A DNA stretch of 32,187 nucleotides from Anaerolineaceae bacterium (GTDB lineage: Bacteria; Chloroflexota; Anaerolineae; JAAYZQ01): positions 1-32,187 of the forward strand of contig JAAYZQ010000405.1 in the NCBI GenBank assembly GCA_012514775.1, in the 5' to 3' direction. The position numbers and the translations under genes are program-made. The notes under the pieces were generated by a model. That model saw only the letters and a program-made list of their open reading frames with translations. It was not told the DNA's origin and did no database searches. Each line of letters opens with the position of its first letter. Within the stretch, counting starts at the first letter, position 1. Positions 1 to 32,187 of this stretch are shown one piece after another.

Positions 1-633
1 GAGGCGGTGGAGGAGCCGGCGGCCGCCGAAGCGCCTGCCGCCGTCGAGGAGCCGCCCGCTCCGGCCGAAGCACCGGCGCCTCCGGCTGAAGCACCGGCCG
101 CAGCCGTCGAGGAGCCCATCGAGCAGGCGGCGCCCGCGCCCGCAGCTCCGCCCGCCGTGCCCATGCCGGCTCCGCCCGACGCCGGTGTCGCGGCGGCTCT
201 GAACTGCCCGGCCTGTGGCGCCGAGATCTCGCCCGACGACACTTTCTGCAGCTCGTGCGGGTTTGCCCTGAAGGCGGCGCCCGCGCCGGCCGCGGTGACC
301 CCGCCCTCCCTGGGCGGACCCCGGCTGGTGGTTTCGGCGTCGGGCGCCGAGATCCCCCTGCCGGCCAAGTCAGAGATCATTGTCGGGCGCGAGGATCCGG
401 TGAGCGGCATCTACCCCGACGTGGACCTCACCCCCCACGGCGGGGAGGAGGGCGGCGTGTCGCGGCGCCACGCGCGCATCGTCGTGGACGGCGGCAACTA
501 CTTTGTGGTGGACCTGGACAGCACCAACTTTACCTTTGTTAACAAGCAAAAGCTGACGCCAGGGACACAGCAGCAGGTGCAGCCCGGCGAAGAGATCCGC
601 TTCGGGCGAGTCGCGGTCGTGTTTCAAAGCTGA
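1..633 (+). CDS. Zinc-ribbon and FHA domain protein (5' partial)
   Basis: The reading frame is open to the window edge, so the true start probably lies upstream; the first in-window start codon is GTG at 7. Numbering from there, residues 1-62 are a low-complexity Ala/Pro/Glu stretch, probably a flexible linker. A zinc ribbon follows (Cys67, Cys70, Cys81, Cys84). Residues about 106-208 form a forkhead-associated (FHA) domain: VGRED at 126-130, SRRHA at 152-156 and a DSTNFTFVN segment at 171-179, which matches the usual GR...SRxH...NGTFVN phosphothreonine-binding pattern. FHA domains bind phosphothreonine peptides, and three Ser/Thr kinases and a PP2C phosphatase follow. I infer that it reads out or scaffolds their phosphorylation. 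No membrane span is visible in the part present. Confidence 0.85.
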   Translation, partial: EAVEEPAAAEAPAAVEEPPAPAEAPAPPAEAPAAAVEEPIEQAAPAPAAPPAVPMPAPPDAGVAAALNCPACGAEISPDDTFCSSCGFALKAAPAPAAVTPPSLGGPRLVVSASGAEIPLPAKSEIIVGREDPVSGIYPDVDLTPHGGEEGGVSRRHARIVVDGGNYFVVDLDSTNFTFVNKQKLTPGTQQQVQPGEEIRFGRVAVVFQS

Positions 634-669
634 CGGTTTGTGAAAGTATCTTAGAGATTGGAAAATGGA

Positions 670-702
670 TGCCGGATTCCAGGCCTCGCCCGGAATCCGG
701 CA
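670..702 (+). repeat. Perfect 11-bp inverted repeat (hairpin) before the first kinase
   Basis: TGCCGGATTCC at 670-680 is perfectly complementary to 692-702 across an 11-nt loop. It lies between the FHA gene stop (633) and the kinase start chosen at 716. No T-run follows, so it is not a standard intrinsic terminator. It could be an attenuator, a protein site or an mRNA-stability hairpin. Confidence 0.6.
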
Positions 703-715
703 GCCGTCGTCGATT

Positions 716-2581
716 ATGCAACGGTGTTCTAATCCGGGCTGCGGGCACTTGAACCGCCCCAGCGCCCGATTCTGCGAGAAATGCGGACAGGGACTGGGAC
801 GCGGGCGATGGTCGCCGCTGCGCCGCGGGCAAGCGCTGCGCGGCGGCATCTATCGCGTCCTGGAACCCCTGGGCCGTGGCGGCATGGGGGCCCTCTACCT
901 GGCGGCCGACACCTGCGCCTTTGACCGGCGGTGCGTGGTCAAGGAGCTACTGGACTACTATGACCCCACCGACGAGGAGGAAGCGCGCCAGGCCGAGGCC
1001 CGCTTCGAGACCGAAGGCCGCCTGCTGGCCGAGCTGAGCCATCCGGGCATCCCGCGCATCTACAGCTACTTTTCCGAGGCTGGGCGCCACTATATCGTCA
1101 TGGAGTACATCGAGGGCGATACGCTGGAGCGGGCTGTGACCCACCTGGACCCGCTGCGGCGCCTCACGCCCGCCCGCCCCCTGGCGACCGAAGAAGTGGT
1201 GCGACACGCCATCCGGGTGTGCCGCGTGCTCGAATACCTGGCCAGCCGGACGACGCCCGTTGTACACCACGACGTCAAGCCGGCCAACCTCATCGTGGAC
1301 GGCACGAGCGGCGAGGTGCGGCTGGTGGATTTCGGGACGGCGCGGACCAGGACGCGCTGGGCGACCCAGGCCCGCCTGGAGCAGGGCATGGTCGCCTTTG
1401 GCACCGAGGGCTATGCCGCGCCGGAGCAGTACCAGGGCGAGTCGGAGCCCCGCTCCGACGTCTATGGGCTGGCGGCGACGGTCTATCACCTGTTGACGGA
1501 CGATGACCCGGGCGAGCATCCCTTCCGTTTTCCGCAACTCGAGCGGCTGCCCGATCCCCTGGCGCGCGCCCTCTCCCGGGCCCTGCACCTGGAGGTGCGG
1601 CGGCGCAGCTCGGCCGCCGAGCTGCGGCAGGCACTGGAGGCGTGGCTCATCCCCGAGGACGGCGCCCACCCCTTTGTCTTTCGCAACGGGAGCGCGGCAC
1701 AGACGACGGGCGACCTGGTGGTGCTGTGCGACCTCTATTGGGACGAGGCGCGGCAGCACCTGGTCAGCGGCGACTTTGAGCGCTGGTTCCGGGCGCGCAA
1801 TCGCCACGATCTGGTGGCCAAGGCCGATTCCGCCCGGCTGGAAGCCGACCCCGACGCCGCTCTGGAGGCCTTCTTGCACCGCCTCGATCCCCGGCTGCCG
1901 CCACCCCGCCTGAACGTGGATCCCGCCGGCGTCGAGCTGCGGCAGGTGGCGGGCGGCGGGGCGGCGCGTCAGATCGTGGTGCGCAACCAGGGCCGGGGCT
2001 ATGCCCGGGCAACCTTTCAGCCCTCGGCGCCCTGGCTCCGGGTCGAGCCGTCGACGGTGGGTTGCCTGGCCGGCAGCGAGGTGCCCGTGACGGTGTGTGT
2101 GGACACCTCGGCGCTGCGCTTGCGGCGGGAGCACCACGCCGTGATCACCTGCGCCCCGGGGAGAGGTGCACACCTGTCCGTGCCCGTCGCCGTGGAGATG
2201 AACCTGTGGCGCGAGCTGCCGCGGCGCTGGTCGAACCGCCTGCGGACCACGACCGGGTCGCTGGTCCCGGTCCTGTCGGTGGGGGGCGCTGGCGCGCGGC
2301 GGGGGCTGGCCCTCTGGCGGCAGAGTTTTGCCAGCTTGCTGCGCTCGCGGCTGGCGGGTGTCATCGTGGGCGTCGAGATCCTGGCGCTGGCCGTCGCCAT
2401 GGTGGCCCTCTGGTCGGCCTGGAACGGGGGATCCCCCGGCCTGGAGGTCCTGGCGGCGCGCTTCTTGAAGCTCTTGCCCGTGGCCCTGCTTGCGGCCGCG
2501 CTGCTGCCAGGCCTGGCCCTCGTCGTGGCCTGCGCTGCCGGGGAGATGGCCAGGCGGCCGCGAAAGTGGGTGGGGCGTTGA
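716..2581 (+). CDS. Zinc-ribbon Ser/Thr protein kinase, non-RD, with Ig-like domain and two C-terminal membrane spans
   Basis: This is a Hanks-type Ser/Thr kinase of 621 aa. An N-terminal zinc ribbon (Cys4, Cys9, Cys20, Cys23) precedes the kinase domain, about residues 45-310. That domain has a glycine loop LGRGGMGALYLA, the ATP lysine in CVVKE, a catalytic loop HHDVKPANL, DFG in LVDFGTAR and FGTEGYAAPEQ in the P+1 region. The Arg before the catalytic Asp is His, so this is a non-RD kinase. A helical segment (WDEARQHLVSGDFERWF) and an Ig-like beta domain follow, then two hydrophobic spans (about 2356-2430 and 2470-2540). The kinase domain should face the cytoplasm. I chose ATG 716 because both sister kinases start at their zinc ribbon; ATG 665 is in frame and would add 17 residues. 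The gene overlaps the next one. Confidence 0.9.
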   Translation: MQRCSNPGCGHLNRPSARFCEKCGQGLGRGRWSPLRRGQALRGGIYRVLEPLGRGGMGALYLAADTCAFDRRCVVKELLDYYDPTDEEEARQAEARFETEGRLLAELSHPGIPRIYSYFSEAGRHYIVMEYIEGDTLERAVTHLDPLRRLTPARPLATEEVVRHAIRVCRVLEYLASRTTPVVHHDVKPANLIVDGTSGEVRLVDFGTARTRTRWATQARLEQGMVAFGTEGYAAPEQYQGESEPRSDVYGLAATVYHLLTDDDPGEHPFRFPQLERLPDPLARALSRALHLEVRRRSSAAELRQALEAWLIPEDGAHPFVFRNGSAAQTTGDLVVLCDLYWDEARQHLVSGDFERWFRARNRHDLVAKADSARLEADPDAALEAFLHRLDPRLPPPRLNVDPAGVELRQVAGGGAARQIVVRNQGRGYARATFQPSAPWLRVEPSTVGCLAGSEVPVTVCVDTSALRLRREHHAVITCAPGRGAHLSVPVAVEMNLWRELPRRWSNRLRTTTGSLVPVLSVGGAGARRGLALWRQSFASLLRSRLAGVIVGVEILALAVAMVALWSAWNGGSPGLEVLAARFLKLLPVALLAAALLPGLALVVACAAGEMARRPRKWVGR

Positions 2582-4431
2582 GCGACGTTTGCCCCAACTG
2601 CGGCCGGCTCAACCGGCCGGGCGCCCGTTACTGCGCCACGTGCCAGGCACCGCTATCCGCGACTGCCGCCCGTTTGCAGCCGGGCCAGATGCTCGGCGCG
2701 GGCTCGTACCGCGTCGTGCGACCCCTGGGGAAGGGCGGCATGGGCGCCGTCTGGCTGGTGGCCCAGACCCGCGCCTTTGACCGCCTGGCGGTGTTGAAAG
2801 AAGTCGTCGAGTACTACGATCCCTCCGACCCGGCGGAACGGCAGAAGGCGCTCCTCCGCTTCGAGGCCGAGGCGCGGACCCTGGGCGATCTCAAGCATCC
2901 CGGCATCCCGGATCTGTACGCCTTCTTTTCCGAGGGCGGACACAACTACCTGGTGATGGAGTACATCGAAGGGCCCGACCTGCGCCGCTGGCTGACGGGC
3001 GAGGACGGCCAGGCGGGCAGCGACCTGCTTCCCGAGGAGCACGTGCTGCGCTACACCAACCAGGTGTGCGAGGTCCTGGAATACCTGGCCAACCGCCAGC
3101 CGCCGGTGATCCACAACGACATCAAGCCGGGCAACATCATCGTCGACGGCAACAGCGGCCGGGCGGTGCTCGTCGATTTTGGCACGGCCCAGACGCGCTT
3201 CCTGCACGTTGCCGGCCAGCCCGACGGGAGCCGGGCGAGCCTCTATGGCACGGTGGGCTATGCCGCGCCCGAGCTGTTCCACGGCCGCTCCGAGCCCCGC
3301 TCTGACATCTACTCCCTGGGGGCCACGGTCTATCACCTTCTCACCGACGACGACCCCCGCGACCATCCTATGCAGTACCCGCAACTGGATCGCCTCCCGC
3401 CGGCCCTGGCGGACATCCTGCGGGGCGCCCTGGCCCATGACCCCGAGCAGCGACCAACGGCCGGCGAGCTGCGCCAGCAACTGGAGCGCTACCTGGCCGG
3501 GCAGAGCGGGCAATTGCGGGCCCTGGTCTTTCCCGACGGCGACGTGGCCGACGAGCGGGACGAGGTGCTGGCCCTTGCCCTGAAGCACTGGAGCTATGCG
3601 GCCGGCATCCTCCACGACGGCACCCTGGCCAACTGGTTGCGGGGAACGCTCCACGACCCCGTCGCCGCCCAGGCGGCCGAGGCGGCGGCCCGGCGCTGGT
3701 CCAACAACCCCGACGCCGCCCTGGACGATTTCATCCGGCAACTGAGCCCCGCGGCCCTGCCCCCGGGCAAGTTGGAGCTGCGGACCGGCATTCTGCGCCT
3801 GCCCGAGGCGGCGCGCAACCAGCGCATCCCGCAGACCATCGAGATCGCCAACCGGGGCCAGGGGCCGGTGCGCGGCGAGATCTTTTCCACTGCTCCCTGG
3901 GTCAGGGTCGGGGACGGATCCTTTGCCTGCCCGCCGGGGCGCACCTGCCGGCTGGACATCGAGATCGACACCTCGGGGCTGGAGCCGGGCCGCCCTCACC
4001 AGGCCGGGGTGACGCTCATGCCCGCGGGCGGGATGCCGGAGGTGGTAGCTGTGGAGGTCCGCGTCGCCGGCGGCGGAACGGCGCCCCTGTACACCGGCCG
4101 GGCGGTGGCCGCCATTGAGGTGAGCCCCGACAGGATCGACCTGGGCCGTGAGAACACCGGCAGCCTGACCACGCGGGAGGTCAGCGTGACGGTCAGGAAC
4201 AGGGGCGGGGCTCCGGCCCAGGTGCGCGTACGGGGCGCGCCTCGCTGGCTGTTGATCAAGCCTCACGTCTTTCGCCTGGCGGCCGGGGCCGACCAGGTCG
4301 TCAAGGTGCGGGCGCGGGTGGACAAGGCCCGCTCGGGCAAACACGGCGTCCGCCTTACCTTTGCCGTGGACGATGGGCACGACGTCGAGGTCGACGTCGC
4401 GTTGGAAGTGAGGCGGCGAGGGCTCTTCTGA
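2578..4431 (+). CDS. Zinc-ribbon Ser/Thr protein kinase, non-RD, with tandem Ig-like domains
   Basis: This 617-aa Hanks-type kinase starts at TTG 2578, overlapping the TGA of the previous gene (TTGA), with GGTGGGG upstream; GTG 2566 is a possible alternative. A zinc ribbon (Cys5, Cys8, Cys19, Cys22) comes first. The kinase domain has LGKGGMGAVWLV, the lysine in AVLKE, catalytic loop HNDIKPGNI, LVDFGTAQ and YGTVGYAAPEL. The Arg of HRD is Asn, so it too is non-RD. After the kinase comes the same helical module as in the preceding protein (W-x3-A...L-x2-G-x4-W pattern, then NPDAALDDFI), then two Ig-like beta domains (around nt 3770-4070 and 4110-4420). Unlike its upstream neighbour it shows no membrane span. 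The two kinases look like diverged tandem duplicates. Confidence 0.9.
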   Translation: MSDVCPNCGRLNRPGARYCATCQAPLSATAARLQPGQMLGAGSYRVVRPLGKGGMGAVWLVAQTRAFDRLAVLKEVVEYYDPSDPAERQKALLRFEAEARTLGDLKHPGIPDLYAFFSEGGHNYLVMEYIEGPDLRRWLTGEDGQAGSDLLPEEHVLRYTNQVCEVLEYLANRQPPVIHNDIKPGNIIVDGNSGRAVLVDFGTAQTRFLHVAGQPDGSRASLYGTVGYAAPELFHGRSEPRSDIYSLGATVYHLLTDDDPRDHPMQYPQLDRLPPALADILRGALAHDPEQRPTAGELRQQLERYLAGQSGQLRALVFPDGDVADERDEVLALALKHWSYAAGILHDGTLANWLRGTLHDPVAAQAAEAAARRWSNNPDAALDDFIRQLSPAALPPGKLELRTGILRLPEAARNQRIPQTIEIANRGQGPVRGEIFSTAPWVRVGDGSFACPPGRTCRLDIEIDTSGLEPGRPHQAGVTLMPAGGMPEVVAVEVRVAGGGTAPLYTGRAVAAIEVSPDRIDLGRENTGSLTTREVSVTVRNRGGAPAQVRVRGAPRWLLIKPHVFRLAAGADQVVKVRARVDKARSGKHGVRLTFAVDDGHDVEVDVALEVRRRGLF

Positions 4432-4447
4432 TGAGGGGCAGGCAACG

Positions 4448-5296
4448 ATGAGCTATTGGCTTTCGGTTGCCGGGCTCACGGACGTGGGCCGGCAGCGAGA
4501 TCTGAACGAGGACAGGTTTTACTTCAAGGTGGTGCAGGCCTCCGACGAGGGCCCCCTGGGGCTGTTTGTCGTGGCCGACGGCATGGGCGGGCACCTGGCG
4601 GGCGAGGTGGCGAGCCACTGGGCCGTGGGCACGCTCCGGCGAGAGCTGGCCCCCCTGTTCCGGCCCCAGGATGCGGCGGCTACGCGGCGCCTGGACGCGG
4701 AGGCGCTGGCAGCGGTGGGCAGCGGTTATACCGTGCGCCTGGAAGAGACCGACCTGGCGCGCCTGTTGCAGCACGCCCTGGAGCGCGCCAACCAGGTGCT
4801 CCTGGGCTATGCCCGCACCCACAGCGAAGAGGCGGGCGACATGGGATCGACCCTCACCCTGGCCGTCGTCGAGGGCGGGCGGACGACCGTGGCCCACGTG
4901 GGCGACAGCCGGGCTTATCTCTATCGCAAGGGGAACATGCGGTTGCTGACCGAGGACCACTCGGTGCCCGGCGCCCTGCTGAAACAGGGCCGCATCGAGC
5001 CCGACGAGCTCCACGACCATCCCCACCGCCACATCCTGTACCGCTGCCTGGGCCTCAAGCCCCAGGTGGAGGTTGACATCTACTCGTCCTTTGTCCTGGA
5101 GGAGGGCGACACGCTGCTTCTCTGTTCCGACGGACTGTGGGACATGATATATCCTGACGAACGGCTGGCCGGCTACCTTGCCTCTGAAGCGGGGCTCGCA
5201 ACCATCTGCCGTCGCCTGGTGAATGCGGCCAACGAGGCGGGCGGTGAGGACAATATCACCGTCCTGTTGGTCCGCCTGGAGTCGCGAGATGGTTAA
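4448..5296 (+). CDS. PP2C-family protein serine/threonine phosphatase (Stp/PrpC type)
   Basis: This 282-aa protein is a single-domain, metal-dependent PP2C phosphatase of the usual Stp/PrpC length. The metal-binding and catalytic motifs are all visible: RDLNED (18-22), VVADGMGGH (41-49), MGSTLT, VAHVGDSRAYLY, TEDHS, LLLCSDGLWDM and GGEDNITV near the C-terminus. No membrane segment is present. It lies between kinase genes and overlaps the next one by 8 nt (5289-5296). The expected role is to dephosphorylate the Ser/Thr targets of the adjacent kinases, possibly the kinases themselves, opposing the phosphothreonine signal that the FHA protein would read. The start is ATG 4448, 16 nt after the preceding stop, with GAGGGGCAGGCA just upstream. 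Confidence 0.95.
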   Translation: MSYWLSVAGLTDVGRQRDLNEDRFYFKVVQASDEGPLGLFVVADGMGGHLAGEVASHWAVGTLRRELAPLFRPQDAAATRRLDAEALAAVGSGYTVRLEETDLARLLQHALERANQVLLGYARTHSEEAGDMGSTLTLAVVEGGRTTVAHVGDSRAYLYRKGNMRLLTEDHSVPGALLKQGRIEPDELHDHPHRHILYRCLGLKPQVEVDIYSSFVLEEGDTLLLCSDGLWDMIYPDERLAGYLASEAGLATICRRLVNAANEAGGEDNITVLLVRLESRDG

Positions 5297-6524
5297 CTGT
5301 CCCCAGTGTGGGGCACCGGTCAAACCGGGGGCCCGCTTCTGCACCCGCTGCGGCGTGCGGCTGGCGGCCGCCGGGCTGGCCGATGCCGCCCTGACCAAGA
5401 CGCTGGACGTGGGCACGCCGCTGCAAGGCGGCCGCTACCAGATCATCGGCCAACTGGGCCACGGCGGCATGGGTGCCGTCTACCTGGCGCGCGACATGGA
5501 GCTGTTCGGCCGCTTGTGCGTCGTCAAGCAGATGCGCCCCTTCTTTGCCAGCCAGACCGAGCGGCGGCGAGCCGAGGAGGATTTCAAGCGCGAGGCCGAG
5601 GTCCTCGCGCGCCTCAACCAGCCGGGGCACCCCCGCATCCCCGAGGTGTATGGCTACTTTGTGGAGGGGCTGGACCAGTTCCTGGTCATGAAGTACATCG
5701 AAGGCGAGAGCCTGGAGCGCCGCCTGGAACGACTCAACGATCCCCTGTCAGAGACGGAGGTGGTGCGCTGCGGGCAGGAGGTGGCCAACGCGCTGGTCTA
5801 CCTCCACAGCCGCAAGCCACGGCCTGTGATCCACCGCGACATCAAGCCGGCGAACATCATCGTGGACCCTGAGGACCGGGTGTGGCTGGTGGACTTTGGC
5901 CTGGCCCGGGCGGCCGTCAGCAGCGGGGCGCGGGTGATGGTGGCCGGGGGCAAAACGGTGGCGGCCGGCACGCCCGGCTACACCCCCCTGGAGCAGTGGC
6001 AGATGCAGCCGACGGTCAAGTCGGACGTCTATGCCCTGGGGGCGACGATGCACCATCTCCTCACGGCCAGCGATCCCCGGGATCGGTTCACCTCCTTCCC
6101 GGAGCTGGACTATGAGATCCTGCGCTCCTTTTCCACCTTTGCGCCGCTGTCGGAGGTGCGGCCCGACGTCAGCCCCGCGCTGGCCGCGCTGGTGGCCCGC
6201 TGCCTGGACCCCGACCCCAAGTTCCGGCCCACCGCCGATCAATTGGAGATCGAGTTGGGGGCCCTGGCCCCCACCGGAAGCCGTTTTTTCGACACGGTCA
6301 AGCGGTGGAGCCCCACGCTGGGCGAGATGCTGGGCAGCGCCCTGGCCAGTTTCGTGCGCGTCCTGTTTGGGCGGCCTGCGCCCCGGAGCCGCCCGGGCCA
6401 GCGGACCCCGGCGCCAACGGTCGAGCAAGAGCGCCCGGCGATCCCCTGCCTCTACTGCCGGGGCCAGGGAACCACCCGGGGAGGGCGCACCTGCCCGATC
6501 TGCCGGGGGACGGGCTATTGGTAG
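5289..6524 (+). CDS. Zinc-ribbon Ser/Thr protein kinase with C-terminal DnaJ-type CxxCxGxG zinc motif
   Basis: This is a Hanks-type kinase of 411 aa, starting inside the phosphatase gene at ATG 5289, where the zinc ribbon begins (Cys4, Cys7, Cys18, Cys21). The kinase domain has LGHGGMGAVYLA, ATP lysine in CVVKQ, catalytic loop HRDIKPANI, LVDFGLAR and AGTPGYTPLEQ. It is therefore a normal RD kinase, unlike the two upstream. After the C-lobe (EIELGAL) comes a basic, Pro/Arg-rich linker, then two CxxCxGxG repeats (CLYCRGQG and CPICRGTG) at the extreme C-terminus, as in the DnaJ cysteine-rich region. No Ig-like domain or membrane span is seen. It is the last gene of the phospho-signalling cluster; a new promoter follows at 6550. 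Confidence 0.92.
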   Translation: MVNCPQCGAPVKPGARFCTRCGVRLAAAGLADAALTKTLDVGTPLQGGRYQIIGQLGHGGMGAVYLARDMELFGRLCVVKQMRPFFASQTERRRAEEDFKREAEVLARLNQPGHPRIPEVYGYFVEGLDQFLVMKYIEGESLERRLERLNDPLSETEVVRCGQEVANALVYLHSRKPRPVIHRDIKPANIIVDPEDRVWLVDFGLARAAVSSGARVMVAGGKTVAAGTPGYTPLEQWQMQPTVKSDVYALGATMHHLLTASDPRDRFTSFPELDYEILRSFSTFAPLSEVRPDVSPALAALVARCLDPDPKFRPTADQLEIELGALAPTGSRFFDTVKRWSPTLGEMLGSALASFVRVLFGRPAPRSRPGQRTPAPTVEQERPAIPCLYCRGQGTTRGGRTCPICRGTGYW

Positions 6525-6549
6525 GCGGTGGTAGATAGCGGGCGCTCAA

Positions 6550-6578
6550 TTGCCTCTGCCCAAATCCTGTAGTATAAT
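6550..6578 (+). promoter_or_regulatory. Sigma-70-type promoter for the acyl-CoA dehydrogenase gene
   Basis: TTGCCT at 6550-6555 and a consensus TATAAT at 6573-6578 are separated by 17 nt. The start codon at 6616 is preceded by AAGGAGG (6604-6610). The leader would be about 30 nt. Confidence 0.75.
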
Positions 6579-6615
6579 GCAATAGCGAACGCCGAGATCC
6601 GCAAAGGAGGGGGGA

Positions 6616-7773
6616 ATGGAACTCAAACTGTCGGAAGAGCATCGCATGATCCAGGACATGGCACGCGACTTTGCTCAAAAAGAGATTGCGCCCATTGCCG
6701 CCGAGCTGGACGTCGAAGCTTGCTTTCCTACTGAAACGGTCAAGAAGATGGGCGAACTGGGTTTCATGGGTATCGAGATCCCCGAGGAGTATGGTGGGAC
6801 GGGCCTGGACACGTTGAGTTACGTGCTGGCCATGATCGAGATCTCGAAGGCATGCGCTTCCCACGGCGTCATCATGTCGGTCAACAACTCCCTGGTGTGT
6901 CACGGCATCTACCATTTCGGCACCGAGGAGCAGAAGCAAGAGTTCCTGGTGCCGCTGGCCAGCGGCGAGAAGCTGGGGGCCTATTCTCTGACCGAGCCCC
7001 AGGCCGGCTCGGACCCGGCCAACATGCGAACCACGGCCGTGTACGACGCGGGGGCCGACGAGTACGTCATCAATGGCCTCAAGGCGTGGGTGACCAGCGG
7101 CCCAAACGCCGACCTTATAGTGCTCTTTGCCATGACCGACCGGTCCAAGGGGCATCGTGGCATCTCGGCATTCATCGCCGACACCACGCTGCCGGGCTTT
7201 TCTCCCGGAAAAGTGGAACCCAAACTGGGTATACGAGCGTCTCATACTTCAGAACTGGTCTTTGAGGACTATCGCCTGCCCGCCCGGCACAGGCTGGGCG
7301 AGGAGGGCGCCGGCTTCAAGGTGGCCCTGGCCATCCTGGACGCCGGCCGGATCGGCATTGCCGCCCAGGCGGTGGGTATTGCCGAAGCCGCCTTCGAGGC
7401 GGCCCGCGATTACGCCAAGGAGAGGGTGCAGTTCGGGCAGCCCATTTCCGAGTTCCAGGCGATCCAGTGGATGCTGGCCGACATGAAGACCCGCCTGGAA
7501 GCGGCCCGGCTGCTGACCTACCAGGCCGCCCTCGCGAAGGACGAGGCGGCCAGGAAGGGTGGCCGCTACTCCCTGGAGGCGTCGATGGCCAAGCTGTACG
7601 CCTCCGAAATGGCCATGTGGGTGACGACCACGGCCGTGCAGATCTTTGGCGGCAACGGCTACAGCAAAGAGTATCCGGTGGAACGCTACTTTCGCGACGC
7701 CAAGATCACCGAGATCTATGAGGGCACCAGCGAGATCCAGAGGATGGTTATCGCCCGGAGTGTCTTGAGCTGA
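6616..7773 (+). CDS. Acyl-CoA dehydrogenase (short-chain/butyryl-CoA type)
   Basis: This 385-aa FAD enzyme would introduce the alpha,beta double bond in acyl-CoA and pass electrons to electron-transfer flavoprotein. It has the full three-domain layout: a helical N-domain (IPEEYGGTGLD), a beta middle domain (YSLTEPQAGSD, GIRASHTSELVFED) and a helical C-domain (RVQFGQPISEFQ, QIFGGNGYSKEYPVER). The catalytic base is the Glu in YEGTSEIQR (about residue 369), the position used by short- and medium-chain enzymes. Length is typical. The ribosome-binding site is strong and the promoter is its own. Chain-length specificity cannot be fixed from sequence alone; similarity to butyryl-CoA dehydrogenases is my reading of the motifs. 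The stop overlaps an alternative ATG of the next gene (7773). Confidence 0.95.
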   Translation: MELKLSEEHRMIQDMARDFAQKEIAPIAAELDVEACFPTETVKKMGELGFMGIEIPEEYGGTGLDTLSYVLAMIEISKACASHGVIMSVNNSLVCHGIYHFGTEEQKQEFLVPLASGEKLGAYSLTEPQAGSDPANMRTTAVYDAGADEYVINGLKAWVTSGPNADLIVLFAMTDRSKGHRGISAFIADTTLPGFSPGKVEPKLGIRASHTSELVFEDYRLPARHRLGEEGAGFKVALAILDAGRIGIAAQAVGIAEAAFEAARDYAKERVQFGQPISEFQAIQWMLADMKTRLEAARLLTYQAALAKDEAARKGGRYSLEASMAKLYASEMAMWVTTTAVQIFGGNGYSKEYPVERYFRDAKITEIYEGTSEIQRMVIARSVLS

Positions 7774-7784
7774 TGGACTGCCTG

Positions 7785-7814
7785 GCCCCGCGGAGCGCTG
7801 TCGCTCTGCGGGGC
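7785..7814 (+). repeat. 13-bp hairpin between the dehydrogenase and glycosyltransferase genes
   Basis: Positions 7785-7797 pair with 7802-7814 around a 4-nt loop (CTGT), with one G-U pair and otherwise GC-rich. No T-run follows. It sits in the 53-nt gap upstream of the start chosen at 7827 and could reduce read-through or hide the next ribosome-binding site. Confidence 0.6.
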
Positions 7815-7826
7815 GGGAAACGCGAT

Positions 7827-8765
7827 ATGGTCGATCTGGGAATTGTGATCGTTAACTATAACGTGTGCGACCTGTTGCGCGACTGCCTGAAGTCGGTGTT
7901 CGCCAGCAAGGGAGATTTCACGTTTGAGGTGTGCGTCGTCGACAACGACTCGGCGGACGGCAGCGCCGACATGGTGGCCGCCGAGTTTCCCCAGGTGCGC
8001 CTGTCGCGCACCGAAAATCGGGGCTACGCGGCCGGCAACAACCTGGGGCTGCGGGCCCTTGGGTTCGGCGAGGGCAACTCGCACCCCCGACACGCCCTCC
8101 TTCTCAATCCCGATACCCTCCTGCCGCCCCTGGCCCTGGCGCAGATGCTGGCCTTTGTGGCCGACCGTCCCCAGGCGGGTGTGGCAGGCCCGCGCCTGGT
8201 GCGGAGCGACGGCAGCCTGGACTGGGCTTGCCGGCGCAGCTTTCCCACGCCCGAGGTTGCCTTCTACCGGTTTTCTGGCCTCAGCCGCCTCTTTCCAAAG
8301 AGCGCGCGCTTTGGCCGCTACAACATGACCTACCTCTCGCCGGACGTGACGACAGAGGTGGATTCCGTGGTGGGCGCCTTTATGCTCATCCGCGGCGAGG
8401 TTATCGACCAGGTGGGGCTGCTGGACGAGCGCTATTTCATGTATGCCGAGGACCTGGACTTTTGCTTCCGCGCCAAGGAGCAGGGCTGGCAGGTGTGGTA
8501 CAATGCCGACGTCACGGTCTTGCACTACAAGGGCCAGTCCAGCCGCCAGAGGAGCGCCCTGGCCAACGTTCACTTTTACAGGACCATGCGCCTGTTTCAC
8601 GACAAGCACTTTCGCGACGAGAGCCCGTTCCTGGTGAACTGGCTGATACACTCCGCGGTGCTGCTGCTGGGGGGCTGGGCCGTCCTTCGCGATCGCCTGC
8701 GGCCGGCCGAGCAGCGGGGAGTGGCGTCGGCGGTCCCCATCGGCCGCGAGGGGGGGCAGCCATGA
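7827..8765 (+). CDS. Glycosyltransferase family 2 (rhamnosyltransferase/WbbL-like)
   Basis: This 312-aa GT-A-fold glycosyltransferase has a typical family-2 N-terminus (VDLGIVIVNYN), the donor-binding VVDNDSADGS, GYAAGNNLG, the metal-binding region LLNPDT and the acceptor/catalytic motif YFMYAEDLDFCFRAKEQGW, followed by HYKGQSS. This combination is seen in dTDP-rhamnosyltransferases such as WbbL, but the sugar cannot be read from sequence. I chose ATG 7827 because the domain begins right there; ATG 7773 would add 18 residues encoded by the hairpin region and is less likely. No membrane span is visible until a weak hydrophobic stretch near the C-terminus. The gene overlaps the following sugar-phosphate transferase gene by 4 nt (ATGA), so the two are probably coupled in one glycan pathway. 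Confidence 0.88.
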   Translation: MVDLGIVIVNYNVCDLLRDCLKSVFASKGDFTFEVCVVDNDSADGSADMVAAEFPQVRLSRTENRGYAAGNNLGLRALGFGEGNSHPRHALLLNPDTLLPPLALAQMLAFVADRPQAGVAGPRLVRSDGSLDWACRRSFPTPEVAFYRFSGLSRLFPKSARFGRYNMTYLSPDVTTEVDSVVGAFMLIRGEVIDQVGLLDERYFMYAEDLDFCFRAKEQGWQVWYNADVTVLHYKGQSSRQRSALANVHFYRTMRLFHDKHFRDESPFLVNWLIHSAVLLLGGWAVLRDRLRPAEQRGVASAVPIGREGGQP

Positions 8766-10171
8766 GACGCAGAGCGAACCTGCTCTTTGTCTCGCTGCTG
8801 ATCGTCACCGACCTGTTGATGGTCAGCCTGGCCTTTTACGCCGCCTATTGGCTGCGGCAGATGATCGCCGTGCCGCCGCCGGTCAACATCGGGCCTTTTT
8901 CCGATTACGCGGGGATGATGCTCATCCACGTCGTCACCATCCCCACCCTCTATTTCTTCTCTCGGTTGTACGACGTCAAGCGCTCCATGCCCCGCCTGGA
9001 CGAGATCTATCGCATCTTTGCGGCGACGTCCATCGGCACCATCGTGACCATTGCCCTGACGACGTTCCTGTTCAAGAACAGCGCCCTGGAGATGGACTTT
9101 CCGCGGGCCATGGTCCTTTATAGCTGGTTCATCACCGTCGTCCTGGTCTCCTTCAGCCGCTCGGCGCTGGTGCTGCTGCGCAACTGGCTGCGCAAGCGCG
9201 GGGTGTGGACCGACCGGCTGCTCATCGTCGGAACGGGCGACGTGGGGCGCATGATCCTGCAAAAGGTCCGGCAGATGCCCCGCCTGGGCTATCGCGTCGT
9301 GGGCTTTATCGACGGCAACTGCCCGGCCGGGCAAGACATCATGGGCGTGCCGGTGTTGGGCGGCATCGACGACCTGCCCGACGTGATCCGCGAGCACGAG
9401 ATCCAGGAAGTGATCATCGGCCGGCCGGAGCTGCCCAACCAGGAGCTGCTGGCCATCGTCGCCCGCTGTGAGCGCGGCCAGGTGGGCATCAAGATCTTTC
9501 CCGACCTGTTCCAGATCATTGCCACCGAGATGAGCATCGGCGACCTGGGTGGGCTGCCCCTGCTCAACGTGCGCGACGTGGCGTTGCGCGGGTGGAAGCT
9601 GACGCTCAAGCGCGCCGTGGACCTGGTGGGCAGCGCGGTGGGCCTGGTGTTCCTGTCGCCGCTGCTGATGCTCGTGGCGGTGGCCATCAAGCTCGACTCG
9701 CCGGGGCCGGTCTTTTACGCCCAGGAGCGGATGGGGCTCGACGCCAGGTCCTTCTGGTGCATCAAGTTCCGCTCCATGCGCACTGACGCCGAACGGAGCG
9801 GCCCGGGCTGGACGACCGAGGGCGATCCCCGGGTCACGCGCCTGGGCAGGTTGCTGCGGCGCCTGTCCATCGACGAGCTGCCACAGCTCGTCAACGTCCT
9901 GGTGGGCGACATGAGCCTGGTGGGCCCGCGGCCGGAGCGGCCGGTGTACGTCGAGCAGTTCCGGCGCAGCATTCCGCGCTACATGGACCGCCACCGGGAA
10001 AAGGCCGGCCTGACCGGCTGGGCCCAGGTCAACGGCCTGCGCGGCGACACGTCCATCGCCGAACGAACCAAGTACGACGTCTGGTACATCGAGAACTGGT
10101 CTCTCTGGCTTGACTTCAAGATTATCCTCCGCACCCTGACCAATTTCCTCGGCGATCGCCATGCCTATTGA
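8762..10171 (+). CDS. Polyprenyl-phosphate sugar-phosphate transferase (WcaJ-like initiating glycosyltransferase)
   Basis: This 469-aa membrane protein would transfer a sugar-1-phosphate from a nucleotide sugar to undecaprenyl phosphate, the first step of exopolysaccharide or surface glycan assembly. Four hydrophobic spans occupy about the first 145 residues. A Rossmann-like domain follows (LLIVGTGDVG, VVGFIDGNCPAG). The C-terminal catalytic domain has a membrane helix (AVDLVGSAVGLVFLSPLLML), the FYAQERMG and IKFRSMRTDAE segments, SIDELPQLVNVLVGDMS, LVGPRPERP, and the closing AGLTGWAQVNGLRG and YIENWSLWLDFKIIL blocks. Length is typical of this two-domain type. The start ATG 8762 lies within the preceding gene's last codons. 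It ends well before the heat-shock promoter at 10216, and no strong terminator is visible in between. Confidence 0.93.
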   Translation: MRRRANLLFVSLLIVTDLLMVSLAFYAAYWLRQMIAVPPPVNIGPFSDYAGMMLIHVVTIPTLYFFSRLYDVKRSMPRLDEIYRIFAATSIGTIVTIALTTFLFKNSALEMDFPRAMVLYSWFITVVLVSFSRSALVLLRNWLRKRGVWTDRLLIVGTGDVGRMILQKVRQMPRLGYRVVGFIDGNCPAGQDIMGVPVLGGIDDLPDVIREHEIQEVIIGRPELPNQELLAIVARCERGQVGIKIFPDLFQIIATEMSIGDLGGLPLLNVRDVALRGWKLTLKRAVDLVGSAVGLVFLSPLLMLVAVAIKLDSPGPVFYAQERMGLDARSFWCIKFRSMRTDAERSGPGWTTEGDPRVTRLGRLLRRLSIDELPQLVNVLVGDMSLVGPRPERPVYVEQFRRSIPRYMDRHREKAGLTGWAQVNGLRGDTSIAERTKYDVWYIENWSLWLDFKIILRTLTNFLGDRHAY

Positions 10172-10215
10172 CCCCTCAGGGGCGCTCCCTGCCCTGACGC
10201 AGCGCGTCCTCTACC

Positions 10216-10244
10216 TTGACAGCGTTGAGGGTTCGTGGTATCAT
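10216..10244 (+). promoter_or_regulatory. Sigma-70-type promoter of the heat-shock operon
   Basis: TTGACA at 10216-10221 and TATCAT at 10239-10244 are spaced 17 nt apart. Transcription would start around 10251, immediately before or inside the CIRCE operator, a placement typical of HrcA-controlled promoters. Confidence 0.85.
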
Positions 10245-10252
10245 CGATGAGG

Positions 10253-10289
10253 TGTAATTAGCACTCCTATGCTTGGAGTGCTAATTACA
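10253..10289 (+). promoter_or_regulatory. CIRCE operator (HrcA binding site) with extended arms
   Basis: The core matches the CIRCE consensus exactly: TTAGCACTC at 10258-10266, a 9-nt spacer, and GAGTGCTAA at 10276-10284. Perfect complementarity extends outwards and inwards, giving 15-bp arms (10253-10267 with 10275-10289) around a 7-nt loop. It overlaps the predicted transcription start, so HrcA binding would block the promoter. Autoregulation of hrcA-grpE-dnaK-dnaJ is inferred. Confidence 0.97.
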
Positions 10290-10339
10290 TGATGGGGGGT
10301 GGCCGAATCGCCACCCCGCTGGTGCATGCTGAGGAAATG

Positions 10340-11377
10340 ATGGATGAATTGACGCCACGCCAACAATTGATCCTGGGCCTCGTCGTTCGCGACTATGTGG
10401 CCGCGGCGCAGCCGGTTGGCTCCAGGACCGTGGAAGCCTACGGCCTGGGGGTCAGCTCGGCCACGATTCGCAACGAGATGGCCCACCTGGAGGAGCTGGG
10501 CTACCTGGCACAGCCCCATACCTCCGCCGGACGGGTGCCCACGGACAAGGGGTACCGCTACTTTGTCGAGCGCCTGATGCGCGAGTCGCACCTGGGGGCC
10601 GAGGAGCAGCGGACCATCCGCCACCAGTTTCACCAGGTCGGGGTGGACCTGGAGCAATGGATGCGCCTGGCAGCCTCGGTCCTGGCGCGCACCGCCCAGT
10701 CGGCCGCCGTGGTCACGAGCCTGCGCATGGAACAGTCGCGGCTGAGGCACCTGGAGCTGATCTCGATCCAGGAGACCATGACCCTGCTCATCGTGGTCCT
10801 GGAGGGCGGCATCGTGCGCCAGCAGATGCTGGCCCTGGAAGAGCCCCTGGACCAGGACACCCTTACGCAGACGGCCAACCGGCTCAACGACCTGTGCGCC
10901 GGGGCGTCGGCCAACAGGATTGCCCTGCGCCGCCCAAAGCTCGGCGCCGTCGAGCAGCAGGTGCTGGACGTGGTGGTGCTCATCATGAAGCGCGTCGACG
11001 ATCAGACCGACCTGCACCTGTACCGCGATGGGCTGATCCACATTTTGCACCAGCCCGAGTTCTCCCTGCCCGAGAGCGCCAGGAACGTGGTGCACCTCCT
11101 GGAAGACCGGACGCTGCTGGAGGACCTGCTGACCGAGATGCTTGAAGTGGGCGGTGTCCAGGTGGTCATCGGCGGCGAGGGGCGCTGGAACGAGCTGAAG
11201 GAGTGCAGCCTGGTGGTGTCGCCCTACGGTGTCAGCGGCGAGGCCCGGGGCGCCCTGGGCGTCATGGGCCCCATGCGCATGCCTTACAGCCGGGCCATCT
11301 CCACGGTACGCTACGTGGCGGGGCTGTTGAGCGACCTTTTCCGCGAGGTCTATGGCGGCGAAGAGTTTTCAACCTGA
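10340..11377 (+). CDS. hrcA: Heat-inducible transcription repressor HrcA
   Basis: HrcA represses class I heat-shock genes by binding CIRCE. This 345-aa protein has the N-terminal winged helix (LTPRQQLILGLVVRDYV, PVGSRTVEAYGLGVSSATIR, MAHLEELGYLAQPHTSAGRVPTD, GYRYFVERLM), followed by the long GAF-like regulatory and dimerisation domain ending around SNAISTVRY-like AISTVRYVAGLLSDLF. Length is normal. I chose ATG 10340 because GAGG at 10331-10334 is 5 nt upstream; ATG 10337 is 1 codon earlier and too close to that site. An in-frame ATG at 10289 would overlap CIRCE and is unlikely. It is the first gene of the operon controlled by the operator just upstream. In related bacteria HrcA activity depends on GroEL. 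Confidence 0.96.
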   Translation: MDELTPRQQLILGLVVRDYVAAAQPVGSRTVEAYGLGVSSATIRNEMAHLEELGYLAQPHTSAGRVPTDKGYRYFVERLMRESHLGAEEQRTIRHQFHQVGVDLEQWMRLAASVLARTAQSAAVVTSLRMEQSRLRHLELISIQETMTLLIVVLEGGIVRQQMLALEEPLDQDTLTQTANRLNDLCAGASANRIALRRPKLGAVEQQVLDVVVLIMKRVDDQTDLHLYRDGLIHILHQPEFSLPESARNVVHLLEDRTLLEDLLTEMLEVGGVQVVIGGEGRWNELKECSLVVSPYGVSGEARGALGVMGPMRMPYSRAISTVRYVAGLLSDLFREVYGGEEFST

Positions 11378-11393
11378 GGAGTAGAACAGAGTC

Positions 11394-12026
11394 ATGACAG
11401 ACCAGGAACCGGACATCACAGAGAAGGTTGAACAGGAGAGCCAGGAGGTGGGGGAGGAACAGGCCATCGCCGGCGAGGTGCTGCCGGCCGAGGCCGAAGA
11501 GGCCACGCCCGAGGAGGCGCTGGCGAGCCTGCGCCAGGAGCTGGAGGACGCCCAGGCCCGCCAGGCCGAGTACCTTGATGGCTGGCAGCGGGCCCGGGCC
11601 GAGCTGGCCAACGCTCGCAAGCGTTTCCAGCGAGAGCAAGGGCAGGCGTACGACAGCGCCAGGGCCGACATCCTGGTGCGGCTCCTGCCCATCGTCGACG
11701 ACTTTCAGCGGGCGCTGGAGAACGTGCCCGAGGAGGCCTCGAACGATCCGTGGCTGGAGGGCATTCGCCTCATCGAGCGCAACTTCCAGCACGTCCTGGA
11801 GCAAGAGGGCGTGAGCGCCATAGCAGACGCGGGGCAAGAGTTCGACCCATTCTTGCACCAGGCCGTCACCCACGAGCCTTCCGACAGCGTACCGGCAGGC
11901 CATATCATCTCGGCCTTGCGCACGGGCTATCGCATGGGCGAACAGGTTCTGCGCCCCAGCATGGTCCGGGTCTCATCGGGGCCGGAGGCCGAGGCGACGC
12001 CCGGCGACGACACGAACGACGACTAG
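11394..12026 (+). CDS. grpE: Nucleotide exchange factor GrpE
   Basis: GrpE is the co-chaperone that releases ADP from DnaK. This 210-aa protein has an acidic, variable N-terminus (about 45 residues), a long predicted coiled coil ([37 protein letters not shown]), and the C-terminal beta-wing region with [21 protein letters not shown] and the closing [17 protein letters not shown] signature. It lies 16 nt after hrcA; GAGGAG at 11376-11381 overlaps the hrcA stop and serves as ribosome-binding site with a rather long 12-nt spacing. The position between hrcA and dnaK supports the assignment, with no anomalies in length or motifs. Confidence 0.96.
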
Positions 12027-12096
12027 GCCTGCCGCTCGTCAAGAGCCACGTGCAGGGCCAGATTACATTGATCTTGCAACAAGAAGGAGAGAAATC

Positions 12097-13989
12097 ATGG
12101 CCAAGGTTATTGGCATCGATCTGGGAACGACCAACTCGGTATGCGCTGTCATGGAAGGGGGCGAGCCGACCATCATCTCCAGCTCTGAGGGAGGGCGACT
12201 CTTTCCCTCGGTGGTGGCCGTAAATCCAAAGACGGGCGAGCGCATGGTAGGCCAGGTGGCTCGCCGCCAGGCCATAACCAACTCGGACAACACCATTTTT
12301 TCCATCAAGCGGCTGATGGGCCGCAAGTACACCGACCCGGAGGTCGGCAAGGCGCGCAAGATCCTGCCCTATCGCATCGAGGCCCAGCCCAACGGCGATG
12401 CCTGGGTGGTGATGGGCGACAAGAGCTATTCCCCTCCCGAGATCTCGGCCATGATCCTGCAAAAGATCAAGCAGGACGCCGAAGCGTACCTCGGCGAGCA
12501 GGTGACGGACGCCGTCATCACCGTGCCGGCCTACTTTAACGACAGCCAGCGGCAGGCCACCAAGGACGCGGGCAAGATTGCCGGCCTGAACGTTCTGCGG
12601 ATCATCAACGAGCCCACGGCGTCGTCCCTGGCCTACGGCCTGGGCAAGGGCGTGGAACAAAAGATCGCCGTTTATGACCTGGGCGGTGGCACCTTTGACA
12701 TCAGCATCCTCGACGTGGGCGACGACGTCTTTGAGGTCCTGTCGACCAACGGCGACACCTTCCTGGGTGGCGACGATTTCGACCAGCGGATCATGAACTG
12801 GGTCGCGGACGAGTTTCGCAAGGAGCAGGGCATCGACCTGCGCCAGGACCGCATGGCCCTGCAGCGCCTGACCGAGGCCGCCGAAAAGGCCAAGGTCGAG
12901 CTGTCGACGACGAAACAGACCGAGATCAACCTGCCCTTTGTCACCGCCGACGCCAGCGGCCCCAAGCATCTGCAGATGGTCCTGACGCGCGCCAAGCTGG
13001 AGCAGTTGGTGGAGGACCTCATCCAGAAGTCGTTGGGCCCGTGCAAGCAGGCGATGCAAGACGCCAGGGTGAGCAAAGAGGACATCGGCGAGATCATCCT
13101 GGTGGGCGGCATGACCCGCATGCCCGCCATCCAGGAGGCCGTGCGCCAGTTCTTTGGCCGCGAGCCTCACAAGGGCGTGAACCCCGACGAGGTGGTGGCG
13201 CTGGGCGCTGCCATCCAGGCGGGCGTGCTGGCGGGCGAGGTCAAGGACGTGCTGCTCCTGGACGTCACGCCGCTGACCCTCAGCATCGAGACCCTGGGCG
13301 GGGTGGCGACGGCGCTCATCGAGCGCAACACGACCATCCCCACCAAGAAGAGCCAGATCTTTTCCACGGCGTCCGACGGGCAGACCAGCGTCGAGATCCA
13401 CGTCCTGCAGGGCGAGCGCCCCATGGCCGCCGACAACAAGACACTGGGAAAGTTTATCCTGGACGGCATCCCGCCGGCCCCGCGGGGCATCCCCCAGATC
13501 GAGGTGACCTTTGACATCGACGCCGACGGCATTCTGCACGTGTCGGCGCGCGACAAGGCCACCGGCCGGGAGCAGTCTATCACCATCACCGCGTCCAGCG
13601 GGCTGAGCAAGGACGAGGTGAACCGCATGGTCCAGGAGGCCGAGCGCTTCCGCCAGGAGGACGTCCGCCGCCACGAGGATGTGGAGCTGCGCAACAACGC
13701 AGACGCGCTCATCTACCAGGCGGAGAAACTGATCCGCGAGCAGGAAAACAAGATCCCGCAGGAGGTCAAGGACGACGTCCAGGAAAAGGTCGCGGCTGCT
13801 CGCTCGGCCCTGGAGGGCCAGGATCTGGACCGCATCCGCACCGCCGTGCAGGCCCTGGGCGAGTCGGTGCAAAAGATCGGCGCTTCGATGTACGAGGAGC
13901 CCGGCTCACCGCCACCGCCCGGCGGCGAATCCGGCCCCGGCCCCGAGGGCGACGAGGACGTGGTGGACGGAGAGTATACCGAGGCATAG
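12097..13989 (+). CDS. dnaK: Molecular chaperone DnaK (Hsp70)
   Basis: This 630-aa Hsp70 has an N-terminal actin-like ATPase domain, beginning [12 protein letters not shown], with [28 protein letters not shown], the phosphate loop [11 protein letters not shown], and [13 protein letters not shown]. The substrate-binding domain follows ([17 protein letters not shown]), then the helical lid. The C-terminal tail is Gly/Pro-rich and ends VVDGEYTEA, close to the usual EEVD-like bacterial tail. It binds exposed hydrophobic segments in an ATP cycle driven by DnaJ and reset by GrpE, whose genes flank it. The start ATG is preceded by AAGGAGAG. The 70-nt gap after grpE shows no promoter I can support, so it should be co-transcribed from the CIRCE-controlled promoter. 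Confidence 0.98.
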
Positions 13990-14025
13990 GAATTGGTCCC
14001 AAGATAGGCAGGGAACGGACGAGGC

Positions 14026-15159
14026 ATGAGTGCCAAAAGAGACTATTACGAAGTACTGGGGGTAAACCGGGGGGCCACGCCGGAAGAGATCAAGAGGGCA
14101 TTTCGACGGCTGGCCCGCCAGTATCACCCCGACGTGAACAAGCAAGCGGACGCTGAAACCCGCTTCAAGGAGATCAACGAGGCGTACGAAGTCCTGTCGG
14201 ACCAGGACAAGCGCGCCGCCTACGATCGTTTCGGCCACGCTGCGTCGCAGGCCGGATTCGGGGGCGGCTACAGCGGGGGTTTTGGCGACTTTGGCTTTGG
14301 AGGCTTTGAGGACATCTTTGAGACCTTTTTCGGCGGTGCCCGAGCCGGCCCGGCGCGCCGTGGACCGGCCCGGGGCGCCGACCTGCGCCACGACCTGACC
14401 ATCGAGTTTGAAGAGGCGGTCTTTGGCTGCGAAAAAGAGATCATCGTGCCACGCAACGAGACGTGCCCCCAGTGCCAGGGCAGCGGCGCCGAACCGGGAA
14501 CGCAGCCCATCCGCTGCCCCCAGTGCAACGGCACCGGCGAGGTCCGCCGCCAGCAGCAGACGATGCTGGGCTCCTTTGTCCAGGTGACCACCTGCCCGCG
14601 CTGCCAGGGCGAGCGAGAGATCGTGACGACGCCCTGCACCCGCTGTCGCGGCCGCAAGGTCATCCAGGTGGAGCGGCCCATCGTGGTCAAGATCCCGGCG
14701 GGCGTGGACGACGGGACGCGGATCCGGCTGGCCAACGAGGGCGAGCCCGGCGTGCGGGGCGGTCCCGCGGGCAACCTGTACGTCGTGCTCCACGTCCAGT
14801 CCCATCCGTTCTTCCATCGTGAGGACACGAACATCCTCCTACAACTGGACATAAATGTAGCGCAGGCGGCCCTGGGCGACAAGCTGGTGGTGCCTACCCT
14901 GGACGGCGAGGAGGAGATGGCCATCCCGGCCGGCACGCAGACGGGTGATACCTTCCGGCTGCGCGGCAAGGGAGTGCCCTACCTGCAGCGCAACGGGCGG
15001 GGCGACCAGTTGGTCCTGGTTCACGTCTTGACGCCGACCAAGCTGAACAAGCGGCAAAAGGACCTGCTCCAGGAGCTGAGCAAGACCCTGGGCAAGGAGG
15101 TCATCCACCAGCCGGAAAAGGGATTGCTGGACAAGCTGAAAGAGGCCCTGGGGGTTTAG
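14026..15159 (+). CDS. dnaJ: Chaperone protein DnaJ (Hsp40, type I)
   Basis: This 377-aa co-chaperone stimulates DnaK ATPase and delivers substrates. It has an N-terminal J domain ([19 protein letters not shown], with HPD in YHPDVNK), a Gly/Phe-rich segment ([18 protein letters not shown]), a cysteine-rich zinc region and the C-terminal beta-sandwich and dimerisation domains. The first two zinc repeats are canonical ([16 protein letters not shown]); the third and fourth lack the final Gly ([16 protein letters not shown]), although all eight cysteines are kept, so both zinc sites should form. The gene lies 36 nt after dnaK. Its stop codon falls inside the first copy of a 16-nt tandem duplication. 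Confidence 0.97.
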
Positions 15160-15179
15160 GTAGCTGGGGGTTTAGGTAG
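15148..15179 (+). repeat. Perfect tandem duplication of 16 nt across the dnaJ stop codon
   Basis: CTGGGGGTTTAGGTAG occurs at 15148-15163 and again, unbroken, at 15164-15179. The first copy contains the dnaJ TAG stop. This looks like a recent slippage duplication that lengthened the dnaJ-prmA spacer. Confidence 0.9.
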
Positions 15180-15196
15180 ATTGGGACGAGGCCAAG

Positions 15197-16141
15197 GTGC
15201 GCTGGCTTGAGATCAGCGTCACCACCGACGGCGAGGCCGCCGAGGCGGTGGTTGAGCTCTTTAACCGCTACGGCCACGGCCAGGCGGTGATCGAGACGCC
15301 GCTGGACTGCTTCGAGCACCAGCTCGAAGGCGAGGTGCAGGCCGCGACGGTCATCGTCAAGACCTACCTGCCCCTGGACGTGGACGTCCAGGAGGTGCGC
15401 CGGCGCCTCGAAGAAGGGCTGTGGCACCTGTCCCGGCTGTACCCCATCGCCGAGCCGGCCATGCGCGAGCTGGACGAGGAGAGCTGGGCCGAGTCGTGGA
15501 AGAAGCAGTACCACCGGCTGCGCATCGGCCGGCGCACGGTCATCGTGCCGGCCTGGGAGAGCTACGAGCCCGGCGACGGCGAGGTGGTAATCCGCCTGGA
15601 GCCTGGCATGGCCTTTGGCACTGGCCTGCACCCCACCACCCGCCTCTGCCTGGAGGCCATGGAGACGGCCGTGCCGCCGGGCGGCCGCGTCCTGGACGTG
15701 GGCACCGGCTCGGGTGTGCTGGCCATCGCCGCCGCGCTCCTGGGGGCGGGGGCCATCGTGGCCCTGGACGCAGACCCGGTGGCCGTGCGCGTGGCGGGGG
15801 AAAACGTGGCCGCCAACGGCGTGGCGGGAGGGGTGGAGGTGCGCCACGGCTCGCTGCCTGGCGGCGAGGCGGTGCCCCTGAGCTTTGCCCTGGAGGGCCC
15901 GCTGCCCCTCCTCGAAGACGGCCAGTATGATCTCGTCGTCGTCAACATCCTGGCGCCGGTCATTGCCGGCATGGCGCCTGCACTGGCCGCCCGGACGCGG
16001 CCCGGCGGCACCGTCATTGCCTCCGGGCTCATCCTCGACCAGGAGGCCGTCGTCGTGGATGCCCTGCAGCGTCAGGGCTTCGAGATTGCCGGGCGCAGCC
16101 AGGAGGACGACTGGGTCTGCCTCCTGGCCGGGCGTCCCTGA
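15197..16141 (+). CDS. prmA: Ribosomal protein L11 methyltransferase PrmA
   Basis: PrmA methylates ribosomal protein L11 using S-adenosylmethionine. This 314-aa protein has the N-terminal substrate-recognition domain (RWLEISVTTDGEAAEAVVEL) and a Rossmann-fold methyltransferase domain. The linker motif EPGMAFGTGLHPTTRLCLE is characteristic of PrmA, and is followed by SAM motif I VLDVGTGSGVLAIAA, the acidic LDADP, and the VNILAPVI motif (in place of the usual NILA). The start is GTG 15197; no ATG is suitably placed. It follows dnaJ in the same direction, an order seen in several heat-shock loci, and precedes rsmE by 9 nt. Length is normal for the family. Confidence 0.95.
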   Translation: MRWLEISVTTDGEAAEAVVELFNRYGHGQAVIETPLDCFEHQLEGEVQAATVIVKTYLPLDVDVQEVRRRLEEGLWHLSRLYPIAEPAMRELDEESWAESWKKQYHRLRIGRRTVIVPAWESYEPGDGEVVIRLEPGMAFGTGLHPTTRLCLEAMETAVPPGGRVLDVGTGSGVLAIAAALLGAGAIVALDADPVAVRVAGENVAANGVAGGVEVRHGSLPGGEAVPLSFALEGPLPLLEDGQYDLVVVNILAPVIAGMAPALAARTRPGGTVIASGLILDQEAVVVDALQRQGFEIAGRSQEDDWVCLLAGRP

Positions 16142-16150
16142 GGAGGCGAT

Positions 16151-16912
16151 ATGCACCGCTTTTTCGTGCCGCCGTCCGGGATCCAGGGTGACCAGGTGTC
16201 CATTGTCGGGCCCCAGGCGCATCAGATCCGCCACGTCCTTCGCATGCGCCCGGGCGACAAGGTCGTCGTTCTGGACAATTCCGGCTGGGAGATCGAGACC
16301 GAGCTCCAGTCGCTCGATGGGCAGGAGGTGAGGGGCACCGTGGTCTGCCGGCGGCTATCGACGGGCGAGCCGCGGACCAAGATCAGCCTCTACCAGGCGG
16401 TGCTCAAGAGCAAGGGCTTTGAGGTGGTGCTGCAAAAGGGCACCGAGCTTGGCATCGTCGAGTTCGTGCCCCTCATCTCCGAGCGCTGCATCGTCTCTGA
16501 CCTGGACTCGCTGGAGAAAAAGCGCCCGCGCTGGGAAACCATCATCCAGGAGGCGGCGGAGCAAAGCCGGCGCGGACGAAAGCCCTCGCTGCGCAACTCG
16601 GCGCTTTTGCCCCAGGCGTGCGATCACGCCCGCCAGACCGGGGGACTGTCGCTTATCCTGTGGGAAGAGCATGGGCCGGCGTCGCTGCGCACCCTGCTTC
16701 GCACGGCGCCCCCCGGCCGCGAGAAGCATTGGCCCCCGTTCAGTATCAACCTCTTTATCGGCCCCGAGGGAGGATTTGAACCCGGCGAGGTGGCCCTGGC
16801 CCGGCGCTATGGCGTGGTGCCGGCCACCATGGGACCGCGCATCCTGCGGGCCGAAACAGCCGGGCTCGTGGCAGCCGCCGCGGTCCTGTACGAGCTGGGC
16901 GACCTGGGCTGA
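16151..16912 (+). CDS. rsmE: 16S rRNA (uracil-1498-N3)-methyltransferase RsmE
   Basis: RsmE methylates N3 of U1498 in 16S rRNA. This 253-aa SPOUT (knotted) methyltransferase has an N-terminal PUA-like domain (MHRFFVPPSG, QAHQIRHVLRMRPGDKVVVLD) and a C-terminal SAM-binding knot. Family motifs are LKSKGFEVVLQKGTELGI, ISERCI, IIQEAAEQSRRGRKP, LFIGPEGGFEPGEV and ILRAETAGLVAAAAVLYELG. GAGGAGG precedes the ATG. The gene follows prmA closely, so the two RNA/ribosome methyltransferases are probably co-transcribed with dnaJ. A separate promoter starts just downstream. Confidence 0.96.
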   Translation: MHRFFVPPSGIQGDQVSIVGPQAHQIRHVLRMRPGDKVVVLDNSGWEIETELQSLDGQEVRGTVVCRRLSTGEPRTKISLYQAVLKSKGFEVVLQKGTELGIVEFVPLISERCIVSDLDSLEKKRPRWETIIQEAAEQSRRGRKPSLRNSALLPQACDHARQTGGLSLILWEEHGPASLRTLLRTAPPGREKHWPPFSINLFIGPEGGFEPGEVALARRYGVVPATMGPRILRAETAGLVAAAAVLYELGDLG

Positions 16913-16925
16913 ACCGCCGTCAAGG

Positions 16926-16954
16926 TTGACAGGGCGGGGCAGGCGGGGTATAAT
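16926..16954 (+). promoter_or_regulatory. Perfect consensus sigma-70 promoter
   Basis: TTGACA at 16926-16931 and TATAAT at 16949-16954 with an exact 17-nt spacer match the housekeeping consensus. It lies right after rsmE and would drive the metallo-beta-lactamase-fold gene with a leader of about 50 nt. Confidence 0.9.
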
Positions 16955-17009
16955 CCTTACCCAGCACCGGAGATGGCGACCCGGTAATCATCGAGCAAAG
17001 GACAGTCTA

Positions 17010-17777
17010 CTGTTAAAAATCAGCTACGTTGGGCACGCGACCATCATTGTCGACATTGGACAGATACGCGTGCTGACCGATCCCCTATTGCGGGATCGGG
17101 TCACCTTTTTGCAGCGGCACGGCGACAATCCCGCCCCCCACATGCTCGCCGAGCGGTCCCCGGAAGTGGTGTTGATCTCGCACTTGCACTACGATCACGC
17201 CGACCTGACGTCTCTGCGCATGCTTCCCGGGCGAACCCTGGTGGTGGCTCCGCACGGCAGCGGGCGCTATTTGGGACGGAGGACCGGGTTGGAGGTGTAC
17301 GAGGTGCGGGCCGGCGATCGCCTGCGGCTTGCCGACGTGGAGATCACGGCTCTGCCGGCGGCCCACGGCGAGGGATTCTCGCTGCCCCTGCCGGGCACGG
17401 CCTGCCTGGGCTATGCCCTGCGCAACAGCATGTCCGTCTACTTTGCGGGCGACACCGAGCTCTTTGAGGGCATGCACGCCGTGGGACGCGAGTTCGACCT
17501 GGACCTGGCCCTGCTGCCCGTGGGAGGCTTTACCCCTCGCGTTGGCGCCGGGCACCTGACCCCCAGGACGGCGGCCGAGGCGTTGCTCCGGCTCAAGCCC
17601 CGGGTGGCGGTGCCCATCCATTGGGGGGCGATGCGCCTGCCCGGCCCCCACGCCCTCTGGAACTCGGCGGACTATTTGAAGCGGCCGCCCCACACCTTTG
17701 CGGAGCACGCCTCGCTGCTCTCCCCGGGCACCGACGTGCGGATCCTCCAGCCGGGCGAGTCTACCACCGTCAACTGA
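17010..17777 (+). CDS. Metallo-beta-lactamase-fold hydrolase (UlaG-like), apparent CTG start
   Basis: This 255-aa protein belongs to the UlaG/NAPE-PLD-like branch of the metallo-beta-lactamase superfamily. It begins LKISYVGHATIIVDIG; the metal motif HLHYDHADL, a later ALPAAHGEG histidine, the bridging Asp in VYFAGDTELF, and VPIHWGAMRLPG are all present. No ATG, GTG or TTG lies in frame between the promoter and the conserved N-terminal strand. CTG at 17010 has AAAGGA 7 nt upstream and would give the usual MLKISYVGHA start. The first GTG (17070) would remove that first strand. The substrate is unknown. The gene converges on the next gene, and the two overlap by 8 nt at their 3' ends. Confidence 0.85.
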   Translation: MLKISYVGHATIIVDIGQIRVLTDPLLRDRVTFLQRHGDNPAPHMLAERSPEVVLISHLHYDHADLTSLRMLPGRTLVVAPHGSGRYLGRRTGLEVYEVRAGDRLRLADVEITALPAAHGEGFSLPLPGTACLGYALRNSMSVYFAGDTELFEGMHAVGREFDLDLALLPVGGFTPRVGAGHLTPRTAAEALLRLKPRVAVPIHWGAMRLPGPHALWNSADYLKRPPHTFAEHASLLSPGTDVRILQPGESTTVN

Positions 17778-18612
17778 CGTCAAACATCTCGTCCCAGAGC
17801 GTCGCCTGGCACACCCGCGTGACATCGCCCGCGATGGTGATGGACCAGTCGGGGCTGATGGTGACGTCGATGATGCCGCCGGGCATGTGCACGGCCACCT
17901 GCGAGTCGACCATGCCCAGGCGATGGGCCACCGCCGCGGCCGCGCTGCTGCTGGTTCCCGACGCCAGCGTGTAGCCGGCCCCCCGCTCCCAGATCTCGAT
18001 CCGCACGTTGGAGCGATCCAGCACCTGGAGAAACTGGACGTTGGTTCGCTTTGGGAAGCGGCTGGCGGTCTCGATGAGGGGGCCCAGCGATTGGGCCTCG
18101 GCGGCGCTCACCTCCTTGCGCAGCACCACGCAGTGGGGATTGCCCACCGTGGCGCAGCTCACCTGCAGTGACCAGCCGCCCAGGGTGAGGCTTTCATCCA
18201 GCACCTCCCGCGGCCGGCCGGCAACGGGGATCTTCTCGCTGTCGAAACTGACCTGCCCCAGCTCGATGGTCACTCGCCGCCCGCCCTCGTGCACCCGGGC
18301 CGTGACCCTGCCGCCCGGAGTGCCGATGGTAAAGGGCTCGGTCCCTACGTGGCCCACGTCCCACAGGTAGCGGGCAAAGATGCGCAGCCCGTTGCCGCTC
18401 TTCTCGAACTCGTTTCCGTCGGGATTGTAGAGCTTCAGTCCAAAGTCGCAGCCCTCGGCAGGGATCGGCCCGATCAACAGGCCGTCGGAGCCGATGCCAT
18501 AGTGCCGGTCGCAGATGCGCTTGATCTGGGCGCCACTCAAGCTCACCTCCGAGCCGGCGGGATCCATCACGAGGTAATCGTTGCCAAGGGCGTGGTATTT
18601 GTTCACCTGCAT
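17770..18612 (-). CDS. Diaminopimelate epimerase (DapF) family protein lacking both catalytic cysteines
   Basis: This 280-aa protein has the DapF fold signature: KYHALGNDYLVMDP, HYGIGSDGLLIG, LYNPDGNEFEKSGNGLRIFARYL, VSCATVGNPHCV and ERGAGYTLASGTSSSAAAA. DapF normally uses two Cys as acid/base pair, in CGNGxR and ACGTG or ACGSG; here they are Ser72 and Ser218. The Glu of GAGET is Tyr. The nucleotide codons (AGC, TCG) confirm the changes. It may catalyse a different epimerisation or isomerisation, or be inactive for meso-diaminopimelate formation. Start ATG 18612 has GAGGG upstream; longer in-frame extensions lack conserved sequence. It lies 19 nt after the prolyl oligopeptidase gene and is probably co-transcribed with it. 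Confidence 0.85.
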   Translation of the reverse strand: MQVNKYHALGNDYLVMDPAGSEVSLSGAQIKRICDRHYGIGSDGLLIGPIPAEGCDFGLKLYNPDGNEFEKSGNGLRIFARYLWDVGHVGTEPFTIGTPGGRVTARVHEGGRRVTIELGQVSFDSEKIPVAGRPREVLDESLTLGGWSLQVSCATVGNPHCVVLRKEVSAAEAQSLGPLIETASRFPKRTNVQFLQVLDRSNVRIEIWERGAGYTLASGTSSSAAAAVAHRLGMVDSQVAVHMPGGIIDVTISPDWSITIAGDVTRVCQATLWDEMFDVS

Positions 18613-18631
18613 CTCTATCCCTCGTTTCCTT

Positions 18632-20722
18632 TTACCCGGCCGCCTCAGTGCCGGCTCGCATGCCAAGGACCTCGACGAGAAAGGCCCAGATGTCGGCTGC
18701 CTCCTGGATGACGATGGCCGTGGGCTTGCCAAAGCCGTGGCCGGCCCGGGTCTGGATGCGGATGAGCGTGGGGGCGTCACCGGCCTGCGCGGCCTGGAGG
18801 GCCGCGGCGAATTTGAACGAGTGGCCGGGCACTACCCGGTCGTCGTGGTCGCCCGTCAGCATGAGGGTGGCGGGATAGCGCGTGCCGGGTCGCAGGTTGT
18901 GCAGGGGCGAATAGGCGAGCAGGGTCTCGAACTGCTCGGGGTCGTCGGCTGACCCATAATCGCTGACCCAGGCCCAGCCGATGGTAAACTTCTGGAAGCG
19001 CAGCATGTCCATGACGCCCACCAGGGGCACGGCCGCGCCGAACAGCTCCGGCCGCTGCGTCAGGCAGGCGCCCACCAGCAGGCCGCCATTGGAGCCGCCC
19101 ATGATGGCCAGTCGGGAGGGCGAGGTGATGCCCGAGGAGGCCAGGTATTCGGCGCAGGCGATCATGTCGTCAAAGACGTTCTGCTTGTTGTGGAGCATGC
19201 CGGCCTGGTGCCACTCCTCGCCATACTCGCCGCCGCCCCGCAGGTTGGCCTGGGCATAAACCCCGCCCATCTCCAGCCAGGCCAGGCGGCTGGCGGCAAA
19301 GGCCGGCACCAGGGGGATGCTAAACCCGCCGTAGCCGTAGAGCAGGGTCGAGTTCTGGCCGTCCAGCGGCATTTCGCGCCGGTGGGTGAGGAACATGGGG
19401 ATGGCGGTGCCTTCCCGGCCGGGGACAAAGACCTGGCGCGTGACGTAGGCGCCGGGGTCAAAATCCAGGGGTGGGGCAAAGATCAGCTCGCCCTCGTCGC
19501 GGGCCAGGTCGTAGCGAAAGATGGTGACCGGGTAGAGAAAGGACTGGAAAGCGTAGAACATCTCGTCGTCGTCGGGCTGCCCGGTGAGCTGCAAGGCGTC
19601 GCCCAGGGAGGGAAGGGAGCCCAGGGTGGGCAGCTCGATGGCGCCCAGGGGATTGCCGTTCCGGGAAACGCGCAGGATCTGGTGATAGGCGTCGTGCAGG
19701 GTGACGGCGATGAACTCGCCGTGCACCAGGCGCACCTCGCCGAGCACGTCGTCGCTCTCGGCAATGAGGGTGCGCCACGACTCTCGCTCCGGCTGCTCGG
19801 TGTCGACGGCGATGAGCCGGCCCCGGGGCGCCTGGAGGTCGGTGCGCAGATAAAAGACCGGGCCGTCGTTGCCCACAAAGTGGTAGGCGGCCTCCATCTT
19901 GCCGATGAGCTCGACGACGGGGCCGCCGGCGTGCAGATCCTGGTAGAAGAGCCGGTTGCGGACGTCGGTGCCCTGCCACACCTCCAGGATCAGGTAGCGG
20001 CCATCCTCGCTGGTCAGAGCGCCAAAGCCCCACTCTTTTTCGTCGGGCCGCTCGTAGATAAGGGTATCCCGGGCCTGCGCCTCGCCCAGCCGGTGCAGGT
20101 AGAGCTTCTGGTAGTAGTTGACCCCCGTATAGTCGGTGCCGGGGGCCGGCGCGTCGTAGCGGGCATAGTAAAAGCCCGAGCTGTCGGCGGACCAGGCGGC
20201 GCCCGAGAACTTGCTCCATTCCACGACGTCGGGCAGGTCCCGGCCCGTGTCCACCTCCCGCACGCGCCAGGTGAGCCAGTCGGAGCCGGCGGCGCTGGTG
20301 GCATAGGCCAGCCAGCGCCCATCGGGGCTCGGCTCCCACCGGGTCAGGGCCACCGTGCCGTCTTCCGATAGGCCGTTGGGGTCGAGGAGCTCGCGGGGCT
20401 CGGCGTCCAGGCTCTCCAGGACGTAGAGCACGTCCTGGTTCTGAAGGCCGCTGTTGCGAAGCTGGAAGTAGCGGCCGCCGCGCTTGACCGGGGCCCAGGC
20501 CTTGGCATAGTCCCACAGCTCGGTCAGGCGCTCGCGGATGCTGTCCCTCTCGGGGATGCGCTCCAGGTAGGCAAAGGTGACCTCGTTCTGGGCCTCGATC
20601 CAGGCCCGCGTCTCTGGCGAGTCGGTATCTTCCAGCCAGCGGTAGGGATCGGCGACGGGGGTGCCGTGGTAGTCGTCGACCTGGTCGCTGGTGCGCGTCG
20701 GAGGATACGTGATTTTGGCCAA
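18632..20722 (-). CDS. Prolyl oligopeptidase family serine peptidase (S9A)
   Basis: This 696-aa peptidase would cleave short Pro-containing peptides on the carboxyl side of Pro. The N-terminal segment ([26 protein letters not shown]) is characteristic of S9A. A seven-bladed beta-propeller spans about residues 75-410, followed by an alpha/beta-hydrolase domain. The triad is visible: Ser544 in GGSNGGLL, Asp near 627 in [11 protein letters not shown], His near 662 in RAGHGFGK. No signal peptide is visible, so it is probably cytoplasmic. It starts at TTG 20722, with GAGG 5 nt upstream; no ATG is in a suitable place in frame. The membrane protein gene upstream ends 35 nt before, and the DapF-like gene follows. 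Confidence 0.95.
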
Positions 20723-20757
20723 TGGATCCTCATCCTTTCTGCTGTTGCAGGTTGCCG

Positions 20758-21522
20758 CTATACGGGAAAGTCTCGGTGCCGGAAGTGCTCCTCCACGCGG
20801 CGGGCCGTGGCCTCTTCGCCCGGCGGCACGGGCACCTCGACGGTATAGCGGCGGTAACCCATGGGTCCCGTCCTGTCCAGGCTCCGCAGGTTGAACAGCA
20901 GCCGCGCCTGCCCGCCGTCGTCGACCAGGTCCACGCCCTCCATGCCGGCCAGGGGCCCGCCCCAGGTGTGGAGCACGCCGCTCATGTAGAGGCCGTTGGC
21001 GGCGATGATGGCCTCGCCGCCGCTCCGCAGCGCGCGGCGATGCTGGAGGGTGGGCATGACCAGGGCAAAGAAAGCCACCACGACGAGCATGCCGAGCATG
21101 AGGGCCACGAACCCCGGCATGTTCTCCTCCTGGCCCTCCATAAAGCCCACGATCACGAACAGCACGGTGCAGGCTATGGTCAAGACAGCCACGATGAGCA
21201 GCATGAGCCAGTTCCGGCCCCGGGTCGCGGCCAGGTCGCGTTCGGCCTGTTCCCGCTGGAGGCCCGGGTCATAGGCCCAGCGGGCCAGAACCTCCTGGCC
21301 GCGGAGCATGGACTCCAGGCGCTGCACCCGGCGGGCAAAGATGACCGCGGTCACGAGCCCGCTGACCAGGAGAAAGAGCCCCAGGAACTGAAGGGCAAAT
21401 CCCCACTTAAAGCCGTCCATGCCGGCCACGGGGGGCAGGACCATGAGCAGCGCGCCGGCGAGGGCGAGCACCAGGCCCACCGTCCGCCCCGTGATTTCCG
21501 AATTCCGCCTCAACGTTGTCAT
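20758..21522 (-). CDS. Uncharacterised four-span membrane protein
   Basis: I do not recognise a family. The 254-aa protein starts at ATG 21522 with GGAGG 6-8 nt upstream. It has two N-terminal hydrophobic spans (GLVLALAGALLMVLPPVAG and FALQFLGLFLLVSGLVTAV), a basic loop with Arg/Glu-rich helix (ARRVQRLESMLRGQEVLARW), two further spans (WLMLLIVAVLTIACTVLFVIV and GFVALMLGMLVVVAFFALV), then a soluble C-terminal domain of about 90 residues (GGEAIIAANGLYMSGVLHTW, LLFNLRSLDRTGPMG, YTVEVPVPPGEE) that resembles the beta-strand segment of membrane-anchored PH-like domains. Its own promoter lies at 21601-21629. It is upstream of the peptidase gene on the same strand. Confidence 0.75.
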   Translation of the reverse strand: MTTLRRNSEITGRTVGLVLALAGALLMVLPPVAGMDGFKWGFALQFLGLFLLVSGLVTAVIFARRVQRLESMLRGQEVLARWAYDPGLQREQAERDLAATRGRNWLMLLIVAVLTIACTVLFVIVGFMEGQEENMPGFVALMLGMLVVVAFFALVMPTLQHRRALRSGGEAIIAANGLYMSGVLHTWGGPLAGMEGVDLVDDGGQARLLFNLRSLDRTGPMGYRRYTVEVPVPPGEEATARRVEEHFRHRDFPV

Positions 21523-21600
21523 GTTGCCTCCGGGTGCTTGCGGACTGCCACGTCGTCGGTTCCTGGCACCTGGCGCCGCGTATGCTGAATGGACAGGGCC

Positions 21601-21629
21601 ATTGTAGCATGGACGGTCGCAAAGCTCAA
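21601..21629 (-). promoter_or_regulatory. Promoter of the four-span membrane protein gene (extended -10)
   Basis: Read on the minus strand, TTGAGC (21629-21624) and TACAAT (21606-21601) are separated by 17 nt, and TGC precedes the -10 box (TGnTACAAT, an extended -10). The start codon at 21522 lies about 70 nt downstream. A short GC stem (GGGCG/CGCCC, 21652-21665) at the end of the upstream AttH-like gene might weaken read-through. Confidence 0.65.
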
Positions 21630-21664
21630 AAGGAGCAGCACAAAAGGCAACGGGCGGCCTCGCC

Positions 21665-22837
21665 CTAGAAGCGGCCGCGCATGGAGCCCGTGTAGCCCGT
21701 GAGCTCGACGTAACCGCTGCCGGCCACGGGTTGCCCGGCTCGCCGGCCCTCGACCCGCACGGCGCCCTCCCAATAGGCGTAGGCCAGGTCCAGCTCCTGG
21801 CCGGCCAGGTAGGGCACGATCTCGACTTCGAGGGCCAGGTCGGGCACGCTGAAAGTCCAGCGGGCGGGATAGACGGCGCCAGTGCCGGGGCTGCGCCAGG
21901 TATCCTCCACGCGTACCTGGAGGTCGCCGGCGGCCAGGTGCCGCGCCGAGCCGTCGGGCGCCACAAAGGTGCCGCTGGAGTACGGATCGATGTCGCCGTC
22001 CTCCCTGCGGAGCTGGAAGGCCATGAGGGCGCTGCCGTCGTCCAACTGCACCGAGAACCAGTCCCAGCCCACCTGCCCGGTGCCCAGGCTGCTGGTGCTC
22101 CACTCGTGATCCATCCAGCTCAGGCCGGTGACCTGGTAGGCCCGGTCGCCGACCTGCACGCTGCCCGCCGTTTCCAGGCGCGTCAGGCTGTAGTAATAGG
22201 AGGCGTTCCCCGGCTCGGCGCCCTTGGGGCTATAGCCCCGGTCGCCGTGGAGCACCGGGTCCCGTGTCGCGGCCAGGAGCAGGTCCAGCGCCACGCCATC
22301 CTGGGCGGCGCGGAGGCGCACTGTGCCGGTGTCGACCTCCTCGGCGCTCCAATCCTCCAGCCAGACGGCAAAGGGCTGCGCCCGGGCGCCGGCCAGGCCC
22401 GCGCCATCCCGGGCAAACCGCTCGAAGGCCTGGAAGCGCCGGCCGGCCACGTCGGTCACGGCCAGGTGGGCCATGTAGGCCTGGTTGGTAGCCCAGGCCG
22501 ACTCGCGCTCGACCCGCTCGTGGGGCGGCGCCAGGGCCCGCCGGAAAAAGGTGAGCTGGTAGCCCAGGTGCCGGCCGTCCCCGGTCTCCAGGTTGCCGGT
22601 ATAGTACCACCATTCCACCTGGTAATCGGGATGGGGGCCGTGGTCGGCGGGGAAGCTGATGGGCAGCGGACCTTCGGCCCGCCGGTAGCCCTCGGCGTCG
22701 CCGGCCAGGGCCACGAGGCGGGCCTGCACTCGTTGCCCGCCCTGCCCGTCGCGCCCGGCCAGCCAGAAGGCGGCCGCCACGAGGGCCGCCAGGATCGCGA
22801 GGGCCAACACGAGGCGCGCCCGGCCGGCTCTACTCAT
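21665..22837 (-). CDS. AttH/CrtC-like lipocalin-fold secreted hydrolase (COG5621-type)
   Basis: This 390-aa protein has an N-terminal signal or anchor (RARLVLALAILAALVAAAFWLAG), then two lipocalin-like domains. The motif DYQVEWWYYTGNLE at about residue 72 is the mark of the AttH/carotenoid 1,2-hydratase-related family. Other conserved blocks are GYQLTFFRRA, NQAYMAHLAVTD, SYYYSLTRLETAG, WMDHEWSTS, WDWFSVQLDDGSALMAFQLR. The family is generally annotated as predicted secreted hydrolase, and its biochemical role is poorly defined. It overlaps the permease gene upstream by 8 nt (22830-22837), and the ATPase-permease-AttH order is a recurring operon type. I infer that it works outside the membrane with that ABC system. 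Confidence 0.88.
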   Translation of the reverse strand: MSRAGRARLVLALAILAALVAAAFWLAGRDGQGGQRVQARLVALAGDAEGYRRAEGPLPISFPADHGPHPDYQVEWWYYTGNLETGDGRHLGYQLTFFRRALAPPHERVERESAWATNQAYMAHLAVTDVAGRRFQAFERFARDGAGLAGARAQPFAVWLEDWSAEEVDTGTVRLRAAQDGVALDLLLAATRDPVLHGDRGYSPKGAEPGNASYYYSLTRLETAGSVQVGDRAYQVTGLSWMDHEWSTSSLGTGQVGWDWFSVQLDDGSALMAFQLRREDGDIDPYSSGTFVAPDGSARHLAAGDLQVRVEDTWRSPGTGAVYPARWTFSVPDLALEVEIVPYLAGQELDLAYAYWEGAVRVEGRRAGQPVAGSGYVELTGYTGSMRGRF

Positions 22838-25386
22838 GGCGCAGCGCCTCGGCGGTGACCGTCCGGCCCATGCGCAGCGCGGGATAGACGCCGGCCAGCA
22901 GGGCGGCGAGCAGCGCCACGACCAGGGCCTGGAGGAACGGCCCCGGCTCCACCCGCATCTGGAGCGTCCAACCGAAGGAGCGGAGGTTGATGATATAGAT
23001 GAGGATCAGCGACAGCACCACGCCCGTGGGCATGGCCAGCAGCCCGGCCACGGCGCCCATGAGCCCCGTCTCCAGCATGACCAGGCCCCAGAGTTGGCGG
23101 GCGGTGAGGCCCACGGCGCGGAGGATGCCCAGCTCCCGCTGTTTCTCGAGCTGGAGGGAGAGGAGGGCGCTCAACACGCCGATGAAGGCCACGCCCGTGG
23201 CCAGGATCTGGAGGGCGCCGGTGATGGCAAAGGTCCGGTCAAAGACGGCCATCGCCTCCCCACGCAGGTCCTGGTTGGGCTGCACAAAGAGCTGCTGCCG
23301 GGGAGCCAGGGCGTCGCCCAGCTCCCGGGCCAGCAGGGTGGCGTCGACGCCGGGGGCCAGGCGCAGGGAGAGGGCCGTCAGGGCGTCGTCGTCCCAGTGG
23401 CGGCGATAGGTGCCCAGGGTCATGGCCACCGTGCCGCTGGTGGTGGCATAGTCATAGTAGACGCCGGCCACCGCAAAGTCGCGGGGGCCCTCCGCCGTCT
23501 GGAGCGTCACCGTGGCGCCGCGGCGCGGCAGGTCCAGGCGGTTGGCATAGGGCTCGGAGACGACGACGGCCCCCTGCTCCATGGCGGCCCACAGCTCGCC
23601 CTGGGGCATGGCCGTGGAGACGAAGGGCCGTTGGGCAAAACCGGGATCCTCCACGGCAAAGATGGACGCCGGCCCCTCGGGCGACTCGACGGTGGCCGAC
23701 CGCAGCGCGTCCACCTGCTCCACGCCCGGCCACGCGGCGGCCATCTCCCGGACGCCGGGGGCCAGGGGCGTCGTCGCCTGGGTCCCGGTATAGCCGGGGG
23801 CCGTCACGTACACGTCGCCCAGGAGCACCTGGTCCAGCCAGGTGACGACGGTGTGGCGAAAGCTGCCGATCATCAAGCTGACGCCGATGGTCACCGCCAC
23901 GGCCACCATGAGGGCGGCCACGGCCACGCCCGTACGGCTGATGGCGCTCACCACGTTGCGCGGCGCCATGCGGCCCAGGGCACCCCCCAGCCGTCCCAGG
24001 GGCCCGGCCGCCAGGCGCATGGACAGCGCCGTGGTGATGGGCGTCAGGGCGGCAAAGGCGGCCACGGCGGCAAAGGTGCCGGCAAAGCTCACGAACAGGC
24101 TGTCGGTGGGCAGGGCCAGCAGCAGGGCGCCGCCCGCGCCGACCAGCAGGCCGGCGAGGGCCACGCGGCCCACGGCCCGCCGCGCCTTGCCCTCCAGCAC
24201 CGAGCGCGAGAGGGCGGCCCGGGCCGGCACGGAGGCCGCCTCCCAGGCGGGCGGCGCGGCGGCCAGCACCGTGGCCACCACGCCCAGGACCGCACCCTTG
24301 ACCAGGCTGGAGGCTGCGATCTCGACCTCCTGGACGGTGACCGAGAAGTAGAGGTCGTTGACCGTCTGCGTCACGGCCCGCACCGCGCCGCGGCCCATGG
24401 CGACGCCCAGGAGCAGGCCCAGGGCCGAGCCGGCAATGCCCACCAGGAGCGCCTCGCCGGTAACGAGCGCAAATATCTCGCGGCGGGTGACGCCCAGGGC
24501 GCGCAGGGTGCCAAAGAGCGGCCGGCGCTGCACCACCGAAAACGTCATGGTGTTATAGATCAGAAAGAGGCCCACCACCAGGGCCAGCAGGCTGAGGGCC
24601 AGCAGGTTGAGGCGAAAGGCGGCCGTCATCTCGGCCACGGTGCCGGCCCGGGCGGCGACTTCCACGACGGCCGCCCCCGCCGGCAGCATGGCCTCCAGGC
24701 GCTGCCGGGCGGCGGCATTCCCCTCGGGCAGGATCAGGTCGATGCGGTCCAGCCGGCCGAGGCGGCCGGTAATCTCCTGGGCGGTGGCGATGTCGGCCAG
24801 GAGCAGGCCGTCGAGGGCGCGGCGGCTGAGGTCGTCGGCGGGCTCCAGGAGGCCGGCGACGAATGCCTGGCGCTCGTAGCCGCCCACCTCCAGGGCGAGG
24901 GGATCGCCCTCCGCCAGGCTGTAGCGGGCCGCCATCTCGGACGAGAGCAGCACGGCGCCGGGCCGGGTGAGGAGTGCCGAGAGCTGGTCGACGGGGGCAC
25001 TGCCCTCGCCCCACAGGTAGCTGCGAAAGGGCGCCTCGGCAAAGGGATCGACGCCCAGGAGCTGCAGGGGCCGGCCGCCCAGTTGGGGCGACGACAGGAT
25101 GTCGGTGACCACGGGCGCGGCCGCCGTCCCCGGATCGAGGCCGCCGCGGCGGTACGCCACATAGATCTCTTCGTCGATCCCCTGGGAGCCGGCGACGGCC
25201 TGGTGGGTGGCGCGGCCGGCCACGGCGTCGGTGCTGTAGTCAAAGGCGCGGGCGGCGCTGCTGTTGGCCAGGTCCACGGCCACGGCCACGCCAACGCCCA
25301 GGGCGATGCCCAGGATCATCAGCGCCGTCTGCCAGGGGTGGCGGGCCAGGGTGCGCCAGCCGACGTTCCAGAGTGTGCGCGGTGCC

Positions 25387-25394
<8 letters not shown>
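22830..25394 (-). CDS. ABC transporter permease, double FtsX domain
   Basis: This 854-aa permease has one N-terminal span ([21 protein letters not shown]), a large external domain, three spans ([53 protein letters not shown]), two central spans and a third that begins a second FtsX unit ([21 protein letters not shown]), another external domain, and three terminal spans ([52 protein letters not shown]). That is the ten-span, double-FtsX layout of MacB/LolE-related export or mechanotransmission permeases. The ATG at 25394 overlaps the ATPase stop by 8 nt; the gene overlaps the AttH-like gene by 8 nt at its other end. In the internal frame an 18-residue N-terminal extension would lie inside the ATPase gene and is rejected. 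Substrate is unknown. Confidence 0.93.
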
Positions 25395-26091
<697 letters not shown>

Positions 26092-26111
26092 ACGTCTAGA
26101 CCTCGCCCGCC

Positions 26112-26117
26112 ATTATA
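26112..26117 (-). promoter_or_regulatory. Candidate -10 box for the ABC/FtsX/AttH operon
   Basis: TATAAT on the minus strand lies 21 nt upstream of the ATPase start. The leader would be about 14 nt and begin at its ribosome-binding site (GAGG at 26104-26101). I do not see a convincing -35 box at 16-18 nt, so this is moderate support only. Confidence 0.5.
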
Positions 26118-26181
26118 CCACGGGTGAGGCCGCGCTTCCGATTCCGGGATGGGGGTTGGCAAAGCGCTGCGCGCTGCGCGG

Positions 26182-26646
26182 TCAGTCCCGGCTCTTGACC
26201 AGCACGCTCCAGGTGCCCCGCTGGACGACCTTGTCGTCCTGGTTGACGACCTCGACCTTCAGGCTGACCAGGCCGCCGCCCAGGCGGGGCATGGCCTTGG
26301 TCTCGGTGACGGTAGCCCGCAGCCGGACCGTGTCGCCGATATAGACCGGCAGGCTGAACTTCCAGTCGCCGATTTCGCGAAAGGCCAGGGCCGTCTCCTC
26401 CAGGAAGCCGAGGCGCATGGCTAGGCCGCTGGCGATGGACATGATCAGGAGCCCGTGGGCCACCCGCTGCCCGAAAGCGTGCTCAGCGGCATAGACGGCG
26501 TCGGTGTGGATGGCGTTCCAGTCGCCGCTCAGGGCGGCAAAGGACACCACGTCGGCCTCGGTGATGGTCCGGGCCGGGCTGACGATGGTCTGACCGGGCT
26601 CGAACTCCTCGAAAAACAGCCCGGTGCGGACCGCTAGTTGTGCCAT
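26182..26646 (-). CDS. MaoC-like (R)-specific enoyl-CoA hydratase
   Basis: This 154-aa hot-dog-fold protein matches R-specific enoyl-CoA hydratases. The hydratase-2 motif is visible in FAALSGDWNAIHTD, with the catalytic Asp (in GDWN) and His (in AIHTD), followed by the conserved FGQRVAHGLLIMS. It starts FFEEFEPGQTIVSPARTITEADV, the usual MaoC N-terminal pattern. The likely reaction is addition of water to trans-2-enoyl-CoA, giving the (R)-3-hydroxy product; the physiological pathway is not shown by its neighbours. Start ATG 26646 follows a strong GGAGGAGAG. A longer frame extends upstream but crosses the 22-bp inverted repeat and has no conserved sequence. Confidence 0.92.
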   Translation of the reverse strand: MAQLAVRTGLFFEEFEPGQTIVSPARTITEADVVSFAALSGDWNAIHTDAVYAAEHAFGQRVAHGLLIMSIASGLAMRLGFLEETALAFREIGDWKFSLPVYIGDTVRLRATVTETKAMPRLGGGLVSLKVEVVNQDDKVVQRGTWSVLVKSRD

Positions 26647-26705
26647 GTCTCTCCTCCTCACTGTGCTATCGAGGCTCCCATGCTCATCAGGGTAAGATCT
26701 GCCGA

Positions 26706-26717
26706 ACTGCGCGCAGT
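26706..26717. repeat. 12-bp palindrome
   Basis: ACTGCGCGCAGT is a perfect palindrome, 3 nt from the left arm of the large inverted repeat. It might be an operator or part of the same repeat element. Confidence 0.5.
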
Positions 26718-26720
26718 GGA

Positions 26721-26786
26721 GGAGCCCCGAACTTGTTCGGGCGGGCCTACATGAGAGGCAGACTGCCCGAACAAGTTCGGGGCTCC
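26721..26786. repeat. Perfect 22-bp inverted repeat, each arm itself palindromic
   Basis: The left arm (26721-26742) and right arm (26765-26786) are exact reverse complements over 22 nt with a 22-nt spacer. Inside each arm CCCGAAC and GTTCGGG face each other across 2 nt, so each arm can also fold alone. This is the layout of a REP/BIME-like or MITE-like element. It lies in the 181-nt gene-free stretch between the MaoC-like gene (start 26646) and the CxxC protein gene (stop 26828). I see no other feature in the gap besides the 12-bp palindrome. Confidence 0.9.
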
Positions 26787-26827
26787 CAAGCCGTGATCTC
26801 CTGTCATCGTCGGCCGGGTAGGTATCT

Positions 26828-27121
26828 TCACTCGTCCTCGTCGGCAAATGCCGCGCAGCAGGGGCAGTTGTTGGCGTGCAGGCCGGCGGGCACGTCCTCC
26901 GGGCCAATCGAGCCGCCGTCCCGCGTCGGCCAGCGGCCGGTCTCCAGCCAGTGCTGAAAGCGGGGATCGTCCAGGTGGAGGACGCAGGTCTCGCCCGCCG
27001 TCTGCACCAGGGCCGACAGGCGGTCGGAGCAGGCCGGGCAGAGGCGCTCCATGCGGCCGCGGCCCATCACCGGCCGGAAGCGGCCCTCGGCCGGGCCGCC
27101 GCAGCTCAGGCAGTTGGTCAT
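26828..27121 (-). CDS. Small cysteine-rich protein with three CxxC pairs
   Basis: I do not recognise the family. The 97-aa product begins TNCLSCGGPAEGRF and has CLSC, CPAC and CPCC pairs (about residues 4-7, 29-32 and 86-89), so it can bind zinc or another metal; the last pair is near the acidic C-terminus (FADEDE). The middle section (GETCVLHLDDPRFQHWLETG, ..WPTRDGGSIGPEDVP) is hydrophilic, with no membrane span. Its ATG overlaps the stop of the TIGR04076-like gene (ATGA at 27121-27118), so both are translated from one mRNA. The pairing suggests a shared metal- or redox-related function, but this is inference. Confidence 0.75.
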   Translation of the reverse strand: MTNCLSCGGPAEGRFRPVMGRGRMERLCPACSDRLSALVQTAGETCVLHLDDPRFQHWLETGRWPTRDGGSIGPEDVPAGLHANNCPCCAAFADEDE

Positions 27122-27414
27122 GGTTCTGTCCTCAGGCGCCGGATCTCGAACACGACAGGGTTCCAGGCGTCGGGACAGGCGTGGGTGGCGACGTCGCGCT
27201 CGGCGGTCCAGGGGAACTCGGCGCCGTAGCGCATGGCAAAGACCTTGGGCAAGAAGCTGTACAGGGCATGGATGCACACCTTGCCCTGCACCGTCTGCCC
27301 GTCAAAGAGCACCTCGTCGCCCACCTTGTGGCCGGCGGCGCAGTAGCCCTCCTGCTTGATGACGCGGGCGACGATGGTGTAGCCCTCGTCCACGTAGGGT
27401 GGCTCCTCCGTCAT
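27118..27414 (-). CDS. TIGR04076-family protein
   Basis: This 98-aa protein matches the TIGR04076 family of unknown function. The features are YTIVARVIKQEGYCAAGHK, VGDEVLF, CIHALYSFLPKVFAMRYG, AEFPWTAERD and CPDAWNPVVFEIRRL, with conserved Cys and His residues (CxAGH, CxHA, CPD). I chose ATG 27414, which has ACGGAGG about 8 nt upstream; ATG 27468 would lie nearly on the predicted transcription start, so it would need leaderless translation. The gene is transcribed divergently from the ComX-like/ComQ-like locus, with both promoters in the intervening region. Confidence 0.85.
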   Translation of the reverse strand: MTEEPPYVDEGYTIVARVIKQEGYCAAGHKVGDEVLFDGQTVQGKVCIHALYSFLPKVFAMRYGAEFPWTAERDVATHACPDAWNPVVFEIRRLRTEP

Positions 27415-27477
27415 GGTCTCGACCTCCGTGTCATACTCCAGCAAACGATCTCGCGGCTGGTCAATCATGGCCTGAAC

Positions 27478-27506
27478 ATTATAAACTAGGTTTGCCGATA
27501 TCAAAA
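27478..27506 (-). promoter_or_regulatory. Promoter of the TIGR04076 operon
   Basis: On the minus strand TATAAT (27483-27478) has TTTTGA 17 nt upstream (27506-27501), or TTGATA at 15 nt (27504-27499). It points away from the plus-strand promoter at 27522-27550, so the gap holds two divergent promoters. Confidence 0.6.
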
Positions 27507-27521
27507 ATGGCCCGGGCGGTT

Positions 27522-27550
27522 TTGCTCCTATTGCAGCCATGTGGTATAAT
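27522..27550 (+). promoter_or_regulatory. Promoter of the ComXQPA-like operon (extended -10)
   Basis: TTGCTC at 27522-27527 and TATAAT at 27545-27550 are separated by 17 nt, and TGG at 27542-27544 makes an extended -10. The leader to the first start codon is about 130 nt. It contains an inverted repeat TTCGG-AAC-CCGAA at 27646-27658 but no ORF that I can support. Confidence 0.7.
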
Positions 27551-27686
27551 GTTTGGGCTCCCATGCGGGGCGATGCTGTGTTGACTGTTGCTCCAGGCTG
27601 GATAACCACGTCCGGTGGCCCATGAGCGATTCGTGGAGCCTTGACTTCGGAACCCGAACCGTTTGCAAAGTAGTGGAGGGTATGAC

Positions 27687-27938
27687 ATGGGCACACAAAC
27701 CGTCAGGATCGTGCGCTCACTCTACCGAGGCAACCCCCAATTCTGTCGCACACCGTCCAACGATCCCACGGCGCTTCTTGTACGCATGCAGATGGAGGAT
27801 GCCGAAACAGCCAGGATTCTGGCCGGCCCCCTGCACTCGCTGCTGGACCGGTCGCCGGAGCAAATCCTCGCCTACGTTCTGGAAGGAGACCCGCCAGTAT
27901 GGGAGGGGATGCCACCCGAACCCAGTCCTCCCGCTTGA
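27687..27938 (+). CDS. Small peptide, candidate ComX-like pheromone precursor
   Basis: This 83-aa product is the first gene of the locus. ATG 27687 has GGAGGG 6 nt upstream. The sequence has no signal peptide or membrane span. Its N-terminal two thirds are helical-looking (VRIVRSLYRGNPQF, ARILAGPLHSLLD, PEQILAYVL), with an I-x3-L-x3-NP arrangement that recalls the ComX leader pattern. The only Trp is W72, near the C-terminus (GDPPVWEGMPPEPSPPA). In Bacillus, ComX is cut to a short C-terminal peptide carrying an isoprenylated Trp; the enzyme ComQ, receptor ComP and regulator ComA are encoded beside it, as here. The pheromone assignment is therefore inferred from the lone Trp, size and context, and the similarity is too weak for certainty. 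Alternative: another prenylated RiPP precursor. It overlaps the next gene by 40 nt. Confidence 0.6.
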   Translation: MGTQTVRIVRSLYRGNPQFCRTPSNDPTALLVRMQMEDAETARILAGPLHSLLDRSPEQILAYVLEGDPPVWEGMPPEPSPPA

Positions 27939-28957
27939 GCGCCGCCCTGCCATCGTCTACGGCACTCGACACACTCTACGATTACATTCTCGCACAGCTA
28001 GCGACATCTGGAATTGCGGGCGGTCTGCGCGCCACGTTGGAGCGACTATGCCGCACGGCACGGCTCCAGGACGATGCCCTGCCGTTGGGGCTGCTGCCCA
28101 TGTGGAGCTACCTGGCTGCCGGAGGGCAGCCCTGGACACGCGTCGCGGGCGTGGCTTCCGCCTGGCGTTGTTTGCACCTGGCCGGCAAGCTGTTGAACGA
28201 GGCTGCTGCCGGATGCGCCAGCGCGCTGCTGCCCGACGAGCCTGTGTCTGGTGTCCTCAACGCCGGCACGAGCCTGATCTTCCTTTCCCAGGCGATTCTG
28301 TGCCGGGCGACAGAGGTCGGTGCCACGCCCACAGCCGTCGTGGCCCTGGAGGCAGAGTTCGCCCGCGCCGGGCTCCGGGCGGCTGCCGGCCAGCACGCGC
28401 GGCTGCACAAAACAACGACGGGCTCGTGGGATGACTATCAAGTTGTGGTCAGCGCGCGTAGCGGCGGTCCATTTGCCCTCGCCACACGGGTGGGGGCACT
28501 GGTTCGCTGGAGCGAACATGCCGGCCAGGGAACGGCGAGCAGCGACGTGCCGGCTTACGTCGAGGCATTGGCGCAATATGGCCACCAGCTCGGTCTGATG
28601 CTTCAGTTGGCCGACGATTTTAACGGCACCTGGCGCCCGCGTGGTAGGAGCGATCTGGCGGCCGCGAACCACTCGTGGCCACTTCTCTATGCCCGGTCAA
28701 TGGGCGATGCGGATCAACTCGTGCAACTCGATTCTCTGTCGAGCCGCGGCGAGGACAATCCTGTCGCGGAAGCAAGAGCGCGCACGCTGTTAACCCAATT
28801 GTACGTGCCCCTGGCCATGATCGTGGCCGCGGAGGAGCACCGGGCCGTGGCAGAAGCTGCCCTGGCGCCGCTCGCCGACTCGCCCGCCCGCCAGGCGCTG
28901 GCCGCCCTGCTGCGCCGCATCACCCTGGCACCGCCCGAGGTGTCACCATGCCCCTGA
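27899..28957 (+). CDS. Divergent polyprenyl synthase-fold protein, ComQ-like
   Basis: This 352-aa helical protein has the isoprenyl diphosphate synthase layout but a changed active site. The second aspartate motif survives in part as QLADDFNG (236-243, Asp239-Asp240). The GQ motif is at 164-165, and YQVVVSARSGG (180-190) aligns with the usual Y-x3-KTG-like segment. SDLAAANHSWPLLYA (251-265) resembles the SDL...KxTLPLLYA block, with Lys replaced. The first DDxxD is absent: the aligned stretch is LLNEAAAG (98-105). ComQ of Bacillus has this fold and prenylates the Trp of ComX; the neighbour here is a Trp-containing small peptide, so the same job is inferred. ATG 27899 has AAGGAG 10 nt upstream and lies inside the preceding gene, while the 3' end overlaps the kinase gene by 10 nt. 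No membrane span is evident. Confidence 0.8.
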   Translation: MGGDATRTQSSRLSAALPSSTALDTLYDYILAQLATSGIAGGLRATLERLCRTARLQDDALPLGLLPMWSYLAAGGQPWTRVAGVASAWRCLHLAGKLLNEAAAGCASALLPDEPVSGVLNAGTSLIFLSQAILCRATEVGATPTAVVALEAEFARAGLRAAAGQHARLHKTTTGSWDDYQVVVSARSGGPFALATRVGALVRWSEHAGQGTASSDVPAYVEALAQYGHQLGLMLQLADDFNGTWRPRGRSDLAAANHSWPLLYARSMGDADQLVQLDSLSSRGEDNPVAEARARTLLTQLYVPLAMIVAAEEHRAVAEAALAPLADSPARQALAALLRRITLAPPEVSPCP

Positions 28958-31344
28958 AGAATCGGGCGGTTTCTCACTTGCGGTTGAGAGGAGCCTACCT
29001 GCTATTTGTGGTCGGCCTCCTCGTCCTGTCGGCGATGGCCGCGAGCATGGCCGTGGCTGTGATCCAGCCGGAGACCGGGGTGCAGTGGAATACGCGGTCT
29101 GGGAGGGTGACGGCGGTCAGCGGCCCGGCGGCTGACCGAGCAGAGGTACGGGTAGGCGATCGACTGGTCAAGGTCGATGGCCTGTCTTTGCCCGATCTGC
29201 CCAATGCTGGCCACAGCAAGCGGCCGGGTGATACGCTATCTCTCACCATCGACCGGGATGGTGAAAGGCACACCGTCTCGCTAACCCTGCAGCCCGCAGC
29301 CCCGTCCACTGTCGGCGAGCGGGTGATCCCCATCGCCATTGGCTTCGGATTCGGGCTCATCGGCCTCGGTGCGTACGTGTTGAGCCGCCGCCGTTTCCCG
29401 GCGGCGCTCCTGGCCCTGGAATGCCTGGTCGTGGCTGGCGCCCTGGCGGCCGGTACGCTTTCGACGTTCAAAATCCCACTCGCCTCTCGCCTGTTCAATG
29501 CTTCTCTGGTGTGGGTGGCGGTGTTGGGTATGCATTTGCATCTCGTTTTCCCAACAGTGCACAGTGGCCGGGCCGGACGCACCATCCGGAGGTTGGCCTA
29601 TGGCCTGGCCGGGTTGTTCACCCTGTTTTTCCTGTTCCCTGCCTGGTCGGTGTGGCGGTGGCAACCCTGGTATCCCGGCCTGCAGTGGGGCATTCAGCTC
29701 GTCTTGGCCCTCTCCCTGCTCGGCCAAATAGCTCTGCTGGTCCGGGCAACGCGGAGTAGCCGGCCCCTGGCTCGGCGCCACTCCCGGCTGTTGACTGCCG
29801 GGGCCGGCCTGGGCGTGGCGCCGTTCTTGCTGATGGCGCTCCTCCCTCACCTGCTGACCGGCTCTCCCTGGTGGCCCTACCAGTACACCTTTCCCTTCAC
29901 GCTCATCCTGCCGCTGGCCTATGGCTACGCCCTGAGCCGGGAGCGCTTGAGCCGGTGGGATCGGACCATTTCCCGGGTGCTGACCGTGTTTTGCACGGCG
30001 ATCCTGCTCTTTGGCGCATTCGGCCTGGCCGTGCAACAGCTCGAACCTCCCGCCATCCCCTGGCTGCGACTGCACCTCCAGTCGGCCATCCTGGCCCTCG
30101 CAGCCGGCCTGGCCTTCTGGCCCCTGGCCCGCATCGCCCGGCGTTGGACAGAGTGGATCCTCTTCGATGTTCGGTATGACTATGCCGGGGTGATGGCCGC
30201 CCTGAGCGAACCCCTGGCCCGCACCCTCGATCGGCCCCGGCTGCGATACCTGTTGGTAGAAACGCTCGCACAGGTCATGCCTTTCGAAGGTGCAGCGTTA
30301 TTGTTGGGGCGCGAAGAAGACGAAAGCCTATGCCTCCAGCCGCCGGCGACTTTGCCGGCCGAATCGTACCCGCCATTACCGGGAAGCGGCGCGCTGGCTG
30401 CGGCCCTGGTCGTTCAAGACGGCCCCCTGACGGCTGCGGAACTCGACCGGCGGCTCGCAGGCACCTCCCTGTTGCCCGCGGAAGCTGCCTGGCTGCACGG
30501 CGAGGGGATCGAGACCTTGCTGCCGTTGGTTCGCGAGAATGAGCTGTTGGGCCTGCTGCTCCTGGGGCCTCGCGCCGGGGGCGACGTGTTGGATGGCGAG
30601 GATCGGCGCATTCTGCAGGCCGTGGCCCTCCAGGCTGCCCTGGCTGCCGAAAACGTGCGCCTGGCCGACGGGCTGCGCGCCAGCCGCTCCGAGCTGGCCC
30701 AGGCCCACGGCCAACTACTCGCGGCACGCGAGGAGGAGCGGCGGCGCCTGGGGTGGGCCTTGCACGACGGTCCCATCCAGGATCTGTTGGTCATCAGCCA
30801 CCGGTTGGCCGCTCTGGAGACCGAGGCGGAGGAACATACGCAGGTGCTGGTCGAGCTTCGCCGGGCGGTCGTTTCCCAGGTTCATCGGCTGCGGGAGTTG
30901 TACGCCGAGTTGCGCCCCGGCACCCTGGACGAGTTGGGGCTGTGCCAGGCGGTGCGTGCCCTGGCCATTGAATGTGAGGAAACTCACGGTTTCTCTGTTG
31001 CCCTCGACGTCCACGGCAACATGGCGCAGATGTCGGACGAGGCAGAGGTGACACTCTTCCGCACAGCCCAGGAGGCATTGGCCAACGCAGCGCGGCACGC
31101 CGGTGCGAAGCACGTTCGACTGGCGATGATGTGCGACGGGCAAGGGGTTGCCTTGACCGTTGTGGACGATGGCCAGGGTTTCCGGGTGCCCGGGCGGCTG
31201 TCAACGTTGGCGAGGACGGGCCATTTCGGCCTGCTGGGGTTAGAGGAGCGGCTGGAACGCCTGGGGGGCTGGCTGGACGTGCGGTCGCGGCCTGGGGCGG
31301 GAACCCGGGTACAGGCCTGGCTCCCCATCGAGGAGCCACGATGA
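28948..31344 (+). CDS. ComP-like sensor histidine kinase with external PDZ domain
   Basis: This 798-aa protein has a TM helix at 16-38, then a PDZ domain (about 42-116; GRVTAVSGPAADRAEVRVGD, RLVKVDG), which should face outwards. Next come about nine further membrane spans between 126 and 394, a GAF-like domain (about 430-570), and a NarL/DegS-type (HisKA_3) transmitter. The phosphorylated His is His606 in ALHDGPIQDLL, Asn713 is in the N box (RTAQEALANAARHAG), and the G boxes are VVDDGQGF (738-745) and GHFGLLGLEER (758-768). Bacillus ComP, the receptor for the ComX pheromone, is also a many-span kinase of this transmitter type. The next gene is its likely partner. The start ATG 28948 follows GAGG. 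It senses an extracellular signal by inference from this layout. Confidence 0.92.
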   Translation: MPLKNRAVSHLRLRGAYLLFVVGLLVLSAMAASMAVAVIQPETGVQWNTRSGRVTAVSGPAADRAEVRVGDRLVKVDGLSLPDLPNAGHSKRPGDTLSLTIDRDGERHTVSLTLQPAAPSTVGERVIPIAIGFGFGLIGLGAYVLSRRRFPAALLALECLVVAGALAAGTLSTFKIPLASRLFNASLVWVAVLGMHLHLVFPTVHSGRAGRTIRRLAYGLAGLFTLFFLFPAWSVWRWQPWYPGLQWGIQLVLALSLLGQIALLVRATRSSRPLARRHSRLLTAGAGLGVAPFLLMALLPHLLTGSPWWPYQYTFPFTLILPLAYGYALSRERLSRWDRTISRVLTVFCTAILLFGAFGLAVQQLEPPAIPWLRLHLQSAILALAAGLAFWPLARIARRWTEWILFDVRYDYAGVMAALSEPLARTLDRPRLRYLLVETLAQVMPFEGAALLLGREEDESLCLQPPATLPAESYPPLPGSGALAAALVVQDGPLTAAELDRRLAGTSLLPAEAAWLHGEGIETLLPLVRENELLGLLLLGPRAGGDVLDGEDRRILQAVALQAALAAENVRLADGLRASRSELAQAHGQLLAAREEERRRLGWALHDGPIQDLLVISHRLAALETEAEEHTQVLVELRRAVVSQVHRLRELYAELRPGTLDELGLCQAVRALAIECEETHGFSVALDVHGNMAQMSDEAEVTLFRTAQEALANAARHAGAKHVRLAMMCDGQGVALTVVDDGQGFRVPGRLSTLARTGHFGLLGLEERLERLGGWLDVRSRPGAGTRVQAWLPIEEPR

Positions 31345-32063
31345 CAATCCCCGAAGCGCAGCGGAGCGGGGGGAGGGGCATTATGACAGGCATGAATGAG
31401 ACGAACGGTACAGAGGGCACACGTGGTTCAGAATGCATTCGCGTGTTGCTGGCAGACGACCACCCGGCCATGCGAGCCGGCATCCGCGCTTTCCTGGAAA
31501 AAGCGTCTGACATTCAGGTCGTCGGAGAGGCAGGCGACGGAGAGGAAGCGCGGCGCCTGGCGGAGGAGCTGGGCCCCCAGGTGCTGCTACTCGACCTGAG
31601 CATGCCCGGCCCCAAGCCGGAGGACACGGTAGCCTGGGTGCGTGGTCACTCCCCGGAGACAGCGGTGCTGGTGCTGACCGCCCACGACGTAGATGCTTAC
31701 CTGGCCGCAATGGTGGCCGCGGGGATAGCAGGATTCGTGCTCAAGGAGGAAGTGCCGGAGGAGATCGTGAACATAGTACGGTGCGTGGCCCGCAAAGAGG
31801 TGATCCTCACTGAGGCGCAGTTGGCTCGGGCTCATCGTTGGCAAGAAGAGGTGGGGGCACGCTGGGAGAGCCTGACCAAGCGCGAACGGGAGGTACTAGC
31901 GCTCGTGGCTGGAGGGCGGAGCACCCTACAAATCGCCGAGGCTTTGACCATCGAAACGTGTACGGTAGAGACCCACATCGGAAATATTCTGGCCAAGCTA
32001 AACGCAGATTCACGGGCTAAGGCGGTGGCGTGGGCATGGCAGCATGGCGCAGTGGAAGAATAG
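31341..32063 (+). CDS. ComA-like NarL/LuxR-family response regulator
   Basis: This 240-aa regulator has a receiver domain with Asp39-Asp40 (LLADDHP), the phospho-acceptor Asp85 (LLLDLSMPG), Thr113 (VLTAHD) and Lys135 (FVLKEE). The C-terminal LuxR/GerE helix-turn-helix is at about 176-230 (LTKREREVLALVAGGRSTLQ, TVETHIGNILAKLNADS). A 30-residue N-terminal extension precedes the receiver domain. Bacillus ComA is the same kind of regulator, phosphorylated by ComP. The ATG at 31341 overlaps the kinase stop (ATGA) and has GAGGAG 5 nt upstream; ATG 31383, also with a purine-rich site upstream, would remove the extension. Its target promoters are unknown. Confidence 0.92.
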   Translation: MTIPEAQRSGGRGIMTGMNETNGTEGTRGSECIRVLLADDHPAMRAGIRAFLEKASDIQVVGEAGDGEEARRLAEELGPQVLLLDLSMPGPKPEDTVAWVRGHSPETAVLVLTAHDVDAYLAAMVAAGIAGFVLKEEVPEEIVNIVRCVARKEVILTEAQLARAHRWQEEVGARWESLTKREREVLALVAGGRSTLQIAEALTIETCTVETHIGNILAKLNADSRAKAVAWAWQHGAVEE

Positions 32064-32187
32064 ACGGCCCTGGAGAAAACTCCAGGGAAAAATGGAGAAA
32101 ATACGGATGACAAATCGCCGCGCATGTGATAGACTGGGATACGAATGAGGTGATTTCGGAGTCTAGGGCAAGAATAAGGAGGGTTTA
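32064..32187 (+). other. Gene-free end of window with a ribosome-binding site
   Basis: These 124 nt hold the hairpin above and end with AAGGAGGG at 32176-32183, four nt from the window edge. That suggests another gene starting just outside. No ORF or clear promoter is visible in the remainder. Confidence 0.5.
32068..32087 (+). terminator. 8-bp hairpin after the regulator gene
   Basis: CCCTGGAG (32068-32075) and CTCCAGGG (32080-32087) pair across AAAA. The tract that follows is A-rich, not T-rich, so it is not a standard intrinsic terminator; it may stop or stabilise the operon mRNA. It lies 4 nt after the stop codon. Confidence 0.45.

Follow-up and report, generated by a model that had tools for sequence, protein, structure and literature searches.

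We analyzed a 32,187-nucleotide stretch of Anaerolineaceae DNA (the window) and found four neighbouring genes on its + strand, for a small Trp-containing peptide (X), an isoprenoid-synthase-fold protein (Q), a sensor histidine kinase (P) and a response regulator (A) (Table 1). A preliminary description had listed four consecutive genes of these kinds, and ORF and Pfam analyses confirm that all are present. Its parallel with the component list of ComQXPA also stands, with PF00348, PF07730, PF02518, PF00072 and PF00196 matched in addition to the Trp peptide. The genes had been called overlapping, which is true of two of the three junctions, X/Q and Q/kinase; the kinase ATG (28948) lies inside the end of Q, with a 10-nt overlap, whereas a gap of 38 nt separates the kinase TGA (31344) from the regulator ATG (31383). 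A Chloroflexota host had been proposed, in agreement with the DnaK of the window, which is 85% identical to that of an Anaerolineae MAG, the best of 41 class genomes searched. An independent contig of this MAG (L001) carries the same gene order, X-Q-P-A, with X before Q as in the window.

Table 1. Genes of the X-Q-P-A locus in the window.
Gene	Position	Strand	Description
X	27687..27938	+	ORF, ATG to TGA, 83 aa; precursor-like peptide
Q	27935..28957	+	isoprenoid-synthase-fold protein; PF00348, 33 bits (cut-off 27)
P	28948..31344	+	sensor histidine kinase, ATG to TGA (Pfam, hydrophobicity)
A	31383..32063	+	response regulator, ATG to TAG; PF00072, PF00196 (Pfam)

A Shine-Dalgarno-like GGAGGG ends 6 nt 5' of the ATG of X. 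The Q frame is open from an ATG at 27899 (352 aa), and an alternative TTG at 27935 (340 aa) overlaps the stop of X as TTGA. Since residues 1-14 of the Q model have a pLDDT below 50 and the Q of L001 starts at a GTG overlapping the stop of its own X (GTGA), the TTG is more likely to be the start than the ATG.

The Trp of X (Trp72, codon 27900-27902) is the 12th residue from the C-terminus, within the C-terminal sequence ...GDPPVWEGMPPEPSPPA. X shares 53% identity with its L001 counterpart over 78 residues (E 7e-28), and a leave-one-out X profile ranked it first among the window ORFs (10.8 bits, E 0.007); a leader-only profile missed it. The preliminary description had named loss of the small gene or of its Trp in homologues as evidence against itself. 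We found X conserved and the Trp to be the sole invariant column in an alignment of 17 X peptides. The leader of 13 of these 17 matches the model of the Os1348-family NHLP-clan peptides (NF038399) at E 0.01 or better, whereas X of the window matches neither this model nor any Pfam or NCBIfam family. The curated cut-off (40 bits) was exceeded by 2 of the 5 X peptides scanned, and the X of L001 reached 17.4 bits. Membership of X in the ComX family was rejected, as the ComX profile PF05952 matched neither X nor any of 21 Anaerolineae genomes; among 14 control genomes it matched one, B. subtilis, below the cut-off. Among the X peptides of the family, the Trp is at best second from the end (L032, L033 and L040), and some precursors contain tandem Trp cores, 3 in L038, 4 in L035, 5 in L037 and more in L036.

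Linkage profiles built from the kinases and regulators of the window and L001 placed a kinase within 6.5 kb of Q at 29 of the 36 Anaerolineae Q-family loci read, 27 of these within 400 bp, and a regulator at 30; both were present in 26 and either in 33, whereas none of 25 housekeeping GGPP-synthase loci had one. Four of the seven kinase-less loci (L035, L043, L048 and L059) have less than 800 bases of contig downstream. A further locus with Q-like motifs (L061), in which no kinase, regulator or X was found, stands outside both the 36 and the 25 loci; its inclusion would bring the kinase count to 29/37. A full-length leave-one-out profile gave its top match (at least 10 bits) on the Q strand, at most 850 nt before Q, in 24 of the 36 family loci, 10 of which had contributed no seed. 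All 24 of these X peptides carry a Trp in their last 25 residues; the corresponding counts are 383 of 1082 among background ORFs and 17 of 37 among ORFs lying upstream of housekeeping genes. The leader-only profile, also leave-one-out and run over 5650 ORFs from 62 loci, retrieved 16 ORFs with scores of at least 15 bits, spread over 15 loci, all on the Q strand, all with Trp in the tail and located -123 to +844 nt before Q; its best score in 20 controls, picked by low score and length of contig, was 7.0 bits. Score, motif and tree served to select the other 5 of the 25 housekeeping loci from 40 candidates. Since X is 53% identical to that of an independent contig with the same order, and since the gene kinds co-occur repeatedly, the gene set of the window is beyond chance. 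At the phylum level, a broad profile (A2) matched 283 of 400 genomes at E 1e-30, but it also gathers ordinary GGPP synthases and cannot tell Q from them, so that it gives no phylum-wide Q count. Single observations next to family loci include an MFS transporter gene near L049, a C39 peptidase gene in L046 that lies about 2 kb beyond the regulator and, near L040, an M50 peptidase match that is weak and below the cut-off.

An AlphaFold2 model predicts an all-helical prenyl-synthase fold for Q (pLDDT 91.5), a structure prediction that the preliminary description had proposed; the fold alone does not set Q apart from ordinary synthases. The word "degenerate" applied to Q proves right in a stronger sense than meant: the second motif, QLADDFNG, is kept, KSG is changed to RSG, and the first Asp-rich motif is gone (NEAAA), whereas ComQ is reported to have this motif (FARM) in the accessible text of PMC10853753. 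Of 26 Q homologues retrieved, four are absent from alignment A1: P0001, which shares 97% identity with the window, the short P0021 and P0023, and P0026, which looks chimeric. In the Q subclade of the window, DDxxD is absent and the K-to-R change present in 23 of 23 aligned rows, and Gln236, Asp239 and Asp240 of the second motif are invariant; the other Q clades have DDxxD, wholly or in near form. FARM is likewise missing from the Q of L001 and intact in those of L032, L037 and L040. Conservation in the window subclade is otherwise high, at a mean column identity of 64%, which argues that the subclade is under constraint. In a tree omitting L034 (cut by the contig end) and L061, the DDxxD-less subclade has one origin (9 rows). 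Grouping of Q with carotenoid or quinone enzymes had been put forward as a finding that would count against the ComQ parallel; instead, a branch with SH-aLRT 100 separates the Q family from the GGPP synthases tested. A search of a plasmid collection gave no match, and one of genome contigs with the single protein gave no relative.

By sequence, the best relative of Q in the PDB is the tryptophan farnesyltransferase Ord1 (9v4g-9v4j), with a phmmer E of 2.4e-6 for 9v4g (next molecule 0.0031) and a profile E of 2.7e-32. The residues mutated in the Ord1 entries, Q216 and D219, align with the Gln and Asp of the second motif of Q (Q236 and D239). Ord1 differs in its substrate, which is free Trp according to the accessible part of a review (PMC13290415).

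The kinase comprises an N-terminal span, a PDZ domain, further spans (about 9 hydrophobic spans in all), a GAF domain, HisKA_3 (PF07730; 24.3 bits, cut-off 24) and HATPase (PF02518), the last two thus lying behind several membrane spans. Of 8 other kinases scanned, 5 also have a PDZ domain. The regulator is of the NarL type, with a receiver (PF00072) and a LuxR/GerE DNA-binding domain (PF00196).

How does this locus relate to known systems? As far as the accessible text of the sources describes them, ComQXPA shares with it the component list, a small gene whose product carries a Trp in its C-terminal region, tight gene packing, a HisKA_3 kinase behind a row of membrane spans and a receiver-GerE regulator, as well as a protein of the PF00348 fold, Q being set beside ComQ via family and descriptions only. 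However, the order is Q-X-P-A there and X-Q-P-A in the window and L001, X lies outside PF05952 and has relatives with a RiPP-type leader, its Trp is 12th from the end whereas that of ComX is placed within the last 5 to 10 residues (PMC4008528), and the reported FARM of ComQ (PMC10853753) is NEAAA in Q. The claim of ComQXPA membership fails on these features, and the locus would fall outside that family; the earlier interpretation as a whole is partly supported. PalXQP of Paenibacillus alvei, as presented in the accessible text of PMC10853753, combines an NHLP-type precursor with a conserved C-terminal Trp, an isoprenoid-synthase-fold Trp prenyltransferase (PalQ, known to us by description) and a histidine kinase in one cluster. 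It differs in phylum, in its three genes listed with no regulator, in requiring the Trp at the very C-terminus rather than 12th from the end, and in the FARM of PalQ (D89, D93; SARM D200, D204), which is gone in Q. The matches of X relatives to RiPP leaders of the NHLP clan suggest that PalXQP is the nearer model, and the window system likely works, by analogy, like ComQXPA and more closely like PalXQP. In polycyclic isoprenoid RiPPs, the trans-IDS-like domain of ChrPC likewise targets an internal peptide Trp (Hubrich et al. 2024, as summarized in the accessible part of PMC13290415), with a cyclase domain in addition.

What is observed is the side-by-side arrangement of X, Q and kinase, the recurrence of the leader, the Trp and the separation of Q from GGPP synthases, together with the predicted fold of Q. 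On balance, we lean towards these four genes being an Anaerolineae peptide-signalling operon working like ComQXPA/PalXQP, in which Q modifies the Trp of X. X would provide the precursor of the signal; Q, by prediction, would bind the leader of X and modify the Trp in the C-terminal region of X, and proteins encoded outside this locus would cut off and export the core. The kinase, the predicted receptor, would sense the core from outside and the regulator would provide the output of a presumably density-dependent circuit. Prenylation of Trp, that is attachment of an isoprenoid by Q, is predicted for the Q family at large. For the window Q it is uncertain, since its subclade lacks the donor-binding DDxxD, and the chemistry is therefore the weakest step of the model for this subclade.

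This loss would also fit a Q that, in the window subclade, is a pseudo-enzyme (peptide-binding or chaperone-like) or the non-catalytic partner of an ordinary GGPP synthase, the signal then being a Trp peptide with no modification or with a different one. The K-to-R change, the single origin and the constraint on the subclade agree with this, as does the L001 genome, where the narrow Q profile finds one place (32 of 32 candidates scored) and, with 5 of 31 candidates scored, the matches listed at E 1e-30 or better add a single further, housekeeping-GGPPS-like place. However, the second motif is invariant and X with its Trp is retained beside Q in L001, which makes some action at the Trp pocket still likely; we regard such a Q as plausible but rather unlikely and, judging from these sequences, commit to a Q that would act on the Trp of X or together with it. 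That same second synthase in L001 speaks against Q being an ordinary chain-length prenyl synthase adjoining a membrane-stress two-component system. The PF00348 match and the fold would suit such an enzyme, but a clade apart from the GGPP synthases and a FARM that is not intact led us to reject a GGPP-type Q, and X, found by profiles beside Q and not in controls and shared with L001, is not the chance ORF that this explanation needs, so that we consider it very improbable.

Leaders of the NHLP clan typically belong to RiPP products. The locus might then be a natural-product cluster making, for example, a membrane-active lipopeptide, with the peptide as product rather than pheromone and the kinase-regulator pair controlling or protecting. 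The leaders of X relatives and the tandem cores, which suit mass production, point this way, as do the C39, MFS and weak M50 neighbours; yet none of these three recurs among ten flanking proteins scanned from seven loci, and what recurs beside Q is the two-component pair. We judge a product cluster to be improbable and keep the signalling operon as our reading.

Trp-prenylation peptide quorum sensing is known from Bacillus and relatives, and the accessible text of the 2014 census places ComQXPA in Firmicutes only (PMC4008528). A 2022 survey, in its accessible part, credits Chloroflexi with the kinase-regulator pair only (PMC8895600), and our literature search, in which coverage of subscription journals was thin, found no such system reported for Chloroflexota. 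Tentatively, and as a possibility we would not yet favour, Chloroflexota may hold a large class, so far undescribed, of pheromone circuits based on Trp-lipopeptides. Their precursors would be of the NHLP type, in some cases with three to five or more tandem cores, and each would be paired with its own prenyltransferase-fold maturase and membrane kinase; the window branch would have swapped FARM-dependent prenyl transfer for a new FARM-less chemistry on the same Trp. If the system signals, it would offer a testable cell-to-cell language for the mostly uncultured Anaerolineae, several candidate substrates (some of them multi-core) for enzymes that lipidate peptides, and a natural experiment on the loss of a donor-binding motif. 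In the window, a promoter scan of positions 27300-32187 returned one site, at 32107, with 0.7 expected.

All four components that the preliminary description had proposed, namely a small Trp-containing precursor-like peptide (X), a prenyl-synthase-fold protein (Q), a HisKA_3-type kinase and a NarL-type regulator, are present on the + strand, and the X-before-Q order, reversed with respect to the Bacillus ComQXPA system, was seen both in the window and in L001, a locus of an Anaerolineae MAG. The claim that the genes are consecutive and overlapping held only in part: Q and the kinase gene overlap by 10 nt, as do X and Q by 4 nt provided that Q starts at TTG 27935, whereas the regulator starts 38 nt past the kinase gene. 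We favour this TTG start because model residues 1-14 are of low confidence and because L001 has a GTGA junction. The genes 5' of the set lie on the opposite strand without evident tie to it. DnaK of the window shares 85% identity with its counterpart in the L001 genome, so that the host can be taken as Chloroflexota, as had been suggested.

Features of the four-gene set and its upstream surroundings in the window
Feature	Position	Strand	Remarks
X	in 27687-32063 block	+	83 aa, Trp72
Q	in 27687-32063 block	+	prenyl-synthase fold
Kinase	in 27687-32063 block	+	PDZ between first hydrophobic span and remaining ones; GAF, HisKA_3, HATPase
Regulator	in 27687-32063 block	+	receiver-GerE
192-aa frame	upstream	-	no Pfam match
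MaoC-like protein	upstream	-	
FtsX/MacB-type permease	upstream, within 21665-26091	-	adjoins CrtC-like lipocalin
CrtC-like lipocalin	upstream, within 21665-26091	-	adjoins FtsX/MacB-type permease
Apparent ABC-type ATPase	25387-26091	-	recognised by eye only
DnaK, DnaJ, RNA methyltransferase	farther upstream		

By searching proteins, we found 26 Q homologues, one of them named (from an Anaerolineae MAG). The four-gene order recurs in L001 (identities of 61% for Q and 53% for X). Directly 5' of this intact set, at L001:6654-7583, a further X (...DDLDTPWRWAMEPCLPAWTEP) precedes a truncated Q-like frame (7026-7583); the pair looks like a decayed tandem copy. Q-profile matches at E 1e-10 occurred in 128 of 396 genomes of the class of L001, as a rule with 5 candidates scored per genome, many of them scoring like ordinary GGPP synthases (GGPPS). 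Together with their flanks, we examined 40 further places and 20 low-scoring controls; by our own sorting on score, motif and tree, the 40 comprised 34 Q-family loci, 5 housekeeping (GGPPS) loci and 1 unclassified. The family set thus has 36 loci (34 plus the window and L001). By our count, its 35 non-window members are spread over 28 of the 396 genomes, and in 25 of these genomes a kinase accompanies at least one locus; these figures are lower bounds. One 8-Mb genome (G022) carries five (L039, L042, L050, L059 and L063), and in L042 the kinase is divided between two frames.

Linkage to signalling genes characterizes this family. A kinase lies within 6.5 kb of Q in 29/36 family loci (<400 bp in 27), a regulator in 30/36, both in 26/36 and either one in 33/36; at the housekeeping loci we found neither kinase (0/25) nor regulator (0/25). 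Among the seven kinase-free family loci, the contig ends <800 bases 3' of Q in L035, L043, L048 and L059 and runs on past that distance in L045, L057 and L063. For 28 of these 29 kinases the gene sits 3' of Q and shares its strand; that of L051 is ahead of Q. Regulators follow the kinase on its strand at 13/36 loci, including the window and L001, others being ahead of X or on the opposite strand. PDZ was detected in six of nine kinases scanned (window, L001, L032, L033, L037 and L040) and not in those of L044, L046 and L049. Short receiver-type frames (120-188 aa) stand directly ahead of X in L032, L040, L041, L043, L047 and L049; the one scanned with Pfam, L032:7229-7609, has a receiver domain and no DNA-binding domain. 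Such frames could possibly serve as phosphate sink or extra output. Downstream of the Q locus in L046 are a C39 peptidase gene (L046:591-1091) and, between it and the regulator region, a Cys-rich 88-aa ORF, possibly a separate RiPP cluster.

The small gene and its Trp, on whose conservation the proposal depended, are retained. With a profile seeded by 15 peptides from 14 loci, chosen by eye with their Trp already known, and scored leave-one-out (each locus's own seed excluded, plus near kin where marked), the top match lay <850 nt ahead of Q on the same strand in 24/36 family loci, 21 of the 36 having both this X and a kinase. Trp was within the last 25 residues in 24/24 of these peptides, including 10/10 from loci without seed (for L036, in the tail beyond a masked stretch, Trp also occurring before it). 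The background was 383/1082 ORFs, and 17/37 upstream of housekeeping genes; as the rows are related, we attach no probability to this enrichment. No match was found in 12/36 (L034, L044, L045, L050, L053, L054, L057, L059, L063, L065, L068 and L069), two of which, L059 and L063, have different small ORFs ahead of Q, ending in YGWF and RFWLS. At housekeeping loci, nothing exceeded 5.4 bits with the full profile. A leader-only profile retrieved 16 ORFs (15 loci) at ≥15 bits; every one adjoins Q and carries a tail Trp, and no score among the 20 controls exceeded 7.0 bits. X of the window scored 10.8 bits (E 0.007) with the full profile and was missed by the leader-only profile, whose best match there was an unrelated frame (7.9 bits). 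Trp is the sole invariant column in an alignment of 17 X peptides. Moreover, in an alignment of the window's Q subclade (A1, 23 rows), 7 of the 22 non-window rows start in register with the Q start of the preliminary description, and their second codon begins with G in 7/7 as judged from protein letters, so the X frame would read TGG there; the remaining 15 rows begin later and carry no information on this codon.

Many relatives of the window's X resemble RiPP precursors. An Os1348-family model of the NHLP clan of RiPP leaders matched 13/17 X at E 0.01 or better, L032 (43.1) and L037 (41.0) exceeding the curated cut-off of 40 and L001 and L043 falling under it; it did not match X of the window. 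Counted from the C-terminus, Trp is at position 2 in L032, L033 and L040, at position 3 in L055, at 4 in L070, at 7 in L058 and L071, and at 12 to 19 in most others. L037:5551-5814 contains 4.8 copies of a 54-base unit, which we read as five GPNGPWDWQF cores, and there are four tandem Trp cores in L035, three in L038 and many, partly masked, in L036, as in multi-core RiPP precursors.

The Q model was placed among prenyl synthases (Foldseek, VIA-align), and the best solved relative by sequence is the tryptophan farnesyltransferase Ord1, whose Q216 and D219 align with Q236 and D239. According to a review (PMC13290415), a Gln ahead of the second motif is common to Trp-specific members, but our GGPPS controls carry this Gln as well, so that it is no proof. 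In a 72-row tree, made by a quick method and with several long branches, 47 Q-family rows were separated from 25 housekeeping rows (SH-aLRT 100), so Q does not group with GGPPS. The nine rows lacking the first Asp-rich motif (FARM, DDxxD), among them the window, make up a single clade (SH-aLRT 100), with one change on the tree. In the remaining Q rows the motif is DDxxD or close to it (in a few DSxxD, DGxxD, DAxxD or DExxD), and most of them have KSG. In A1, DDxxD is missing in 23/23 rows, with N or H in first place and D, E, S or N in second, and RSG is found in 23/23; Q of L001 retains the last Asp. ComQ is reported to have FARM, and mutational studies suggest that this motif is crucial for donor binding (PMC10853753); its loss makes prenylation by the window's Q doubtful.

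Anatomy alone is established here, and we infer every mechanistic step by analogy with ComQXPA and with PalXQP of Paenibacillus alvei. Once X is made, its leader would be bound by Q, which would act on the Trp. The core would be released by proteases and an exporter whose genes lie elsewhere, and sensed by the kinase through either its outer PDZ loop or its membrane part; the regulator would then switch target genes. A ComQXPA census found none outside the Firmicutes (PMC4008528), and another study credits the Chloroflexi with no more than the kinase-regulator pair (PMC8895600). Our literature searches turned up no description of the system found here. It shares the logic of the known kind but differs in precursor family, phylum and gene order, as well as in the tandem cores of some relatives and the FARM loss in the window's branch.

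Two repeats flank the set in the window. Ahead of X, an imperfect palindrome at 27504-27523, AAAATGGCCCGGGCGGTTTT, which may be an operator, lies 5' of a TATAAT-like box (~27546) that is absent from the sites listed by a promoter scan. Directly past the regulator, 32068-32087 is a perfect inverted repeat, CCCTGGAG-AAAA-CTCCAGGG, after which the + strand continues with A instead of T; it is a candidate terminator or operator.
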